Of a DNA stretch of 64,000 nt, positions 1 through 64,000 are shown piece after piece. The notes beneath the pieces are model-generated. The model saw only the letters and a program-made list of their open reading frames with translations, did no database searches and was not told the origin of the DNA. Numbering within the stretch: the first letter of the stretch is position 1; each line of letters starts with the position of its first letter. Origin of the DNA: Planctomycetaceae bacterium (lineage in GTDB: Bacteria; Planctomycetota; Planctomycetia; Planctomycetales; Planctomycetaceae); the NCBI GenBank assembly GCA_021732995.1, contig JAKFWA010000025.1:62001-126000 (forward strand), in the 5' to 3' direction. Position numbers and translations under genes: made by a program.

Positions 1-2
1 TT

Positions 3-722
3 GATCGCTTGCGCCGACAAGCCGATTCCAAGGGGGCGCTGGCGGGAACTGATACTTACCAGCAACAAGCCTTCGACATCATCGCGCGCGGTGTCGCCGA
101 AGCGTTTGACCTCTCCAAAGAAGATCCTCGTACCATTGCTCGTTACGACACCAGTCATCTCTTCAAGCTCGAAGAGTTGACTCGCTGGAATGACATGCGG
201 CGCGCTTCGAATCTACTGGGTCGCCAAATGCTGATGGCTCGGCGGTTGGTGGAAGCTGGCTGCGGCTTCGTGACGGTTTCGGACTGCGGCTGGGACTATC
301 ACGCGAATGGGAACAGCCCGAAAAACATGACCGGCATCTACCCGATGGGCGGCCAGGTCGATCACGCGGTGAGTGCGTTTGTTGAAGACCTGCATGAAAG
401 AGGTCTCAGCGACAAAGTCCTGCTGGTCGTCACCGGCGAAATGGGACGCAGCCCACGGCTGAACAACAACGGTGGGCGCGAGCACTACGGCGAACTGACA
501 CCGCTGCTGTTTGCTGGCGGTGGACTGAAGATGGGGCAGGTCATCGGCCAGACGGATCGCTACGCCGCTCGAGCTGTCGGTGAAGAATATCGTCCGCAAC
601 ATCTGCTCGGAACGATCCTGCACTCGATGTTCGATATCGGCAGGTTGCGACTGGAGCCACAGGTCCCGCGCGAAATCATTCGCATCGCTGATTCCGCGAA
701 AGTCATCGGCCCGCTGATTTAG
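3..722 (+). CDS. DUF1501 domain protein, C-terminal part (5' end outside window)
   Basis: The frame is open from the left edge, so this is the C-terminal 239 residues of a longer protein; most DUF1501 proteins are over 400 residues. The sequence has the typical ending of the planctomycete DUF1501 family (alkaline-phosphatase/sulfatase-like fold). It contains a VTGEMGRSPR segment, a GGREHYGE segment and a final GTILHSMFDIG stretch. DUF1501 genes are normally paired with DUF1549/DUF1553 cytochrome-like genes, which would lie left of the window. Their role is unknown. They are usually exported, but the signal peptide cannot be seen here. Confidence 0.85.
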   Translation, partial: DRLRRQADSKGALAGTDTYQQQAFDIIARGVAEAFDLSKEDPRTIARYDTSHLFKLEELTRWNDMRRASNLLGRQMLMARRLVEAGCGFVTVSDCGWDYHANGNSPKNMTGIYPMGGQVDHAVSAFVEDLHERGLSDKVLLVVTGEMGRSPRLNNNGGREHYGELTPLLFAGGGLKMGQVIGQTDRYAARAVGEEYRPQHLLGTILHSMFDIGRLRLEPQVPREIIRIADSAKVIGPLI

Positions 723-725
723 CTC

Positions 726-1613
726 CTACTTCCAGGCGAAGTTCTGCCCGGTGAGAACTTCAAACGCCTCGATGTATTTGGCCCGAGTTTTGGTGATGGT
801 GTCCGCAGGCATGCTGGGGGGCGGGCTGTTCTTGTCCCAACCGGTCGTCTCCAGCCAGTCGCGGACGAACTGTTTGTCATACGAGAACGGGCTGGTGCCC
901 GGTTGGTACCGATCAGCCGGCCAGAACCGCGAGCTGTCGGGCGTCAGCACTTCGTCGACCAGCAGGATCTCGCCATCGCGCGTCCCGAATTCGAACTTCG
1001 TGTCAGCGATAATGATGCCCTTCGTCCGGGCGAAGTCGGCAGCTTGTTCATAGATCTTCAGGCTGCGGTCGCGCAGTTGTTCCGCGGTGGGTCGACCGAT
1101 CGCCGCGACCATCTGGTCGAACGAAATGTTCTCGTCGTGTCCCGTCACGGCCTTGGTGGCGGGAGTGAAAATCGGCTGCGGCAGCTTGTCGGCTTGCCGC
1201 AGGCCCGTCGGCAAAGGAATTCCGCAGACCGTGCCGCTCTGCTGATATTCCTTCCAGCCAGACCCGACCAGATAGCCGCGCACGACGCATTCCACCGGCA
1301 GGACCTGTGCTTTCTCGACGACCATGCTGCGGCCCTGGAGCGACTCAACATCGGTCCCTGCTGGCAGCCGCAGAGTGGTCGGATCCATGCTCAGCAGGTG
1401 ATTCCGCACGCCCAGCAGGTCGAACCAGAACTTGCTGATTTGCGTGAGAACTCGGCCCTTATCCGGAATTCCGTTGGGCAAAACCCAGTCGAACGCGCTG
1501 ATGCGGTCTGACGCCACAAAGAGCAGACGATCACCAAAGTCATAGACATCGCGGACCTTGCCCTGACGGGCCGTCATACCGGGTAAAACGCTGGAAAGCA
1601 GTGCTGTCGACAT
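726..1613 (-). CDS. purC: Phosphoribosylaminoimidazole-succinocarboxamide synthase
   Basis: SAICAR synthase joins CAIR and aspartate with ATP hydrolysis in de novo purine synthesis in the cytoplasm. At 295 residues it matches the longer PurC type. Family landmarks are the N-terminal [20 protein letters not shown] strand, the [15 protein letters not shown] segment, [17 protein letters not shown], and the C-terminal [13 protein letters not shown] signature. I chose the ATG at 1613; a TTG nine codons upstream is less likely. The gene converges with the DUF1501 gene, with only 3 bases between the two stops. No operon partner is visible. Confidence 0.95.
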
Positions 1614-1854
1614 GCGGAGATTCTCAGTGCGGACGGACAAGCGGAAATCGCGGCCCCAGCGGGCTGACTCTGGCGGCAGTCTAGACCTGCCGACCTTCGT
1701 TGAACAACGTTCTCGCCAGAACTAGACTCGCCGGACATTTCTCAAAAATTTGACGGCATTCACAGCATCGAAGCACATCCAACAGGCTGTCGAGTTCGCG
1801 CTCTTGAGCACGCCTCGAACGGTTCTGCCTAGAGCAGCAGATTGAGGTCAGCGA

Positions 1855-3348
1855 ATGGGGGTCATGCGATTTAGAGTCACTTCGCCGGAACAGCTCGAGC
1901 TGGCGACCGACATTCAGCAGGCCTTCATGAGTGGCTTTGACGGTCGCGTGTTTCCCTCTCGAGTTGAGTTCGATGGAGAAGTGATTTCGATTCGCCGGTC
2001 CAGCTCCGAAAGCGGCAAGCTGCAGATCAGCTATCCGGTCGCGGGATACGGTAAACCCGTCGTCAGCACCGCGACTCTGCGCGAACACGAGACGCCCTAC
2101 AACCTCGCGCTGGAACTCGCGCGTGGCAAGATCTGTCAGGTGCGCAATCAGCTCGCGACGTGGGAATCTCTGGGCATGCAGATTCCTCAGGACTTCTACA
2201 CCGTCCATCGCGAGTCGCATGGGTATTTCGCCAAAGCGACCGCACACAAGCAGCAACCGGCTGAGTGCTCCAAGCTGGCGGACGTCGCGATTGCGAAAGC
2301 TCATGAAGCCGCCGAACGACTGACGCGAGCCTACGTTCGTCAGCGACTGGCTGTTCGATTCAAGCGCACGCCGCAACTGCCAGTGTCGTTCGGCTGCATG
2401 GTCAATCAACCGGAACTGCCAGCCAAGGTCGTGCCAGAATACTGCGAGACCTTCAACGCGGTCTCGGTGCCGGTTGAATGGCGCTCGATCGAAGCCGAAG
2501 AAGGCGAGTACCGCTGGGAAGGCACCGACGCGATCGTACAATGGGCTCAGGATCACAAGCTCGCCATGCGCGCCGGGCCGCTGCTGGACTTCTCCGAGAA
2601 CGGTTTGCCCCAGTGGCTGCAGCAATGGGGGCATGACTTCTTCAATTTGCAAAGCTTCGTCTGCGACTTCGTCGAGACCGCTGTCAGCCGCTACATGGGC
2701 AAGATCCGAACTTGGGAGCTAGCCACTCGGGCCAACACTGGCGGGGCCTTCAAACTCAATGAAGAAGAACGCCTGTCGCTGCTGGCCCGTACGCTGGAAG
2801 TTGCCCGGCAGGTCGATGAAGAAACTCAGTTCTTCATCCGTATCGACCAGCCGTGGGGCGCTTATCAGGCCCGTGGCGAACACAAGCTCTCGCCCGCTCA
2901 GTTTGTCGATGCACTCTTGCGGTTCGGAACCGGCCTTGCAGGCGTGAACCTGGAGATTCCTGTCGGCTTCACGGGTCGAGGGACCGCTCCGCGCGACCTG
3001 CTGGACTTCTCACGATTGATCGATCTGTGGACCGTGCTGGAAATCCCCTTGCACGTGACCTTGGCCCTGCCCTCTTCCACCGACGTTTCAACGCACTGCA
3101 CCAGCGAACTCTCCGCCGACGAGATTGGCTGGAAGCGACCTTGGAGTCCCGAAGCACAGTCCGAATGGATCGAGACCTTTGTGCCGCTGCTGATGGCTAA
3201 GCAGTCGGTGGTCGGGATCTACTGGACGCACCTGACGGACCAGGCCGATCACGTTTTCCCGAACGCCGGCCTGATCGATTCCAAAGGGCGATCCAAGCCC
3301 AGCTTCCAGTCGCTTCATCGCTGCCGCACAGGTCAGCACCTGGGATAA
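1855..3348 (+). CDS. Glycoside hydrolase family 10-like protein with degenerate active site
   Basis: The protein has 497 residues. An N-terminal domain of about 170 residues with no clear family precedes a GH10-like TIM barrel, recognised by the EWRSIEAEEGEYRWEGTDAI segment and the order of later strands. Ordinary GH10 enzymes cleave xylan with an acid/base Glu in a WDVVNE-type motif and a nucleophile Glu in an HITELD-type motif. Here the equivalent segments read WELATRAN and HVTLALPSS, so both glutamates appear to be absent. It may bind rather than cleave glycans. No signal peptide is visible. The start at 1855 has a GAGGT ribosome site six bases upstream. Confidence 0.75.
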   Translation: MGVMRFRVTSPEQLELATDIQQAFMSGFDGRVFPSRVEFDGEVISIRRSSSESGKLQISYPVAGYGKPVVSTATLREHETPYNLALELARGKICQVRNQLATWESLGMQIPQDFYTVHRESHGYFAKATAHKQQPAECSKLADVAIAKAHEAAERLTRAYVRQRLAVRFKRTPQLPVSFGCMVNQPELPAKVVPEYCETFNAVSVPVEWRSIEAEEGEYRWEGTDAIVQWAQDHKLAMRAGPLLDFSENGLPQWLQQWGHDFFNLQSFVCDFVETAVSRYMGKIRTWELATRANTGGAFKLNEEERLSLLARTLEVARQVDEETQFFIRIDQPWGAYQARGEHKLSPAQFVDALLRFGTGLAGVNLEIPVGFTGRGTAPRDLLDFSRLIDLWTVLEIPLHVTLALPSSTDVSTHCTSELSADEIGWKRPWSPEAQSEWIETFVPLLMAKQSVVGIYWTHLTDQADHVFPNAGLIDSKGRSKPSFQSLHRCRTGQHLG

Positions 3349-3603
3349 CTCGCGACGAGGTCGCTGTGCCCTGGCTGGTAAATTGACCGGACAACAACGT
3401 GTCAGCCGGGTCTGGTTTGTGGCTCACCTGTCCGAGCTGTCTTTCGCTGCGCCAGTTCGTAGCGGTCGTTCTACCTGATCAAGGAAGTTGGTCTGCGGAA
3501 TCATTTCCGCCAGGCAGACTTTCTGGTTTCAAGTGTCTCGCGCTGCCTAGCATGCTGGTTGTTGCCGTTTATGCGGACTTCGTAAGGCGGGCAGAGTTCA
3601 ACC

Positions 3604-4077
3604 ATGAAGCAAGCTGCAATTCCGGTGCTGGTTCTCGTTGCGATTGTGGGTTTGGCGATTCTGACGACGTGGCCCTCAACGTCGCTGGAAGCCCACCACT
3701 ACCAGCGTTTCCAGGATGGAAAATCCCTCTACGCGTTACTCCATAGTAGCATCCGCTCCGGCGACTCCTTAGAGGTAGTAGAACGCACTCTGGGCAAGTC
3801 GACGCCGCTGGTTGAAGGCGCGGCCGAGCTGCGAGTCCAGTTGCGTCAGGAAGCCGAACATCATCCTGAGCGTTGTCCGCACGGAATCTACGACACGGAT
3901 ACCTTCGTCATTTACCCCGTTGAGAACAGCAACCTGTTACTGCAGTTTCGCAACGGTTACCTGATCAATCACGACCCGGCGATGTTCGAACAGTTCTACC
4001 CTCAGCAGGAGATCGGGGGAGCGGCCGGGGCAGACAGCAGTTTCACGGAGGTTGTGGAGGTCGGCGGTCAGTCTTAA
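3604..4077 (+). CDS. Hypothetical protein with N-terminal membrane anchor
   Basis: The protein has 157 residues. Residues 4-22 are hydrophobic and end near a WPSTS segment, so it is either anchored in the membrane or exported by an uncleaved signal. The rest is soluble and contains a short segment, DSLEVVERTLGKSTPL, reminiscent of the small SmpA/OmlA-like or BamE-like folds that start with a helix after a DS/VxxxLG pattern; that comparison is weak. It lies upstream of and in the same direction as the PQQ-repeat protein, 125 bases away. Function is unknown. Confidence 0.7.
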   Translation: MKQAAIPVLVLVAIVGLAILTTWPSTSLEAHHYQRFQDGKSLYALLHSSIRSGDSLEVVERTLGKSTPLVEGAAELRVQLRQEAEHHPERCPHGIYDTDTFVIYPVENSNLLLQFRNGYLINHDPAMFEQFYPQQEIGGAAGADSSFTEVVEVGGQS

Positions 4078-4202
4078 TCGATGGCCCCGCCGAACTCCTC
4101 ACGCAGCATCAGCCAATACCCCTTGTCTTTCTCGGTCGTCATCAGCGAGCCTGAGTCCATCGCATTCACACTGTGGATGCATCCCGCGTCAGGAAATTTG
4201 TC

Positions 4203-5444
4203 ATGCTCCGCAAACTCATGAGCTTGTCCATTGTGGCACTCGCCGCACTGACGTCGAACGTATTCGCTCAAGGCAGCAAGCAGGAGACGCAATTACCCGC
4301 TCCGCGTCTGCTGGCGCGGTATGGACTGGAACGCGCCTGGTGGAGTCAGGCGACGATGAACATCTATCGCGACAAGATCGCGCACATGTCGGCGGACGAA
4401 GAGAATCTCTACGTCCTCTCAACGGGTGGAGCGTTCACCGCACTCGATGCTGAGACCGGTCGCAAGCGTTTCAGCCTGCAGTTGGGACGTGGCGACTCAC
4501 CGAGCTATCCGGCGGTGTCCAATGACGACCTGGTGCTCGTGAACGCTGGCATGATGATGTATGCCATCGAGAAGAAGAAGGGCGATGTCCGCTGGTCGCT
4601 GGAGTTGCCTTCTCAGCCCTCAACCAGCCCTGCAGTGGACAACCTGCATATCTACTACGGAACTCTGGACGGCAGTATTTTTGCCTTCGACATCAAGCAG
4701 ATCGAGAAGCTGCACAACGCCAATCGCCTGCCGCAATGGACCGAGATCGCCAAGAAATGGCGTTTCAAAACGGCTGCGGAAGTGACGACGGCTCCGATCA
4801 TCAGCTTTGGCGTGATTAACTTCGCGAGCCGCGATAAGTCGCTGTATTCGGTTTCGCGACTGGAACGCAAACTGCAGTGGCAGTTCGAAACCAATCGACC
4901 GATATCGGCACCTCTGGGTCGCTCGTCGGGCATGCTGTTCCTCGGAACCGAGGACCTGAATGTCTTCGCGATCGACCAGGAAAAAGGTTCCGTGCGCTGG
5001 CAGTTTGTGGCGGGACTTCCCATTCGTAAACAGCCTCGCGTGATTGAAGACGATGTCTACGTTTTCCCCGAAAACGGTGGCGTGCATGCACTTTCGCGCA
5101 CGAACGGGTTCCAGAAAGCCTGGAGCCCCGCGCCTTCGGATTTCGTCGCAGCAACAAAAACTGTGCTGCTGACGTCTGACGATGTCGGCAGTTTGATCGT
5201 ACTAGCTCGTAAAGATCTGGCGACGATCGGCGCGATCAATCTCAGCGACTACAAAGTTCGTTATGGTAATGATCTGACCGATCGGGCTTATCTGGCGACC
5301 AAAACAGGCCTCGTGATCTGCGTTCGCGAGATCGGGCACGAGTTTCCAACGTATCACCTCTATCCGGAGCGACAGCCAATTCTGCCTGAGCTTGCCCCGG
5401 AAGAGACTACTGAGCCAACGGCGGCGGAGAATGCCGCCCAGTGA
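4203..5444 (+). CDS. PQQ-repeat beta-propeller exported protein
   Basis: The protein has 413 residues from the ATG at 4203. It starts with a signal peptide (LMSLSIVALAALTSNVFAQ). The body is made of repeated four-strand blades with the PQQ-like signature, for example LYVLSTGGAFTALDAETG and MYAIEKKKGDVRW. Such outer propellers act as scaffolds or sensors in the periplasm; no catalytic residues are evident. A BamB-like structural role is possible but not shown. The ribosome site AGGAAA lies just before the chosen start; an upstream in-frame ATG at 4173 would hide the signal peptide. The next gene starts 8 bases after the stop, suggesting one transcript. Confidence 0.85.
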   Translation: MLRKLMSLSIVALAALTSNVFAQGSKQETQLPAPRLLARYGLERAWWSQATMNIYRDKIAHMSADEENLYVLSTGGAFTALDAETGRKRFSLQLGRGDSPSYPAVSNDDLVLVNAGMMMYAIEKKKGDVRWSLELPSQPSTSPAVDNLHIYYGTLDGSIFAFDIKQIEKLHNANRLPQWTEIAKKWRFKTAAEVTTAPIISFGVINFASRDKSLYSVSRLERKLQWQFETNRPISAPLGRSSGMLFLGTEDLNVFAIDQEKGSVRWQFVAGLPIRKQPRVIEDDVYVFPENGGVHALSRTNGFQKAWSPAPSDFVAATKTVLLTSDDVGSLIVLARKDLATIGAINLSDYKVRYGNDLTDRAYLATKTGLVICVREIGHEFPTYHLYPERQPILPELAPEETTEPTAAENAAQ

Positions 5445-5452
5445 GGTGTGGC

Positions 5453-5947
5453 ATGATCGAAACATCTGAAGACCTGCGTGAAGAAATCGCTCATCTGAGA
5501 ACCGAAGTCGTGGCGCTCCGCGAGGAACTGCAGCAGCAGCAGCAGCACCAGACGCCGCAGAGCCAACAGCCGACTAACGGACGCGCCGCTCAGCGCGGCA
5601 TTCGACGCCGGTCGAAGAAACAAATCATGGGCCTGCCACTTTACGACGTGGCAGTTGGTCCTGATCCCGCTACCGGCGAACCTAAAGGCTACGCTCGTGG
5701 CATCTTCGCTGTGGGCGACGTAGCCACAGGCGTCGTCGCATTGGGCGGCTTCGCGCGGGGAGTCTTCGCTTTCGGAGGTCTCGCGGTCGGCGTATTCGCG
5801 GCCGGCGGAGCCAGCGTTGGCTTAATATTCGCGGCGGGTGGAGCTGCGATCGGCGGCATCGCCCTCGGCGGGGCTGCCTGCGGTCTCTTCGCCGCCGGAG
5901 GCGCCGCGGCGACCTATTATCCGTTTAGCTCACTGCCCGGCCAATAG
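5453..5947 (+). CDS. Coiled-coil protein with Gly/Ala-rich seven-residue repeats
   Basis: The protein has 164 residues. Residues 4-30 form a likely coiled coil ending in a Gln run, followed by a basic stretch (RRRSKKQ). From about residue 75 to 155 it is almost entirely a repeat of the type GVFAxGGxAxG, with a period of 7 residues that can also be read as 14. This regular G/A/V pattern could build a membrane-embedded or beta-helical hydrophobic structure. The start at 5453 has GAGG six bases upstream, and the gene directly follows the PQQ propeller gene. No known function. Confidence 0.75.
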   Translation: MIETSEDLREEIAHLRTEVVALREELQQQQQHQTPQSQQPTNGRAAQRGIRRRSKKQIMGLPLYDVAVGPDPATGEPKGYARGIFAVGDVATGVVALGGFARGVFAFGGLAVGVFAAGGASVGLIFAAGGAAIGGIALGGAACGLFAAGGAAATYYPFSSLPGQ

Positions 5948-5988
5948 TACGTGCGACGGCGATAGATTCCGTATCGGGATGTGCGAAA

Positions 5989-6050
5989 GTAGTAGGCACA
6001 TTTCGCGTGCCGTAACCCTCAGCGAACGGCACGTGGAAAGTGCCTGCTAC
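5989..6050. repeat. Imperfect inverted repeat, REP-like
   Basis: Arms at 5989-6013 and 6026-6050 pair over 25 bases with four mismatches around a 12-base loop. It lies between two convergent genes. No T-run follows, so it looks more like an intergenic palindromic element than a classical terminator. Confidence 0.6.
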
Positions 6051-6066
6051 GTTCTGCCGCCTTCTG

Positions 6067-6441
6067 CTAGTCGGCGGATTGTACCACTTCGATGCTGTGT
6101 CCGTCGGGATCCTCAACGACCGCGCGTCGGCCCCAAGGTGACTCTTTGGGTGCGGAGATGACTCGGGCTCCTCGTTCTTGCAAGTGTCGAACGACGGAGT
6201 CCACTGCGGTCACTTGAAAGCCCAAACGCAGTTGAGCTGCGGGTCGATCCGACTTGCGCGGATACAACTCGAGCACCATACCGTCCAGCACCGCCGCGTA
6301 ATGAGCGGGGCCTGCCCCATGTTGCTCGCTTACGAACGTCAGCCCGAGGCAACGATAGAAAGCGCAGCTCGCTTCGATATCCGCAACATAGATCACGACC
6401 AGACTGAGCCGTGCAATTGAGTTCTGATTGTCCGCAGACAT
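6067..6441 (-). CDS. Glyoxalase/bleomycin-resistance (VOC) family protein
   Basis: The protein has 124 residues, the size of one VOC module. The N-terminal half carries the metal-site beta-alpha-beta pattern (LSLVVIYVADIEASCAFY), and the C-terminal half ends with the characteristic EDPDGHSIEVVQ strand. VOC proteins bind a divalent metal and act as isomerases, dioxygenases or resistance proteins; the substrate cannot be read from the sequence. The ATG at 6441 is preferred over a TTG one codon upstream. It is convergent with the Gly/Ala-repeat gene. Confidence 0.85.
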   Translation of the reverse strand: MSADNQNSIARLSLVVIYVADIEASCAFYRCLGLTFVSEQHGAGPAHYAAVLDGMVLELYPRKSDRPAAQLRLGFQVTAVDSVVRHLQERGARVISAPKESPWGRRAVVEDPDGHSIEVVQSAD

Positions 6442-6582
6442 CAAACATGATCCCTGACGTACCGTTGCTCATCCCACAAGCGGGGTAACCGAGCGCGAAC
6501 GAATCCGCCACAACAGTGCTCCGATTGGTATCAACCTGAGACTGTCGTGGTCGGGATTCTGTTTCGTCGAAAACTCGCAATC

Positions 6583-8322
6583 TTACAGTCGAGGATTGGC
6601 CGGTTTCACGGGTGCCATGAAATTCGGCGCACCTTTGACCTTCACTTTGCGTGAATACACCTTGTCGCCACAGGTGGCGTACACAGTGTCGAAGTCAGCT
6701 CCGCCGAAGGTCAGGTTGGAAACCTTGCCGTTCGGCGTGGGGATGATGCAGTTCACGCGGCCGGGCTGGTCGCAGACCTGCAGGCCCATGCGAGTAGCGA
6801 CCCACACGCGGCCATCGCGATCGACTTCCACTCCGTCCGCGCCGCTGTCTTCGGCGGTGTCCGGCACGTGCAGATGGAAGTATTTCTGCTTGTGCTCCAG
6901 CGAACCATCCTTCTGGACCTGATAGCTGTAGACCCAGTGCGTGCGGCTGTCGGCGACGTACAGCAGTGACTGATCGGGTGACAGCGCCAGACCGTTGGAG
7001 AACCTCAAGCCGCTATCAACCACCTTCTTCTCGCCGGTGGTGTTGATGTACCACACCTTGCTGGGATCCGTGCCGTTCCAGCCGGGATTGGTGACATACA
7101 CGCCGCCGTCACTCTTTACGACCAGATCGTTGCCACGGAAGCCATCGGTGATCGTCGTGCCTTTACCTTCAGGATCGTAAGCAATGATCTGCTCGGCACC
7201 GCCCGCAACCGCGAACAAGCGACCGTCCGGGCCGAATGATTGGCCATCGCCCTTCTTCGAGTCATCCAGAAACACAGTGACCTTGCCATCCAGCCACACC
7301 TTGTAGGTCTTGCTGCTGCCGACATCGTTGTAGAAGACTTCACCCTTAGCGTTGACCGCCGGGCCTTCGGTGAACTTGTAGCCTTCGCCCACCAGCTTCC
7401 AGTCTTCGCCGGGGAGCAGAATTTCTTTCAACTGGGGCGAGCCACCGCCCACCTTGATCTCGGCCGGCCAGTCTTTCCACAGCCAGCGCATCGCGTCGGG
7501 AAAGAGTTCCGTCGCGTGCTTGCCGTTGTGTCCGCCGTCGCCCCAGTTATGAGTGACCTCATAACCCGCGAACGTCAGCGAGCGTTCCATCGCCTGATTC
7601 GCCATCCACCAGTCACCGCCGTAGATGTTGAGATCGTTGCTGCCGTCTTCGAGGAATACGCGCAGCGGTTTCGGTTCATACTTGCGGATCAGCGTCGAGT
7701 AGTTTTGACCGCCACGCAGGCCGACATAGGTGCCGATGGCGCTGAAGACTCGACGAAATGCATCCGGCCTTTCCCACGCGGCCGTAAAGGCACAGATCGC
7801 GCCGCTGCTCGCACCGCCGATAGCGCGATCATTGCCATTCTTCGACAGCACAATGGCGCGGCCATCCCCGGCCTTCCAGGTTTCGACTTCGGGCAACAGC
7901 TCTTCCAACAGGAAGCGGGCATAGCCGTCGCCGAGTCCGTCATACTCAAAGCTGCGGTTGAAACGATCCAGAGCTTGCTCGTTCGGAGCCTTCACGCGAC
8001 CGGGCGTGACGAACACGCCGATCGTGACCGGCATTTCCTTCTTGTGAATCAGCTCATCGAATACCACAGGAGCGTTGTATTGCACGCCGTCCTGATTCAC
8101 GTAGACGCACGCCGGCTTGGCGGGGTCATATTGCTTGGGGATGTAGACGCTGACCTCGCGGGTTGTGCCGGGGAAGATCTTGCTCTTCTCAAACGTCTTC
8201 TTGATGACTTCGCCCTTGGGGGCAGCGGCAGGCTTGGCGTCTTCTGCAGAACTCAATGAGTTACCGGCAACAAGAAATCCCAGGGAACAGGCGAGGGCCA
8301 AACGCGATCTGAAGCGCAGCAT
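6583..8322 (-). CDS. Exported esterase D-like / SMP-30 gluconolactonase-like fusion protein
   Basis: The protein has 579 residues with a signal peptide (LALACSLGFLVAGNSLSSA). Residues of about 40-290 resemble the esterase D / enterochelin esterase alpha-beta hydrolase family; the nucleophile motif GASSG is present and a late His lies in DGGHNGKHATELF. Residues of about 310-570 form an SMP-30/gluconolactonase beta-propeller, with EGPAVNAKGEVFYND, NGLALSPDQSLLYVAD and GADGVEVDRDGRVWVATRMG. The two parts together suggest an exported enzyme acting on sugar esters or lactones. GGAGGA lies eight bases before the chosen ATG. Longer in-frame starts would bury the signal peptide. Confidence 0.85.
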   Translation of the reverse strand: MLRFRSRLALACSLGFLVAGNSLSSAEDAKPAAAPKGEVIKKTFEKSKIFPGTTREVSVYIPKQYDPAKPACVYVNQDGVQYNAPVVFDELIHKKEMPVTIGVFVTPGRVKAPNEQALDRFNRSFEYDGLGDGYARFLLEELLPEVETWKAGDGRAIVLSKNGNDRAIGGASSGAICAFTAAWERPDAFRRVFSAIGTYVGLRGGQNYSTLIRKYEPKPLRVFLEDGSNDLNIYGGDWWMANQAMERSLTFAGYEVTHNWGDGGHNGKHATELFPDAMRWLWKDWPAEIKVGGGSPQLKEILLPGEDWKLVGEGYKFTEGPAVNAKGEVFYNDVGSSKTYKVWLDGKVTVFLDDSKKGDGQSFGPDGRLFAVAGGAEQIIAYDPEGKGTTITDGFRGNDLVVKSDGGVYVTNPGWNGTDPSKVWYINTTGEKKVVDSGLRFSNGLALSPDQSLLYVADSRTHWVYSYQVQKDGSLEHKQKYFHLHVPDTAEDSGADGVEVDRDGRVWVATRMGLQVCDQPGRVNCIIPTPNGKVSNLTFGGADFDTVYATCGDKVYSRKVKVKGAPNFMAPVKPANPRL

Positions 8323-8491
8323 GAACGCAGTCCTCCAAGAGCACAGAATGTGATTCACAAAGTAAGCGGCCACGGATCAAACACAGATGAAACACGGATA
8401 AGGAGCGGGTCTGCCAAGCAGATTCTTCCCATCCGTGTTCCATCCGTGGCTCTATTGATCCAATCTCAATCAAAGCAGCGGTAGTCGAACC

Positions 8492-9544
8492 TCAGGCCCC
8501 TGAGGACTCAAGCGTGACGCCGTATTCGTCAGCGACGGCCTTCAGCTTCGCCAGCACGTCGGCTGGCAGATTAATCCCTTCCGTCTGCGCACGACGATGC
8601 AGAGCCCACTCGCGTTCGCCGGGCAACAGGACTCGTTCGACGCCCTCAGCAGTCGGCGCGGAATGGATCTCATCAATCAGCTTTCGCATCCGTTCGGCGA
8701 ACTGCTCAGGGGAAGCAATCGTCGCAACGTCAATCGCCACGAACGACGCGTTGTGCCACGACGGCTTGGAAGGCTCGTCGAAGATCCAACTGCCGACTTC
8801 CCACGTGATGCGACCGCCGGGCAGCACGCCCGCCAGCACCTCGCACCACAAACCAAAGCCGTAGCCCTTGTGTCCGGCCATCGGAGCCAGCGAGGCGTTG
8901 TGCGGGTACAGGCTGCCGTCCGTCGTGGGATGTCCGTCGGGACCAATCAGCCACGTCGGTGGAATCGGCTCGCCACGCTGATGAGCCGCATACACTTTGC
9001 CGCCCGCCACCGCCGCCGTAGCCATGTCGAGCAGAATTGGATCGCCATTGCCGACGGGAACTCCGTAAGCGATCGGGTTGCTCCCGAGCACCGCACCTCG
9101 CGAGCCCGGAGCCGCGACGCTGGGCATGTCGTTGCCCGTCACCATGCTGATCAGCCCCGCGCGAGCCGCCATCGCCGAGTAATACCCCGCCGCGCCGATG
9201 TGTCCCGTATTACGCAGTCCGACATACGCAATGCCAACCTGCTTTGCCTTCGCAATCGCGGTCTGCATGGCGAACACACTACCGACCTGCCCCAAGGCTG
9301 AGTCACCATCAATGACCGCCCAACCCGGCCCTTCACGCTCAATGCGCGGCTGTCCCTGGCAGCGATAGCCGCCGCCCTTCAGTCGATGCAGATAACCACC
9401 CAGCAGCTTCGTGCCGTGAGTGAACACGCCCATGGCGTCCGTAGTGACGAGCGCTTCCGCCGTCGTCTGAGCATCCTTGGGAGAAACATTGACCTTGGCC
9501 AGAGCCTGTTGGCAGAACGACGTCAAAGCGGGAATCGAAATCAC
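8492..9544 (-). CDS. Malate/L-lactate dehydrogenase family oxidoreductase
   Basis: The protein has 350 residues, the usual length for the Ldh_2 family (malate, L-lactate, ureidoglycolate and 2,3-diketogulonate dehydrogenases, NAD(P)-dependent, cytoplasmic). Typical family segments are visible: FTHGTKLLGGYLHRLKGGG near residue 40, GLRNTGHIGAAGYYSAMAA with the conserved His, and MAGHKGYGFGLWCEVLAGVL. The substrate cannot be told from the sequence. A GTG start at 9544 has GAGG five bases upstream. It stands alone in its orientation. Confidence 0.9.
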   Translation of the reverse strand: MISIPALTSFCQQALAKVNVSPKDAQTTAEALVTTDAMGVFTHGTKLLGGYLHRLKGGGYRCQGQPRIEREGPGWAVIDGDSALGQVGSVFAMQTAIAKAKQVGIAYVGLRNTGHIGAAGYYSAMAARAGLISMVTGNDMPSVAAPGSRGAVLGSNPIAYGVPVGNGDPILLDMATAAVAGGKVYAAHQRGEPIPPTWLIGPDGHPTTDGSLYPHNASLAPMAGHKGYGFGLWCEVLAGVLPGGRITWEVGSWIFDEPSKPSWHNASFVAIDVATIASPEQFAERMRKLIDEIHSAPTAEGVERVLLPGEREWALHRRAQTEGINLPADVLAKLKAVADEYGVTLESSGA

Positions 9545-9633
9545 GTAGGCCTCATCGAGTGGGTGACGAACGTGTGCAACTCAAAGTCACGGCCATGTTA
9601 CCAGCCGCGTGACGAACGGAACGGCGGAAACAC

Positions 9634-10263
9634 TCAACGCTCGGAGTGCGCAGCAGCCGCAGTCAGCACTGCGTCCAGAAACTCCTGAAACTCTTCTTCG
9701 GGCCCCTTGATCACGAGCACAGCGACATTGGATCCGCTGCGAATTACGAGGAAGCGGTTTTTCATGAAGAAGTAGAGCGCGATCAGTATCAGGCCAATCC
9801 CTAATGCCAAAGTCAGCGGCACTCCAAGGGCCAGCAGCGCGTTGTTGCCGCTGACGACGATCTCTGCCGAGTCAATCCGGCTGAGCAGAATCTCCGAATG
9901 ATGACTCGCAACGAGTTTCTTGGTGTCATCAATCAGACGATCCCCGCGCAGCGTTAGTGTCGTGCTGCCGAACATCGAGGGCACGAGCACGTGACCGAAC
10001 GATGAAGACGCGGCTTTGCCGGTCACGGAGAGTTCGCCCGAGCGGCTCTTACGCACACTGGTAGAAGACGTCGTCGCGAGCGATTTCGATGGCCGGGGCT
10101 CGGGAGCGATTTCGTCGAAGACGACATCTTCTTTCTCTCGAGTCGCCGACCCGCTGGGAACGTCCAGGATCTCTCCGCAGACTGGACACTTTACCTTCTT
10201 GCCGGCGAGATGATCTTGAACTCGAAGCGCTTTGCCGCAGGGGCAATCCAGAGAGATGGGCAT
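9634..10263 (-). CDS. Zinc-ribbon membrane protein, unknown function
   Basis: The protein has 209 residues from the ATG at 10263. It begins with a short zinc ribbon (CPCGKAL, then KCPVCG), followed by a Ser-rich low-complexity segment. A likely soluble domain comes next, then one or two membrane segments within about residues 150-180 (LGVPLTLALGIGLILIALYF), and a C-terminal tail. A zinc ribbon joined to a membrane segment is common in planctomycete proteins of unknown function. An upstream in-frame ATG (10314) would add 17 residues without changing the reading. It is divergent from the radical SAM gene. Confidence 0.75.
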   Translation of the reverse strand: MPISLDCPCGKALRVQDHLAGKKVKCPVCGEILDVPSGSATREKEDVVFDEIAPEPRPSKSLATTSSTSVRKSRSGELSVTGKAASSSFGHVLVPSMFGSTTLTLRGDRLIDDTKKLVASHHSEILLSRIDSAEIVVSGNNALLALGVPLTLALGIGLILIALYFFMKNRFLVIRSGSNVAVLVIKGPEEEFQEFLDAVLTAAAAHSER

Positions 10264-10390
10264 GCTGGACCTCGGGGAACTCGATGCTGTGAATGCCGCG
10301 TGAGAGGGCATCATCGGTATAAGCTGCGGTCTGATTCAACCGACAACTCTCCGAACATGCACATTTGACTCTCAGGCACACAACTCGCCG

Positions 10391-11332
10391 ATGAACTCGC
10401 TTGATCAAGCCATCCTGACCGCTCGACCGACTCGCCATGAGCTGAATGTCTGGCAGCCGTACGCCTACTTCGTGGAACCTGAGCATTCTTTCGCGCGGCA
10501 GGTTGAGGATGTAGCGACGATCTTTCTGACCAATCGCGAGTGCCCGTTCCGCTGCCTGATGTGCGACCTGTGGAAGAACACCACCGAAGACACCGTGCCT
10601 GCGGGGGCCATTCCCGCTCAGATCGATTTCGCGCTGCAACGACTCGGGCCAGCCCCGCATCTGAAGCTCTACAACAGCGGCAACTTCTTCGATGCGCGGG
10701 CCATTCCGCCTCAAGACCATGCGGCGATCGTCGAACACTGCCGCGGATTCAAGTCCGTCATCGTCGAGAACCATCCGAAGCTCTGCGGGCCGCACATACT
10801 GAAGTTCCGCGACGCACTCGCTGAGCACGACGTGCAACTGGAAGTCGCGATGGGGCTCGAAACGATTCATCCCGACGTATTGCCGCGACTCAACAAGCAG
10901 ATGACCGTCGAAGACTTCGCCCAAGCCGCTGCCTTTCTGCGGACAGAGAACATTCGCTTGCGGGCGTTCATCCTGCTGCGGCCTCCGTTTCTGACAGAAG
11001 CAGAGGGCGTTGAATGGTCGCTACGTTCGATTGAGTTCGCGTTCGACTGTGGCGTCGACTGCAGTGCCGTCATCCCGACTCGCGGTGGCAATGGCATCAT
11101 GGATCAACTGGCACTCGAAGGCAGTTATGCCCCCCCGTCACTCGCGTCTTTGGAACAGGTTCTCAGCACGGGCCTGCAGTTACAGCGCGGCCGAGTGTTT
11201 GTCGATCTCTGGGACGCTCGCAAATTCGCCAACTGCCCGCACTGCGTCGATGCCCGCGTGGAACGGCTCAATCGCATGAATCTCTCGCAGCAAACGGAGC
11301 CTGCTGTCGTGTGCGATCAGTGCGGATGCTAA
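10391..11332 (+). CDS. Radical SAM protein
   Basis: The protein has 313 residues. The cluster motif CPFRCLMC (CxxxCxxC) at about residue 54 binds the 4Fe-4S cluster that cleaves S-adenosylmethionine to start radical chemistry. The following barrel is recognisable by LKLYNSGNFFD and by the VAMGLETIHPDVLPRLNKQM segment typical of the family. The C-terminus carries extra cysteines (CPHCVDA and CDQCGC) that could hold a second metal or cluster. It resembles the uncharacterised TIGR01210-like Fe-S oxidoreductases, but the substrate is unknown. An aldo/keto reductase gene follows 118 bases downstream. Confidence 0.85.
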   Translation: MNSLDQAILTARPTRHELNVWQPYAYFVEPEHSFARQVEDVATIFLTNRECPFRCLMCDLWKNTTEDTVPAGAIPAQIDFALQRLGPAPHLKLYNSGNFFDARAIPPQDHAAIVEHCRGFKSVIVENHPKLCGPHILKFRDALAEHDVQLEVAMGLETIHPDVLPRLNKQMTVEDFAQAAAFLRTENIRLRAFILLRPPFLTEAEGVEWSLRSIEFAFDCGVDCSAVIPTRGGNGIMDQLALEGSYAPPSLASLEQVLSTGLQLQRGRVFVDLWDARKFANCPHCVDARVERLNRMNLSQQTEPAVVCDQCGC

Positions 11333-11450
11333 TCGGGCTCGCTGCACAGAAGCTTTGCCGAGGATCGTGTAAGATCCCGCCGCCACGGACGAAGGAGCCC
11401 GGGTGATTGTTGATCGTCGATCGATTTGCGGCTTAAGGGAACAGTGACTC

Positions 11451-12383
11451 ATGAAGACTCGCGCTTTGGGACGTACCGGATTGCAGCTTCCGATTCTGAG
11501 CTTCGGCGCATCGTCATTGGGCCAGGAGTTCCGCAAGGTATCGCTCGACGAAGCCCTCAAAAGCGTGCGGGTGGCACTCGACTGCGGCCTGAACTTTATC
11601 GACACGTCGCCGTTCTACGGCCGCGGTATGAGCGAAGTGTTGCTCGGTATTGCTCTGCGAGACGTCCCGCGCGACAGCTACACGCTCTGCACAAAGCTGG
11701 GCCGGTACGACCTGCAGCACTTTGACTTCTCGGCAAAGCGCGTCTCGGAAAGTGTGGATGTCTCGCTGCACCGGTTGGGCACAGATCACCTCGATATCAT
11801 CCTTTGTCACGATATCGAGTTCGTGCCGATGCAGCAGATTGTGGATGTCACCATCCCGGCGCTGAAGAAGATTCAACAACAGGGCAAGGTGCGATTCGTC
11901 GGCTTCAGCGGCTACCCTCAGAAGATCTTTAAGTTCATCTGCGATCAGGCCGATGTGGATTGCGTGCTGAGCTACAACCAGTACACGCTGCAGAACACAC
12001 GCTTCGCCGATGAAAGCGTGCCCTATCTGAAGGCCAAGGGCGTCGGCGTGATGAACGCAGGACCGTTCAGCGCGCGACTACTGACGAATGCTCCGCTGCC
12101 GGCATGGCTCAAGGAGCCTGAAGACGTCAAAGCGGCAGCTCGTGCGGCGGCGGCGCTGTGCAACAGTCGCGGCAGTGACATCGCCAAGCTGGCGTTGCAG
12201 TTCTCGCTGGCTCATGAGGACATCACAACGACCATCAGCGGCAGTGCGAACCCCGAGAACATCCGCAAGTGGGCTCAATGGGAAGCCGAACCGGTCGATT
12301 GGGACCTGATCCACGAAGTGCAGAAGATCTTTGAGCCAGTCAAGAACATCGGCCACCGCGAAGGTCTGCCCGAGAACAACTGA
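11451..12383 (+). CDS. Aldo/keto reductase
   Basis: The protein has 310 residues with the AKR barrel: an RTGLQLPILSFGASSLG start, NFIDTSPFYGRGMSE with the catalytic Asp and Tyr, a KLGRYD segment with the catalytic Lys, and LDIILCHDIEF with the conserved His. It would reduce a carbonyl with NADPH or run the reverse reaction in the cytoplasm. The closest general type is the L-galactose dehydrogenase-like or L-fucose dehydrogenase-like AKR branch, but the substrate is uncertain. It lies downstream of a radical SAM gene in the same direction. Confidence 0.9.
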   Translation: MKTRALGRTGLQLPILSFGASSLGQEFRKVSLDEALKSVRVALDCGLNFIDTSPFYGRGMSEVLLGIALRDVPRDSYTLCTKLGRYDLQHFDFSAKRVSESVDVSLHRLGTDHLDIILCHDIEFVPMQQIVDVTIPALKKIQQQGKVRFVGFSGYPQKIFKFICDQADVDCVLSYNQYTLQNTRFADESVPYLKAKGVGVMNAGPFSARLLTNAPLPAWLKEPEDVKAAARAAAALCNSRGSDIAKLALQFSLAHEDITTTISGSANPENIRKWAQWEAEPVDWDLIHEVQKIFEPVKNIGHREGLPENN

Positions 12384-12425
12384 GCGGCAAGGCGCTAGCC
12401 GCCGGTTCTGTGAAAACTCACGCTC

Positions 12426-12545
12426 GTTGTGGCCGGTCTCTGGCCGAGCCAAACCCCGCGACCGGAGGTCTCCAGCGCCGCGTGTAGTCTCATCCGGGAG
12501 ACCTGCGGTCGAGTCTTGTGGCTCGGTCTGAAGACCGGCCACAAC
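12426..12545. repeat. Long imperfect inverted repeat in intergenic region
   Basis: Outer arms 12426-12452 and 12516-12545 share the core GTTGTGGCCGGTCT with its complement, and an inner pair around GGAGGTCTC and GGGAGACCT lies between them. The 12384-12755 stretch holds no convincing gene. This palindrome and the one at 12564-12583 fill most of it. Confidence 0.6.
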
Positions 12546-12563
12546 ATGGTCCACCAGCGCTTC

Positions 12564-12583
12564 GGCGGACAGGATTGTCCGCC
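12564..12583. repeat. Short palindrome GGCGGACA-type
   Basis: The 20-base near-palindrome reads GGCGGACAGGATTGTCCGCC. Two relatives lie at 42795-42814 and 42816-42835 with GTCGGGCA and GCCGGACA half sites. It appears to be a dispersed intergenic element. Confidence 0.6.
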
Positions 12584-12755
12584 CTACAACACAAACCGAA
12601 GGCTTCTGGCGATCGCGCAGTGTGATTGCAACACGTTGTTTCTCCGCAACACGCACGTTGCGTTCGAACAACATCGGCGGCATGCATCTGAACGCGGCGT
12701 AGCCGTTTCTGAATCTCTGCTGATGCACTCAAGCTTTGATCCGCCTTGAGTTTGC

Positions 12756-13094
12756 TTAACCCGGCGGCCACGCCAAGCCGCGTCCACCGAGCAGGTGGAT
12801 GTGCAGATGGTCCACCGTTTGCCCCCCGTCGCGACCGCTATTAATGACGGTCCGATAGCCGTTCGAGAGCCCTTCTTGCTCGGCGATCTTGCGGACGACC
12901 ACGAACAAGTAACCGATGAGATCAGCGTCGCTGGCTTCTAACTCGGCCACCGATCTGATCGCGCGCTTGGGGATCACCAGCACGTGAGTCGGCGCTTGAG
13001 GATTGATATCGCGGAAGGCCAGACAGCGGTCGTCTTCGTAGACGATGTCGGCCGGGATCTGCTTGTCGATGATCTTCTGAAAGATGGTCGACAT
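12756..13094 (-). CDS. HIT family nucleotide-binding protein (histidine triad)
   Basis: The protein has 112 residues, the standard size for HIT proteins. It opens with STIFQKIIDKQIPADIVYED and closes with the triad HLHIHLLGGRGL, the active-site HxHxHxx motif that hydrolyses AMP-lysine or other nucleotide conjugates. Family members of this HinT/PKCI type are cytoplasmic homodimers. The frame stays open far upstream across the TadG gene on the other strand, but the HIT homology begins exactly at the ATG at 13094. It is divergent from the TadG-like gene. Confidence 0.92.
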   Translation of the reverse strand: MSTIFQKIIDKQIPADIVYEDDRCLAFRDINPQAPTHVLVIPKRAIRSVAELEASDADLIGYLFVVVRKIAEQEGLSNGYRTVINSGRDGGQTVDHLHIHLLGGRGLAWPPG

Positions 13095-13211
13095 GTTGGT
13101 TCCTCGCAGTGGTGACGTCGCGGTCGGCATCCAACGCCACCGCATGATGCGGCACGGTAACGCTCCGTATCCACCTTCAAAACCGTGCGTGACTCTTTCC
13201 GAGGTTTCGCC

Positions 13212-14954
13212 ATGCGAGCTTTGTATTCCCGGTCCAAGATGCTTTTCACCCGCCGCGGCAACGTGCTGGTGGTATCCGCCGCGTTTCTGGTGTTTGTGCT
13301 GATGTTCGCCGCATTCACGATCGACATCGGGTACATCGCCGTCGCTCGGACCCAACTGCAAAACGCGGTGGACGCAGCGACGCTGGCCGGAGCGATGGAA
13401 CTCGATTCCAATGCGGACCAGACCGTCGTGGCCACCAAGGTCAAAGACGCGGTGATGGAAATTGCCTCGCTCAACAAAGTCGGCAACCAGCCGGGCCTGA
13501 TTCTTGACCGAGATGTTGACATTGAACTCGGTCGTCAGGACTGGAGTACGAGTTCCCAATCGTTCGTCTTCAGCTTTGGAGCGAACGCCACTCCCTACAA
13601 CATTGTGCGAGTGACCGGCCGACTCACGCAGACCAATACTGCGAGTGGCACCGTTGACCGCAGACTGCCTCTGTTCTTCGCTCCTGTGCTGGGCACGGAG
13701 AAGACGTCGCTCGAAACCGGTTCCGTCGCCACGTACCAGCCGCGCGACATGATGCTGGTGCTCGACTACTCCGCGTCGATGAATGACGACACCGAGTTCC
13801 TCAGCATTCCTGCGTTGGGATCCTCCGCGGTGACGAGCGGCATCACTCAGATGTGGAACGACCTCGGCAGCCCGGCGTACGGGAATATGCCGTTTACCCC
13901 CGCATTCCTGACCGTCGGAGGCACGGCTGCCAACGGGACCATTCCGCATGTTGACGTGACATTCAAAGGCACGTCCGTGGCGATCGAATCCACCATCGCC
14001 CTCACCACAGTGAAGCTCAAGTTCTCTAACGGCAACTTGCAGACGTTCTCGGGACTCGTGAATACGTCGGGCACATTCCAGGGCAGCAGTTCGAACAACA
14101 ACAAACGCATTACCAACGTCTGGGTTCAGTCGGGCACGAACGCGAACCTCTCCACTGAAGCCTGGGGAGAGAAATTCAGCTTTACCGACAGCGATCTCGT
14201 CAGCCATCTGGGCCTGACGAGCTATCCCTACAACTCCGGTTCATGGCTCGACTTCATCGACTACGTCAACACCAGCAGCTACGTGAATACGGCCGGCTTC
14301 CGCTACAAGTATGGCAGCATGTGCCTGATCAACTACTGGATGGAAGGTTTTCCACAGAACTCTCAAACGCCGGGCTTGTGGGTGTGCTCCGCTCAACCGC
14401 TCACGTTGTTGAAGAACTCCTGCGATACACTGGTGGACTACATCGACAACGTCGAAGCCGACGACAAGATCGGACTGGCGATCTATTCGCACTCGAATAC
14501 AGCCGGTGCCATCAAGGAATCCGGGCTGACGAGCAACTACGCCTCGATTAAACCGCTCTACCGTCAACGACAGGCGGGTCACTATACCGGCGGAACAAAC
14601 ATCTATGCCGGTATGAAAGTCGCCCGTGAAGAACTGGAAGCCAACGCTCGCCCGTCCGCATTTCGCATGATGGTCGTGATGACCGACGGTCTGCCCAACC
14701 AGCCCGCCAACAATCCATCCGGCCTGGTCGTCACCGAAGCCTACAACTGCAAGAACTCCAAGATTCGCGTGATGACCGTGACGGTGGGAGTTGAAGCTGA
14801 CACCGCGCTGATGCAGCAGGTTGCCGACATCACGGGCGGCATTCATTTCAATGTTCCCGGTGGCGCTTCCTTCGCCGCTTACGAGCAGGCTCTGAAAGAC
14901 GTCTTCCAGAAGATCGCCGCCAACCGCCCTCTGAAGCTGCTGCCGTCGCAGTAA
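13212..14954 (+). CDS. TadG-like protein with von Willebrand A domain
   Basis: The protein has 580 residues. The N-terminus (VLVVSAAFLVFVLMFAAFTI, then AVARTQLQNAVDAATLAGA) is the TadE/TadG-type membrane-anchored start seen in tight-adherence pilus pseudopilins. A VWA domain follows, with the metal site DYSASMND near residue 186 and MTDGLPN near residue 494. About 250 residues of insertion separate these two parts of the VWA fold. The chosen ATG has GAGG eight bases upstream. It would sit outside the inner membrane facing the periplasm. No tad ATPase or secretin is nearby; the pilin-like array begins 6.4 kb away. Confidence 0.85.
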   Translation: MRALYSRSKMLFTRRGNVLVVSAAFLVFVLMFAAFTIDIGYIAVARTQLQNAVDAATLAGAMELDSNADQTVVATKVKDAVMEIASLNKVGNQPGLILDRDVDIELGRQDWSTSSQSFVFSFGANATPYNIVRVTGRLTQTNTASGTVDRRLPLFFAPVLGTEKTSLETGSVATYQPRDMMLVLDYSASMNDDTEFLSIPALGSSAVTSGITQMWNDLGSPAYGNMPFTPAFLTVGGTAANGTIPHVDVTFKGTSVAIESTIALTTVKLKFSNGNLQTFSGLVNTSGTFQGSSSNNNKRITNVWVQSGTNANLSTEAWGEKFSFTDSDLVSHLGLTSYPYNSGSWLDFIDYVNTSSYVNTAGFRYKYGSMCLINYWMEGFPQNSQTPGLWVCSAQPLTLLKNSCDTLVDYIDNVEADDKIGLAIYSHSNTAGAIKESGLTSNYASIKPLYRQRQAGHYTGGTNIYAGMKVAREELEANARPSAFRMMVVMTDGLPNQPANNPSGLVVTEAYNCKNSKIRVMTVTVGVEADTALMQQVADITGGIHFNVPGGASFAAYEQALKDVFQKIAANRPLKLLPSQ

Positions 14955-14974
14955 TCGGAATCGGCCAGAGACGG

Positions 14975-15745
14975 CTACTTCTGACTCTGCAGCTTCTGCA
15001 TGGCGGCGGCGTAGCGTTTGCCGAACTCGCGCAAGGACGGCGAGTCGAAGTGGATGCGGTCAGACTTGGCGTTCAGGTCCTTCGAGGAGACGACGGCGGC
15101 GTTTGGAACTTGCTTGGGCACCGTCTCGAGCTGCTCATTAACAAGCTGCGAATTGCTCTTCAGGAACTCGCCGAGTTTCCCCGCCACGAAGGGCACGTCG
15201 TCCATACCGAGTTCCGCTCGCAGGTCGCGGACCATGCCACTCAAGCGTTCGCCGTAGTTCTTCGCAGTGGTTTCAGAACCGGCATCCGCTTCTCCCTGAT
15301 GCCACAAGATGCCTTTCAAGGTGCCATCTTTCATCGCGGCTTTCGCGCGAGCGACCGCCTGCTTGTAGAGATCCCCGCCCTTCTGCCAGCGTGACAATGG
15401 CGTCCCGCCAACCGCGCAGGGCACGAGTCCAATCACAACCGAATCGTCTGCGTCGGCCATGGTGCGTGCAAACGCTGATCCCAGACCAACACCAGCGATC
15501 ATGGGCTTGTCGAAGTGCAGAGGATCCAAACCCGGAGCCCAGGTTTCTTCCTTCGTGAACTTGATGACGCGCGGATGAGCCTGCTTGTCGACTTCTTCAA
15601 TGACGCCGCGACCCGCCATGTTCGACTGGCCGATCAGCAGGTAGAGATGCAGCTTCTCCTTCGCTGGAAGTTTCAGCGGTTCGTCGGCGAACGCCTGTGG
15701 TACGACACTCACGAACAGCAACAGCATGCACCAGAGTTGTCGCAT
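14975..15745 (-). CDS. Exported sialate O-acetylesterase-like (SASA/DUF303) esterase
   Basis: The protein has 256 residues with a signal peptide (MLLLFVSVVPQAFADEP). It is an SGNH-type hydrolase: LIGQSNMAGRG carries the nucleophile Ser, GILWHQGEAD is the Gly/Asn-equivalent block, and DRIHFD near the C-terminus gives the Asp-His pair. Family members remove acetyl groups from sugars or polysaccharides. It would act outside the cytoplasm. The gene is convergent with the TadG gene, with 20 bases between stops. Confidence 0.85.
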   Translation of the reverse strand: MRQLWCMLLLFVSVVPQAFADEPLKLPAKEKLHLYLLIGQSNMAGRGVIEEVDKQAHPRVIKFTKEETWAPGLDPLHFDKPMIAGVGLGSAFARTMADADDSVVIGLVPCAVGGTPLSRWQKGGDLYKQAVARAKAAMKDGTLKGILWHQGEADAGSETTAKNYGERLSGMVRDLRAELGMDDVPFVAGKLGEFLKSNSQLVNEQLETVPKQVPNAAVVSSKDLNAKSDRIHFDSPSLREFGKRYAAAMQKLQSQK

Positions 15746-15959
15746 CGAATGAGTCCTTGCGTGAGATTGCCTCTATGAAGCAGGTCTGCTCGTCATCGGC
15801 CCTTGCTTCGCATCCGCGATGATGATCGCGCGGATGACAATCAGCCAGTCTCCAAAGCTCGACGAGTCGCACCGACAAGCGCACTTCGCCATCCCGTCGC
15901 GGCTTGGTCGCACGGAATGACTCTTCGAGATACCGGCCATTTCATCGCTATCCAAAGAT

Positions 15960-15994
15960 AAAGAGCGTGCGATCTGAGTGACCGCACGCTCTTT
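15960..15994 (-). terminator. Perfect 12-bp stem terminator after the helicase gene
   Basis: Arms 15960-15971 and 15983-15994 (AAAGAGCGTGCG and its exact complement) pair around an 11-base loop. On the minus strand TTTATCTTT follows, 27 bases beyond the helicase stop. The plus strand also has GTTTT after it. Confidence 0.75.
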
Positions 15995-16020
15995 GTTTTC
16001 AGTTACGAACCGAACCGACT

Positions 16021-17937
16021 TTATCGGGCGGTGATGATCGGGCCGCCGCTGGGGCCGTTGTTGCGACGATCCTGACGGTAGCCGCCGCCTTCTGGGCGAC
16101 GGTTTTGTCGGAACGGGCGACGACCGGTATGGCTGCCGTAAGTCTCAGTGCTCTGTGGTGGCGGGTAGTCGCCGTAACTGTGCTGACCAGCGTTGGCTGG
16201 TGCACCGTTGTCTTGCTGGTAGCGAGCGCCACCCTGGCCTTGTCGAGGACCACCGGCAGGACGACGAGGTCCCTTGCCTTCGTAGCCTTGTCGACCGCGG
16301 CCTTGACCCTGCCCGTACTGCTGTTCGCCGTACTGACCTTGTTGCGTTTGAGATTCCTGTGCGGGGGCGACGTAGCTCGTGCCTTGCCCGGCGCGCTGCA
16401 CGTTTGGTTGAGGAACGAACTGCCGCGGCTGCGCGGGTTCAACAACCGCGACTGGCGGAACAGTCTGATTGCCGCCGCGCGGTTCATCCTGGAAGCGATC
16501 ACGATCGCCACGAGGTCCGCCGCCGTACGGCTGGCGTTGGCCGCGATTGCCGCCGCCTTGTCCGTATCCACCGCGCTGGCCCTGGCCGTAACCGCCGCGC
16601 TGACCACCGCCACCGCCTGCTGGACGACGACCGCCGCGATCCAACAGACGCTCGTTACGAGCTTGTGGCACCGGGAGCGCGTGCGGATGATCGGTCTCGA
16701 CTTGAATGCGGATTCCGATTTCTCGCTCGATGGCCTTGAGTGCACCACGCTCGCGTGGATCGCAGAAGGACACCGCAACGCCGCTGGCACCAGCTCGGCC
16801 GGTTCGACCGACGCGATGCACATAGCTCTCAGGATCGATCGGCAGCTCGTAGTTGATGACGTAGCTCAAGCCCTGAATATCGATGCCGCGCGCCGCGACG
16901 TCCGTTGCGACCAGCACTCGCGTGCGGCCGTTCTTGAAGTCGAACAGAGCACGCTGACGGGCTGATTGCGTCTTGTCGCCATGGATGGCGTCGGCAGAGA
17001 AGCCAGCTTTGGAAAGCTGCTCGGCCAAACGCTCGGCTCCATGCTTCGTACGGGCAAAGACAAGTGCCTGACCGGAAACTCGCTCGTCCAGAATGTGGCA
17101 CAAGAGCGATCGTTTATCGGTTTGAGACACGTGCATCACGCGTTGTTCAATCAACTCCACCGTGCGTTGCGAAGGCGTCAGGTCGACACGAGCAGGATCC
17201 TTCAGCAGCGTGCGCGCCAGCTCTTCGATCTTCGGCGGCATGGTGGCCGAGAAGAACAGCGACTGACGCTCTTCGGGCAGCAGGCTGACGATGCGATTGA
17301 TGTCCGGCATGAAGCCCATGTCCAACATGCGATCGGCTTCGTCCAGCACCAGCACTTCCAGTCGATCGAGGAACAGATGGCCCTGATCGATGAGGTCCAG
17401 CAGACGTCCTGGTGTCGCCACCAGAATGTGCACGCCGCGACGCAGGTCGCGAACTTGATGGAACTGCGACACGCCACCAAAGGCCATGCCAGTCCAGATT
17501 CGCATGTGCTGACCATAGATGCGGAACTTCTCCGCAATCTGCATCGCGAGTTCGCGCGTCGGGGACAGAATCAAGGCTCGCGGCGCCAGCGGAATCGTGC
17601 GCTGCACGCGCTGACCCAACCGGTGCAGGATCGGCAACGCGAACGCGGCCGTCTTGCCAGTTCCGGTTTGAGCGATGCCCAACAGGTCACGGCCTTCCAG
17701 CAACAGCGGAATCGCCTCAGCCTGAATGGGAGTTGGTGACGAATACTTCTCACCCGACAACGCCCGCTGGATGGGTTCCAGCAAATTGAAATCGGCGAAG
17801 GTCACGGAAGACTCGAGATCGCCTTCAGTCTCGGTGGAATCGAGTTCGAGCTGCTCAAGCTCAGTGAGCTCGATTGGCGATTCGATCGACGAGACAGGTT
17901 GAACGGGTTCGGTAACTGAATTCTGCAACGTATCCAA
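16021..17937 (-). CDS. DEAD-box RNA helicase with Gly/Arg/Gln-rich C-terminal tail
   Basis: The protein has 638 residues. After an acidic Ser/Glu-rich N-terminus, the helicase core shows the Q motif (FADFNLLEPIQRAL, then SPTPIQAEAIP), Walker A AQTGTGKT, LDEADRMLDMGF, SAT in FFSATMP, and HRVGRTGRAGASG. This is the RhlE/CsdA-type ATP-dependent RNA unwinding engine. From about residue 425 to the end the protein is nearly all Gly, Arg, Gln, Tyr and Pro (RGGYGQGQRGGYG), a tail that in related proteins binds RNA and can drive condensate formation. A long non-coding leader precedes it. Confidence 0.95.
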   Translation of the reverse strand: MDTLQNSVTEPVQPVSSIESPIELTELEQLELDSTETEGDLESSVTFADFNLLEPIQRALSGEKYSSPTPIQAEAIPLLLEGRDLLGIAQTGTGKTAAFALPILHRLGQRVQRTIPLAPRALILSPTRELAMQIAEKFRIYGQHMRIWTGMAFGGVSQFHQVRDLRRGVHILVATPGRLLDLIDQGHLFLDRLEVLVLDEADRMLDMGFMPDINRIVSLLPEERQSLFFSATMPPKIEELARTLLKDPARVDLTPSQRTVELIEQRVMHVSQTDKRSLLCHILDERVSGQALVFARTKHGAERLAEQLSKAGFSADAIHGDKTQSARQRALFDFKNGRTRVLVATDVAARGIDIQGLSYVINYELPIDPESYVHRVGRTGRAGASGVAVSFCDPRERGALKAIEREIGIRIQVETDHPHALPVPQARNERLLDRGGRRPAGGGGGQRGGYGQGQRGGYGQGGGNRGQRQPYGGGPRGDRDRFQDEPRGGNQTVPPVAVVEPAQPRQFVPQPNVQRAGQGTSYVAPAQESQTQQGQYGEQQYGQGQGRGRQGYEGKGPRRPAGGPRQGQGGARYQQDNGAPANAGQHSYGDYPPPQSTETYGSHTGRRPFRQNRRPEGGGYRQDRRNNGPSGGPIITAR

Positions 17938-18550
17938 TGCATACTCCGAAAGACGAAGTGCTGATGCTGTTAATCAACGTCACGCCGACTCAGCAGGCTG
18001 CTGTTCAATTTCAACAGCGGGTTTGAGTTACGGACGATTTACGTCAGCTACTTCAAGAAACATTCTCCTCGCCGGTCTCAACAAGACGAGCGAGCAGACA
18101 CTCCAAAAACACCCGACGCATTATCCGCGAACCGCAACAAGCGGTCGGGACGGTCACACAGCAACGTCAGCTCAACATGCGATTAGGTCGCACAATCCAG
18201 GGCAATCACTGCGATTACCGACTCGCGAAACTGGGACTTCGATCAGGCTGCGGCCTGCAAACGTCCCACGCGACTGAATTGTCAATCCTGGAGCTGACTC
18301 GTTCGCCCGAGCGTTCAGGCGACAAATCATTTGCTGTGAGAGGGCTCAGAGCGATGGGAACCAGGAAAAGAAGCAAAGCTGGTTATGAGTGACACAGTCT
18401 GACGTCAAAACTGACCAGACTGGTCGTCATCGGCAGCCGGGGACTCCCGACTGAGGTCAAGATGATATCGGCAAGCCTCCCAATGCGATGCGCTGAGTCT
18501 CCGCCATTTTCCAGAATTCCTAAAGAATCGTCAGCCCGGTTCCGGCACGG
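17938..18550. other. Intergenic stretch, no gene seen
   Basis: This 613-base gap lies between the helicase start and the hemC stop on the same strand. Short open frames on the plus strand lack a ribosome site and recognisable content. The part next to the helicase (17938-18050) is presumably its promoter and leader; nothing else is clear. Confidence 0.5.
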
Positions 18551-19501
18551 TCAGGTCTTCGCAAGCAACCGTTCAGCACCCAGATCGCGCAGTCGGGAAG
18601 CTGCCTGCTTTCCGATTTCGCTAGCCTCGCTGCTGGCTCCCTGCACCGAGGCGGTTAACCGCTCCTGCCCGTCCGTGCTGAGTACGACTGCGTCCAATTG
18701 AAGCTGATCGCCCTGCTGCTGTGTCCAGACACCCAGCGGTGCATGACAACCAGCTCGCAGATCCTGAAGCAGAGTTCGTTCGGCGGTGACGGCAGCATAC
18801 ACGCTTTGATTGGTGATGAGCCGCAGTACCCCTCGCACGATGTCGTCGTCCGCTCGACACTCGATGCCCAGTGCTCCCTGCCCGACGGCAGGCAACATCA
18901 ACGGAGGACACAGCAACCCGCTGATGCGGTTCGCGAAGCCCAAACGCCTGAGGCCCGCCTCGGCAAGGATGATCGCATCGAATTCGCCCGCATCGAGTTT
19001 CTTGATGCGGGTCTCAACGTTGCCACGATTCTCAGACAGCTTTAAGTCGGAGCGGTAATGCAGCAGTTGCGCTTGCCGCCGCAGGCTGCCCGTACCGATA
19101 CGAGCCTCGTGCGGCAGTTGTTTGAGAACTGCCTCACCGTCGGCAGCGGTTGATGCGGCACCGGCGGGCAGGATGATCGCGTCGTAAACGGGAGCCCGAT
19201 CTGGGACAGCTCCAAGAACTAACCCGGCTGTTGGCTCGGTGGGCAGGTCCTTCAGGCTGTGCACGGCGACGTCGGCCTGATTGGCCAACACGACGTTCTG
19301 TACTTCCTTCGTGAAGACGCCCTGACCGCCCATCGTCGACAGAGCGGTCGCACGATCACGGTCACCAATGGTCGAGACCTCAATGATCTCGACCAACGCT
19401 TCCGGAGCCGCGCGCCGCAGCAGATCCGCGACGTGATTCGCCTGCCACATGGCCAGTTGGCTGCCTCGAGTCGCGATTCGAATTGTGCGGCGATCAGACA
19501 C
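18551..19501 (-). CDS. hemC: Hydroxymethylbilane synthase (porphobilinogen deaminase)
   Basis: The protein has 316 residues, standard for the family. It condenses four porphobilinogens into hydroxymethylbilane in tetrapyrrole synthesis in the cytoplasm. Landmarks are IRIATRGSQLAMWQA at the N-terminus, the VHSLKDLPTE loop, RIGTGSLRRQAQLL, and the AGCHAPLGV segment whose Cys carries the dipyrromethane cofactor. It starts 2 bases after the leuB stop, so it is almost certainly translated from the leuB transcript. Confidence 0.97.
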   Translation of the reverse strand: MSDRRTIRIATRGSQLAMWQANHVADLLRRAAPEALVEIIEVSTIGDRDRATALSTMGGQGVFTKEVQNVVLANQADVAVHSLKDLPTEPTAGLVLGAVPDRAPVYDAIILPAGAASTAADGEAVLKQLPHEARIGTGSLRRQAQLLHYRSDLKLSENRGNVETRIKKLDAGEFDAIILAEAGLRRLGFANRISGLLCPPLMLPAVGQGALGIECRADDDIVRGVLRLITNQSVYAAVTAERTLLQDLRAGCHAPLGVWTQQQGDQLQLDAVVLSTDGQERLTASVQGASSEASEIGKQAASRLRDLGAERLLAKT

Positions 19502-19503
19502 AA

Positions 19504-20577
19504 CTAGCCCTTAATGACTTCGATAACTTTGTCGCCCATCTGATTCGTCGACAGGCTGGCACCACCGCGGGCAATGTCCTTCGTGCGAAAGCCCTCGATA
19601 AGGATGCGGTCTACGGCCGCTTCGATGCAGCGTGCTTCTTCTTCCAGATTCAGCGAATGACGCAGCAACATCGCGCCGGCCAGAATGGTCGCGAGCGGAT
19701 TGGCAATACCCTTGCCCGCGATGTCCGGAGCCGATCCGTGAATTGGTTCATAGAGGCCGGGGCCAGGCGTGCCAAGCGACGCCGATGGCAGCATGCCAAG
19801 CGAACCGGTGAGCATTGAGCCTTCGTCAGTCAGGATGTCGCCGAACATGTTTTCGGTGACGACCACGTCGAAGTCGCGCGGGCGGGACAGCAGGTGCATT
19901 GCCATCGAATCCACGAGCACAACGTCGTAAGTGAGTTCCGGAAACTCCTTCGACACGATTTCCTGGCTCACCTGACGCCAGAGCCGCGAGACCTCGAGCA
20001 CGTTGGCCTTATCGACCATGGTCAGCTTCTTGCGGCGCTTCATTGCGGCCTGGCAGGACAACCGCACAATGCGGGCGATCTCTTCCGTCGAATAGATCAT
20101 GGTGCTGTAGGCCTGCTCGCCGCTGGGATGCGGGCGACGACCAGACTCACCGAAATAAAGTCCGCCGGTCAGTTCGCGGAAGAACAGAATGTCAACGCCT
20201 TCGACGATCTCACGCTTCAGCGGTGATGAGTCCAGCAGCGGCTGATACGTCTTGATCGGTCGCAGGTTGGCGAAGAGTCCGAGTTCCTTGCGGATCTTCA
20301 GCAGGCCAACTTCGGGGCGAGTCTTCGCTTTCGGGTCGTCCCACTTCGGACCGCCGACAGCTCCGAGCAGCACTGCATCTGCTTGCTTGCAGGCTGCCAG
20401 CGTGTGCTCGGGCAGCGGATCGCCGTGACTGTCGATCGCGCAGCCGCCCATCGGGAAGCGTTCGATCGCGAAGGTATGCCCGAATTTCCCGGCGACTAAC
20501 TGCAGAACTCGCTCGGCTTCAACGACGACTTCCGGCCCGATTCCATCACCCGGCAACGCAACAATCTTGGCATGCAC
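19504..20577 (-). CDS. leuB: 3-isopropylmalate dehydrogenase
   Basis: The protein has 357 residues, the normal length. It oxidises and decarboxylates 3-isopropylmalate with NAD in leucine synthesis (cytoplasm). Landmarks are [15 protein letters not shown] at the start, [13 protein letters not shown], the [12 protein letters not shown] segment, the [16 protein letters not shown] metal/substrate region and the NAD-binding [16 protein letters not shown] loop. It heads a probable two-gene transcript with hemC. No other leucine genes are in the window. Confidence 0.97.
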
Positions 20578-21329
20578 GACTCGTCATCCTCTTCGAAATG
20601 GCAGCGGTTCGCAGACGGAAAAGCTCGCGAGGCTCCGCAGAACGGACTGCAACAGTTGAGGGCACTATTAGAGACCATGCCTCACGCCACAAGCAACCGC
20701 TCGACAGTCGCGGCTGGGCGATAAGGCCACCGTTCAGACTGACCATCCAATGTGACAATCCGGCTTTACAGGTCCGGCCTGACTGATCGTGCTCTGAGAA
20801 GCATAAATAGTCGCGACGCCTCTTCTATCTCTAGATTCAGCAGTGAGTTACGTCGATTGTCAGGTTGTAACGATTGTAGGAATTCTGCGAGTGGTACGGG
20901 GTGTGCCAATTACATCGAGCGTGACAGTCATACGGTTTGCAACAGTCGTAAGGCCAAGTCACACAACAAGCCAAACTGAGCAGCAATCGGACGCAACCCG
21001 GTTGCTGCGGCTCGATCAGCGAGTGTGGCGAGAGAGAGACCGCCGCTGCGTGTTCCGGTGACCTGAGAGACCACCGGAACCGAGTCGTTCTTCGGAACGG
21101 CTCGTATGGTTCGACTGTTCCGAGGCAGCACGCCTGATTCTTCAAAGCTCAGGAATTGAGAGTTCCGCTGAGCCGCGAAGACGGAGTCCGCAACACTCCG
21201 TAAAGGGCGACTGCCTCGGTCGGTCGAAGCCAACTTGAGAACGCAAACGGTGCCGCGTGTGCGGCGAAAACAAATGCATCGGTCTTTCATCTCGCATTGG
21301 ATAGCTCCGAAGAGAGAAGAGAGAGACCG
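20578..21329. other. Intergenic region upstream of the pilin-like array
   Basis: No supported gene lies in this 752-base stretch between divergent leuB and the first pilin-like gene. A hairpin at 21052-21080 (GTTCCGGTG and its complement, 11-base loop) lies about 250 bases before the first pilin-like start. Open frames on the minus strand here run antisense into the pilin gene and look like shadows. Confidence 0.45.
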
Positions 21330-21995
21330 ATGCGCAAGCTCATGAATCAACTGCTCCAGGACGAAACCGGAGCCATCATTTCGGCTGAAATGGTCATCAT
21401 CGCGACAGTTGTCGTGCTGGCCCTCGTGGTGGGCTGGAACGCTGTCGCGGGAGCGATGGTCGGCGAACTGGTGGACGTCGCGACGGCCTTCGGATCCTTG
21501 AACCAGTCCTACAACTACCGCGGCATCGCTCACGTCGGCCATGCAAGCTGCAGCGGGTCTGGGTTCTTCGATCTGTGCAGCAATATCGTGCTGGATACGG
21601 ACAATCAGACGACCGTGGGCGGAGGTGGTCGAACATCGGGAGGCTCGTTTGGCGGTGGGGGAAGCTTCGCCAGCGGCAGCGCAACCGCCTCGGTATCTGC
21701 ATCCGCCGCTGCCGAACAACCCGCAGCATTCATCGACACTTACACGGTTGAAGGCGCCGAAGAAGTCGCTGTCCTGGAAGAGATGGCCGTGCTGGTGGAA
21801 GAGGAAACCGTGCAGGCTCAAGCGGTTGAGAAGGTTGATGAGTGCGAGGTCCTTCGCAAGAAGGTCGAAGAACTCTGCCTGGAATTGCACCGCATCAAGA
21901 CTGCTGAAGCGGCCTCGACCACGACTGTGACCAAGACTCTGAAGGCCGTTCCGGACAAGGCTGTACCAGTCAAGCCACAGAGGAAAGTGAAATAA
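21330..21995 (+). CDS. Pilin-like paralog 1, long form with Gly/Ser linker and coiled-coil tail
   Basis: The protein has 222 residues. It shares its first about 65 residues with the smaller paralogs downstream: a charged start, ETGAIISAE, a hydrophobic helix of about 20 residues, then a helix ending FGSLNQSYNYRG. Unlike the others it continues with a Gly/Ser-rich segment and a Glu/Val-rich probable coiled coil (residues of about 150-200) ending in a basic tail. It keeps one early Cys pair-like segment (ASCSGSGFFDLC) but not the Asp-rich motif. Probably membrane-anchored and exported like a pseudopilin. ATG at 21330 is preferred over an in-frame start 33 bases upstream. Confidence 0.7.
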   Translation: MRKLMNQLLQDETGAIISAEMVIIATVVVLALVVGWNAVAGAMVGELVDVATAFGSLNQSYNYRGIAHVGHASCSGSGFFDLCSNIVLDTDNQTTVGGGGRTSGGSFGGGGSFASGSATASVSASAAAEQPAAFIDTYTVEGAEEVAVLEEMAVLVEEETVQAQAVEKVDECEVLRKKVEELCLELHRIKTAEAASTTTVTKTLKAVPDKAVPVKPQRKVK

Positions 21996-22205
21996 CGGTA
22001 TCACGGACCAAACCGGTATAAAGCGACTTGGCTGTCAGACGTTGATATCAGAACAAACTTAATGGCACAGCAGCACTTACGTAGTGCTGCTCTCGCTTCT
22101 GCCAGTTGGCGAACTCGCGACACTTGGCGTTCAACTGTCAAAGCTGTCTATCAGATCGTCGCAACAATTCGTTCGTCACCTCTAACACCTGACGAACCTT
22201 GCTAA

Positions 22206-22245
22206 TGAGCCGGGCCTCTGTTTCGAGCCCGGCTCAACTTTTTTA
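22206..22245 (+). terminator. Rho-independent terminator
   Basis: Arms 22206-22215 and 22227-22236 (TGAGCCGGGC and complement) are followed by ACTTTTTT. It lies about 210 bases after pilin-like paralog 1 and probably ends its transcript. Confidence 0.8.
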
Positions 22246-22917
22246 CTGCCCGTCGAAACCCCGCGTTTTCAGCAGGTTTCCGGGCTTCTGTCGCATTGCT
22301 CAGTTGCGACAGTTGTGGCGCGCGGGCGCATTCAGACAGTCGTGGCACACACGGTGCGATAGTAAGGCTGCATCGAAAACACAAACTTCACACGACGGAC
22401 GACTCGGACAGTTGAGTGACGTCAATTCGCACTGGAGTGAGATCCCCGTTCGTCAGCTTTAGCCGAGCTGACGGGTGGAGCGAACGCGTCAGGATGTCGT
22501 TGTCTGTCGTGTGAAGTCGGAAATTGCGGATGACGATTCCGCCTGAAAGTCATGATTGAGAGCCTCTGCTCTGTGGTTGTGAGAGGCCGCGGAGCAGAGC
22601 AGAGAATGCGCACCTGTGCGTGTCACAGTGCGTGTGTGTGAGAGAGTTGGGGCCGTGTAGCCGCACGGCCCCAACCTCACCCAACAACATACAGCAGTAG
22701 CAATTACTGCCCGTCATACACCTGGCCAGGATCGGTCAGCCCTCGACCAGTGGGTTGACCAACAGCTCGTAACCCTTCGTTGCGGAAGGGGAGCTATCGG
22801 TACTTCGAGTTTGGTCGCTCGTCGTGCCATCAGTAGCGAACTCACGAAAGTTTTTCAGGTTCGTGAGTCAAACAAGGTCTCTCTCAGTACGCTCAAAAAT
22901 CCGTAAAGGAACTCTCC
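22246..22917. other. Non-coding leader region of paralog 2 with hairpins
   Basis: There is no supported gene in this 672-base stretch. It holds the palindrome CGTCAGCTTTAGCCGAGCTGACG at 22451-22473 and a 12-base-stem hairpin at 22646-22675 (GTTGGGGCCGTG and complement). Another hairpin, at 22069-22091, lies before the terminator. These look like intergenic palindromes; a promoter for paralog 2 must lie in this stretch. Confidence 0.5.
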
Positions 22918-23268
22918 ATGTTGCGTAAATTCTTCAATGACGAAGCTGGCTTCGTCATTTCCGCAGAACTCGTCATCATCCTGACTCTGGTTGTCTGTGC
23001 GACCGTCATCGGCATTGGCGCTATCCGTGACTCGATCGTGACCGAATTGCACGACGTTTCGGAAGCCATCGGTGCTCTGAATCAGAGCTACAACCTGGTT
23101 GGTCTGTCGCACGCCACTGGCGTTCCAGCCACTCCGACCCACGCGGTCTGCAGTGGTGGTGGCTACAACGATGACACCGATGCTTGCGATTGCAAGGGCA
23201 TCACTCTGGTCGTCGTCGCTGGCAAGGACGATCCAAGCGGCACCGGCGTGACGGACGGTACGAACTAG
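22918..23268 (+). CDS. Pilin-like paralog 2
   Basis: The protein has 116 residues. A short charged start (LRKFFNDEAGF) is followed by ISAE and a hydrophobic helix of about 20 residues. Next is an amphipathic helix (TELHDVSEAIGALNQSYN), a variable stretch, and the shared C-terminal signature: C, then GGGYNDDTDACDCKG, then AGKDDPSGTG. The Asp-rich NDDTD loop with nearby cysteines suggests a metal-binding or disulfide-bonded exposed tip. AAAGGA precedes the start. Known small planctomycete proteins of this kind are often mislabelled in databases; function is unknown. Confidence 0.8.
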   Translation: MLRKFFNDEAGFVISAELVIILTLVVCATVIGIGAIRDSIVTELHDVSEAIGALNQSYNLVGLSHATGVPATPTHAVCSGGGYNDDTDACDCKGITLVVVAGKDDPSGTGVTDGTN

Positions 23269-23300
23269 TTTCGACCGCCTGATCGACGTTTGCGTTACGG

Positions 23301-23330
23301 AACCACTGGCCTGAGTCCAGGCCGGTGGTT
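23301..23330. repeat. Hairpin after paralog 2
   Basis: Arms AACCACTGGCCT and AGGCCGGTGGTT pair with one wobble-type mismatch around GAGTCC, 32 bases after the stop. There is no T-run, so it may be an RNA-stabilising hairpin. Confidence 0.5.
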
Positions 23331-23474
23331 CCTGCAAACTGCTGATACCTCTGCTCCGCGAGTTGAATCGGCAATTCAGCCTCGCCGCTTCCGAGTCTTA
23401 CGCTCGGTTTTGAAAGGAGCAACCCCATGGATTCTCTCCCCACACGTTACTTAAACACCCGAAAGGTGCCTGCA

Positions 23475-23813
23475 ATGTTGCGCACATTCTTCAGCGATGA
23501 GTCTGGTTTCATTATCTCCGGCGAAGTCACAATTGTCATGACGCTCCTGATCTGCGGTACCATCGTCGGTATCGGAGCGATTCGTGATTCAGTCGTCTTC
23601 GAACTGCACGATGTGTCGGAAGCGATCGGGGCTGTCAGCCAGAGTTACAACTACAACGGTATTCAGAAGAATCGCGTTGGCGGCACACACGGTCGCTGCA
23701 GCGGAGCTGGCTATAACGACAACTCCGATATCTGCGACTGCAAGGGAATCACGCTGACAATCGTCTGCGGTAAGGACGATCCGAGCAACTCGGGTGTCGC
23801 TGACGGGACGTGA
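23475..23813 (+). CDS. Pilin-like paralog 3
   Basis: The protein has 112 residues with the same plan as paralog 2: LRTFFSDESGFIISGE, a hydrophobic helix, FELHDVSEAIGAVSQSYN, then RCSGAGYNDNSDICDCKG and CGKDDPSNSG. Relative to paralog 2 it has Ser-Gly-Glu rather than Ser-Ala-Glu after the conserved Gly, and an extra Cys before GKDDPS that matches paralogs 4-6. An in-frame ATG 48 bases upstream is less likely because the conserved start begins here, after an AAAGGTG ribosome site. A strong terminator follows. Confidence 0.8.
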   Translation: MLRTFFSDESGFIISGEVTIVMTLLICGTIVGIGAIRDSVVFELHDVSEAIGAVSQSYNYNGIQKNRVGGTHGRCSGAGYNDNSDICDCKGITLTIVCGKDDPSNSGVADGT

Positions 23814-24026
23814 TACACTCAATAACTCATCCTGACACAAGCGGCAGATGCGACATCAACATCTGTGTCGGCACGTCGATTGCAACTGTCAGGTGTGTCG
23901 GATCAGTCAGGAATCAAGAACGATACCGGTATAGTGAATTCAGCGAGCCCGATTCATTGCGGCGCTGTGTGTAAGTAAGCCGCGCTCGGATCCTGAACCG
24001 ACTCGATTTATCATTCTGTAAAGAGA

Positions 24027-24068
24027 ACGCGACAGAGGCGCCTAACGCCCTCTGTCGCGTTTTTTTTT
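24027..24068 (+). terminator. Strong rho-independent terminator
   Basis: The stem ACGCGACAGAGG pairs with CCTCTGTCGCGT, with a short bulge, and is followed by a run of nine T. It ends the transcript of paralog 3, about 215 bases after its stop. Confidence 0.9.
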
Positions 24069-24069
24069 G

Positions 24070-24722
24070 GCATCACGCTGCGGCAAATACTGAACGAGTG
24101 GCGGAACCCCGAAAATCACAGCATGTGAATGCGCTTCCGCCCTGGTGTTGCCGGTTTGAAACACTTCACGTTGCAACAACTCCACGGCACGACGGCACGG
24201 TCACTGCATTCTCTGTCGACCGTCAACCGCACTGGGAGTCACTGGAATCAACACAGTGGAACTCCCCTCAAAACCCTCAGATCGGTGACCGTGTTCGCAA
24301 CTTCGAGCTTCTCCCCCATAGCTCGTGGACACGAAGACTCCCAGTTCCCCAAAAGACAATTCAACTTCGAGTAATCGCAGAGTGGATGAAGGTGAGAGCT
24401 CATCCATGTCATCTGGCCGAGGATGGTCTGTAGACACTGCCTTATTCAAAGTCCCTGGGCCGTTGCCTGATCGGCGCGGCCCGCGAGTACACCGCGGCTG
24501 CTCAACGCAGTCGCAGGCTGCTTCGTGACTATCGAAGCAGCAAACCAATTCACTCCTGCAGGGTGACCGTGATCTGGCGGCTAACCGGATCACAACATCG
24601 AAACCTGACGGCTATCAGGAATCGGTGGCAGCTCCGCTGGCGAGTTCCAGTCGACTCGGAACAAGCCTGTCGTCTGCAATATCAGTCTCTCAATCAGAAC
24701 GTTTATCAAGGATCTCACACAC
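24070..24722. other. Non-coding region before paralog 4
   Basis: I see no convincing gene in this 653-base stretch. A 111-codon open frame at 24098-24433 has no ribosome site or recognisable content. It presumably holds the promoter and leader of paralog 4. Confidence 0.45.
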
Positions 24723-25055
24723 ATGTTGCGTAAACTTCTCAACGACGAAGCAGGTTTCATTGTTTCCGCCGAGTTGATGCTCGTCATCACTCTGGCATTC
24801 TGCTGTGCAGCAGTTGGCTGGTCGGCCGTTCGCGACGCGTTGGTCAACGAACTGAACGACGTTTCGCACGCTATTGGCGCTGTCAGCCAGAGCTACAACG
24901 TGACTGGCTTCCAGAAGGCCAAGAACCTCGGCAAGCCACACGCTAGCTGCACTGGCTTCGGCTTCAATGACGACGCCGACGAATGCGACTGCAAGATCAT
25001 CGAGTACGTCGATGTCTGCGGTAAGGACGATCCAAGCACCGGCGCTGACGAGTAA
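24723..25055 (+). CDS. Pilin-like paralog 4
   Basis: The protein has 110 residues: LRKLLNDEAGFIVSAE, a hydrophobic helix with a double Cys (LAFCCAAVGW), VNELNDVSHAIGAVSQSYN, then ASCTGFGFNDDADECDCK and VCGKDDPSTGADE. It is nearly identical to paralog 5 (about eight substitutions and one residue deleted at the start), so the pair is a recent duplication or is kept alike by gene conversion. AAGGA lies before the start. Predicted location is the cell envelope, anchored by the N-terminal helix. Confidence 0.82.
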   Translation: MLRKLLNDEAGFIVSAELMLVITLAFCCAAVGWSAVRDALVNELNDVSHAIGAVSQSYNVTGFQKAKNLGKPHASCTGFGFNDDADECDCKIIEYVDVCGKDDPSTGADE

Positions 25056-25093
25056 TACAGCCCGCTGCGAATCGGTCGCATCGCTTTCAATAA

Positions 25094-25144
25094 CGAGTGA
25101 AATGATCCAGGGGATGGCACTTGCGATCCCCCGGATTTCACTCG
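25094..25144. repeat. Long hairpin after paralog 4
   Basis: Arms 25094-25115 and 25126-25144 pair imperfectly (CGAGTGAAATGATCCAGGGGAT with ATCCCCCGGATTTCACTCG). No T-run follows. It could be a transcript-stabilising or weak terminating structure. Confidence 0.55.
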
Positions 25145-25261
25145 AGGACGTTTCCTGAGACCCCTCTCACTCATTTTTGGTCCCAGGAAGCAGTGGTTTG
25201 AGTGTGGCATAGGTGCCGTACTCATCACATCCGCAACTCTCAATCTCTATTGGTATACTCC

Positions 25262-25591
25262 ATGCGTAAATTGCTGAACGATGAATCTGGTTTTGTTGTT
25301 TCTGCTGAGCTGATGCTCGTGATCACTCTGGCGTTCTGCTGCGCCGCAGTTGGCTGGTCAGCCGTCCGTGACGCGTTGGTCAACGAACTGAACGACGTTT
25401 CGCACGCCATTGGCTCCGTGAGCCAAAGCTACAACGTTACCGGTTTCCAGAAGACCAAGGACGCTGGCAAACCACACGCTAGCTGCACTGGCTTCGGTTT
25501 CAATGACGACGCCGACGAATGTGACTGCAAAGTCATTGAGTACGTTGACGTCTGCGGTAAAGACGATCCAAGCACCGGCGCCGACGAATAA
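25262..25591 (+). CDS. Pilin-like paralog 5
   Basis: The protein has 109 residues, almost the same as paralog 4. It starts MRKLLNDESGFVVSAE and carries the same double-Cys hydrophobic helix and the same C-terminal ASCTGFGFNDDADECDCK and GKDDPSTGADE. Synonymous differences are scattered through the gene, so the copies are not brand new. No clear ribosome site is visible directly before the ATG. A longer in-frame start 60 bases upstream would place an unrelated segment in front of the conserved start, so I did not use it. Confidence 0.8.
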   Translation: MRKLLNDESGFVVSAELMLVITLAFCCAAVGWSAVRDALVNELNDVSHAIGSVSQSYNVTGFQKTKDAGKPHASCTGFGFNDDADECDCKVIEYVDVCGKDDPSTGADE

Positions 25592-26030
25592 GTTGGTACG
25601 TTGCTAGATCCGTAAGTGTTCTCGATCGGGCGATGAACTTCATCGCTCAAAGGTAGCAACAACACGCTCGGAGTGGTCGCCTTTGACCACTCCGAGGATT
25701 TACCCAAAGTCAACAAATAGTTCTTCGACAGTCATTGCATCGTTCAGCATTACTTCGCCCGTGACACCTTCACCGCTCACGGCCACTCCACTCGAGCTGC
25801 TCTCGCAGCAAATCATCCGGATCGACTCCCTCTAGATCCACAATCCTCAATCACTCACCTGTTCGTTCTTCCTTCTCAACTCTCCATCGCCTCGCTCTGA
25901 CCGTCCTCTCCAGCTCGCTCAATACTCACCTCGCTCGTTTCCTTTCTCACCATCACACCTTGTGCGCGGACTCCGGCCTTTCACATTGGCATCGGCACGT
26001 CTACGCATCCTTTCCCAAAGGGATGTTTCC
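25592..26030. other. Non-coding region with hairpin and pyrimidine-rich leader
   Basis: It contains a hairpin at 25667-25696 (CTCGGAGTGGTC and exact complement, six-base loop) and, from about 25840 to 25970, a strand very rich in C and T and poor in G leading into paralog 6. No gene is seen. Confidence 0.5.
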
Positions 26031-26369
26031 ATGCTCGCTCGTCTTATTCGCGATGAAAACGGCTTTATTGTTTCCGCTGAACTGATGCTCGTCGTCACCC
26101 TGATGTTCTGTGCCGCTGCGGTTGGATTTTCAGCCGTTCGAGATGCCCTGGTGAATGAGCTGAATGACGTCTCGCATGCGATCGGAGCCGTGAGTCAGAC
26201 GTATCACGTGACAGGACTGAAGAAGGCACGCAGTGGTTGCGGTTGCGAAGTTCACGCACGCTGTGCCGGCTTTGGATTCAACGACGACGCCGACGAGTGC
26301 GACTGCAAGATCATCGAGTACGTGGACGTTTGCGGCAAAGACGATCCCAGCACCGGTCGCGACGAGTAA
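26031..26369 (+). CDS. Pilin-like paralog 6
   Basis: The protein has 112 residues: LARLIRDENGFIVSAE, a hydrophobic helix (MLVVTLMFCAAAVGF), VNELNDVSHAIGAVSQTYH, a small insertion with two extra cysteines (SGCGCEVHARCAGFGF), then NDDADECDCK and GKDDPSTGRDE. AAAGGGA lies eight bases before the ATG. A longer in-frame start is possible but adds unrelated sequence. The stop is 18 bases before the next, shorter paralog, so the two are probably co-transcribed. Confidence 0.82.
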   Translation: MLARLIRDENGFIVSAELMLVVTLMFCAAAVGFSAVRDALVNELNDVSHAIGAVSQTYHVTGLKKARSGCGCEVHARCAGFGFNDDADECDCKIIEYVDVCGKDDPSTGRDE

Positions 26370-26387
26370 TACAGGAGCCGCAGAATC

Positions 26388-26612
26388 ATGTTCACACGAC
26401 TCCGGCAGGACGATCGCGGAATGCTGATCTCCGCCGAAATGATACTCGCTGTCGCGTTCCTGCTGAGCGGCACCGCGATCGGTATCGGCAGTATCAGCGA
26501 CGCGCTGGTTGAGCGAATGGCCGAACCGACGGACATCGACGAGATGTCCGTCACACCGGGCGACGCTCTGAGCTACTCCATCGTCGTTCGCGATTCGAAC
26601 GCAGCCCGTTGA
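26388..26612 (+). CDS. Pilin-like paralog 7, short form lacking the Cys/Asp motif
   Basis: The protein has 74 residues. It keeps the shared start (RLRQDDRGMLISAE), the hydrophobic helix (ILAVAFLLSGTAIGIG) and the following SISDALVERM helix, but ends in an acidic tail without the CxGxG/NDDxD/CDCK motif. It could be a minor or priming subunit, or a decaying copy. It is 18 bases downstream of paralog 6 with a GGAG ribosome site and is followed by a strong two-way terminator. Confidence 0.75.
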   Translation: MFTRLRQDDRGMLISAEMILAVAFLLSGTAIGIGSISDALVERMAEPTDIDEMSVTPGDALSYSIVVRDSNAAR

Positions 26613-26634
26613 ACTCTGGAGCGATCGAAAACAA

Positions 26635-26701
26635 ACAGGGGCAGCTTCTGTGATGCTCTCACACTCGTGAGAACAACCACAGAAGCTGCCCCTGTCGTTT
26701 T
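26635..26701. terminator. Two-way terminator between convergent genes
   Basis: Arms 26635-26652 and 26678-26695 form an exact 18-base stem (ACAGGGGCAGCTTCTGTG and complement). GTTTT follows on the plus strand and TTTGTTTTC on the minus strand. It serves both the pilin-like array and the TPR gene. Confidence 0.85.
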
Positions 26702-26722
26702 GAACTACGACTTCAAGTGTCG

Positions 26723-28048
26723 CTAATCGTTGCGGAGCGAGACGCCCATCTCGGTCAGCCGCTGGCGGATCTCGTTCAGCGAGGTCACACCGAAGTTCCG
26801 CACGGAGAGCAGTTCTTCCGGGCTGCGATTCATCAATTCGCCAATGGTGACGATGCCCAGACGCGAAACGCACTTGCGCGAACGCACTGAGAGGTTGAGG
26901 TCGCTGACCGGGTTATCGAAGATCGCCTTCTGTTCGTCGCTGAGGTCTTCGCGGCGAAGTTGAGTCGGAATCGACTTCTTGTCGGCGATGTTCTGACCAA
27001 CGTGCAGGCCTTTGGCCTCCAGGATGATCTTCACTTCCTTGAGTGACGTTTCACCAAAGTTGCGGCTGGCCAGCAGCTCGGCTTCGGAGATCCGCGTGAG
27101 ATCACCAAGCGTGCGGATTTCCAGACGCTCAAGACAGTTGCGGCTGCGTGCCGACAGTTCAAAGTCCGAGATCGGGGTGTTGAGCATCTGATCGGCTTCA
27201 CGTTGTTCTCGCACGATTTCTTCGTCGAACACCATGTCGCCGGCCGCTTCAATGTCTTTCAGGTAAAGCAGCGCTCGTGGATTGGTCGGATCGCTTTCCA
27301 GCACGCGACGGAAGCAGAACGCCGCGCAGTCGTAACGCTCCATGTCTTCATACAGCAGGCCTAGATTCAGCAGGGCTGCGACAAAGAACGGCGGCTTCGA
27401 CAACGAACGCTCGTAGAGCTGAATCGCTTCTTCGTCGTTGCCATAAGTGGCGTTGAGGTTTGCCAGACGGAACAGGGCTCCCGAGTGCCGCGGGTCCATG
27501 TCGACAGCGCGTTCGAAGTATTCAATCGCGCCGAACGTGTCTCCTCGATCGGCCATAATGCAGCCCATCTGATAGGAGTATTCAGCACGTGAAACCGCGT
27601 TGCGCGAATGGGCACGCAGCAGCTTTTCCGCTTCGTCGATGCGCCCGGCAAGACGCAGCGCGCCTGCCTGAGCCAGCACCGATTCAATCGCGTCGAAGCC
27701 GCTCTTCTCGGCATCCTGAAACGCCGAAAGAGCATCTTCAAAACGCTCCTTCGCCTGCAGTGACTTGCCGCGATAGTAGTCAGCCCACCCGTTTTTCTTG
27801 ACTCGCTCCAGGTACTCCACGGACTCGCTGTGGCGAGCCAGAAAGTACGCAGCGATACCGACAGCAGCCAGATCCCGCTCACCGGGCTTGCCAGCTCCGT
27901 CCACCCGTTCCTGCAGTTGGTGGTAGACCTGCTTCACGTCGCGCGGGTTGTTGGAAACCGCGCGACGGAGTTCGGACACCTCCGCGCTGCCAAACGAGCT
28001 GCTTTCCATGAGCAATCGAGAAACGTCGACCGGAGAATCAAAGGCCAT
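26723..28048 (-). CDS. TPR protein with two RNA polymerase alpha-CTD-like modules
   Basis: The protein has 441 residues. About residues 60-285 are TPR-like helix pairs (SGALFRLANLNATYGNDEEA, YERSLSKPPFFVAALLNLGL). After a linker come two homologous modules of about 60 residues: ISDFELSARSRNCLERL ending SRNFGETSLKEVKIIL, and VSDLNLSVRSRKCVSRL ending VRNFGVTSLNEIRQRL. These match the helix-hairpin-helix C-terminal domain of RNA polymerase alpha, which binds DNA and activators. A role in transcription is likely but unproven. GGAGG lies eight bases before the ATG at 28048. rpsR lies upstream on the same strand. Confidence 0.85.
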   Translation of the reverse strand: MAFDSPVDVSRLLMESSSFGSAEVSELRRAVSNNPRDVKQVYHQLQERVDGAGKPGERDLAAVGIAAYFLARHSESVEYLERVKKNGWADYYRGKSLQAKERFEDALSAFQDAEKSGFDAIESVLAQAGALRLAGRIDEAEKLLRAHSRNAVSRAEYSYQMGCIMADRGDTFGAIEYFERAVDMDPRHSGALFRLANLNATYGNDEEAIQLYERSLSKPPFFVAALLNLGLLYEDMERYDCAAFCFRRVLESDPTNPRALLYLKDIEAAGDMVFDEEIVREQREADQMLNTPISDFELSARSRNCLERLEIRTLGDLTRISEAELLASRNFGETSLKEVKIILEAKGLHVGQNIADKKSIPTQLRREDLSDEQKAIFDNPVSDLNLSVRSRKCVSRLGIVTIGELMNRSPEELLSVRNFGVTSLNEIRQRLTEMGVSLRND

Positions 28049-28270
28049 GCAGACGACCTCCAAAGCTGACCCCACCATTGCATGCCAGAAAAAACCAGCC
28101 GGGATATCAAAGGGGACACCCCGGCCAGGCACCAATCAGAGGTCAGCAAGACAAACAATATCGCAGCACAAACTGTAAACAGCGGTCAGGTGCTCTCGGC
28201 ACAAGGCGAGCACCATCAAGCTGACTGCGTGCGAGAAAAACAGCCGCCAGACATCAGACGAGAGTGAGGA

Positions 28271-28555
28271 TCACTCTTCGGGGATGTAGGGCAACAGGGC
28301 AATGAAACGAGCCCGGATCACGGCGAGGCGAACTGCACGGTGCCACTTGGCGCTGGTGCCGGTGCGACGACGGGGCAGAATGCGGGCGTTGCGGTCAATC
28401 AAGGTCCGCAGGGTCTTCAGGTCTTTGTAGTCGATATATACGGGACGCGGGGACTTCTTTGGTCCTTCCGGGCAGAAGCGGCAGGTCAGCTTCTTCTTCA
28501 GGCGAGCCTTCTTCTTGCGGCGTTTCTTGAGTTCCTGAGGCGTGAGTCGAGTCAT
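28271..28555 (-). CDS. rpsR: 30S ribosomal protein S18
   Basis: The protein has 94 residues. S18 sits on the small-subunit platform beside S6. The typical segments are [38 protein letters not shown] and [10 protein letters not shown]. It keeps a CRFCPEG pair, part of the zinc-type form, and carries a Lys-rich N-terminal extension ([13 protein letters not shown]). The usual neighbours rpsF and ssb are not present; the TPR/alpha-CTD gene lies 220 bases downstream. Confidence 0.95.
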
Positions 28556-28973
28556 CTTGGTACCTTCTGTCGAATAAAATGTTCGATTCGATGGAACACT
28601 GTTCGGCCGCTCAAGCTTTTGAGCGTTAACAGATGTCAGACGATCCGGACAGATGCGGTCGCCTGCGAATCTTGCGGGGGCTAACGGCCGCCCGGCGAAG
28701 AACCCGCATTATGGAACGGGCAGAAATTCCATGCAACTGAGCCGTTCTTCGGCCGTCCGTGCGGGTTTCCGCCGTTGTTTTCACGCAACATGCAGCCGCA
28801 GTCGCGTGGTGCTGCGGCAACATCCCGCCGCCCGGCTGTACGGGGCGTAAACTTCGGCGAACGCTACGTTTTTCGAGGGCTTACGGCGCGGCGCGGCGTA
28901 TCGTACGAGTTGGTTTACGGGCTGGCATCGCATTTGAAACAGATCGGCTTCCAGTTGTTTCATCTCTTGTTCG
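28556..28973. other. Intergenic region between divergent genes, no gene seen
   Basis: This 418-base stretch should hold the promoters of rpsR and of the AAA+ regulator. Open frames here have no ribosome site and no recognisable content. Confidence 0.45.
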
Positions 28974-30419
28974 ATGCCGGGACGCAACATGCCGAAGCCG
29001 TTAATCGCTCTGATGAGTCAGCGCGGAAACTGGACGAATCAGATTTCCGTGGGTTGCCCGAACTATGAAATCGTCACCTTCAACAGTCTGGACGATCTCC
29101 TACGCGGCACTCAGCAGTGCACACCTGCTGCGACGATCACAGACCTCCGAGGCCCGCTGGTGGGCGGTGGTCACGTGCAGGAGTCTCAACTCGGCCGCTT
29201 GCGGGATCGGTTGGGCACAGCACCCATCGCGTTGCTGACGGACGATTCGTGCCCTGAGCCTCTGGAACGTCGCGCCCTCTACAGCGGTATCCTGCACCTG
29301 ACCGGCGAGGTGACCGTTGAGAGTGTCCTTCAATGGCTGGAAGGAAATGTTCCGGCCGACACTGCTGAACCCGAGAAGGCGGAACCGCAATTCGTCACGC
29401 TTGAGGACGCTCATGCGGAACCGGGCGCCGTGATGGCTGGAATCTCGCGGCGTTTCGAGACCTACACCCCACAAATCAAACGTATGCTGGAGGACTTGGC
29501 GATTGCCGCTGAAAAGGATGTCACGCTGCTACTCATCGGTGAAACGGGTTCGGGCAAGACATTCTTGTCGAACCTGATCCACGAAGTTTCACCGCGGCGC
29601 GACCAGCCGTTCATCACGGTGGCCTGCGGTGCGTTGCCGGGCGACTTGATCGAAAGCGAACTCTTCGGACACGTGAAGGGCTCGTTCACGAGTGCTCACG
29701 CCGACAAAGACGGCAAGTTCATCGCGGCAGGTAAGGGAACGATCCTGCTCGACGAAATTGACGTCCTCAGTCCCGAGCAGCAGGTCAAACTGTTGCGAGT
29801 GATTGAAACCGGCCAATTCGAGCAAGTGGGTTCAAACCGCACACTGACGTCGCAAGCCCGGCTGGTCGTGGCCAGCAACCTGGCTTTGGAACCTCTAGTA
29901 AAACAGGGCAAGTTCCGACCTGACTTGTACTATCGGTTGAGCATGTTGAAGTTCGATCTGCCGCCGTTGCGACAGCGGAAGCCGGACATCAAGCCGCTGG
30001 CCCGTCGGTTCATTCAGGCCAAGGCCAAGAAGCACAATATGTCGATCGTGCGGATCGAGCAGGAGTTCTTTGACGCCTTGTTCGCTTACCCGTGGCCGGG
30101 CAATGTCCGCGAGTTGGAGTATGCCATCGAGAAGTCGGTGATCTACTGCCGTGACGGCGTGCTGCGAGCCACTCATCTGGCTCCGCACATCGTCGCGGGA
30201 GTTGCCGGGCCGACGAATGATCCCAGTGTGCAACTGGAGTCCTCGAAGGCGACTCAGGTGAAAGGTACCGCGTTGGAACATCAGGTTGCGGCGACCGAGA
30301 AGGACGTCATCGAGCATGCTCTGCTACGCAACAACTTTAACCGTACGAAGACGGCGAAGGAGTTGGGAGTCAGTCGAGTCACGCTCTACAATAAGATGAA
30401 GCGTTACGGCATCGATTAG
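28974..30419 (+). CDS. Sigma-54-type AAA+ transcriptional regulator with divergent GAFTGA loop
   Basis: The protein has 481 residues. The N-terminal 120 residues look like a receiver fold without the usual phosphoacceptor pattern. The AAA+ core shows Walker A GETGSGKT, Walker B GTILLDEID and the sensor/arginine region YRLSMLKFDLPPLRQRKPDI. The C-terminus is a Fis-type helix-turn-helix (FNRTKTAKELGVSRVTLYNK). The loop that contacts sigma-54 normally reads GAFTGA but is GSFTSA here, which may weaken or change that contact. The start is uncertain: ATG at 28974 or 28989, neither with a strong ribosome site. Confidence 0.85.
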   Translation: MPGRNMPKPLIALMSQRGNWTNQISVGCPNYEIVTFNSLDDLLRGTQQCTPAATITDLRGPLVGGGHVQESQLGRLRDRLGTAPIALLTDDSCPEPLERRALYSGILHLTGEVTVESVLQWLEGNVPADTAEPEKAEPQFVTLEDAHAEPGAVMAGISRRFETYTPQIKRMLEDLAIAAEKDVTLLLIGETGSGKTFLSNLIHEVSPRRDQPFITVACGALPGDLIESELFGHVKGSFTSAHADKDGKFIAAGKGTILLDEIDVLSPEQQVKLLRVIETGQFEQVGSNRTLTSQARLVVASNLALEPLVKQGKFRPDLYYRLSMLKFDLPPLRQRKPDIKPLARRFIQAKAKKHNMSIVRIEQEFFDALFAYPWPGNVRELEYAIEKSVIYCRDGVLRATHLAPHIVAGVAGPTNDPSVQLESSKATQVKGTALEHQVAATEKDVIEHALLRNNFNRTKTAKELGVSRVTLYNKMKRYGID

Positions 30420-30516
30420 GCGCGTGGCGGACTCGTCTCGCGTCCGTCCGTTGTCCGAGTCGCCTCAGCGTGCGTCATCGGCAGTCTCATTGACCGAGTG
30501 ACGCTCGCTATTCAGA

Positions 30517-30554
30517 ACACTCGCCCGCAACAATGCGGGCGAGTGTTTGTTTTT
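30517..30554 (+). terminator. Rho-independent terminator
   Basis: A 13-base stem (ACACTCGCCCGCA and complement, arms 30517-30529 and 30534-30546) is followed by TTGTTTTT. It ends the AAA+ regulator transcript. Confidence 0.85.
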
Positions 30555-30580
30555 ACCTGTAGACAACTTGAGTGTTGGTC

Positions 30581-31033
30581 ATGAACTCACCGCGTCATTG
30601 GATCATTCTCGGGGCGATTCTGGCCTCGATCAGCGTTGTGCTGGGAGCGTTTGGGGCTCACGGACTTGAATCGACCTTGGCCGCGAAATACGCGAACGAA
30701 ACGCGCGACATCGCCGGGTTCACCGTGCCGGCCAGTTACAAGTACGTGCAGGACTGGATCACCGCCTCGCGTTATCAGATGTATCACGCGATCGGGCTGA
30801 TCCTGTTGGGCATCCTCAGCACCAACCCGGCGACGCGCAGCCAGAAGATCGCGGCATGGTCCTTTGTGCTGGGCATCCTGTTCTTCTGCGGTAGCCTGTA
30901 TGTGCTGGTGCTGACCGGCATACGCTGGCTGGGCGCGATCGCTCCGATTGGCGGGACACTGATGATCGTTGCCTGGATCGCGTTTGCCTTCGGTGCCGCT
31001 CGCTCGCGCGAGTTCACAGCAGGCGCGAACTAG
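30581..31033 (+). CDS. DUF423 family small membrane protein
   Basis: The protein has 150 residues with four predicted membrane segments. The N-terminal signature ISVVLGAFGAHGLES and the later MYHAIGLILLG stretch are those of the DUF423 family, whose function is unknown. It differs from typical members of about 120-130 residues by an insertion (about residues 35-52) between the first two segments. It lies 37 bases upstream of the riboflavin synthase gene in the same direction. Confidence 0.88.
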   Translation: MNSPRHWIILGAILASISVVLGAFGAHGLESTLAAKYANETRDIAGFTVPASYKYVQDWITASRYQMYHAIGLILLGILSTNPATRSQKIAAWSFVLGILFFCGSLYVLVLTGIRWLGAIAPIGGTLMIVAWIAFAFGAARSREFTAGAN

Positions 31034-31070
31034 ATCAGTCCTTCTCTCGAAGGCAGAGGATATCGGCAGC

Positions 31071-31676
31071 ATGTTCACAGGATTGGTTGAAGGTCAGGGT
31101 TTCGTGCGTCGGCTGGAGCCACAAGGCGATGCACTGCGGCTGGATATCGAAACGCCCGACGACTTCACCGGGCTGGCAATTGGCGACAGCGTGGCCATCA
31201 ACGGCTGCTGCCTGACCGTGATTGAATTGGCCGGACCGATCGCAGCGTTTCAGGCGGGAACGGAAACGCTCTCCAAGACCAACCTGGGACGCATTCAAGT
31301 CGGAGATCGAGTTAACCTCGAACGCTCTTTGCGCGCCGATGGACGCCTCGGCGGTCACATTGTGCAAGGGCACGTGGACGGAGTTGGCGAGGTCGCCGAA
31401 ATCAACCGCGATGGCGAATGGGTCACCATGTGGTTCCGACTGCCGCCTCAGCTCGCGAAGTTTCTGGTTCCGAAAGGATCAGTCGCCGTTGACGGCATCA
31501 GCCTCACCGTCGTGAACGCCGACCCTGACAAGTTCAGCGTCGCGTTGATTCCCCACACTCTAGAAGTCACCACTCTCGGAACGCGCGCCGTCGGCGATGT
31601 GGTGAATCTCGAAACGGACATCCTCGGTAAGTACGTCGAACGCCTGCTCTCCGCACGATTCGGTGATAGTCGCTGA
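31071..31676 (+). CDS. ribE: Riboflavin synthase, alpha subunit
   Basis: The protein has 201 residues and makes riboflavin from two molecules of 6,7-dimethyl-8-ribityllumazine. It has two homologous lumazine-binding barrels: FTGLVEGQGFVRRLE with GDSVAINGCCLTV, then GRLGGHIVQGHVDGVGEV with GSVAVDGISLTVVN. The GGHxVxGHVDG motif and the C-terminal NLETDILGKYVERLL are diagnostic. I used the ATG at 31071, where the homology begins. Other rib genes are not in the window. Confidence 0.96.
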   Translation: MFTGLVEGQGFVRRLEPQGDALRLDIETPDDFTGLAIGDSVAINGCCLTVIELAGPIAAFQAGTETLSKTNLGRIQVGDRVNLERSLRADGRLGGHIVQGHVDGVGEVAEINRDGEWVTMWFRLPPQLAKFLVPKGSVAVDGISLTVVNADPDKFSVALIPHTLEVTTLGTRAVGDVVNLETDILGKYVERLLSARFGDSR

Positions 31677-31684
31677 CGCAGTGT

Positions 31685-32317
31685 TCAAGACGAACTCGAA
31701 TGCGAGTGCGCGCTGCCGCCGAATCCGCCGCGGCTGGAACTGGAAAAGTGCGACGTCGAGCTATGGCTCGATGAAGTATGGCTGGGCGTTGAATGGCTTG
31801 TGACGTGCGACGACGTACTCGGCGAGTGCGCGTGCTGAGTCGACGAACTCGTGTGTGGTGTCGTATGCGGCGCAGTCGTGTGCGCGGGCGCCGAAGTGGT
31901 GTGACTTGATCCGGACATCAGCCCGGATCGCGACAATCGACCGGCGGCAAAAGGGATCAGTGGCGACAACGGCGAGTAGCCTCCGGTGTGATGGTGCGTT
32001 ATGTGCGAATGGTGCGTCGTCGAATGTGTGCCATCGACGTGCTCGCTGTTCACAATCACCTCGCACGGCTGCTTCTCTGGGTTCGCCGGATCGGGCTGCG
32101 AACAGTCCACGGCTGTGACTGGGCGATTCGACGCGACTCCCGCACCCGGAACGGTGTTTGAGCGAGGAAACGGAGCTACGTGTCCCGGAGCGGGCGCGCT
32201 CTCCTGACAGCCGGTCAACAGCGTGGATGAGATTAACACGAGTTGCACTGAACGGCTCAGCCGCGAAGTTCGTTCGCTGGAGCCTTCAGCCTGTTCGCTG
32301 ACATGACGAGTCGTCAT
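31685..32317 (-). CDS. Ser/His/Thr-rich predicted lipoprotein
   Basis: The protein has 210 residues. The N-terminus carries a lipobox (ISSTLLTGC), so it is probably a lipid-anchored outer or inner membrane protein. From about residue 95 the sequence is a low-complexity run of Ser, His and Thr (HTTSAPAHTTAPHTT and similar), ending GGFGGSAHSHSSSS; such His-rich tails can bind metal ions. It follows the DUF350 gene by 42 bases on the same strand and may work with it. The ATG at 32317 is used; a TTG five codons upstream is less likely. Confidence 0.7.
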   Translation of the reverse strand: MTTRHVSEQAEGSSERTSRLSRSVQLVLISSTLLTGCQESAPAPGHVAPFPRSNTVPGAGVASNRPVTAVDCSQPDPANPEKQPCEVIVNSEHVDGTHSTTHHSHITHHHTGGYSPLSPLIPFAAGRLSRSGLMSGSSHTTSAPAHTTAPHTTPHTSSSTQHAHSPSTSSHVTSHSTPSHTSSSHSSTSHFSSSSRGGFGGSAHSHSSSS

Positions 32318-32359
32318 GGCGTGCCTCTGCAAAAAGGTGCGGGCGCTACTTGCCTCGCA

Positions 32360-32578
32360 CTAACCGTGAACAACCAATCCAGCGACGTAGGCAATGCCCA
32401 GCAGCAACGCGGCCACGACAATGGCCACAGCGGTATTGCCTTTGTTGAGCTGCTCCTGAACGTCGATCTTGCTGGTGACGAAATCAAAGGCGAAGTAGCC
32501 GATCAGCATCAGCACGATGCCGACCAGGCCGTAGCTCATCGAATTCACGATACCTGTCAGCAAGACGGTCATGTCCAC
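32360..32578 (-). CDS. DUF350 family small membrane protein
   Basis: The protein has 72 residues with two membrane segments around a conserved loop: YGLVGIVLMLIGYFAFDF, then QEQLNKGNTAVAIVVAALLL. This matches one DUF350 module; many family members have two. The function of DUF350 is not firmly known. GTG at 32578 has AGGGA six bases upstream; an ATG two codons later is also possible. It is the first gene of a likely pair with the Ser/His-rich lipoprotein. Confidence 0.82.
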   Translation of the reverse strand: MDMTVLLTGIVNSMSYGLVGIVLMLIGYFAFDFVTSKIDVQEQLNKGNTAVAIVVAALLLGIAYVAGLVVHG

Positions 32579-32765
32579 AACTGGTCCCTTTCAGTTCAGC
32601 TCAATGCAGCGATTGACAGCAACGAACTATCAAAATGCGGCGACCGCTGCTGAGCTGCATTTCCGCAGGATGCTCAACAACGGCCGTCAGTGAATGCTGG
32701 ACGCGGCCACTCTCAACGCAGGAATCAGGCGAGCGGTTCAATCCCGATTTCAAAATTCTTGATGC

Positions 32766-35246
32766 TCATTTCGCCGGTAAGTTCGGCACATATCCTCGCA
32801 GAATCGCAACTCTATCCGGCGGAGTCAGTCCTTTGGCTTCCGCAGATTCACGCACGGTCGCGCCTTTGCCGGCGCGGGTGGCCTGTGTCGCCATCAACTG
32901 CAGAACGGTACCGCGGAAGATCGGATCATCAACGGCCTTGGCGAAAGCAAACGCTTCCGGCCACTTGCCCTGAGCGACCAGTCGCGACACCAGTTGCAGC
33001 GACGCGTCCTGCTGCCAGGGCGTGTCGCCCGTACTCTTGCCGAAGTTGAGGTACGCCTTCAGTGCCTGAGCCGCCTTGGCGGGCTCAGTTGCTAAAAGGC
33101 GTTCGGCTTCCAGTTTGTAGAACGTCCGGTGAGCACGGTTGACATTGAGTTTCTCGACGGTGACGGCCTGTTCAACGGCGTTGACTTTGTCCGACTGCCC
33201 CGCAGCCTTGTAATAACTGTGCACGACGGACGGCATCGACGTATCGAACCACGGCTCTCGTCCGGCGACTTCTCCAAAGGTCACGCGGCCGCTGATCTCG
33301 GTCCACACCGCGTCCACCAGCCCCCAACCGCACGCCGCTTCGAGCAGTCTGGCTTCCAGATCCATTCGCAGCGATGCGCTCTCCGCGAGGGCGGCTGCGT
33401 TCTTGCGGTACTGACGAAACGCGGCATCGGCATCAGGGCCGGATTTCAGCTTCAAAACCGTCTTCAGATCGTTCTGAATGGCCGTGTCACCAAGTTGCTT
33501 AATGAGGTTCGCTGGTTGTTCGGCCAGTGCGGGACTTGGCGCACTGGCGCGGGCGAGATCCAGCGACTTCGACAGCGTCTTCCACGCTTCTGCACTCTGG
33601 CCCATCGCCGCCTGGGCGTGGGCCACTTCAGAACTGGCAATAGCGTCGCTGCCGAGCTGCGACACATCCGCCAGGCTCAAGTTGTAGATGCCTTTCATAT
33701 CGGGCACGGTCGGCGGCGGCGGAATGGTGATCGCCGCATGAGCTTCGACGGCTTGTGCCAGCTCCGTTTTGGCCAGATCCGCCTTGCCCTGCACATGATG
33801 CAGATGAGCCAGTCGCGCCAGCACGTTCGCTTTGCGGACAGGCGATAGTCCGGCGACTTCCTTTTGCACCGCTGCGAGATCGTCACCCTTCCATGCCAGA
33901 GCTTCCGCCCAAGCACCGATACAGTCCGCAACCGCTTCAGGAGTCGGGGCAGAGCGAGCCCATGCCAGAGCCTTCTCCGCGTGGCCGCTGGTGGTCAACA
34001 GGAACGCCACTGAGGCCCAGGGTGCATGCTGAATTTGCATGGGTCGCAGTTTGGCCAACTGCTCGTAATTGGAACCGCGGAGCAGATCGGTTCGCACCAG
34101 GGTCTCAACCTCTTGCTCGGCCTCCTCCGAGTTGCCGCGATTGGCGACCAGCGATTTCGCTTCCTCGACGCGATCAAGAATAACCAGCAAGGCGGACAGA
34201 CGAATGGCGGCTTCCAGAGGCATCGTTCCCTGAGTCGGCGATTGCTTCATCAGCTCCAGAGCGGCATCGGCAGACGCCTTCGCCTCCGCCGTGCGTCCCG
34301 CCTGAATGTGTACCCAGCCCGCGAAAGTAGTGGGGAGCAGACCGAAATACCGTCGCTCCGACGACAGCTTCTCAATCTGGTCGAGGTGTTCTTTGATGGC
34401 CGAAGTTTGACCGCTGACGGCGAAGGCCTCGGCAACCAGACGTCGACAATACGGCTTCTGAGTGTCAGCTTCGGGATCCAGCGTGAACTCGATCATCCGT
34501 TTGAAGCCGTCGGCCCGCAGTTGGTCGGGTGTAAGCTGCACCGCCTTGGGAGCCGCAACTGAGTTTGTCGAAGTGGCTGGATCCTGCGTCACGTTCGTGT
34601 TGACGGAGCCATCCCCGCTGTTGTTCGACGCAATGACAGGCGGTGCAACCGGCCTGGACAAATCCTCGGCCAGCTTGCTGGACTGAGAACTGTTCATCAT
34701 CGCCAAACCCAGAATAGCGCCGCCGACAACAACAACGCCGCCGCCGATATACACCACTGGAGGAATCGGCTTCCGCGCGGTTTTCATCGCTGGCACTTCA
34801 GCGCTCCGGCCTGTAGCGGGGGCTCCGGCAGGTTTGTCGTCAGTTTGCGGGGCTTCTGGATCCTGAGCCGTGAACAGAGGCATCAGGCACTTTTCGTTGG
34901 CGCAGCGAACCTCTTTGCCGATGACGTCCTTGCTCCAGAAGCCGGGTGTTTCGCACATCGGGCAGAGCACTCGGAACAGCTTACCCTTGCCCGGTTTGGC
35001 CAACAGTTGAATAGCCTTGCGCGAAGACATCGTGTTGGCGACGCCGAACGGATCATCCGCGTCGTCGGCTTTAGCGGCCTTCTTGGGTTCGGCAGCCTTC
35101 TTGGCCGGTGCAGCAGCTTTAGGGGCTGAGGGAGATGGCTTGGCTCCGGGCTTGCCCTTCATCGACGCGCCGCAGAATGGGCATTCGGTCGCATCATCAT
35201 CCAGAACGGATTGACCACACGAAGGGCAGGCAGGCAGCAACGACAT
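32766..35246 (-). CDS. Zinc-ribbon, membrane-anchored TPR-like protein
   Basis: The protein has 826 residues. It has a zinc ribbon at the start (CPSCGQS, then CPFCGAS), an Ala/Lys/Pro-rich linker, and a second zinc-binding module (CPMCETPGFWSKD, then CANEKC). A membrane segment follows at about residues 168-185 (VVYIGGGVVVVGGAILGLAM). The remaining about 600 residues are Ala-rich helical repeats of TPR/SEL1 character, presumably on the far side of the membrane. This layout is a planctomycete theme; function is unknown. It may be a scaffold. Confidence 0.75.
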   Translation of the reverse strand: MSLLPACPSCGQSVLDDDATECPFCGASMKGKPGAKPSPSAPKAAAPAKKAAEPKKAAKADDADDPFGVANTMSSRKAIQLLAKPGKGKLFRVLCPMCETPGFWSKDVIGKEVRCANEKCLMPLFTAQDPEAPQTDDKPAGAPATGRSAEVPAMKTARKPIPPVVYIGGGVVVVGGAILGLAMMNSSQSSKLAEDLSRPVAPPVIASNNSGDGSVNTNVTQDPATSTNSVAAPKAVQLTPDQLRADGFKRMIEFTLDPEADTQKPYCRRLVAEAFAVSGQTSAIKEHLDQIEKLSSERRYFGLLPTTFAGWVHIQAGRTAEAKASADAALELMKQSPTQGTMPLEAAIRLSALLVILDRVEEAKSLVANRGNSEEAEQEVETLVRTDLLRGSNYEQLAKLRPMQIQHAPWASVAFLLTTSGHAEKALAWARSAPTPEAVADCIGAWAEALAWKGDDLAAVQKEVAGLSPVRKANVLARLAHLHHVQGKADLAKTELAQAVEAHAAITIPPPPTVPDMKGIYNLSLADVSQLGSDAIASSEVAHAQAAMGQSAEAWKTLSKSLDLARASAPSPALAEQPANLIKQLGDTAIQNDLKTVLKLKSGPDADAAFRQYRKNAAALAESASLRMDLEARLLEAACGWGLVDAVWTEISGRVTFGEVAGREPWFDTSMPSVVHSYYKAAGQSDKVNAVEQAVTVEKLNVNRAHRTFYKLEAERLLATEPAKAAQALKAYLNFGKSTGDTPWQQDASLQLVSRLVAQGKWPEAFAFAKAVDDPIFRGTVLQLMATQATRAGKGATVRESAEAKGLTPPDRVAILRGYVPNLPAK

Positions 35247-35436
35247 AACGTCCTCTGATGGGATTGAGCGGAAAGTTCAAGCCGCAGATGGGTGCGAGTC
35301 GACTTCAGCAGTGAATACTGGACTGTTTACAGGTTAATGTGCAACGTCCGCGTTGAGCACTGAATTCGCTGCTTGTTCGCGTTTCTTCCAGTCCGTAAGC
35401 TGAATTGACTCACCCGAACCTGTCGAAAATGTCCGT

Positions 35437-36042
35437 ATGAACCGGCTCATCCATCCCCTGCGAAAAATGGTCCTCTGCGTGGCGGCCCTGTGCTGTGTCA
35501 CGTCTGGCAGCCACTATTCCGCAGGCGCGGGTGAACAGCGAATGCCCCTGGAGTCCGGACCCGCCGCCGGGGCGACGGTGCATCAGTTCTTCGTCCGGGC
35601 CGTCACTGGTCCGCATCGCAACCGTTCCATCTGCTACGTCTGCCGTTACGGCGATCGCCCGGTGGTGATGGTTTTTCTGCAGGGCGTGGATCCGAATGTC
35701 GCCAAGCTGCTGAAGGTCATCGACCAGGCGGCGGATGCGGGGCGAGCCGAGGGAATTCGCAGTTTCGGCGTGCTGGTCAGCGATGATTCCGGCAAGGTGG
35801 TTTCGACGCTGCAGACGATGGCCTTCGACGAGAAAATCGAACTCCCGCTGACTGCCGCAACAACGGCGATTGCCGGACCATCCTGTCACAACCTGCACCC
35901 TGATGCGACGACGACCATCGTGCTCTATCGCAACCAGAAGGTGGTTTCGACGAGCGCCTTTCGTCGGGGCGAACTGACTGACGCTGCCATTGAGACGGTA
36001 GAAGGCCGCTTACGCCAGTTCGCGTCGCCAGAGCGGGACTAG
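35437..36042 (+). CDS. Exported thioredoxin-fold-like protein with CxxC
   Basis: The protein has 201 residues. The N-terminus (VLCVAALCCVTSGSHYSAGA) looks like a signal peptide. After it, SICYVCRYGDRPVVMVFLQG resembles the beta-alpha-beta start of a thioredoxin fold with a CYVC pair, and the later TTTIVLYRNQKVV strand fits the same fold. It would act in the periplasm as a thiol or redox protein if active, although the Cys spacing sits one strand earlier than in classic thioredoxins. The MoaD-like gene begins three bases after its stop, so the two are probably co-translated. Confidence 0.65.
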   Translation: MNRLIHPLRKMVLCVAALCCVTSGSHYSAGAGEQRMPLESGPAAGATVHQFFVRAVTGPHRNRSICYVCRYGDRPVVMVFLQGVDPNVAKLLKVIDQAADAGRAEGIRSFGVLVSDDSGKVVSTLQTMAFDEKIELPLTAATTAIAGPSCHNLHPDATTTIVLYRNQKVVSTSAFRRGELTDAAIETVEGRLRQFASPERD

Positions 36043-36045
36043 ATC

Positions 36046-36309
36046 ATGCCGCGTGTCTTCATTCCGCCGTCCTTGCGATCGTTTACGGGCGGCGTTCAGG
36101 AAGTCGAAGTCGACGGCCAGACGGTTCGCAGCTTGATCACGAACCTCGACGAAAAGTTCCCCGGCATCCGCGACCGCCTTTGCACGGACGATGCCCTGCG
36201 AACGGGCCTCAGTGTTTCGATTGATAGCCAGGTGACGAGCCTTGGTCTCTATCAGAAAGTGGCTCCCGAAAGCGAAGTCCACTTCATTCCCGCAATAGGC
36301 GGGGGCTGA
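36046..36309 (+). CDS. MoaD/ThiS family sulfur-carrier-like protein
   Basis: The protein has 87 residues with the beta-grasp pattern: RVFIPPSLRSFTGG at the start, DGQTVRSLITNLDEKFPGI in the middle and EVHFIPAIGGG at the end. Sulfur carriers end in Gly-Gly, which is adenylated and turned into a thiocarboxylate; here the end is Gly-Gly-Gly, which fits, apart from one extra residue. The pathway served (molybdopterin, thiamine, cysteine or other) cannot be told, because no moaE, thiG or E1-like gene is nearby. Confidence 0.85.
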   Translation: MPRVFIPPSLRSFTGGVQEVEVDGQTVRSLITNLDEKFPGIRDRLCTDDALRTGLSVSIDSQVTSLGLYQKVAPESEVHFIPAIGGG

Positions 36310-36321
36310 GGCTGGTCGGAC

Positions 36322-37977
36322 TTATTCCGCCTTGACGCTGTAGACCAGCAGGCGATCCATGTCGCGCAGGAAGAGCTTGCCGCGCGCGACAACCGGGTGA
36401 GCCCAGGTTGGACGACCGCTGCGGTCGCGCTGCTCGAAGCGACCCTTTTCGACGTAGCGGTTCGAGTTGACCTCTACCAGTGCCACCGGTCCGTCCTCGC
36501 TTCGCATGTAGATGTGGCCGTCAGCGACCGTCAGCGACCCCTTTCCGACCGAGCGGTTCTTCCATTTCACATTCCCGGTAGCCAGGTCAAGGCAGGTCAG
36601 AATCCCGGGATCATTGGACCCGTAAACGCAACCATCAATAGCGACCATGCCGCCGTGATGGTTCTTCATCTCATCCGTGCGATACCCAAGCTGAGATGAG
36701 GTCTGCCCACCTCGTGACACCAATCGAAACATGGCTCCACCAGTATTGTACCCGGAAGAACTGAAGAGCATGCCGTTGTGATACATCGGTGAGGAACAGT
36801 TTGCCGTCCCGTTCGAGGATTCGCGTTGCCCCCACATCGGGTTGCCGTCCGAGGCTCGCACGCCAACTACTCCGGCCGAAGTGAAGTTCACGTACTGACG
36901 CACTCCGCCCACATCAATCGCGATGGCTGAAGAATAGGAGGCCTGAGGATTGCTGGGCACGGGGGCACGCCAGATCGGGCGGCCCGTGTTCTTGTTGAGA
37001 GCTACCATCGTCGCATCGCGACCGCCCGGGGTGCAGATCAGCTTGTCGCCATCAATCAGTACGGACTCGCTGATACCCCATTGGATGTTTCGACCGCCGA
37101 ACGTCTCCAGAATGTTGAGGCTCCATTTCTTATTACCGTTCGACGTCTCCAGAGCGGCGAGATCTCCGTTGGCGCCCAGCACGTAGACGGTGTCACCATC
37201 GACCGTTGGAGTTCCGCGCGGTCCATTGCCAGTTCCTTCACGAAACCCTCGACCGGTGCGCGTGGACCACAGTTTGTCGCCACTCTGGATGTCCAGCGCG
37301 GTGACGACTTCGTCATCACCTTGATTACCCATCGTGATCACCCGACCGTCGGCAACCGCGACGGTCGAATAACCCTCGCCCAAGCCGTTAACGCGCCAAG
37401 CCTGCTTCGGGCCGTCTTCAGGCCACTCTTTCAGCAGTCCGGTCTCGCGTGAGATATCGTCCCGATTTGGGCCTCGATATTGGCCCCAGTCGCCATCACC
37501 CTCGGCTGCTGCAGCGGGTTGCGAGTTTCGAGAAGCAGGCTTCGTTCCGGCATTGTTGGCCGGAGTTCTGGCAGGGGGAGTAGTACGCGGAGCCGGGGCG
37601 GGTGTGGCCGCTGGCTTCGGAGCAGGTGGAGTCACCGCAGGCTTTGGAGCCTCGGCGGGCGTGGGCATCGGCTTCGCTTCTTCCGTTGCGCCCTTCTTGG
37701 CGATCAGCCGCGAGGCCGTGGTGCCGGTGTAGATCACCGTGACCTGCTGCCCGACTTCCAACTGGCCGGTGAGAACTTTGTCCCCATCCAGACTGACCTG
37801 AGCCGTCCGCGAGATTGTGAACGAACGATTCGTTCCTTTGACCTTGTCCTTGATGGTGATGCGGTTGTTCGCACTGTCCATCACCACAATGGTGCCTGTG
37901 ACGCTGTCAGCCCATGCAAACGCGGGTGACAAGCCAATAAGAACCAAAAGTGCGACAATCAAAGTCTTCGAACGCAT
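36322..37977 (-). CDS. Exported PQQ-repeat beta-propeller with N-terminal small domain
   Basis: The protein has 551 residues. A signal peptide (ALLVLIGLSPAFAWADS) is followed by a short beta-rich domain of about 75 residues (SVTGTIVVMDSANNRITIKD) and a Pro/Ala-rich linker. A propeller then starts near residue 170 (WGQYRGPNRDDIS), with blades such as VTALDIQSGDKLW and LTCLDLATGNVKW. WGQYRGPNR is typical of planctomycete exported PQQ-like propellers. It is convergent with the MoaD-like gene, 12 bases apart. No catalytic residues are evident. Confidence 0.85.
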   Translation of the reverse strand: MRSKTLIVALLVLIGLSPAFAWADSVTGTIVVMDSANNRITIKDKVKGTNRSFTISRTAQVSLDGDKVLTGQLEVGQQVTVIYTGTTASRLIAKKGATEEAKPMPTPAEAPKPAVTPPAPKPAATPAPAPRTTPPARTPANNAGTKPASRNSQPAAAAEGDGDWGQYRGPNRDDISRETGLLKEWPEDGPKQAWRVNGLGEGYSTVAVADGRVITMGNQGDDEVVTALDIQSGDKLWSTRTGRGFREGTGNGPRGTPTVDGDTVYVLGANGDLAALETSNGNKKWSLNILETFGGRNIQWGISESVLIDGDKLICTPGGRDATMVALNKNTGRPIWRAPVPSNPQASYSSAIAIDVGGVRQYVNFTSAGVVGVRASDGNPMWGQRESSNGTANCSSPMYHNGMLFSSSGYNTGGAMFRLVSRGGQTSSQLGYRTDEMKNHHGGMVAIDGCVYGSNDPGILTCLDLATGNVKWKNRSVGKGSLTVADGHIYMRSEDGPVALVEVNSNRYVEKGRFEQRDRSGRPTWAHPVVARGKLFLRDMDRLLVYSVKAE

Positions 37978-38106
37978 GCGATGGCTCCGAGCGAGATGCC
38001 TGATTTCTAACGTGCCTCATCTCTCGCTGAGAGATGCCAGTTTCGGAGTTGATCTTTCAGAGGAAAATCAGGCCAGACGTCTTTTCGCATTTGCTCGACG
38101 CGAGCA

Positions 38107-38919
38107 CTACGCTGGCTCCCGGAACTTGAAGCGTTTGCTTTGGCGGAAGAACTCCAGGGGGTTGTCGTAGACGATCTTGCGGATTTTGGCTTCCGTATAG
38201 CCGCGTTTGCGCATTTCCTGGATGAAGTCTGGCACCGCGGTGGGGTTGGATGGTCCCCAATCGCCCGCTGAGTTCACCATGATCTTGTCGTTGCCGACCA
38301 TCTCGATGATGTCCACGGCGCGGGACGGCGTGCACTTCGTGACAGGGTAAAGCGTCATCGCGCACCAGAAGCCGTGCTCTTTCGCGACTCGAACGGTGTG
38401 CTCTTCGACGTGGTCGATCAGCACGCGTTCGGGCTTGATGCGGGGATCGTCACGCAGCATGTCGACGATCATCCGCGTGCCTTTGTATTTGTCGGCGAGA
38501 TGCGGCGTGTGAATGAGGATCAGCTCGTCAGTCTTGAGAGCCAGTTCCATGTGCTCCCAGAAGATCTGAGCTTCGTTCTTCGTATTCTTGTTGAGGCCGA
38601 TCTCGCCAATACCCAGCACGTTGGGCTTGTCGAGGAATTCAGGCACCATCGCGATGACTTCGCGGGACAGGCTGATGTTCTCTGCTTCTTTGGCGTTGAT
38701 GCACAGCCACGTGTAGTGCTGGATGCCGACGCTGGCGGCGCGCTTGGGCTCGAACTCGGTGAGCTGGCGGAAATAGTCACGGAAGCCGTCGACGCTGCCG
38801 CGGTCGTAGCCAGCCCAGAAGGCGGGCTCGCTCATCGCAACGCAGCCCATGCGAGCCATGCGTTCGTAGTCGTCGGTCACGCGAGAAACCATGTGGATAT
38901 GCGGGTCGATGTAGTACAT
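38107..38919 (-). CDS. TatD-like metal-dependent hydrolase
   Basis: The protein has 270 residues with the amidohydrolase barrel. It has DPHIHM at the start (the HxH metal pair), LGIGEIGLNKNT with the conserved Glu, LILIHTPH and VLIDHVEEH with further metal His, and the SAGDWGPSN segment giving the late Asp. TatD-family proteins are nucleases or hydrolases; this branch resembles the EboB-like proteins of cyanobacteria and Bacteroidetes. A small helical protein is encoded just upstream on the same strand, 58 bases away. Confidence 0.85.
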   Translation of the reverse strand: MYYIDPHIHMVSRVTDDYERMARMGCVAMSEPAFWAGYDRGSVDGFRDYFRQLTEFEPKRAASVGIQHYTWLCINAKEAENISLSREVIAMVPEFLDKPNVLGIGEIGLNKNTKNEAQIFWEHMELALKTDELILIHTPHLADKYKGTRMIVDMLRDDPRIKPERVLIDHVEEHTVRVAKEHGFWCAMTLYPVTKCTPSRAVDIIEMVGNDKIMVNSAGDWGPSNPTAVPDFIQEMRKRGYTEAKIRKIVYDNPLEFFRQSKRFKFREPA

Positions 38920-38977
38920 ATGCGGGCTGACCAGTCAGAGGTGATTTGTTCGAGGCAGTGGTGCAGAGGGTTTCGAC

Positions 38978-39238
38978 TCAGCGTGCGCCGGGGCGAGCCC
39001 ACTTCTCGTCATAGGTATCGCTGAAGAGCAGTTGCAGTTGCTCGGCCCGGTTCTTCTGCTGAGTTGTCAGGATCTCCAGCGTCTTCTGAATGCGCTGGCG
39101 GCGAGGGTCCTGAGCGACTGTATCGGCGCTCGTCGCACGGTCGAGGCGGTCGAGGGACGCCGCAACTTCCAGCAGTTTGGCTCGCATGTCGAGGAACACC
39201 TGATCCAGAATCTGGGGCGCGGATTGGATGGCGGGCAT
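38978..39238 (-). CDS. Small helical protein of unknown function upstream of the TatD-like gene
   Basis: The protein has 86 residues, predicted almost entirely helical, with heptad-like spacing (ILDQVFLDMRAKLLEVAASL, QKTLEILTTQQKNRAEQL). It has no signal peptide or membrane segment. The placement and spacing suggest it is co-transcribed with the TatD-like hydrolase. I do not recognise a family. Confidence 0.6.
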   Translation of the reverse strand: MPAIQSAPQILDQVFLDMRAKLLEVAASLDRLDRATSADTVAQDPRRQRIQKTLEILTTQQKNRAEQLQLLFSDTYDEKWARPGAR

Positions 39239-39539
39239 GGCGGTTACTCGTCAAAGGGGCAGACGTTACGAATCGAGGGAGCCAGCTTGAGGGCACCCTC
39301 AATATGAGTGTAACCGGCTTCGGTCTCAGAGCCATATTGACGCTATTTGAATGCAGGGATACCGTCCCGCTCCCTTCCGCCTGGCGCTGAGGCTCGTTCG
39401 TCTGTTCGTCATTGCGAACAGATCTGATCGGGTTTGAGCGATGTCACTTCCGGGGAGCCTCCCCCAAACCTCGCCGTTGCATGAAGTAACGGTTCATACC
39501 CGCCTAATTTGATCTCCTCTCAATGCGACGGAGCGCAGC

Positions 39540-41402
39540 ATGTGTGGAATCGTCGGCTATATCGGCACTCGATCCGCCCCTGAGTTCTTACTCGAAGGAC
39601 TCACGCGCCTTGAATACCGCGGCTATGACAGCGCTGGTGTTGCCGTGCAACACAATGGCGAAATTGGCATCCGCAAAAAGGTTGGCCGCGTTGAAGAACT
39701 CGGCAAGCTCCTGGCATCCAAGCCGGTGCGCGGTTCGGTCGGCATCGGACACACCCGCTGGGCGACCCACGGTGGTATTTCCGATGTGAACTCTCACCCG
39801 CACGTCGGCGGCAACGGCGAAGTAGTGCTGGTGCACAACGGCGTGATTGAGAACTACGCCAAACTGAAAGAGCAACTTCAGGCGCTGGGTTACGTGTTCC
39901 GCACGGCGACCGACAGCGAAGTCATCGCGCACCTGATCGCTCATCATCTCGAAGAGCAGATCAAACTCGGCGAAGATCCCGAGTCGCAAGAGACCTGCCT
40001 GAAAGCCATTGAACTCTCGCTGAAGAAGCTCAAAGGCACGTACGGCCTTGGCATCATCTTCCGCGATGTGGCGGACACCATCTTCGCGGTTCGATTGGGC
40101 AGCCCGCTGGTGATCGGTGTGGGTAAAGGCGAACATTTCCTGGCCAGCGACGCGAGTCCTCTGGCTGGGTACACCGACGAAGTCGTGTATCTCTCGGACA
40201 ACGAAACCGCCGTTCTGCGGGCCGATCATATGGAGATCAGCCATCGTGATGGCGGTCGCCTGAAACCATCGGTGCAGACCATCAATCAAGTAACGGTCGA
40301 CCTCGATCTGGGCCGCTTCGAACACTACATGCTGAAGGAAATCTTCGAGCAGCCCGAGTCGATTGAGAACTGTCTGCGTGGTCGCATTGATGAAGACTCA
40401 GCGACCGCCAAGTTTGGTGGTTTGAACATTGAACCTCAGGATCTGCGACTCGTTGACCGCATCGTCCTGACGGCCTGCGGCACCAGTTGGCACGCTGGTT
40501 TGGTCGGTGAATACCTGATTGAGGAATTCGCCCGCATCCCGGTCGAAGTCGAATACGCCAGCGAGCTGCGTTATCGCAATCCTCCACTGAGCGACCGCAC
40601 GATGGTCTTCGCGATCACTCAATCCGGCGAAACCGCTGACACGCTGGCCGCGATGCGCGAGTGCAAACGCAAGGGCCACAAGTCACTCGCGATCTGCAAC
40701 GTGGTCGGTTCGACGATCGCCCGAGAAGCCGACGGCGGGATCTACCTGCACGCCGGTCCCGAGATCGGAGTCGCCTCGACGAAAGCCTTCACTTCGCAGT
40801 GCACGGCACTCGTGATGCTTGCACTCTATCTCGGTCGCATGCGGCACCTGAGCTATCACGCGGGCAAACGGATCATCGCGCAACTGCGAGAAATGCCGGA
40901 CATGGTGCGTCGCACGCTGCAATGTCACGACGCCGTGAAGGAAGTCGCCAACAAGTATCAGGGCTTTGACAACTTCCTGTACCTCGGTCGGCTCTACAAC
41001 TTCCCGGCGGCACTGGAAGGCGCTCTGAAGCTCAAGGAAATCAGCTACATCCACGCGGAAGGCTATCCAGCCGCCGAGATGAAGCACGGTCCGATCGCGC
41101 TGGTTGATGAAGAAACGCCGAGTGTTTTCATCATTCCGCGTGGCTCGATCTATCCGAAGGTCATGAGCAACCTCGAAGAGATCAAAGCCCGTCGCGGCCC
41201 CGTCATCGCGATTGCCTGCGAGGGTGATCATCGCATCGCCGACCTCGCTGACGACGTCATCTACGTGCCGGAAGTCGATGACTTCCTGCAGCCGATTGTG
41301 ACCAGCGTGCCGCTGCAGTTGCTCGCCTATCACATCGCCCTGAAGCGTGGCTGCAACGTCGATCGTCCGCGAAACCTCGCCAAGAGCGTCACCGTTGAAT
41401 AG
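39540..41402 (+). CDS. glmS: Glutamine--fructose-6-phosphate aminotransferase (isomerizing)
   Basis: The protein has 620 residues. It makes glucosamine-6-phosphate for peptidoglycan and lipopolysaccharide precursors in the cytoplasm. The N-terminal Ntn amidotransferase starts MCGIVGYIG with Cys2 as nucleophile and contains GIGHTRWATHG. Two SIS domains follow, one with LTACGTSWHAGLVG and SGETADTLAA, the other ending with the C-terminal RPRNLAKSVTVE signature. The leader shows no recognisable glmS ribozyme. A terminator follows at 41410. Confidence 0.97.
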   Translation: MCGIVGYIGTRSAPEFLLEGLTRLEYRGYDSAGVAVQHNGEIGIRKKVGRVEELGKLLASKPVRGSVGIGHTRWATHGGISDVNSHPHVGGNGEVVLVHNGVIENYAKLKEQLQALGYVFRTATDSEVIAHLIAHHLEEQIKLGEDPESQETCLKAIELSLKKLKGTYGLGIIFRDVADTIFAVRLGSPLVIGVGKGEHFLASDASPLAGYTDEVVYLSDNETAVLRADHMEISHRDGGRLKPSVQTINQVTVDLDLGRFEHYMLKEIFEQPESIENCLRGRIDEDSATAKFGGLNIEPQDLRLVDRIVLTACGTSWHAGLVGEYLIEEFARIPVEVEYASELRYRNPPLSDRTMVFAITQSGETADTLAAMRECKRKGHKSLAICNVVGSTIAREADGGIYLHAGPEIGVASTKAFTSQCTALVMLALYLGRMRHLSYHAGKRIIAQLREMPDMVRRTLQCHDAVKEVANKYQGFDNFLYLGRLYNFPAALEGALKLKEISYIHAEGYPAAEMKHGPIALVDEETPSVFIIPRGSIYPKVMSNLEEIKARRGPVIAIACEGDHRIADLADDVIYVPEVDDFLQPIVTSVPLQLLAYHIALKRGCNVDRPRNLAKSVTVE

Positions 41403-41409
41403 TTCGCCG

Positions 41410-41453
41410 ATGCCCCTGTGACGGTCGCGTCAGACTGATCTTGGGGCATTTTT
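41410..41453 (+). terminator. Terminator after glmS
   Basis: ATGCCCC (41410-41416) pairs with GGGGCAT (41443-41449), with an inner TGAC/GTCA stem, followed by a run of five T. It lies 8 bases after the glmS stop. Confidence 0.75.
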
Positions 41454-41523
41454 CGATCGCACCTATCCTCTCGGACAGCGTCGATAGGAGCGACGGAATG
41501 TTATTCAGGAAAAGGAGTCATCC

Positions 41524-42786
<1,263 letters not shown>

Positions 42787-42794
42787 ATCTGTAG

Positions 42795-42835
42795 GTCGGG
42801 CAATCCAGTCCGACAGCCGGACAAGATTGTCCGGC
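42795..42835. repeat. Two tandem palindromes, GTCGG(A/G)CA type
   Basis: Near-palindromes at 42795-42814 and 42816-42835 resemble the element at 12564-12583. They lie between two convergent genes and may help end both transcripts. Confidence 0.6.
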
Positions 42836-42931
42836 TTAACTGTCGTTCCAGTCTCGCAATTCATCCCTCTCCCCGGATAACCGGAGTGAGGGATGCTTGC
42901 GATTCAAAATGGTCAACTGGCGATTGAAGGG

Positions 42932-44332
42932 CTAACCCTTCAGCAGACGCACCATGTTCTTCTTGTAGGCTTCAACACCCGGCTGGCCGTAGGGGTTGAT
43001 GCCCAGCAGACGGCCTTCCACAGCGGTGGCCAGCATCAGCATCTGGAAGACCTGACCGAGGCTGTAAGCACTCAAACGCGGCAGCACGATGTCGGTCGTC
43101 GGCCGACCCTCGTCGGCGTAGGCCTGGTTCGTTCCCAGAATGGCCGCTCGCAGCACATCGGGGATCGTCTTCTTCGAGTACTGGTTGAGATCATCCAGAT
43201 CGGTGCCGAAGCTCGGAACACCGAGAGCCGATGCTGAGGCATTCTCAACAATCAGGTTGGTGATGATCTTGTCGCGGGTGCCTTCCTGATGCTGCTGGCC
43301 GCGGCTGTGCAGATCGCGAGTATTGACGCACGTAATCGGTGTCGCCCCGCGACCGTCTTTGCCCAGGCTTTCCGACAGCAACTGGTCGTACCACAGACCG
43401 ACCGACTCCAGCTTCTTGCCCCAGGTCGACAGCACGCGAATCTTCAGCCCCGTTGTTTCAAACAGATGGCTGATACCGGTGTAGTCCAGTGCCGGGTTAC
43501 TTCCAAGCGGTGCCGTCAGGAACGAATCCGTCATGTCCGCCGCACCCTTCAGCAGCGCGACGACGTCAACGCCGAGCACCGCCGCAGGCAGCAGACCGAC
43601 CGCTGTCAGGATTGAGCAACGACCTCCAATCCCATCGGGGATCGGGAAGTGGGAGGCATATTGCTGCTCGTTGGTGACGTTCCGAAGTTTGCCGGTCTCT
43701 CCCGTCACTGCGACGATGGCGTTCTTGAGATCCGCTGAACCAGCTCCGTAATAGTCTTCAGCCGCTTTGCGGAAGATGCGGAAGGCGACCGCAGTTTCCA
43801 GCGTACCACCGGATTTGCTGATACAGACCGTCGCAAACTTGTCCCCAACAGTCTTCGCTCCGCCCGCTTTAGGGAACGTAGCCATCAGCGCTGCCAGAGC
43901 GTCGTTGTCGACGTTGTTGCCCTCAAAGTAGACGCGGGGAATCCCGTTCCGGGCCTCGCGGCTCAGTTCGTTGTGAATTGGATGACACAAGGCTTCGAAC
44001 AGCGCCTTGGCTCCCATGTAGGAGCCGCCGATGCCCAGGAACACCACGCGATCGAAGGACTCGCGCAATCGCTGGCCACACGCGATGATCTGCCCAAGCT
44101 GGCTGGAAGCTCCCTTGGCCGCGTGCTCATCCAGCAGACGCTTCGGCCATTCGATGAAGCCGGCATCGAGCGGTTGCTTGAATTGCGGAATCGGCTTCTT
44201 CGAGTTGTAGAGTTCGATGTCGGCTCGCACTTCGGCTCGAGCCGCTTCCAACAGCGGCACCGCCGCATCCCACGCGTAGGGTGACAGCCACTTGCGAGCG
44301 GCGGACGGGTCATAACGCAGCGTGTCAGTCAT
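42932..44332 (-). CDS. pgi: Glucose-6-phosphate isomerase
   Basis: The protein has 466 residues, the shorter Bacillus-like length. It interconverts glucose-6-phosphate and fructose-6-phosphate in the cytoplasm. Landmarks are VVFLGIGGSYMGAKALFEAL, the CISKSGGTLET phosphate loop, IPDGIGGRCSILTAVGLLP, and the late TNLIVENAS and LDDLNQYSKKTIPDVLRA segments. I used the ATG at 44332, with AGGAAGGA seven bases upstream, rather than the longer in-frame start at 44377. Confidence 0.96.
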   Translation of the reverse strand: MTDTLRYDPSAARKWLSPYAWDAAVPLLEAARAEVRADIELYNSKKPIPQFKQPLDAGFIEWPKRLLDEHAAKGASSQLGQIIACGQRLRESFDRVVFLGIGGSYMGAKALFEALCHPIHNELSREARNGIPRVYFEGNNVDNDALAALMATFPKAGGAKTVGDKFATVCISKSGGTLETAVAFRIFRKAAEDYYGAGSADLKNAIVAVTGETGKLRNVTNEQQYASHFPIPDGIGGRCSILTAVGLLPAAVLGVDVVALLKGAADMTDSFLTAPLGSNPALDYTGISHLFETTGLKIRVLSTWGKKLESVGLWYDQLLSESLGKDGRGATPITCVNTRDLHSRGQQHQEGTRDKIITNLIVENASASALGVPSFGTDLDDLNQYSKKTIPDVLRAAILGTNQAYADEGRPTTDIVLPRLSAYSLGQVFQMLMLATAVEGRLLGINPYGQPGVEAYKKNMVRLLKG

Positions 44333-44618
44333 GAGAGATTCCTTCCTGAAGGGCTGTGTGATCGGTGTTCGAGGCATCGCCGACGGGCATCACGGTTCTG
44401 CGAACGAGAACCATGACGGGATCTGCGGACTTATAGCGTCGCCAGTCTTCGTCGTCGTCATGATCGGTACCAACGATACCACGCGTCAGGTCATGCATGC
44501 CTTGCCGGGAACTACATAGGTTTCCGGCCCTACCCATTCACACTCGACCTACCTTTCGGTCGAAGTTGTGTGTGGCAACTCAGCAACAGCAACAGGAAGC
44601 GAAATAAGGAGCGAGGCG

Positions 44619-44828
44619 ATGCTCGTACTCAGCCGGAAAAAAGACGAAAAGATCGTTATTGGTGACAACATCTCCATCATGGTTGTGGAGATTCGGGGCG
44701 ACAAAGTTCGCCTCGGAATTGAGGCTCCGCGTGATGTGTCCGTGCATCGCCGCGAAGTCTACGAAGCCATCAAGCGCCGCGAAGAGGAAGGCATCCTCGG
44801 CGAGCACGCCGAAGCCAAAGTCGAGTAA
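44619..44828 (+). CDS. csrA: Carbon storage regulator CsrA (chromosomal copy)
   Basis: The protein has 69 residues. CsrA dimers bind GGA motifs in mRNA leaders and block or stimulate translation. The sequence is canonical: MLVLSRKKDEKIVIGDNI, VRLGIEAPRDVSVHRREVYE. It carries the RNA-binding Arg in the VHRREV strand. AGGAG lies seven bases before the ATG. A second csrA lies 5.7 kb away inside the mobile element. Confidence 0.95.
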   Translation: MLVLSRKKDEKIVIGDNISIMVVEIRGDKVRLGIEAPRDVSVHRREVYEAIKRREEEGILGEHAEAKVE

Positions 44829-45280
44829 TCAGCCTCAACATCGTGTGTTGAATCACCGCGCGCACCTCGGATCGTTCCTGGTGCGCTCGTTGCTGATTCC
44901 GCCGAACTCGCTGACAAACGGATTCTGACTCCGCACGCCGGTCGCAGTCGCCGCGTCTCGAAATCGCCACTCGGCACCATCACGACCGCTGAGTTCCATC
45001 TTCAGCGGTGCGTGCTGCGAAATCTCCGCTGCCAACTCAGGAGTTTCTCGTCGACATGCCGGGCGCAAACACTCCGCCTTCCCGACAAAACTGGCACCAA
45101 CGATCTCCAGCGAACGCGACCAGACAACAAATGAGGAATTCTCTCATTCCTCAAACGACTCGCTGGACCATCGAAAACAGCTCTCTATAATCTCGCCCCC
45201 GCCGCCAACGTCCGGGTGGTTTTCCAAGCTGTTTGCTTACCAATCAAACAGCCGCAAACCGGATCGCAGTGCTGGCAAAA
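44829..45280. other. Intergenic region before tRNA-Lys
   Basis: No gene is seen in this 452-base stretch. It contains a small hairpin (GAGGAAT/ATTCCTC, 45133-45152) and the tRNA promoter described separately. Confidence 0.5.
45164..45191 (+). promoter_or_regulatory. Sigma-70-like promoter for tRNA-Lys
   Basis: A perfect -10 box TATAAT (45186-45191) lies 16 bases after a weak -35-like TGGACC (45164-45169). It is about 90 bases upstream of the tRNA. Confidence 0.6.
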
Positions 45281-45353
45281 GCCCCGGTAGCTCAATTGGT
45301 AGAGCAAATGACTCTTAATCATTAGGTTCTCCGTTCGAGTCGGAGCCGGGGCA
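45281..45353 (+). tRNA. tRNA-Lys, anticodon CUU
   Basis: The acceptor stem GCCCCGG pairs with CCGGGGC. The D-arm is GCTC/GAGC, the anticodon stem AATGA/TCATT encloses CTCTTAA (anticodon CTT, reading AAG), and the T-arm is CTCCG TTCGAGT CGGAG. The discriminator base is A and CCA is not encoded. Genes right after it look horizontally acquired, so its 3' end may be an integration site. Confidence 0.95.
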
Positions 45354-45493
45354 CTTGATCGTTACGTTTTTCGAGTGCTGGATGGTGAGTCTCACTAATG
45401 ACCAGCGTTGAGGTCCAACTCTGTTGTGACTCGACTGCTGGCCGCTCATTGAGCGGTTGGTATCTCGCTGACGTTGCGCGCCGATCAAACGCT

Positions 45494-45530
45494 GAAGGCC
45501 ACGGAGTAACCGCTCCGTGGCCTTCTTTCG
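45494..45530 (+). terminator. Perfect 13-bp terminator stem
   Basis: Arms 45494-45506 and 45513-45525 (GAAGGCCACGGAG and complement) are followed by TTTCGTT. It may end the tRNA transcript, or belong to the element. Confidence 0.75.
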
Positions 45531-45557
45531 TTGTAGCCATGTCACGGAGGGGCAGGC

Positions 45558-45740
45558 ATGAAGCTTCCAAACGTCCCGACCATAGGCAGGGACGAAAAAC
45601 GGAATGTGACCTACATCGTGATGGCTTATCGAAAGCTCACACCAGGCGAGTGGCGCCTGGCTGTTCGAAATGCCGCGAAGAAGAAGCCAGACCGAACTCG
45701 CACGGTGCGGATCGTCAGCCTGCTGGGTTTGGAGCTGTGA
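45558..45740 (+). CDS. Small basic hypothetical protein
   Basis: The protein has 60 residues, rich in Lys and Arg, ending RTVRIVSLLGLEL. A GGAGGGG ribosome site lies before the ATG. The last 26 bases overlap, tail to tail, the next gene on the minus strand. No recognisable family; it would be a good candidate for a small nucleic-acid-binding protein, but that is a guess. Confidence 0.5.
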   Translation: MKLPNVPTIGRDEKRNVTYIVMAYRKLTPGEWRLAVRNAAKKKPDRTRTVRIVSLLGLEL

Positions 45741-45954
45741 TCGCTTCCGCGAGAAGTAGGGCTTCCTCACGCGTCAGGTCGATGGACACCGTGGCCATTG
45801 GACCGAAGAACGTCAGATCAACAGAGCCATCAGTGTGGCTCACTCCGATCGACCATCTCAGCCCGAATTCGAATGCGGACTTACCGTCATCCAAGTCCTC
45901 AGAAGGCTCCGAAAGATCGATCTGTAACACATCTTCGTCTGAAGCGTTTGCCAT
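45715..45954 (-). CDS. Small acidic hypothetical protein
   Basis: The protein has 79 residues with an acidic N-terminal third (SDEDVLQIDLSEPSEDLDD), beta-strand-like middle (FEFGLRWSIGVSH, VDLTFFGPMATVSIDL) and a C-terminal helix (TREEALLLAEAI). It is the only minus-strand gene in the left part of the element and overlaps the 3' end of the preceding plus-strand gene. No family recognised. Confidence 0.55.
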   Translation of the reverse strand: MANASDEDVLQIDLSEPSEDLDDGKSAFEFGLRWSIGVSHTDGSVDLTFFGPMATVSIDLTREEALLLAEAITAPNPAG

Positions 45955-45981
45955 TCGATCGACCTAGTTGTTGGAGGAAGT

Positions 45982-46167
45982 ATGGCGTCATTTTCTTATC
46001 TGAGGTCGCAAGCGGCGAACCTGCAATCTGGAGCCACAAATCCAGACGTTCAAGCGCTCGCCGAGATCGTTAAGCGGCTGGCGTCTGAGTGTGAGTCGGT
46101 CGAGAAGCTTGCAAAGGAAGCTGCTGACGAGGCACGGCGTGCAAAGAACGCCGCCAGGAGTAAGTAG
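45982..46167 (+). CDS. Small helical hypothetical protein
   Basis: The protein has 61 residues, almost all helix, with a coiled-coil-like stretch (LAEIVKRLASECESVEKLAK) and a basic tail (RRAKNAARSK). A GGAGGAAGT ribosome site lies directly before the ATG. Its size and make-up fit small phage-encoded proteins. No family recognised. Confidence 0.55.
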   Translation: MASFSYLRSQAANLQSGATNPDVQALAEIVKRLASECESVEKLAKEAADEARRAKNAARSK

Positions 46168-46252
46168 CTGCTCCGAGGCCTGTTTTCATTTTCTCGTTCC
46201 TTCGGTGAATGAACCACCAACGCAACCTAACAAATCATTGACACCAGACGAA

Positions 46253-46281
46253 GAAGTGATTTTCGAGACCAAGGACGAACC
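46253..46281 (+). promoter_or_regulatory. Repeated leader element, copy 1
   Basis: The segment GAAGTGATTTTCGAGACC followed by AAGGA ends right at the start codon of 46282. Two close copies precede the genes at 46873 and 47400. It includes the ribosome site and an ANGGA core like a CsrA site. Confidence 0.6.
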
Positions 46282-46848
46282 ATGAAAACGGACATGACGC
46301 AAGAGATCATCAAGGCATCCGCTGAACTGAATGAAATCTTGGATCGGAACATTGACGCTTTGCCCGATATTGAAGCCTTAGACCGTGCCATCGAGTGGCA
46401 GGAAGAGGTGATCCAGGCTCTTATAGACGCGCTTTATGCGGAAGACGCGCTGTGTGCTCGCGGAATGGTTGATGATCTTGGCCTTCAGCGGTTCGTCATC
46501 CCAAAGGATGACCTCATCGCTCTGTCTGATAGAGGTAGCGAGTTCAACTCCACGGGTGGTTTGGAGTATTGCCGCCGCAACCCGATCCGCCATCACCGCG
46601 ATGTTGAGGCAGACGCACAGAGGGCACGCATCGACTGGAACCATCGGATTATCCGTGCCGTTCTCCATGCTCTTGATCGTCAAGCCGAGCACGTAGCAAA
46701 CCAGCTCGTGCTGAAGTTCCAACTGCAGCCTTACTGCAGCTTCAGTCGTACCGCTGACTCATCGAAGCCTGGTCCTGCCCTGCTCAACAAATACCTGAGT
46801 TTGTGCGGCGCCCCGGACACCTTCGTTCCACCGCAGTTACCGCGGTGA
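46282..46848 (+). CDS. Hypothetical protein in the element
   Basis: The protein has 188 residues. The first 60 are clearly helical and acidic (KASAELNEILDRNIDALPDI), then a region with many Arg/His and two helical segments (HRIIRAVLHALDRQAEHVAN). A competing 114-codon open frame lies on the other strand at 46378-46722; I prefer the plus strand because of the direction of the neighbours and the leader repeat that ends at this start codon. The stop codon lies inside leader copy 2. No family recognised. Confidence 0.55.
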   Translation: MKTDMTQEIIKASAELNEILDRNIDALPDIEALDRAIEWQEEVIQALIDALYAEDALCARGMVDDLGLQRFVIPKDDLIALSDRGSEFNSTGGLEYCRRNPIRHHRDVEADAQRARIDWNHRIIRAVLHALDRQAEHVANQLVLKFQLQPYCSFSRTADSSKPGPALLNKYLSLCGAPDTFVPPQLPR

Positions 46849-46872
46849 TTTTCGCGACCAAGGATGAATGAG
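46842..46872 (+). promoter_or_regulatory. Repeated leader element, copy 2
   Basis: GTGATTTTCGCGACCAAGGA lies just before the start of the 46873 gene and overlaps the stop of the preceding gene. The stretch ACCAAGGATG resembles the in vitro CsrA consensus ACARGGAUGU. Confidence 0.6.
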
Positions 46873-47334
46873 ATGGCGACTACCGCGCGAAGCCGAGGCA
46901 GTAAGACGCGAACGAAGAAGGCCGTATCTCCGCCGGAGCCAACTTTCGTCGGAGCTCTTTGCTTTCTGAACGTGGGGGAACAACGGCAGGAGCATCACAT
47001 ATTGCACTGCTTGGGTTTCGAGTTCATTCCGAAGATGGGTGACATCTTTCGGTTGAGCGAGTTCGAACAACGAGAAGTGTATCCAGAGTCGATCCGTCAT
47101 GACCTTTGGATCGTCAGCCAAGTCATCCACGAGCTCTATCTAAACCCGGAAGAATCCCCGCCGGAAACCGCCACTTCGAACTTCATTGTTGAGCTGCGGC
47201 CGGTACGCGCCGTCATCGCTGGCCTGATCACGAAATACGCGCCGGTGAGGCTCCGAAGCGAGCCCGCTTCCGCTCCATCAAAAGCCACAAACAACGTGCC
47301 CAAGAAGTCAGCACAGTCGTTGGGCACAGGTTGA
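46873..47334 (+). CDS. Hypothetical protein in the element
   Basis: The protein has 153 residues from the ATG at 46873. A basic N-terminus (ARSRGSKTRTKKA) is followed by a mixed alpha/beta domain with PTFVGALCFLNVGEQRQEHH and RHDLWIVSQVIHELYLNPEE. An earlier ATG nine bases upstream lies too close to the AAGGA site to be used. Preceded by leader copy 2. No family recognised. Confidence 0.6.
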   Translation: MATTARSRGSKTRTKKAVSPPEPTFVGALCFLNVGEQRQEHHILHCLGFEFIPKMGDIFRLSEFEQREVYPESIRHDLWIVSQVIHELYLNPEESPPETATSNFIVELRPVRAVIAGLITKYAPVRLRSEPASAPSKATNNVPKKSAQSLGTG

Positions 47335-47370
47335 TGACGGCTCTGCGTTGTCTGTCGATTTGCATTTATC

Positions 47371-47399
47371 GAAGTGATTTTCGAGATCGAGGAAGTATC
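47371..47399 (+). promoter_or_regulatory. Repeated leader element, copy 3
   Basis: GAAGTGATTTTCGAGATCGAGGA ends just before the XRE gene start. It differs from copy 1 at a few positions and keeps the GAGGA ribosome site. Confidence 0.6.
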
Positions 47400-47639
47400 A
47401 TGGGACGCATGACAACCAAGACAATGCCATCAACGCATGCCGGTCGGATCGCGGGTTTGCTGCGCGACGCGATGAACGATCGCGGACTCACTCAGACCGA
47501 GGTCGCCCGGCGCATGGGCATCAGCGGCTCCGCACTGTCTCACGTACTCAACGGCGGCTCGTTCACCCTGGACACGCTGGACCGAATCACTGAAGCGATT
47601 GGAATTCAGGTCGACTTCCTGATTTCAGAGCCTTCTTGA
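47400..47639 (+). CDS. XRE-family helix-turn-helix regulator
   Basis: The protein has 79 residues and is a single HTH_XRE domain: LTQTEVARRMGISGSALSHV is the two-helix DNA-binding core, followed by FTLDTLDRITEAIGIQVDFL. Such small proteins are phage repressors or antitoxins. The stop codon overlaps the first of two TTGA-type palindromic half sites, so self-regulation is possible. I used the ATG that directly follows leader copy 3. It lies 390 bases upstream of the integrase gene. Confidence 0.85.
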   Translation: MGRMTTKTMPSTHAGRIAGLLRDAMNDRGLTQTEVARRMGISGSALSHVLNGGSFTLDTLDRITEAIGIQVDFLISEPS

Positions 47640-47683
47640 ATAAATCCTCAACATGACTTGATGCTTGTTGAGTAAATCCTCAA
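47636..47683. promoter_or_regulatory. Paired palindromic sites, possible operator
   Basis: TTGAATAAATCCTCAA (47636-47651) and TTGAGTAAATCCTCAA (47668-47683) are 32 bases apart, about three helical turns. Each has TTGA/TCAA ends. They lie just after the XRE gene and before the integrase. Confidence 0.55.
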
Positions 47684-48027
47684 TGTTCGCCCCGTCGCAC
47701 GTTGGTCTTTGACTGATGAGTGAGCGGGGCGAATTCGTTTTAGGCGGGCCAGTTTGGCCCGATTGACCCTCTTAAGAACGGTCGCCTCGCTCACTCATCA
47801 GTCCACCGAAACCAGCCCCAGCTTTGCCCGACGTGCGACAACACAAGGCGAAGTTTGGGGCTGGTTCGTTTTCCGGGCACTGAATGAAGTTCGACTGTCG
47901 TAGCCGGACTTCGCCGAGCAGTGATTCACTCGATTTTGTGCACGCATGCACGCCTATCGAGAGGCGTGGTCAATACTCGTTTGTCACCTGATAAGCAGAT
48001 CAGGTGTTACTCAATGGAGCAGCCAAG
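47684..48027. other. Non-coding region with nested inverted repeats
   Basis: Exact 16-base arms at 47711-47726 and 47788-47803 (GACTGATGAGTGAGCG and complement) enclose a smaller pair around GGGCC/GGCCC. A further pair at 47811-47825 and 47851-47865 (ACCAGCCCCA and complement) is followed by CGTTTTCC. No gene is seen. It may be a small RNA, terminator pair or recombination site. Confidence 0.55.
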
Positions 48028-49377
48028 ATGGCGTCATGGATGTGGACAGTGATAGCTCTCTTGGGGGCACTACAAATGAGCGCATTGCGAATTGCGAGTC
48101 TGGAAGACGAGCCCGGTTCATTGGCAGGCCGAGAGGCCGACACAGGGCCACTGCAGGTAGATTCGGAACCACCGATTCTCTTGCCAATGGCACGCGGCGA
48201 AACAGCTCCCACAAGCCGGACTGAGGGCCAGCAACAAGCCCCCGTCTTGCTTTCGATCGAGGCGTTGCGTCAGGTCATTTCCGAATGCCATCTGATCAAC
48301 GGTCAGATGGTAATGCAGCCGGGCAACCCGTCTGGAAGCGGCATTGCAGCCAGGGGCGAACCGGTCTATCTGCGGCAGTGTTATGAGTGGACGAAGGCCG
48401 CGTGCGTTTGGGCCGAGTCCACGGCTCGCGAGTACCGTTTGACCGTGGAACGCTGGGAGAAGCATTGGAGCCGTCGAGGCAACCCCACCGGCCCGGACAT
48501 CCGCGACATCAAGGATGGTGACTTCGCGAAGTATTGCCAGGTGCGTGATTGGCACGGTCGCACGGCTGAGCTGTATTGGACCTACTTCGAGAAGCTGCTG
48601 AAGTCGGCTACGCCGAGAACATCACGGCTCAAGTACGGTCGCGCTGCAGCGGACGTGATCCTTAGAGAGTTACCGACCAGCGGCTTGGAAGGCCGCATTG
48701 AGACGAGCGAGGTTTGGGATGAAGAAGTCGCTACGGAAAGCCTGTGCGTCTACCACATCTCGCGATTGATGGAGGCCGCTCAGTGCGCCACGTGGCCCAA
48801 GTGCCCGCCGGGTATCTCGCCTGGTCTGACCTGGGCTGGGCTGCTGTGGCTCGAATGGTACTGCGGCCCGCGCATGGCCGACGCAATCAAGATGGATCTC
48901 CGCAACTTCGACTGGACCAAGCAGACCCTCAAGTATCGGGAGTCCAAGCGCAAGAAGATCGTCATCGTCCCCATTCCGGACGTGGCGATGCCGTTGCTGC
49001 GTACTCTCAAGGCCGCGGCTGAGCAAGCCGGTCGGAAGCGACTGTTCGCGTTCCCTGAGTACTGCATCAAGAGTCCGACCGGAACGCTCTACAAGTGGCT
49101 CAGTCACTTCCACGAACTCGCCAAAGTCGAGCCGCTGAAGAAAGCCGAAAGCGGGCGGACTGAATGGTTCCACCAGTTCCGCAAGAGCTGCACCTCGCAG
49201 TGGATCGAGACCGCTTCGGGTCTCCAACGATTCTTCGTCGGCCACAAGACCGGCGATGTGAGCGATGACCATTACGCCCGCGTGTTGAAACAGATGCGTG
49301 AGGCGGCTGTGAACTATCCCGTCCCCGACTGGTTGACGGCCTGGAACGAAGCCAACAGCCAGCGGGCATCGGGTTGA
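48028..49377 (+). CDS. Tyrosine recombinase (integrase)
   Basis: The protein has 449 residues from the ATG at 48028 (GGAG upstream). The C-terminal half has the catalytic set in order: Arg in WYCGPRMADAIKMDLRNFDW, Lys in RESKRKKIVIVP, HQFRKS (HxxR), then GHKTGDVSDDHY with the late His and the nucleophile Tyr. The middle region (residues of about 110-200) is the core-binding helical domain (TAREYRLTVERWEKHW). It cuts and joins DNA through a 3'-phosphotyrosine and would integrate or excise the element. It could use the tRNA-Lys site. A GTG 24 bases upstream is an alternative start. Confidence 0.9.
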   Translation: MASWMWTVIALLGALQMSALRIASLEDEPGSLAGREADTGPLQVDSEPPILLPMARGETAPTSRTEGQQQAPVLLSIEALRQVISECHLINGQMVMQPGNPSGSGIAARGEPVYLRQCYEWTKAACVWAESTAREYRLTVERWEKHWSRRGNPTGPDIRDIKDGDFAKYCQVRDWHGRTAELYWTYFEKLLKSATPRTSRLKYGRAAADVILRELPTSGLEGRIETSEVWDEEVATESLCVYHISRLMEAAQCATWPKCPPGISPGLTWAGLLWLEWYCGPRMADAIKMDLRNFDWTKQTLKYRESKRKKIVIVPIPDVAMPLLRTLKAAAEQAGRKRLFAFPEYCIKSPTGTLYKWLSHFHELAKVEPLKKAESGRTEWFHQFRKSCTSQWIETASGLQRFFVGHKTGDVSDDHYARVLKQMREAAVNYPVPDWLTAWNEANSQRASG

Positions 49378-49383
49378 TTTATG

Positions 49384-49427
49384 CCGGGCGAGCCCAACTC
49401 GGGCAGGGCTCGCCCGGTGGCGTTTCT
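49384..49427 (+). terminator. Terminator after the integrase
   Basis: Exact 12-base arms 49384-49395 and 49406-49417 (CCGGGCGAGCCC and complement) are followed by TGGCGTTTCTT. It lies 6 bases after the integrase stop. Confidence 0.75.
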
Positions 49428-49447
49428 TCGACTCAGGAAAGGGCGTC

Positions 49448-49636
49448 ATGGACGACATCAACGAGGCCACCGCTGTGCCTCCGGGCAACGGTGACGCGTG
49501 GCTGGTGATAGTCACGCTGGTGTGCCTCTTCCTTTGGGGCGCTCACGTCGCGTGGCGTGAGCGCCATCAGGACCGGGGCTGCGGAGTCAATCCGCTTCGC
49601 CTGGTGCCAGTCCCAGACCCGCGTTTTCAACGATGA
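49448..49636 (+). CDS. Small single-pass membrane protein
   Basis: The protein has 62 residues. Residues 18-34 (AWLVIVTLVCLFLWGAHVAW) form one membrane helix, followed by a basic tail (RERHQDRG). AGGAAAGG lies before the ATG. Size and position (between integrase and the csrA-like gene) fit small phage membrane proteins such as holin-like or regulator proteins, but nothing specific is recognised. Confidence 0.6.
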   Translation: MDDINEATAVPPGNGDAWLVIVTLVCLFLWGAHVAWRERHQDRGCGVNPLRLVPVPDPRFQR

Positions 49637-49789
49637 GAAGCCCGTCCGGCGGCTTCCGGACAACAACAGGTGACGTGCTAGTCCGTGCCCGTGAAGGGGT
49701 GCGAGTTGGCCCCCGACGTTGCGTTGCCTGGCGGACTCGCACCCGCACCAGAAGCCGCCGGACACAGTTTCATTCCAGAAAGGGAAGCC

Positions 49790-50146
49790 ATGTCGTCCGC
49801 AAAACAGCCTTGTCAGACGTTGCCTCGATGGCTGAAGGATAATCTTGGCCAGAGCTGCCTGGCCCCGTTGACCTCACAAGATTCAGCGGCCCTGGCAGCC
49901 GCTGTGCAGCTCGTGGCGCTGTATTCGTTCCGCCCGCATCCGGATGTCTTGGACGCATTCGCCAAGACAGTGCGTTCGATGCAACCGAGCTGCTGGCACC
50001 TGGCCTATCACTCGATCGCTCACGTCCTGAACTGGGAAGACCGTGCCCGCCTGTGGCTTAACGCGGGGCTGCCGCCCTCGATTCGACTCTCACGCTGCAA
50101 GTTCGAGCCCTCAGCTCGGCTCGATGCTGTGCCAGCGGCTGTCTGA
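49790..50146 (+). CDS. Hypothetical protein in the element
   Basis: The protein has 118 residues from the ATG at 49790, preceded by AAGGGAAG. It is largely helical (AALAAAVQLVALYSFRPHPD, WHLAYHSIAHVLNWEDRARL) with three or four cysteines but no clear metal motif. An in-frame start 105 bases upstream exists, but the ribosome site favours this one. No family recognised. Confidence 0.6.
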   Translation: MSSAKQPCQTLPRWLKDNLGQSCLAPLTSQDSAALAAAVQLVALYSFRPHPDVLDAFAKTVRSMQPSCWHLAYHSIAHVLNWEDRARLWLNAGLPPSIRLSRCKFEPSARLDAVPAAV

Positions 50147-50183
50147 CCGAAACATATCGGTTTCAGCGTGAAGACTTGGTGCG

Positions 50184-50243
50184 TGATCCGTGGCTCAACG
50201 GGAGTGCCACACAACGGCTCGGGTTCGAACCCCGGCGGATCAC
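50184..50243 (+). tRNA. Minimal tRNA-like sequence (degenerate)
   Basis: Acceptor-like 7-base arms TGATCCG (50184-50190) and CGGATCA (50236-50242) enclose a GCTC/GAGT D-arm-like hairpin, a GCC ACACAAC GGC arm and an intact T-arm (TCGGG TTCGAAC CCCGG). At 59 bases it is far shorter than a tRNA, has no variable region and lacks T33, so it is a remnant or tRNA mimic rather than a working tRNA. It lies about 90 bases upstream of the csrA-like gene. Confidence 0.4.
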
Positions 50244-50330
50244 TTAACACGCGACGCGCGGCAAGCGTCGCGGACCAGAGAACAGGGAGTTCGCTGGTCA
50301 TCGGTGCCGAGAGCTTGGGAGGGCTCTGTC

Positions 50331-50540
50331 ATGTTGGTTCTGAGCAGGAAGACGGATCAGACGGCGGTAGCTCGGTTGCCAGATGGCCGCGAGATCGTGG
50401 TCAAGGTGATCGAAATTCGGAACGGCACTGTGCGACTCGGCTTTGAAGCCGATCGTGACATCACGATTGATCGCCGCGAGGTGCACGACGCCAAGCAGCA
50501 GGGCCTGCCGACCATGCTCGTCACAACGGCGGGAGGTTGA
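50331..50540 (+). CDS. csrA: CsrA-like RNA-binding protein carried by the element
   Basis: The protein has 69 residues: MLVLSRKTDQTAVARLPDGR, then VRLGFEADRDITIDRREVHD. It keeps the CsrA beta-strand order and the basic IDRREV strand that contacts GGA motifs, while the loop after strand 1 (TAVARLPDGRE) is changed. CsrA copies on phages and plasmids can redirect host post-transcriptional control. The ATG at 50331 has GGGAGGG seven bases upstream. Longer in-frame starts would run through the tRNA-like sequence and are not used. Confidence 0.9.
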   Translation: MLVLSRKTDQTAVARLPDGREIVVKVIEIRNGTVRLGFEADRDITIDRREVHDAKQQGLPTMLVTTAGG

Positions 50541-50542
50541 TC

Positions 50543-51355
50543 ATGGCAGCCATTCTTACCGAGTGCACGGACCTCGAAGCGCTCAATCTGCTGCGCAACG
50601 TCCGCAAGCATCTTCACAAGGATCTCGACGAGTTCGAGGTCACGCTGGCCGTCATCAAGGCTGAGCGGAAGCTCAACAAGGACGGCGAAGACACCGAAGG
50701 GCCAGTGCTCGCGCTGCACGGTTACGAGTGTGCGGCGACGATCAAGATCACGCCGCTCAATCAACGCGTGCTGAAGGTGCCTGACGCGATCCTGACCATC
50801 AATTGGGAGCAGTGGGAATCACTGACCAAGGCTGAGAAGGAAGCGTTGTTGGATCACGAGCTGACGCACCTGGTGATCTCGCGTGATGCGGAGAACACAC
50901 CGCGCTACGACGACCTCGGCAGGCCACTGCTCCGCATGCGGAAGCACGACTGGCACCTGGGCGGCTTCCTGGAAGTCGTCGAGCGGCACGGCATTCAATC
51001 GCTTGATGCCAGCTCGGTGCACGCCGTCGCCACCAGCGGGACGTTCAAGATTCAACGCATCTTCCAGTGGGACGACTTCGTTGAAGCCGAAACCGACAAC
51101 GAGCACGAGCAAGTGCAGTCCGCCGTGGCCCGCATCGAAGCCAGCCAGGGCCGGACATCCAAGCGGAAACCCAAAGGCTCAGCGAAGCCAGACGACTCCG
51201 ACTCCGACCACGAAGAGGGATTGGTGTTGAAGTTCGGATCGCTCAAGGAAGCCACCCAGGCGTTTCAGGATGTCACGTCGCAGATGAGGAAGAAGACGGC
51301 ATCGCGGAAGTCACGCGCGAAGGGTGGCAGCAACAACACGCAGGGCGGGAACTAG
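50543..51355 (+). CDS. Phage-type putative metallopeptidase
   Basis: The protein has 270 residues. EALLDHELTHLVISRDAENT carries a zincin-type HELTH motif, followed by DDLGRPLLRMRKHDWHLGG with a possible third metal His; this layout matches the phage metallopeptidase (PhageMetallopep) group. The last about 100 residues are charged, with Lys/Asp/Ser-rich segments and a short helical stretch. GGAGG lies before the ATG. It follows csrA by two bases, in the same transcript. Its substrate is unknown. Confidence 0.7.
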   Translation: MAAILTECTDLEALNLLRNVRKHLHKDLDEFEVTLAVIKAERKLNKDGEDTEGPVLALHGYECAATIKITPLNQRVLKVPDAILTINWEQWESLTKAEKEALLDHELTHLVISRDAENTPRYDDLGRPLLRMRKHDWHLGGFLEVVERHGIQSLDASSVHAVATSGTFKIQRIFQWDDFVEAETDNEHEQVQSAVARIEASQGRTSKRKPKGSAKPDDSDSDHEEGLVLKFGSLKEATQAFQDVTSQMRKKTASRKSRAKGGSNNTQGGN

Positions 51356-51357
51356 CC

Positions 51358-51603
51358 ATGCACAAGCAAGTTGCCCAGCAGCTCGCGCTGCAATGCCCCG
51401 ACCACGATCAGTGGTTGACCACGATGCGGTTCTTCCTGCCATCGCTGCTGAATGATCAGCAGTGCCTGTTCGAGTGCGTGGTGGTTGAGGCCAAACGCCA
51501 GGCGAAGAAGGCGGGCAAGTCGGCGCGAGCCCTCGAAGACTACGTGGCCGACACGCTCGATGAGCTGAAGCTGAAACTCGTTCCCACGGGGCTACTGTCA
51601 TGA
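51358..51603 (+). CDS. Small hypothetical protein
   Basis: The protein has 81 residues, mostly helical, with basic segments (VVEAKRQAKKAGKSARALED). It starts two bases after the metallopeptidase stop, and its own stop overlaps the next start (ATGA), so it is part of a tightly coupled string of genes. No family recognised. Confidence 0.6.
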   Translation: MHKQVAQQLALQCPDHDQWLTTMRFFLPSLLNDQQCLFECVVVEAKRQAKKAGKSARALEDYVADTLDELKLKLVPTGLLS

Positions 51604-51932
51604 CCGCTAAGACCGCACAACCCAAGGGCCGCATGGTCCTCGTGACGATTGGTTGGCAGCACCTTCTGCTGCCTGATGACACCGGCGTCGCAGCGTTAAT
51701 GAAGATGCTGCAGAAGGCCGAGTTCGTGAGTGATCAGCGCTACGGCAAGCGGCCCCGGCTCGTGATGGACACCGACCCTGTCCGGCTGCAAACCGAGTAC
51801 GTGAAGCGCGACGTGCGTTTGGTTACGAAGGCTCAAGCCGAGCGTGAAGACGAGGCCGACGAACTCGCAAAGCCACGCAAAGCGCTGGAGCAGAAACCCA
51901 AGACGCTGTTCCTGGAGGGGCCATCGAGATGA
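51600..51932 (+). CDS. Hypothetical protein
   Basis: The protein has 110 residues: a short beta segment (RMVLVTIGWQHLLLPDD), a helix (VAALMKMLQKAEFVSDQR), then a charged helical half. It overlaps the genes on both sides by ATGA. It resembles short phage proteins with a beta-hairpin start, but no family is recognised. Confidence 0.6.
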   Translation: MTAKTAQPKGRMVLVTIGWQHLLLPDDTGVAALMKMLQKAEFVSDQRYGKRPRLVMDTDPVRLQTEYVKRDVRLVTKAQAEREDEADELAKPRKALEQKPKTLFLEGPSR

Positions 51933-52231
51933 CCCGAGACCTGCCCTCACTGCAGCTCAGTCAGCGTGTGACGATTCGGCCTGGTGATGTCGTGCAGCTC
52001 CGTGGCGGTGGTGACTACTACCGTCACGGCCGCACCTGGCAGCGAGTCTTTCACGCGACCGGAACGGCGCGAGTGATCCGCCTGCACGCGGATCGCAGCG
52101 GCTCGAAGATCTTCGCCGACCTGGTCATGAGCCACGACTGCCAGACCCGCACGCTGCTCGTCCAGGGCGAATATCGCAGTCGAGCCACCGGCCTGAAGTA
52201 CCGAGCCTACAACCTGCGGAGGGCTCGGTGA
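51929..52231 (+). CDS. Small basic beta-rich hypothetical protein
   Basis: The protein has 100 residues with a beta-strand pattern: QRVTIRPGDVVQLRGGGDYY, then GTARVIRLHADRSGSKIFAD and TLLVQGEYRSRATGLKYRAY. The GDVVQLRGG start resembles SH3-like or OB-like nucleic-acid-binding folds. It overlaps the previous gene by ATGA, and its TGA overlaps the next ATG (TGATG). Confidence 0.6.
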   Translation: MTRDLPSLQLSQRVTIRPGDVVQLRGGGDYYRHGRTWQRVFHATGTARVIRLHADRSGSKIFADLVMSHDCQTRTLLVQGEYRSRATGLKYRAYNLRRAR

Positions 52232-52528
52232 TGAAGTCGACCACCTTCATTCGCCAGCCGATTGAAACCGCTGTGACGGACGTCGCTGGCCTGGTTGACG
52301 TCGTTCTCATTGGTGAGGACGGCAACGGCGAACCGACGTTCGATCTCCATCGAAACGGGCATCGGTTGGTGTCGGCCATCACGCTCAGCTGCATTCGCAG
52401 TCACCGCCGCGAACCACGCAGCCAGGCCATGCGGCTCGCGGTCGAGATGCTGATGTTCGAGGACCGCGAACGGTTCTCAGCCTGGTGGCGTTTCATTTTC
52501 CAGCAACCCATCGAAAGGAAGTGCGGCA
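52231..52528 (+). CDS. Small hypothetical protein with no stop at the expected place
   Basis: From the ATG at 52231 (overlapping the previous stop), about 99 residues look like a normal small protein (DVVLIGEDGNGEPTFDLHRN, MRLAVEMLMFEDRERF). All neighbours end in an overlap with the next start, and here the next start is the GTG at 52529 with TGA at 52530-52532, but that TGA is not in frame. The frame instead runs on into the exonuclease. Either a frameshift has occurred or the two are one protein. The end coordinate given is where the plausible protein-like part stops. Confidence 0.5.
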
Positions 52529-52825
52529 GTGATCAGCCCGTTAGAAGAGAACCAGGTGCACGAATTGCTGGCGGAGGCAACGCGAGAACGCGACCTGGCG
52601 ATTGCGGACCTGACAGCAGCGCTGGAACACGGCTCGCCTCAACGCCTGATGTCGTGGTTGTGGCTGTACGACATGGAGAAGGCGAACGAACTGGAACTGG
52701 CGACACAGTTCTGGCCGAAAGAGACATGGGATGCGAGCAAGGACCAGAAGCTGATGCAGCACCGCATCCAACGAGTGAGGAAGACGGTGCTCACGATCTT
52801 CGACCTCAAGACGCACGGCGACTGA
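52529..52825 (+). CDS. Small helical hypothetical protein overlapping the exonuclease frame
   Basis: The protein has 98 residues, helical and charged (EENQVHELLAEATRERDLAI, QKLMQHRIQRVRKTVLTIFD). GTG at 52529 has AAAGGAA eight bases upstream. It lies in a different frame from the long open frame that links the previous gene to the exonuclease, and the reading of that other frame here is a typical shadow (Gly/Arg/Thr/Pro-rich). No family recognised. Confidence 0.65.
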   Translation: MISPLEENQVHELLAEATRERDLAIADLTAALEHGSPQRLMSWLWLYDMEKANELELATQFWPKETWDASKDQKLMQHRIQRVRKTVLTIFDLKTHGD

Positions 52826-52857
52826 TCGACGCTCCGCCCGAAACCATCAACGGAATC

Positions 52858-54108
52858 GTGCTGATCGTCGACCTGGCGAACCTGGTGGTGCGGAGTTACC
52901 ACGTCGGCCAGCCGTCTGAAGTGCACGCGGTGCGCGGCATGCTCGACACCGTGGCCGGTCTGATCGAGACCTATCACCCCGAGCTGCTGCTGTTCGCGGC
53001 GGAAGGTGGTCACGATGTCCGCTGCCAGCTCTATCCGGACTACAAGGCACACCGCAAGCCGACCGAGCAGAACCTGAAGGATCAACTCATCCTGGCTGCC
53101 GCCACCTGCGAGGGCATCGGCTGGCCAGTCCTGAAATCATCCGGCTATGAAGCCGACGACGTGATTGCCACGCTGGCCCGCTATTGCGGACCTCGCAGCG
53201 CTGGCGTGGTGATCGCATCCACCGACAAAGATCTGCTGCAGCTCACCACCGTCGACGGTGTCACGGTGCATGACCCGTATGGCATCAAAGGCCGCGTGAC
53301 TGCCGACCTCATCCACAAACGGTTTGGAGTGGGTGCGGATCAACTCGGCGACCTGCTGGCCCTGGCTGGCGATGCGTCCGATGGTGTGCCCGGAGTCGAC
53401 GGCATCGGCGAGGGCACGGCGGCGAAGCTGCTGAACGCTCACAAAACGCTCGACGGTGTCCTGGCCTTCGCCGCTCAGATGGCGACGACGAAGACCACTC
53501 AGACCATTGCCACGCTGCACCAGCAACGCGAACGAGCTTTGCTCAGCCGGCGCCTGGTCGAACTGTTGAACTGCCCGCTGCCGTCGAGGTGGTGGACCTG
53601 GCCAGCCGATCGACCGCGCCCGCATTGGGGCGAACGCCTGGAGCGGTCCAAGTTGTTCAAGTCCGCGAACCGCCTGAGCCAGTTGCTGGGCGAGCCATCA
53701 GAACACCCGCCGCTGGGTGGTCTGATGGAGTTGATCACCGAAAGCTCTCCCCCTTCACAAGGGGGAGCTGGAGGGGGTGAGGCCCGAACACCGACGGCAG
53801 CGGCGTCAGAACTGACGACCGGATCCATGGCCGTCACTTCTGACGCCGGGATCCCGGAGGACGTCTTGCGACTCCATTACGGCCGGGGTGTGGACTGGCG
53901 AGCCGAGTCACCGGGCATCGTGGCCCGCATGAAAGCTCGGACGCCCGAGGAGTACTGCCGCGAGTTCTGGGAGCACGAGGCCCCCGAGCTGCTGGCATTC
54001 GCACGCGGTGCCCTCGGGTTGCCGTTTGAGGATCAACGCTCGAAGCCTGCTGGCGTCGAGCAACCAATGAAGTTCGCACGGGCCACGGCTCGCGCACTGT
54101 TTGAATGA
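52858..54108 (+). CDS. 5'-3' exonuclease (T5/polA N-terminal type flap nuclease)
   Basis: The protein has 416 residues from the GTG at 52858. Conserved metal-site blocks are VLIVDLANLVVRSYH, LYPDYKAHRKPTEQ, SGYEADDVIATLARY, IASTDKDLLQL, and GDASDGVPGVDGIGEGTAAK, the helix-hairpin-helix. These bind two metal ions and trim DNA 5' ends or flaps during replication or recombination. The C-terminal third is a tail with a Ser/Gly-rich segment made by a repeat. The start is uncertain, because the frame is open upstream without a stop through the previous gene. Confidence 0.85.
   Translation: MLIVDLANLVVRSYHVGQPSEVHAVRGMLDTVAGLIETYHPELLLFAAEGGHDVRCQLYPDYKAHRKPTEQNLKDQLILAAATCEGIGWPVLKSSGYEADDVIATLARYCGPRSAGVVIASTDKDLLQLTTVDGVTVHDPYGIKGRVTADLIHKRFGVGADQLGDLLALAGDASDGVPGVDGIGEGTAAKLLNAHKTLDGVLAFAAQMATTKTTQTIATLHQQRERALLSRRLVELLNCPLPSRWWTWPADRPRPHWGERLERSKLFKSANRLSQLLGEPSEHPPLGGLMELITESSPPSQGGAGGGEARTPTAAASELTTGSMAVTSDAGIPEDVLRLHYGRGVDWRAESPGIVARMKARTPEEYCREFWEHEAPELLAFARGALGLPFEDQRSKPAGVEQPMKFARATARALFE
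53745..53782. repeat. Palindromic repeat inside the exonuclease coding region
   Basis: CTCCCCCTTCACAAGGGGGAG (53747-53767), a near-palindrome, is followed by CTGGAGGGGGTGAG. In frame it encodes Ser-Ser-Pro-Pro-Ser-Gln-Gly-Gly-Ala. It looks like an intergenic-type repeat captured in frame. Confidence 0.55.
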
Positions 54109-54118
54109 GGATATCGCG

Positions 54119-54523
54119 ATGGGAACGAAGAATGATCCTGGTCGTTATGACTGCTTTGCCAATGCTGAACCCGATGAGCCGATGTTCGTGCTTCTGGCTC
54201 GTGACAAGCATGCGCCGACGTTGGTCTGGCTGTGGGCAACGTTGAGAGAACTTGACCAGGAGGAACCCGCGAAGGTCGCTGAGGCCCGCGATTGCATGGC
54301 CGCGATGCTGTCTTGGCAGATCGCACACGGCCGGAAGCCTATTGGACTGGCTCAGGCCGCGCTCGCCGGAGTGCTCGAACTCATCAGAACGGTGAATGGG
54401 GCAATTCAGTCCGCACCTGAGGTCGCCGACCCGGTGGAAATGATCCGCCGGATGATGGCGGCTGCAACGTTTGAGACAGAGCCGCCATCACTGAGCCCCA
54501 ACCAAAAGGCAAGTGGCGGCTAG
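54119..54523 (+). CDS. Hypothetical protein in the element
   Basis: The protein has 134 residues. The first about 55 look like a compact domain (RYDCFANAEPDEPMFVLLAR, then PTLVWLWATLRELDQ), followed by helical stretches (EARDCMAAMLSWQIAHGRKP). GAGG lies eight bases before the ATG at 54119. I have a sense this belongs to a recurring planctomycete phage family but cannot name it. Confidence 0.6.
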   Translation: MGTKNDPGRYDCFANAEPDEPMFVLLARDKHAPTLVWLWATLRELDQEEPAKVAEARDCMAAMLSWQIAHGRKPIGLAQAALAGVLELIRTVNGAIQSAPEVADPVEMIRRMMAAATFETEPPSLSPNQKASGG

Positions 54524-54589
54524 TCGCTGAGGAGTTTTTGTAGGGCACCGGAGGCCGTTGTTTGAGTGGTTCATTCAACGAGGTGTGTG

Positions 54590-54895
54590 ATGAGTTCTGT
54601 AACGGAGGTGAATCGTGGCACTGATCGTAAGGCTTATCTCAAGCGGCGACGGGATGAGTGCGCCGAGAACGGCACGTGCGTCATCTGTCAGCGGGAACGG
54701 GCGATGCTGGGCTTCAAGCGTTGCTGGTGCTGCACGCAGAGGGATGCCGAGGCCAAGGGCCGCTCGGCACCGCTCAAGCCGCAGCCGAGCGAAGAGCCAG
54801 CGGCAGAGCCGACGTTCTTCTTCGGCGACGGGCTGCCTGCCGATCATCCGAACCACGGCATCGAGTTCAACCCGCGTTCGTGGCAGTGGCAGTGA
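54590..54895 (+). CDS. Small zinc-finger-like protein
   Basis: The protein has 101 residues. CVICQRERAMLGFKRCWCC has two CxxC pairs 13 residues apart, a likely zinc knuckle, after a basic start (RKAYLKRRRDECAENG). The C-terminal half is acidic then aromatic (IEFNPRSWQWQ). GAGGTG lies before the ATG. A terminator follows. A DNA- or RNA-binding role is possible. Confidence 0.65.
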   Translation: MSSVTEVNRGTDRKAYLKRRRDECAENGTCVICQRERAMLGFKRCWCCTQRDAEAKGRSAPLKPQPSEEPAAEPTFFFGDGLPADHPNHGIEFNPRSWQWQ

Positions 54896-54917
54896 GTGAC
54901 CGTTGCGAGTGTTGACC

Positions 54918-54944
54918 AGGCGGGCTTCACGGCCCGCCTCTTTT
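54918..54944 (+). terminator. Terminator inside the element
   Basis: AGGCGGGC (54918-54925) pairs with GCCCGCCT (54932-54939), followed by TCTTTT. It divides the element into transcription units before 54989. Confidence 0.75.
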
Positions 54945-54988
54945 ACGCCCTGGTGTGATGTTCAAAACTTGGTGATAAGGGACGAGAG

Positions 54989-55300
54989 ATGGCGGCAACC
55001 AGCATGGAAGAGCTGCGGCTGGACATTGACCAGGAGGTCGCTCGCTTGGCGTTGGCGGTGATGGACTCGTTGAAGCATCTGCCCGCCGCGCAACTGGAGA
55101 TCTTGAGTGCTCGATTCGAGAAGACGTCGACGCTGAAGCTGCGGAAGAACGCGGCCAGCGTGCGGCATGCCCTCGAACTCATCGGCTGGTCTTACAGCAC
55201 CGCCGTCTTCGACGCCCGCCGAAAACGCCGGGAGCAGCAGCTTGTGGACGCGGCGAAACACAGAGGCACTGAGGACACAGACGGAAAGGCGGTGAGCTGA
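54989..55300 (+). CDS. Small helical hypothetical protein
   Basis: The protein has 103 residues, mainly helix (MEELRLDIDQEVARLALAVM, AAQLEILSARFEK, LRKNAASVRHALELIGWSY). It starts a new transcription unit after the terminator at 54918. Its TGA overlaps the ATG of the ASCH-like gene. No family recognised. Confidence 0.6.
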   Translation: MAATSMEELRLDIDQEVARLALAVMDSLKHLPAAQLEILSARFEKTSTLKLRKNAASVRHALELIGWSYSTAVFDARRKRREQQLVDAAKHRGTEDTDGKAVS

Positions 55301-55668
55301 TGGCCGTGATCATGTTCATGAAGCGATTGGCACCGAAGGTTCGCGACGGCTCGAAGCGGCAGACGGTGCGACCGAAGCGCAAGCGTCGCATCAAGGTTGG
55401 CGAGCAACTCAGCCTGCGTGAGTGGGAAACCAAGGCGTACCGCTCACCTCAGATCGAGATCCGCAGCGCGCCGTGTGTGAGCGTGAAGCCGATCACGATC
55501 GGCCTGCTGAGGGGGTCGCCGATCGTCTCTGTTGCTGGCGACCTGCTGTCGCACAGCCAGCTCGAAACATTCGTCAGCGACGACGGCATCGAGACCGTCG
55601 CGGAGTTCATCCAGTTCTTTCAACAAGCACACGGCCTGCCCTTCAAGGGCGAGGTCATCAGTTGGTGA
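55300..55668 (+). CDS. ASCH/PUA-like domain protein
   Basis: The protein has 122 residues. The stretch KRLAPKVRDGSKRQTVRPKR followed by KVGEQLSLREWETKAYRS matches the start of phage ASCH/PUA-like proteins, where a Lys/Arg-rich strand and GxxL loop shape an RNA- or nucleotide-binding pocket. The rest (ITIGLLRGSPIVSVAGDLLS and later) is consistent with the same beta-barrel. Overlaps the previous gene by ATGA. Function would be binding modified nucleotides or RNA, by family; not proved. Confidence 0.6.
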   Translation: MAVIMFMKRLAPKVRDGSKRQTVRPKRKRRIKVGEQLSLREWETKAYRSPQIEIRSAPCVSVKPITIGLLRGSPIVSVAGDLLSHSQLETFVSDDGIETVAEFIQFFQQAHGLPFKGEVISW

Positions 55669-55715
55669 AACCTGGCTCACGCGAAGTCGCGGAGCCGCGA
55701 AGAAAGGAGCACAGA

Positions 55716-56240
55716 GTGGCGAGAAGAGAAAAGGCATTGGACCCCACCCAATCGACAACGTGGATGACGGCCATGATCAAGAGGGTCGTCTCGGTCCTCG
55801 TGAACGATCAGCTACGCGTGAAGATGAACCAGGTCGATGCCGACACGCGGCGGGCGCTGGTCGATGCGGCTGAGCAGCTCCATCAGCTCACAGGGGAACT
55901 TCTGGGCGACGATGTCCCCCATCAGCGGTTGATCGCGGCGGAGAACTTCTTGTGTGAATACGTCGAGAACCGATTGCCGCCTGGCTTTGACGTCACGTTG
56001 CGTATGACCGGAAGCGAATGCTCTCTGACACTGTTGGACCCCGATAGCAACGAAATCGAGATCGTCGGTGAAACGCACCTGAGTTCGATCGCGTTGGCCA
56101 TCGAACAGGCCCTGAGCTTCGACCCCGAAGCCAACGATGGGCTGCGCGTGGAACCTGAGCACGCCAGCCGTCCGATGACCACCGACGGCGCACAACGTCG
56201 GAAATGCGGCTGCGTTCACGACGGTGATTACGAGGAATAA
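55716..56240 (+). CDS. Hypothetical protein in the element
   Basis: The protein has 174 residues from the GTG at 55716, which has AGGAG six bases upstream. It is mostly helical at first (VDADTRRALVDAAEQLHQLT, AENFLCEYVENR) and beta-like later (FDVTLRMTGSECSLTLLD), ending in an acidic tail. The non-coding gap before it carries a repeat unit of the form CGCGAAG...CGCGGAG. An in-frame ATG about 50 bases downstream is an alternative start. No family recognised. Confidence 0.6.
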   Translation: MARREKALDPTQSTTWMTAMIKRVVSVLVNDQLRVKMNQVDADTRRALVDAAEQLHQLTGELLGDDVPHQRLIAAENFLCEYVENRLPPGFDVTLRMTGSECSLTLLDPDSNEIEIVGETHLSSIALAIEQALSFDPEANDGLRVEPEHASRPMTTDGAQRRKCGCVHDGDYEE

Positions 56241-56308
56241 CCCCCCGGGCCGGATGGCTCGTGCACTCATCCACGGATTCGCCGCGTGGGCGGCGATTGG
56301 AAAACAGC

Positions 56309-57445
56309 ATGGCTGCACAACAGACACTGCCAAAGCGGGGAGCGGACTACCCGCAACGGCCTGCGTTCTTCTTCCATCGGTTCACGCGCCTGCTTGGCAA
56401 GGTGTGTGCCGCTCAGCACGTTGGCCCGGATGGTGCCTGGCTGCTGACGGTGATCGCGGCAACCGAGGACTCGGCCAGGTACAAGCACGCGATCGCTTGG
56501 ACCGATGAGCAGATTTGCCCGTTCGTCGGTGTGTCCCCGTCGAAGATGCGCCGGCTTCGAGCCAGGTGCGTCGCCAGAGGATGGCTGCACTACGAATCCG
56601 GGTGGAAGGGCGTGCCCTCGCTTTATTGGGTGACCATCCCGCCGGGGTATGACATTCGGGACGGTGAGTACCTGGATGATGAGTTGGCTCAAGCCCTGCA
56701 GATTCGCGCTCAATTTGACCGTGAATCCGACGCGAAAGCGGAGGGGAATGCGGCGCGAAACCGGCGCGAAAGCGCTAGTGAATCCGGCGGGAAAGCGGAC
56801 GCCTTACATACCTACTCCGTGCATCCAAATACCTCCCCCGCCGCCGCCCCCTCCACCGGACGCGACGACGGCGAGGAAGATTCGAATTCAACCGCCAGAC
56901 AAGTCGCTGGCATTGAGCGTGGTCCAGACACGTCGCTGGCCACGACTGAAGCCGCTATCGAGCAACGACTCTCGGAAGCAGGCATCAGAAAGCCCAGGAA
57001 GGCCATCAGGCTGGCCCAGGGCAACGGGCTTGACCTCACCGTCATCTCGGCGGTGGTCGAGCATTACGAGCGGCATCCGGGCTACTGGGAGCCCTGGATG
57101 CTGTGGACACGCATGACCGATGTGGAATGGGCCAGCCAGCCATCAGACGCTGGCTGGCCTGATCCCAGCGAGAAGGCTCTCGCGGACGCCAAAGCACGTG
57201 CCCAGCGTGAAGCCACGTTCAAAGTGATCGACCAGACCCACGCCCCTGCCAAGACGCAGACGCTCATCGACTGGGACACGCTGGAACGTGAACTCGGACC
57301 TGTGATCGATGCGGCTCCGTTCGAAGAGCTGCTGGCGATCGTCGGCCAGGCTTACAGCAAGGTGCTGAGGGAACACGGTTGGCGGAGCAAGCTCTGTCGG
57401 CAGAGTGTCCTGAGGCACTTCAACGAGAAGAAAGGAACCACGTGA
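56309..57445 (+). CDS. Winged-helix, replication-initiation-like protein
   Basis: The protein has 378 residues. The first about 110 look like a winged-helix DNA-binding domain used by phage/plasmid replication proteins: WLLTVIAATEDSARYKHAIA, TDEQICPFVGVSPSKMRRLR, then SLYWVTIPPGYDIRDGEYL. A Ser/Ala-rich linker follows, then a helical DnaD-like region (IRLAQGNGLDLTVISAVVEH). The context (exonuclease, methyltransferases, recombinase) suggests a role in element DNA replication, but no catalytic motif is present. Its end overlaps the GNAT gene by a GTGA. Confidence 0.6.
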   Translation: MAAQQTLPKRGADYPQRPAFFFHRFTRLLGKVCAAQHVGPDGAWLLTVIAATEDSARYKHAIAWTDEQICPFVGVSPSKMRRLRARCVARGWLHYESGWKGVPSLYWVTIPPGYDIRDGEYLDDELAQALQIRAQFDRESDAKAEGNAARNRRESASESGGKADALHTYSVHPNTSPAAAPSTGRDDGEEDSNSTARQVAGIERGPDTSLATTEAAIEQRLSEAGIRKPRKAIRLAQGNGLDLTVISAVVEHYERHPGYWEPWMLWTRMTDVEWASQPSDAGWPDPSEKALADAKARAQREATFKVIDQTHAPAKTQTLIDWDTLERELGPVIDAAPFEELLAIVGQAYSKVLREHGWRSKLCRQSVLRHFNEKKGTT

Positions 57446-57888
57446 TACAGAACTTCGCGGTCGAAATTCATGAACTCCCCACCGAGGTGGACGACATCGC
57501 TGAGATCAAGCTGGTTGCCATGATGACCCGCTTTGATGCGACCAAGCAGCCTGCTGCGATCATGGCTCCGCTGTTCGTCGGCTGCGTGGGGTTGCACTTG
57601 GGCGAGCGGTCATCGTGCATCAGGCAGCTCTTCGTGGCTCCTAAATTTCGCCGCCTGGGCGTTGGCCGCAGGCTGGTGGAACGCTGCTGTCAACTGGCTG
57701 ACGTCTATGGCAGCGAGACCTTGGGTTTGCAGCTCGCGCCGAACAACGAAGGCGCCTGGCAGTTCTACAAGCGGCTCGGCTTTCTGGTGGCCTATGAGTA
57801 CCAGGACGGCCCCCAAGTGTGCTGCAAACAACTCTCCGCGAACTCCGCGGCTTCGCGTGAGACCTCTGGAACGAGGGTGAAGTTATGA
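57442..57888 (+). CDS. GNAT family N-acetyltransferase
   Basis: The protein has 148 residues from the GTG at 57442. The acetyl-CoA binding motif is RRLGVGRRLVERCCQLADVY, and the C-terminal NNEGAWQFYKRLGFLVAYEY is the usual beta-strand/helix ending. It would transfer an acetyl group from acetyl-CoA to an amine. The last about 18 residues (SANSAASRETSGTRVKL) come from a repeat (CGCGAAC...CGCGG) added at the 3' end of the gene. AAGGA lies before the start. The next start overlaps its stop. Confidence 0.8.
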   Translation: MIQNFAVEIHELPTEVDDIAEIKLVAMMTRFDATKQPAAIMAPLFVGCVGLHLGERSSCIRQLFVAPKFRRLGVGRRLVERCCQLADVYGSETLGLQLAPNNEGAWQFYKRLGFLVAYEYQDGPQVCCKQLSANSAASRETSGTRVKL

Positions 57889-58085
57889 CGCCGCTTCAGG
57901 ATCTTCAGTTGCAGTGCGATTTGGCCCTGCAGGACCTGGAGAAGCTGTTTAAGGATGGAGCCCAGCTCACATTGCTCATGCGCTTTCCGGGCAACACCGA
58001 ATGCGAACTGCTCTTCACCAAAGATGACCTGCAGGAAGTCGCTGCCGCGATTCAGCGATTCATTGAACGGGACGCCAAAAGATGA
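57885..58085 (+). CDS. Small hypothetical protein
   Basis: The protein has 66 residues: an N-terminal helix (LQDLQLQCDLALQDLEKLF), two beta strands (LTLLMRFP, CELLFTKDD) and a C-terminal helix (LQEVAAAIQRFIERDAKR). It overlaps genes on both sides by ATGA. No family recognised. Confidence 0.65.
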   Translation: MTPLQDLQLQCDLALQDLEKLFKDGAQLTLLMRFPGNTECELLFTKDDLQEVAAAIQRFIERDAKR

Positions 58086-58336
58086 GGTGGACTCGCGGCA
58101 TCTATACCGCGTTGGCGTTCGTGCGCTGCCCTGGTTGCCACGTGGAGACACCGGCCTGGCCCAACGAACGGGGCGAGGTTGAGGACTCGTGCTTCAAGTG
58201 CGGTGAGCTGCTGCAGACGCGGCTCAATGGCTGGGACGGAAAGCTGAACCTCAAGCCGCTTCCAGTTCTGAAGACTTCGGCAATGAAGTTCGACCCACTC
58301 GGTGCAGATGGACCGGGAAACACGAAAGGAACTTGA
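58082..58336 (+). CDS. Small zinc-ribbon protein
   Basis: The protein has 84 residues. CPGCHVETPAW and, 21 residues later, CFKCGELL give two CxxC pairs, a zinc ribbon. The rest is short and disordered-looking. It overlaps its neighbours by ATGA and TGATG. It might bind nucleic acid, but no specific family is recognised. Confidence 0.65.
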   Translation: MRWTRGIYTALAFVRCPGCHVETPAWPNERGEVEDSCFKCGELLQTRLNGWDGKLNLKPLPVLKTSAMKFDPLGADGPGNTKGT

Positions 58337-58728
58337 TGTTACTTCGATGGGATGAGCAACTGCAGCAGACGCGTCTCGCACTTGAGCACGCGGACAAACG
58401 CTACAACTCCAGCAACTTTGAATGGCACGCCTGGCCGCAACAGTGGAGTAATTCCGGCTGTGGTCGGAGCGGCGGCGGGTTGGTGATGCATGCGTTCTGG
58501 ATGGCGCAAACCGTCATCACCAGCGGCGATTCCGATGAAGTGCTGGTCTATCACAACGGTCACTTTGCCTACGAAGTGAAGAAGCCATTGCCAGCTTTCT
58601 GGATCGCCTGCGGAGAACGCAAACTGCCAGGAGAACGCGATTGGCCAACTGTCGGTCACACGTTCGACGCGACGATGAATCCACCGCCCACGGCTGACAC
58701 AAAGGCGAAGAAGAAGGGCCAGCGGTGA
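58336..58728 (+). CDS. Hypothetical protein
   Basis: The protein has 130 residues, with many Trp and aromatic residues (FEWHAWPQQWSNSGCGR) and a compact beta-rich middle (DEVLVYHNGHFAYEV). Ends in a Lys-rich tail. Its ATG overlaps the previous TGA and its stop overlaps the methyltransferase start. No family recognised. Confidence 0.65.
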   Translation: MLLRWDEQLQQTRLALEHADKRYNSSNFEWHAWPQQWSNSGCGRSGGGLVMHAFWMAQTVITSGDSDEVLVYHNGHFAYEVKKPLPAFWIACGERKLPGERDWPTVGHTFDATMNPPPTADTKAKKKGQR

Positions 58729-60983
58729 GTGGATACCTCGGCAGCAAAGAGGCTTGCTGGAAGCGGATCGCGCATGAGATCCCCGAATGCGACGTTCTCA
58801 TTTCGCCGTTCGCGGGGCAGTGTGCGTTGACCCGGCTGATGAACCCGCCCAGGCTGCGAGTGGTTGCCGATCGTGACCCCGACGTTATCGATTGGTGGCA
58901 CTCGAATGAGCCCGGTGTTATGGCTCTTCAGCGGAATGCGACTGCCTGGCTCGAAGAGCTGGCTCTGAATGTCTTCAGCCAGGTCGTTCAGTCGTGCCCG
59001 ACGCGCGAGAACTTCGAACAGCACGCCGGTCGCTTCGCCAAGTGGATGGGTTTAGCCAAAGGTGAACTCGGTGGTCTCAACGATGATGGTCGCGTGCTGC
59101 TGAAGGTCGATGGCCAGTGGGTTCAGCCGTTGCCGCTCACGACGTTGCCGCGTGAACGCATCCGTGAATTGCTTGAGCTGGCGACGCCACAAATGGCGGC
59201 GTGGCCGGCTCAGAGGCGAACTGCTGCAGCGTCGCCAGATTGGGCGGCGCTGCCGACGGTTGTTGATTGGCCGCAGTGGTGGGACAAGGTTGTCATCTAC
59301 CTTGATCCGCCGTACCTCTTGAGCACTCGCTCGCATGAAGGTTCGGTCTATCCATGCGACATGACCGACGCCGATCACGTGCGTCTGTTGCGGGCGCTCC
59401 GCTGGTTGCCGTGCTGCGTCGTGATCTCCGGCTATGCCTCGCCGCTTTATGAAAAGCATCTCAATGGCTGGCGACGGATTGAGTTCCCGGTGATGTCTCG
59501 CGGCGGACCAAAGACCGAAGTGCTGTGGACCAACGGGCCAATTCCGACGCTTCATCAAGACAAAAGCCAGTTGGGTACAAACCGGCGGGAACGCGAGAAG
59601 TACGCTCGCCGAGATCGTCGCTTATCCGCGAAGTTCGAACGGTTGCCATTGGGCGAACGGCTCAGATTGTTCCACGCGGTGCGGAGTACTCTGCCGCCGG
59701 AACTGGCGGCAGCGGCCGTTCTGGAGTTGCCTCGAGATCCCGCCGCTGAAACCGGCGGCGTGCGATCGCAATGCCCGGGAATCGTCGCCGGAGCTGGCGG
59801 CGCGAGATCTCACCTCGAGGTAGCGTCGCCAGAAATGGCGGCAGCCGCGGGCGCCGCCACAAACGGCGTCGCTCGAGCCTGCAGGACTCGGCAGCCGTTG
59901 TTAGCCGTCGACGGGTCACGTGAATTCTCGAGCGCGAGCGGCGGGAGCTCGGTCACGCGTGACTCCTCGATGAGTGACCGCACCAGGTGGGGCCACGCCG
60001 GCAACGTCACACGTGACTCTGCGATCGGCGAACGAGCAAGGGCCCGCCACGCGGGAGCAGGCGGCGTGCTGTCGCTCTATACCGGGCTGGGACTCTTGGA
60101 CCGGGCGTTCGAAGAGCGAGGCTTCACAGTCGATTCCGCAGGCGACTTACAGTTTGGCAAGCCGATCCAGAGTTATCGCGGGCGGTTGCATTCGCACGAG
60201 GGCATCATCGCGGGACCGCCGTGTCAGACCTGGTCGAGTGCTGACCCGCTTCGAACACCGAAGAGCCAGGTGGATTTCTCGGCGACATCAACGCATGAAG
60301 GAGTCGTCACGTTGCGGGAGCTGCTGCGCGTGATCGACGAAGTTCAGCCGCTGTGGTTTCTTGTGGAGTGCGTGCCTGGCGTCCCCGATCTGGTAGCCGG
60401 CGGGTACCACGTTCAGCGGTTCAATCTGACCGATGTGGAATGCGGCGGGACTCAACGGCGGTTGCGATCGATTCAGTTTGGCTCGCGTGAATTCTCGAGC
60501 GCGACCGAGGGCGGCCGCGTCACGCGTGACGTCGCAGCGGCGTGTGACGCGGCAGCCATTCACACGCCGCGTGACTCGACGGCAACAATTATCCGCCCCG
60601 CACGTCTCACCGGATGTGTGCCCACCGAACCGGCTGTCCTGGCAAGTCGTTGCCGCGCAGACGAAGCCGCGTTTGAGCGACGTTGCCGCACCATGGGTCT
60701 CGAGCAAATTCCGGATCTTTCTGCCTTCACCAAGGCCACGCGGTTTCGTTTGGTGGGCAACGGAGTGCCTTTGACGATGGGGCGTGTCCTGGCACGTGCC
60801 GTTTGCGAACGGGGGCCCGTCACGGATTCAGACTGTGTCTGCGGATGCGGTCAGATCCGACAACCGGGGTCTCAATACTCAGCGGCTTCGAACGCGGGCT
60901 GCCGTAAGCGCGTCAACCGCCGGAAGTCCGAGCGGTACTTCGTTGGTCGACCGTCGCCAGATCTGGCGGCGGCACATGGTTGA
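58725..60983 (+). CDS. Fused DNA N6-adenine and C5-cytosine methyltransferase
   Basis: The protein has 752 residues. Residues 1 to about 290 are a Dam/D12-type m6A methyltransferase: YLGSKEACWKRIAHEIPECD, LISPFAGQCALT, and YLDPPYLL (motif DPPY). About residues 325-445 form an Ala/Ser/Arg-rich linker. About 448-690 are a C5-cytosine methyltransferase: SLYTGLGLLDRAFEERGF, GPPCQTWSSA with the catalytic Cys, FLVECVPGV, TQRRLR, and VGNGVPLTMGRVLARAV. A C-terminal short zinc-finger-like segment (CVCGCGQ, then GCRKRVNRRK) follows. Both catalytic sites look intact. Two methylation activities in one chain would protect element DNA from host restriction. Confidence 0.85.
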   Translation: MSGYLGSKEACWKRIAHEIPECDVLISPFAGQCALTRLMNPPRLRVVADRDPDVIDWWHSNEPGVMALQRNATAWLEELALNVFSQVVQSCPTRENFEQHAGRFAKWMGLAKGELGGLNDDGRVLLKVDGQWVQPLPLTTLPRERIRELLELATPQMAAWPAQRRTAAASPDWAALPTVVDWPQWWDKVVIYLDPPYLLSTRSHEGSVYPCDMTDADHVRLLRALRWLPCCVVISGYASPLYEKHLNGWRRIEFPVMSRGGPKTEVLWTNGPIPTLHQDKSQLGTNRREREKYARRDRRLSAKFERLPLGERLRLFHAVRSTLPPELAAAAVLELPRDPAAETGGVRSQCPGIVAGAGGARSHLEVASPEMAAAAGAATNGVARACRTRQPLLAVDGSREFSSASGGSSVTRDSSMSDRTRWGHAGNVTRDSAIGERARARHAGAGGVLSLYTGLGLLDRAFEERGFTVDSAGDLQFGKPIQSYRGRLHSHEGIIAGPPCQTWSSADPLRTPKSQVDFSATSTHEGVVTLRELLRVIDEVQPLWFLVECVPGVPDLVAGGYHVQRFNLTDVECGGTQRRLRSIQFGSREFSSATEGGRVTRDVAAACDAAAIHTPRDSTATIIRPARLTGCVPTEPAVLASRCRADEAAFERRCRTMGLEQIPDLSAFTKATRFRLVGNGVPLTMGRVLARAVCERGPVTDSDCVCGCGQIRQPGSQYSAASNAGCRKRVNRRKSERYFVGRPSPDLAAAHG
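59713..60045. repeat. Dense array of six-base palindromes in the methyltransferase linker
   Basis: By eye I count about 20 perfect six-base palindromes in about 333 bases (CGGCCG, CTCGAG four times, CGATCG twice, CCCGGG, AGATCT, CCGCGG, GGCGCC, CTGCAG, GTCGAC, CACGTG twice, GAATTC, GAGCTC, ACGCGT, GCCGGC and GGGCCC). About five are expected by chance. Several sit inside longer palindromes, such as TGCGATCGCA at 59761-59770 and GTCACGCGTGAC at 59952-59963. Confidence 0.75.
59921..60530. repeat. Direct repeat module: GAATTC/CTCGAG block then GTCACGCGTGAC
   Basis: TGAATTCTCGAGCGCGA occurs at 59921-59937 and 60488-60504. In each case GTCACGCGTGAC follows (59952-59963 and 60519-60530). The protein repeat is GSREFSSA, then SSVTRD and GRVTRD. 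The first copy is in the linker, the second between C5 motifs VIII and X, where the target-recognition region lies. The coordinates span both copies. Confidence 0.7.
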
Positions 60984-61010
60984 ACAGAAGCCCGCAAAGG
61001 ACGCGAAGAA

Positions 61011-61307
61011 ATGTCTTTTATGTCAGTTCAATGGATGTGGAATCCCAGCGAGTCGACCAACGACTACGGATCTCCAGTGACGATCGACCGCTGCCGCCAA
61101 CTCGACGGGACCATTAAGTATGCGGTCAGACAAAGCGGCGCGTGCCTCAGTCGCAAGGGTGAATGGGAGTTCGAGCCCATCCCATCCAGTCGCACAGACG
61201 AGTTCTTCAAGTCGTTCCGGTTCGACACCTGGCAAGACGCCGCCAACGCCATCTTGAACCACTGCAAACCGCAGGGCCGGTTTCATCAGCAGGGCGCAAA
61301 GCGATGA
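61011..61307 (+). CDS. Hypothetical protein in the element
   Basis: The protein has 98 residues. A short aromatic start (FMSVQWMWNPSESTNDYG) is followed by a beta-rich body (TIDRCRQLDGTIKYAVRQSG, FEPIPSSRTDEFFKSFR). The second ATG, three codons later, is an alternative start. Its stop overlaps the next start (ATGA). No family recognised. Confidence 0.6.
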   Translation: MSFMSVQWMWNPSESTNDYGSPVTIDRCRQLDGTIKYAVRQSGACLSRKGEWEFEPIPSSRTDEFFKSFRFDTWQDAANAILNHCKPQGRFHQQGAKR

Positions 61308-61588
61308 AGCGACTCTTCTGTTGGTTGTTCGGGCATCGGATCGAAGTGCCTACCTACGGCGTTGAGCAATGCCAGCGGTGCTGGGCGGATCGGATCTACG
61401 GCGAAACGCCGTTCAGCGCCTTAGAGGTCCTGGGCATTGTTCGCTGTTGCTGGCGCGCCTTCAAGTTCTGGGCCTTGGGACTCTGGCCGTGGGCGAAGTG
61501 CTGCAACTGCGGTAGGCGATACCTGTGGCGTGAGGGTGACGGTCCAGCTTGCTCAGGCGAGTGTGACGAGCAACAAGTCCCTTTCTGA
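61304..61588 (+). CDS. Cys-rich small protein, possibly membrane-associated
   Basis: The protein has 94 residues with nine or more cysteines in pairs: QCQRCWADRI, CCWRAFKF, CCNCGRRY, CSGEC. The middle is aromatic and Leu-rich (LEVLGIVRCCWRAFKFWALG). The Cys pairs would fit two small zinc sites. It overlaps the previous gene by ATGA. No family recognised; it adds to the set of Cys-pair proteins in the element. Confidence 0.6.
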   Translation: MKRLFCWLFGHRIEVPTYGVEQCQRCWADRIYGETPFSALEVLGIVRCCWRAFKFWALGLWPWAKCCNCGRRYLWREGDGPACSGECDEQQVPF

Positions 61589-61666
61589 TCGCCGCTCAGG
61601 TGGAAATTTCCGGCGGCTGGTGGTTTGATTTGTTGACGTATGCATCGGCCTCACGGAGATCAGACT

Positions 61667-61897
61667 ATGGAATCCCGGAAGGTGAAGAGAATGGAACTCA
61701 TCGGCAAGCCTTTGTTACTTCAGGCCGAATGGGACAAACGCCGAGAGGCTGGCTATCCCACCATTGGCGACACCAAACGGCGTTTGATCGACCTCTACGA
61801 GAAGTCGCGTGTCGTCGGCAAAGTACTGAAGTCGTCGATTGCTATTCCGAGCCAGGATGCCATCCGGCTGGTTGAAGAGACGCGCAATCGTCGTTGA
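61667..61897 (+). CDS. Small hypothetical protein
   Basis: The protein has 76 residues, basic, with two short helical stretches (LLLQAEWDKRREAGYPTIGD, LIDLYEKSRVVGKVLKSS). GGAG lies nine bases before the ATG at 61667; other ATGs lie 27 bases upstream and 24 bases downstream. Possibly a small regulator. It is convergent with the minus-strand genes to the right. Confidence 0.5.
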   Translation: MESRKVKRMELIGKPLLLQAEWDKRREAGYPTIGDTKRRLIDLYEKSRVVGKVLKSSIAIPSQDAIRLVEETRNRR

Positions 61898-61969
61898 CGT
61901 CACGCGGCTTTGTCGTCGAGCTGGGGGGTGATGGGCTCGCGGTAGGGAGTCGCGGTACCTCGCCGCCAT

Positions 61970-62227
61970 TTATGGCGGCGGAGCCTGGTAGCCACCGAGC
62001 ACGGCATTGATCCAGTCCCAGCCGCGTTCCTGGCATGGGGGGCACGGCTGCGGGTTTATCGCTTTATCGGAAGTCGATAATTCGCCGCCGTGGCCGGGGC
62101 AGAGCAGCGGAGCCAGGCCTGTGAGTTCGCAGCGGCCATCGGGACGAAGCGGGCAGCTCGATTCGGGCAGAATTACTGAATTACGTAATTCGGTAATTTG
62201 CCCCGAAGAGCTTGAGCGGTCGGGCAT
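61970..62227 (-). CDS. Small Cys-containing hypothetical protein downstream of the large minus-strand gene
   Basis: The protein has 85 residues, starting two bases after the stop of the 62230 gene on the same strand, which suggests translational coupling. It contains Cys pairs (CPLRPDGRCELTG, CPGHGG, CPPCQERG) that could bind zinc. A 46-base near-palindrome lies inside its coding region, encoding QITELRNSVIL, and its end is formed by a GCCGCCA-type repeat. No strong ribosome site. The call depends mainly on position and Cys pattern. Confidence 0.45.
   Translation of the reverse strand: MPDRSSSSGQITELRNSVILPESSCPLRPDGRCELTGLAPLLCPGHGGELSTSDKAINPQPCPPCQERGWDWINAVLGGYQAPPP
62162..62207. repeat. 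AT-rich near-perfect palindrome
   Basis: The core AATTACTGAATTACGTAATT (62171-62190) and the next eight bases form a 28-base palindrome with one mismatched pair, flanked by TTCGGG and CCCGAA arms. It is strikingly AT-rich among GC-rich DNA. Confidence 0.7.
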
Positions 62228-62229
62228 CG

Positions 62230-64000
62230 TTACGGAGTCGGGTTGTGCAGCCATACTTTGAGGTCCTGCCATCCGCCGCCTCGGTAGGCGCAGAGGCCGA
62301 GGCGTAACGAGGTCAATGGGGGTGGGGCGAAGAAGACTCCGGCATTATCGCTGACGGCCAGGCTGGGCGTGATCAGTCTGCCGTTGATCCAGCTCCGCAC
62401 GGTCCAGCGCCAGACGTTGATCGTGTCGGTCAGGTTGTCGAACGTGTAATTGTTGGGCTGAGTCACAATCGCCAGGTCGACCGTCAACGTCACTCGATCG
62501 CCGTCGTTCGGGGCGACCAGCACGCAACTGAGTTGCCGCGCATCGAAGGTACCTTCGCCCGCGAGCTGCCAACTGATCGGGCTGGGCAGGTTCGGTTCTT
62601 CATCGGTGTCGTAATCCCATTCGAACGGCCACGATGTGTATTGAGGCACTTCAAGAACCTGACCGCCAAACGGATGCACGGGGCCGGTGGCGAGCCAACC
62701 GTAGCGCGGCTGCGTTCCGCCGCCGCCCAGCGCGTCATCAAGCCGACCGGCGTTTTCGTGACGCAACATCCAGCGGAAGAGGCCACCGACGAAAATCCCG
62801 TTGGTTTGATCCCGGTACTCGCCCGGATCGGGATCGCCGGGCAGTGCGAATCGACGGTCGGCATCGCGGACGCGGCGGTGCGTCCATTCGATCGTGAGCC
62901 GTGCCCCGTGCTGCCAGTCAGACCGCGCGATCGGCAACGTTGTCGACAGAGTGCCGCCGTTGTACTCGCCGCCGAAGAGACTCTCGACAAAGGTCGCTCC
63001 GTCGCGGTTTGACCAGGTGGCGGGGCCGGACGCCTCAGAACCGTGGAAAGCGTCATCGTCGAAATAGAGGCCGTTCGGAAACCATCCAGCGGGCAACGTG
63101 TCGAGCGGTTCGTTGATCTCCAGAGTGCCCAGCGGCTCCGGGGGCGAAGTGCCGCCGGTATAGGGCTCCGCACCGTGCGCCAACAGCGTGCCACAGATCG
63201 GGCCGAGTTGTCCGAGCACAGACCAGGAGCCCGCCGCGCCGTGACTAGCACTCGGCATCTCCCAGGGACACGACGTCAGGCCGATACACCAGCCGAAGCG
63301 TGTGATGGGATGCGACGACTGCCCGAGGTTGAAATCGGGACGCTGGTCGCGATCGAACGTGCCATCGGCCAACACCCTTCCGAACCAGTCCTGCGAGAGC
63401 ACGCCCGATCCGCCGACGACGTCTTCCGTGGGTGACGAGAGATCACTCTGAAACGCTCGACGAGTCGCGCGGCAAGGCTCGTGCAACGAATCCGCTCCAC
63501 CGCCACCGGCACCCATCCAGCAGCAGGGATTCGGCACCAGGAGATCGGTCTGGATGAGTCGCTGCGACACGAAGATTTGGCCCGCCTGTTCGACGACAGC
63601 GCCGGCAACGAGCCACGGGCCGGAACGCTCAGGAATCGGGGTCAGTATTTCTTCGATCGGCCAGCCACTGACGCGTGCGATCTTGAGCTGTGTGCCCGCT
63701 TGCCAGGAGTTGATCGCACCGACAATACGCGGATCGATGTTGGCGGGCTGGTCAAACCACACGATGACGAGCGCCGTCCAGAGCGGTTGCGCACTGGTGA
63801 CGTCGAGTGTCAGCGGATACCGCCCGACCGGGCTGTAGCCCAGGCCGTGCGTCAGCGTGGCACCCGCCGTCAGCAGATCCAAGTTGAACATGCCGCTGGT
63901 GATCCGAGCCTGACGGCGCGAGCCGACCGAGGAATGCGGCGGTATGAAGTCGGTGCCGTCGCAGTCGGTTCCCGGCTCCGTTGCCCCGCCGCCGGGGCAA
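62230..64000 (-). CDS. Large hypothetical protein, 5' end outside window
   Basis: The frame is open from the right edge to the stop at 62230, giving at least 590 residues; an internal ATG at 63891 is not likely to be the true start, because the frame reads as normal protein above it (DCDGTDFIPPHSSVG). It has many Trp and Gly residues (NGIFVGGLFRWMLRHENAGR) and a beta-rich C-terminus (RVTLTVDLAIVTQPNNYTFD, GGGWQDLKVWLHNP). It resembles a large structural or tail-like protein of a phage more than an enzyme, but no family is recognised. Confidence 0.65.
   Translation of the reverse strand, partial: CPGGGATEPGTDCDGTDFIPPHSSVGSRRQARITSGMFNLDLLTAGATLTHGLGYSPVGRYPLTLDVTSAQPLWTALVIVWFDQPANIDPRIVGAINSWQAGTQLKIARVSGWPIEEILTPIPERSGPWLVAGAVVEQAGQIFVSQRLIQTDLLVPNPCCWMGAGGGGADSLHEPCRATRRAFQSDLSSPTEDVVGGSGVLSQDWFGRVLADGTFDRDQRPDFNLGQSSHPITRFGWCIGLTSCPWEMPSASHGAAGSWSVLGQLGPICGTLLAHGAEPYTGGTSPPEPLGTLEINEPLDTLPAGWFPNGLYFDDDAFHGSEASGPATWSNRDGATFVESLFGGEYNGGTLSTTLPIARSDWQHGARLTIEWTHRRVRDADRRFALPGDPDPGEYRDQTNGIFVGGLFRWMLRHENAGRLDDALGGGGTQPRYGWLATGPVHPFGGQVLEVPQYTSWPFEWDYDTDEEPNLPSPISWQLAGEGTFDARQLSCVLVAPNDGDRVTLTVDLAIVTQPNNYTFDNLTDTINVWRWTVRSWINGRLITPSLAVSDNAGVFFAPPPLTSLRLGLCAYRGGGWQDLKVWLHNPTP

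Follow-up and report, generated by a model that had tools for sequence, protein, structure and literature searches.

Why should a few hundred bases inside a DNA methyltransferase gene of a planctomycete prophage be crowded with short palindromes? The stretch concerned, positions 59713-60045 of the window (the whole 64,000 nucleotides of Planctomycetaceae DNA analysed), lies in the linker between the two domains of a 752-aa ORF (58725..60983, + strand), whose matches to PF02086 and PF00145 bear out an earlier description, made from the letters alone and here called the sequence-only reading, of a dual gene: it fuses a D12-class m6A to an m5C DNA methyltransferase. The gene belongs to a prophage of ~42 kb that runs from near a tyrosine integrase gene at its left end (48004..49377, + strand; phrog_1 match, E 1.3e-13; PF00589) to about 88 kb in window-frame coordinates, that includes genes for an exonuclease, tape measure, protease, portal and large terminase, and that holds all the repeat units described below for this DNA. 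It also carries a gene for a CsrA-family regulator (window 50190-50540). Searches against Rfam families gave no match except a tRNA.

Recounting gave exactly 20 perfect six-base palindromes in the stretch, several nested in longer palindromes that are present as the sequence-only reading had stated. The stretch is extreme, being the densest 333 bases of the window (the next holds 13) and of a null sample covering 2.0 of the 9.39 Mb of the same genome, in which 333-base stretches carry a mean of 4.4 six-base palindromes and at the highest 19, 18 and 16 (that with 18 is a tandem repeat); for eight-base palindromes the count in its neighbourhood rises to 10, compared with a maximum of 8. The earlier estimate that chance predicts about five is right for the genome average but fails for local composition: 9.6 are expected from the dinucleotide composition of the region itself (p=0.009), and resampling synonymous codons with the protein held fixed yields 10.1-12.7 (p=0.009-0.03). 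High-GC viral contigs (L384 and L405) reach up to 25 in 333 bases, so that a high count, taken by itself, is not rare among phages. As a bare count, then, the 20 palindromes are a real but mild excess, about twice composition at p ~0.01 and equalled or exceeded in high-GC viral contigs, and we rejected the count as the main finding. The palindromes are of 15 different kinds, and 17 of them form the ends of cassettes, or lie inside or against the dyads of a second repeat family.

The first family, A, is an 18-base near-palindrome, GNCGCC-N6-GGCGNC, with 18 matches in the prophage against 0.22 expected. Its core, CGCC/GGCG, occurs in excess with a spacer of 6 only, spacers of 4, 5, 7 and 8 being at or near background. 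The match at 64350 (GGCGCCATCGGCGGCGCC) is probably due to chance and was excluded, which leaves 17 units, eight inside the window and nine outside. When the motif was refined, 11 of its 12 matches in the organism's own genome fell in this prophage and one elsewhere; dispersed host REPs were rejected on these grounds, the motifs being nearly absent from the chromosome. The second family, B, is defined by GTCAC-N2-GTGAC with a shared flank and occurs in the same setting. Beyond the window, copies of both are present at window-frame 72.3-72.6 kb, and further copies of A at 76.9, 83.4-83.5 and 84.3 kb.

Within the window, on the + strand, A dyads stand at 59183..59200 (GACGCCACAAATGGCGGC, with GCCGGC 3 nt to its right) and 59231..59248 (GTCGCCAGATTGGGCGGC, with CTGCAG 1 nt to its left), as found by scans for the dyad motif and its flanks; both fall in the variable segment that precedes the DPPY motif of the methyltransferase. 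Further along the same strand are a series of cassettes: AGTACT-2-GCCGCCGGAACTGGCGGC-2-CGGCCG (59685..59718); an A-like cassette with arms 6-7-6 between CTCGAG and CGATCG (59731..59768), which has 90% identity over 30 nt with a copy at window-frame 72495-72524; CCCGGG-4-GTCGCCGGAGCTGGCGGC-3-AGATCT (59774..59810), read in another frame (VAGAGG); CTCGAG-5-GTCGCCAGAAATGGCGGC-2-CCGCGG (59814..59850); and CCGCGG-2-GCCGCCACAAACGGCGTC-1-CTCGAG (59845..59877), again in another frame (AATNGV), the last two having CCGCGG in common. Three B dyads (GTCACGTGA, GTCACGCGTGAC and GTCACACGTGAC) occupy 59907..60027, with GTCGAC, GAGCTC, GCCGGC and CGATCG adjoining, and an A unit, GTCGAC-1-GTCGCCAGATCTGGCGGC, lies close to the gene end (60948..60970). 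Beyond the gene, GGTACC-2-GCCGCCATTTATGGCGGC (61954..61979, no strand assigned) marks the meeting point of two converging transcription units. Separately, an AT-rich imperfect palindrome, AATTACTGAATTACGTAATTCGGTAATTT, lies at 62170-62200, in GC-rich surroundings close to where the early and late genes converge, and the exonuclease gene contains, at 53821-53854, a near-palindrome, GCCGTCACTTCTGACGCC, between two GGATCC sites, possibly a further cassette with a B-like core.

The feature that sets these units apart is the position of the palindromes around them. Of the 34 flanks of A dyads, 22 have a six-base palindrome 1-3 nt beyond the dyad, against a background of 8 of 214 (3.7%) in the genome sample; distances of 1, 2 and 3 nt account for 7, 7 and 8 cases, and every other distance for 0 to 3. 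In held-out clusters outside the window, 12 of 18 flanks were palindromic (p=5e-11). Relocating the anchors within the same neighbourhoods gave a mean of 2.7 palindromic flanks and a maximum of 10, control dyads in viral contigs had 7-8%, and a synonymous-codon null for the 16 genic units predicted 5.6 where 21 of 32 flanks were observed, a value reached in 0 of 4000 trials. The placement of the palindromes therefore exceeds what protein sequence and codon usage explain. Their sequences vary from unit to unit: CTGCAG, GTCGAC, GGTACC, GGATCC, AGATCT, CGGCCG and GCCGGC all occur, as do CCGCGG, CTCGAG, AGTACT, GACGTC, CGATCG and AGGCCT.

Sixteen of the 17 A units are genic and one is non-genic; they are found on both strands and, in five genes, in frame, leaving the reading frames unbroken. 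Thirteen of the 16 read as [STP]P..A[ATS] and three in another frame (VAGAGG, AATNGV and AAGNGV), identical DNA being read in different frames among units. In the methyltransferase region they mark the m6A/m5C boundary, the gene end and the convergent end at 61964; outside the window they lie in the C-terminal tail of a small gene (72310-72783), in a linker in the middle of the protease, in the N-terminal tail of the terminase and close to where a gene at 84213-84944 ends. From this gene layout we read the unit positions as gene or domain boundaries. The frames at window-frame 72310-72783 and 71588-72313 (L056, - strand) overlap, with the tail genes on one side and the tape measure on the other; the pair occupies the position of frameshift-made phage tail assembly chaperones, with the repeats in the tail of the first.

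A 51-nt B segment of the linker (59913-59963) is repeated at 80% in a second B segment at 60480..60590 (+ strand), within the target-recognition region of the m5C domain. There it forms an insertion of 30 residues relative to five homologues, the nearest ones, all of which are without it; the length of this region varies widely among more distant viral homologues (70-150 residues; 104 here).

Among the possibilities listed in the sequence-only reading was a place where small palindromic repeats are inserted, and this one is supported: the palindromes prove to be ends and cores of repeats whose family also occurs at further boundaries in this prophage. On balance we lean towards regarding the stretch as a tandem cluster of short palindromic cassettes, of REP/RPE type, multiplied inside this prophage lineage. 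Each cassette would consist of a six-base palindrome of any sequence, 1 to 3 nt, GNCGCC-N6-GGCGNC, again 1 to 3 nt, and another six-base palindrome. Copies would have multiplied at the DNA level, through insertion or duplication, and survived only where the protein tolerates extra residues, namely in linkers and tails where genes or domains meet; clusters inserted in this way could extend a boundary until one gene runs into the next, and at the m6A/m5C junction the cassettes would fill the linker that joins into one two genes separate elsewhere. We infer the insertion of A units, because no empty site was found in a close relative. The variable palindromic ends may be junction products or maintained cassette ends. 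Their independence of sequence suggests to us either a step of joining or copying from which symmetry results, such as hairpin opening, or selection for symmetry itself. A bolder version, possible though we hold it only tentatively, is that these are a phage-borne class of cassette, defined by symmetry-making copying or joining, or by symmetry selection, with no fixed recognition sequence, which installs linkers at domain boundaries; hairpin opening at junctions would then leave additions resembling P nucleotides. No transposase candidate was found nearby.

A second genome carries the same layout. In a planctomycete MAG (G010; JAEUIH, 'Planctomyces sp. isolate new MAG-38'), two prophages with replication, exonuclease, tape measure, terminase and portal genes show it at homologous methyltransferase loci, with the half-site GNCTCC and close variants. 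Palindromes stand at 1-3 nt on 8 of 10 flanks there, compared with 3 of 54 in the other sampled parts of that genome, support that is strong but post hoc, as the case was noticed by eye and neighbouring units share palindromes. A generic scan for the architecture across the G010 contigs gave no overall excess, the signal being found only at the methyltransferase loci. In that genome the m6A and m5C methyltransferases are separate, overlapping genes, and no fusion of the two was seen among the 64 viral-contig m5C homologues examined. One G010 dyad overlaps the conserved YFGG motif of the m6A protein, and a perfect 18-base palindrome, GAGTCGCTCGAGCGACTC, lies at the 5' end of an m6A methyltransferase gene (L053 4040-4057). 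Homologues without palindromes, which the sequence-only reading had said would count against it, do occur: a unit with palindromes on both sides was present in none of the 64 viral-contig homologues examined, yet the two nearer homologues in G010 carry the layout. An exact-motif search of related viral contigs returned scattered single matches with 7% palindromic flanks; the only contig with both flanks palindromic, L266, was discarded as an apparent chance match within a long ORF.

Of the competing explanations, an array of binding or recombination sites fares best, although we consider it unlikely. A phage recombinase, or a partition-like or packaging protein, would recognise GNCGCC-N6-GGCGNC, and the boundary positions would reflect module exchange or DNA handling. 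This accords with the strictly fixed spacer and conserved half-site, with the occurrence of copies at module boundaries, and with the half-modules (palindrome, spacer and half-site) that reappear in new combinations among units. Sites of tyrosine recombinases (dif, pdif) have two inverted arms around a variable 6-nt centre, and the inner arms of the A units, with their spacer of 6, fit such sites; the outer arms, however, are not conserved in sequence here. Palindromes without common sequence could not be read by a protein, which leaves the flanks unexplained; moreover, the units are irregularly spaced, and none lies near the integrase or the HTH gene at 47331. Repressor operators were rejected separately, as no unit occurs near that HTH gene or anywhere in the prophage before 59 kb.

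That the units were selected for stem-loops in the mRNA, which would slow translation or make transcripts more stable where domains meet, appears quite improbable. Folding z-scores are strong at two places only, the terminase cluster (-5.1) and the tail-gene cluster (-3.2), whereas the methyltransferase linker (-2.0, -0.15 and -0.7) folds no better than controls (-2.6 and +0.4), and six-base palindromes, having no loop, contribute nothing to a local hairpin. We give equally little credence to an origin in the protein, whereby Pro/Ala-rich linkers of the form [STP]P..A[ATS] with G-ending codons would mimic the dyads, and alanine-rich, GC-rich coding would yield the palindromes. The common frame and peptide of 13 of the 16 genic units speak for it, and composition alone predicts half of the 20 palindromes; three units nonetheless lie in the other frame and one at a convergent gene end, and the explanation is contradicted by synonymous resampling, which does not produce the flanking palindromes. 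That most units share one frame and a similar Pro/Ala peptide indicates that protein selection acts too. Methyltransferase target, decoy or autoregulatory sites, also listed in the sequence-only reading, are very improbable: their location in a methyltransferase gene and the shared layout at the homologous G010 loci are in their favour, but 15 kinds among 20 palindromes are too diverse for one methyltransferase, the same units sit in genes of other kinds (terminase, tail, protease), the layout is missing from the 64 viral-contig homologues examined, and an autoregulatory binding region found no support.

The nearest described kind to these palindromic cassettes is that of the REPs, including intragenic ones, and the Rickettsia palindromic elements (RPE). 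Flanking palindromes of unrelated sequence are not, to our knowledge, a feature of REPs. Like REP elements of the GTAG and CGTC types, the cassettes are small (20-40 bp) palindromic repeats, in many copies, clustered and in some cases genic, and REPs do occur inside genes, some in frame, including DNA-related genes (PMC3733652). Whereas REPs are dispersed in many copies over the chromosome, mostly between genes, the refined matches here are nearly all in one prophage and the units nearly all genic. REPs bear a terminal GTAG or CGTC tag; here there is no GTAG, and CGTC precedes the dyad in some A units only. CGTC families have stems of 8-9 bp, loops of 4-5 nt and no dedicated transposase (PMC3733652), against a stem of 4-6 bp and a 6-nt loop for the A core, and GTAG REPs accompany a Y1 transposase (RAYT) flanked by repeats, whereas none of the genome's four Y1 transposase genes (PF01797) is on contig C11. 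Unlike REPs, too, A cassettes end in six-base palindromes of varying sequence. With tag, stem length and transposase association all differing, we did not file the cassettes as REPs.

RPEs are described as palindromic DNA inserted, in frame, at tolerated positions of unrelated protein genes (PMC3733652). The A units are present in frame in five genes; insertion relative to homologues was seen for the B segment only. RPEs are chromosomal and from another phylum, and are not known to us to be flanked by palindromes of arbitrary sequence; the cassettes here are in prophages. PARCELs (PMC2996958) are likewise dyad-symmetric repeats in coding sequence that are associated with mobile elements and spread by exchange, but they are tandem 25-residue amphipathic domains of membrane-associated ORFs, with much longer units. 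Mobile hairpin elements of organelles (double-hairpin elements) are small hairpin-forming sequences that proliferate in one compact genome; they differ in being organellar and mostly non-coding, and are not known to us to have six-base palindromes of variable sequence at a set distance. Among open-licence papers, our searches turned up no account of cassettes whose palindromic ends vary.

Small palindromic repeats inside genes are known from bacterial chromosomes, but the present family is found in phage genomes only, and the palindromes at its borders have symmetry in common, not sequence. Symmetric ends with no conserved sequence point to a testable mechanism of joining or copying, and the cassettes would offer one route by which phage proteins could acquire in-frame linkers and gene fusions.

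Two further observations concern the methyltransferases of this prophage. The m5C domain has ECV (window 60366-60377) where its nearest homologues have the ENV motif, a substitution that may alter methyltransferase activity. A second D12 methyltransferase gene (L097 9736-10716, - strand) lies near the far end of the prophage, beside a lipase-like gene.
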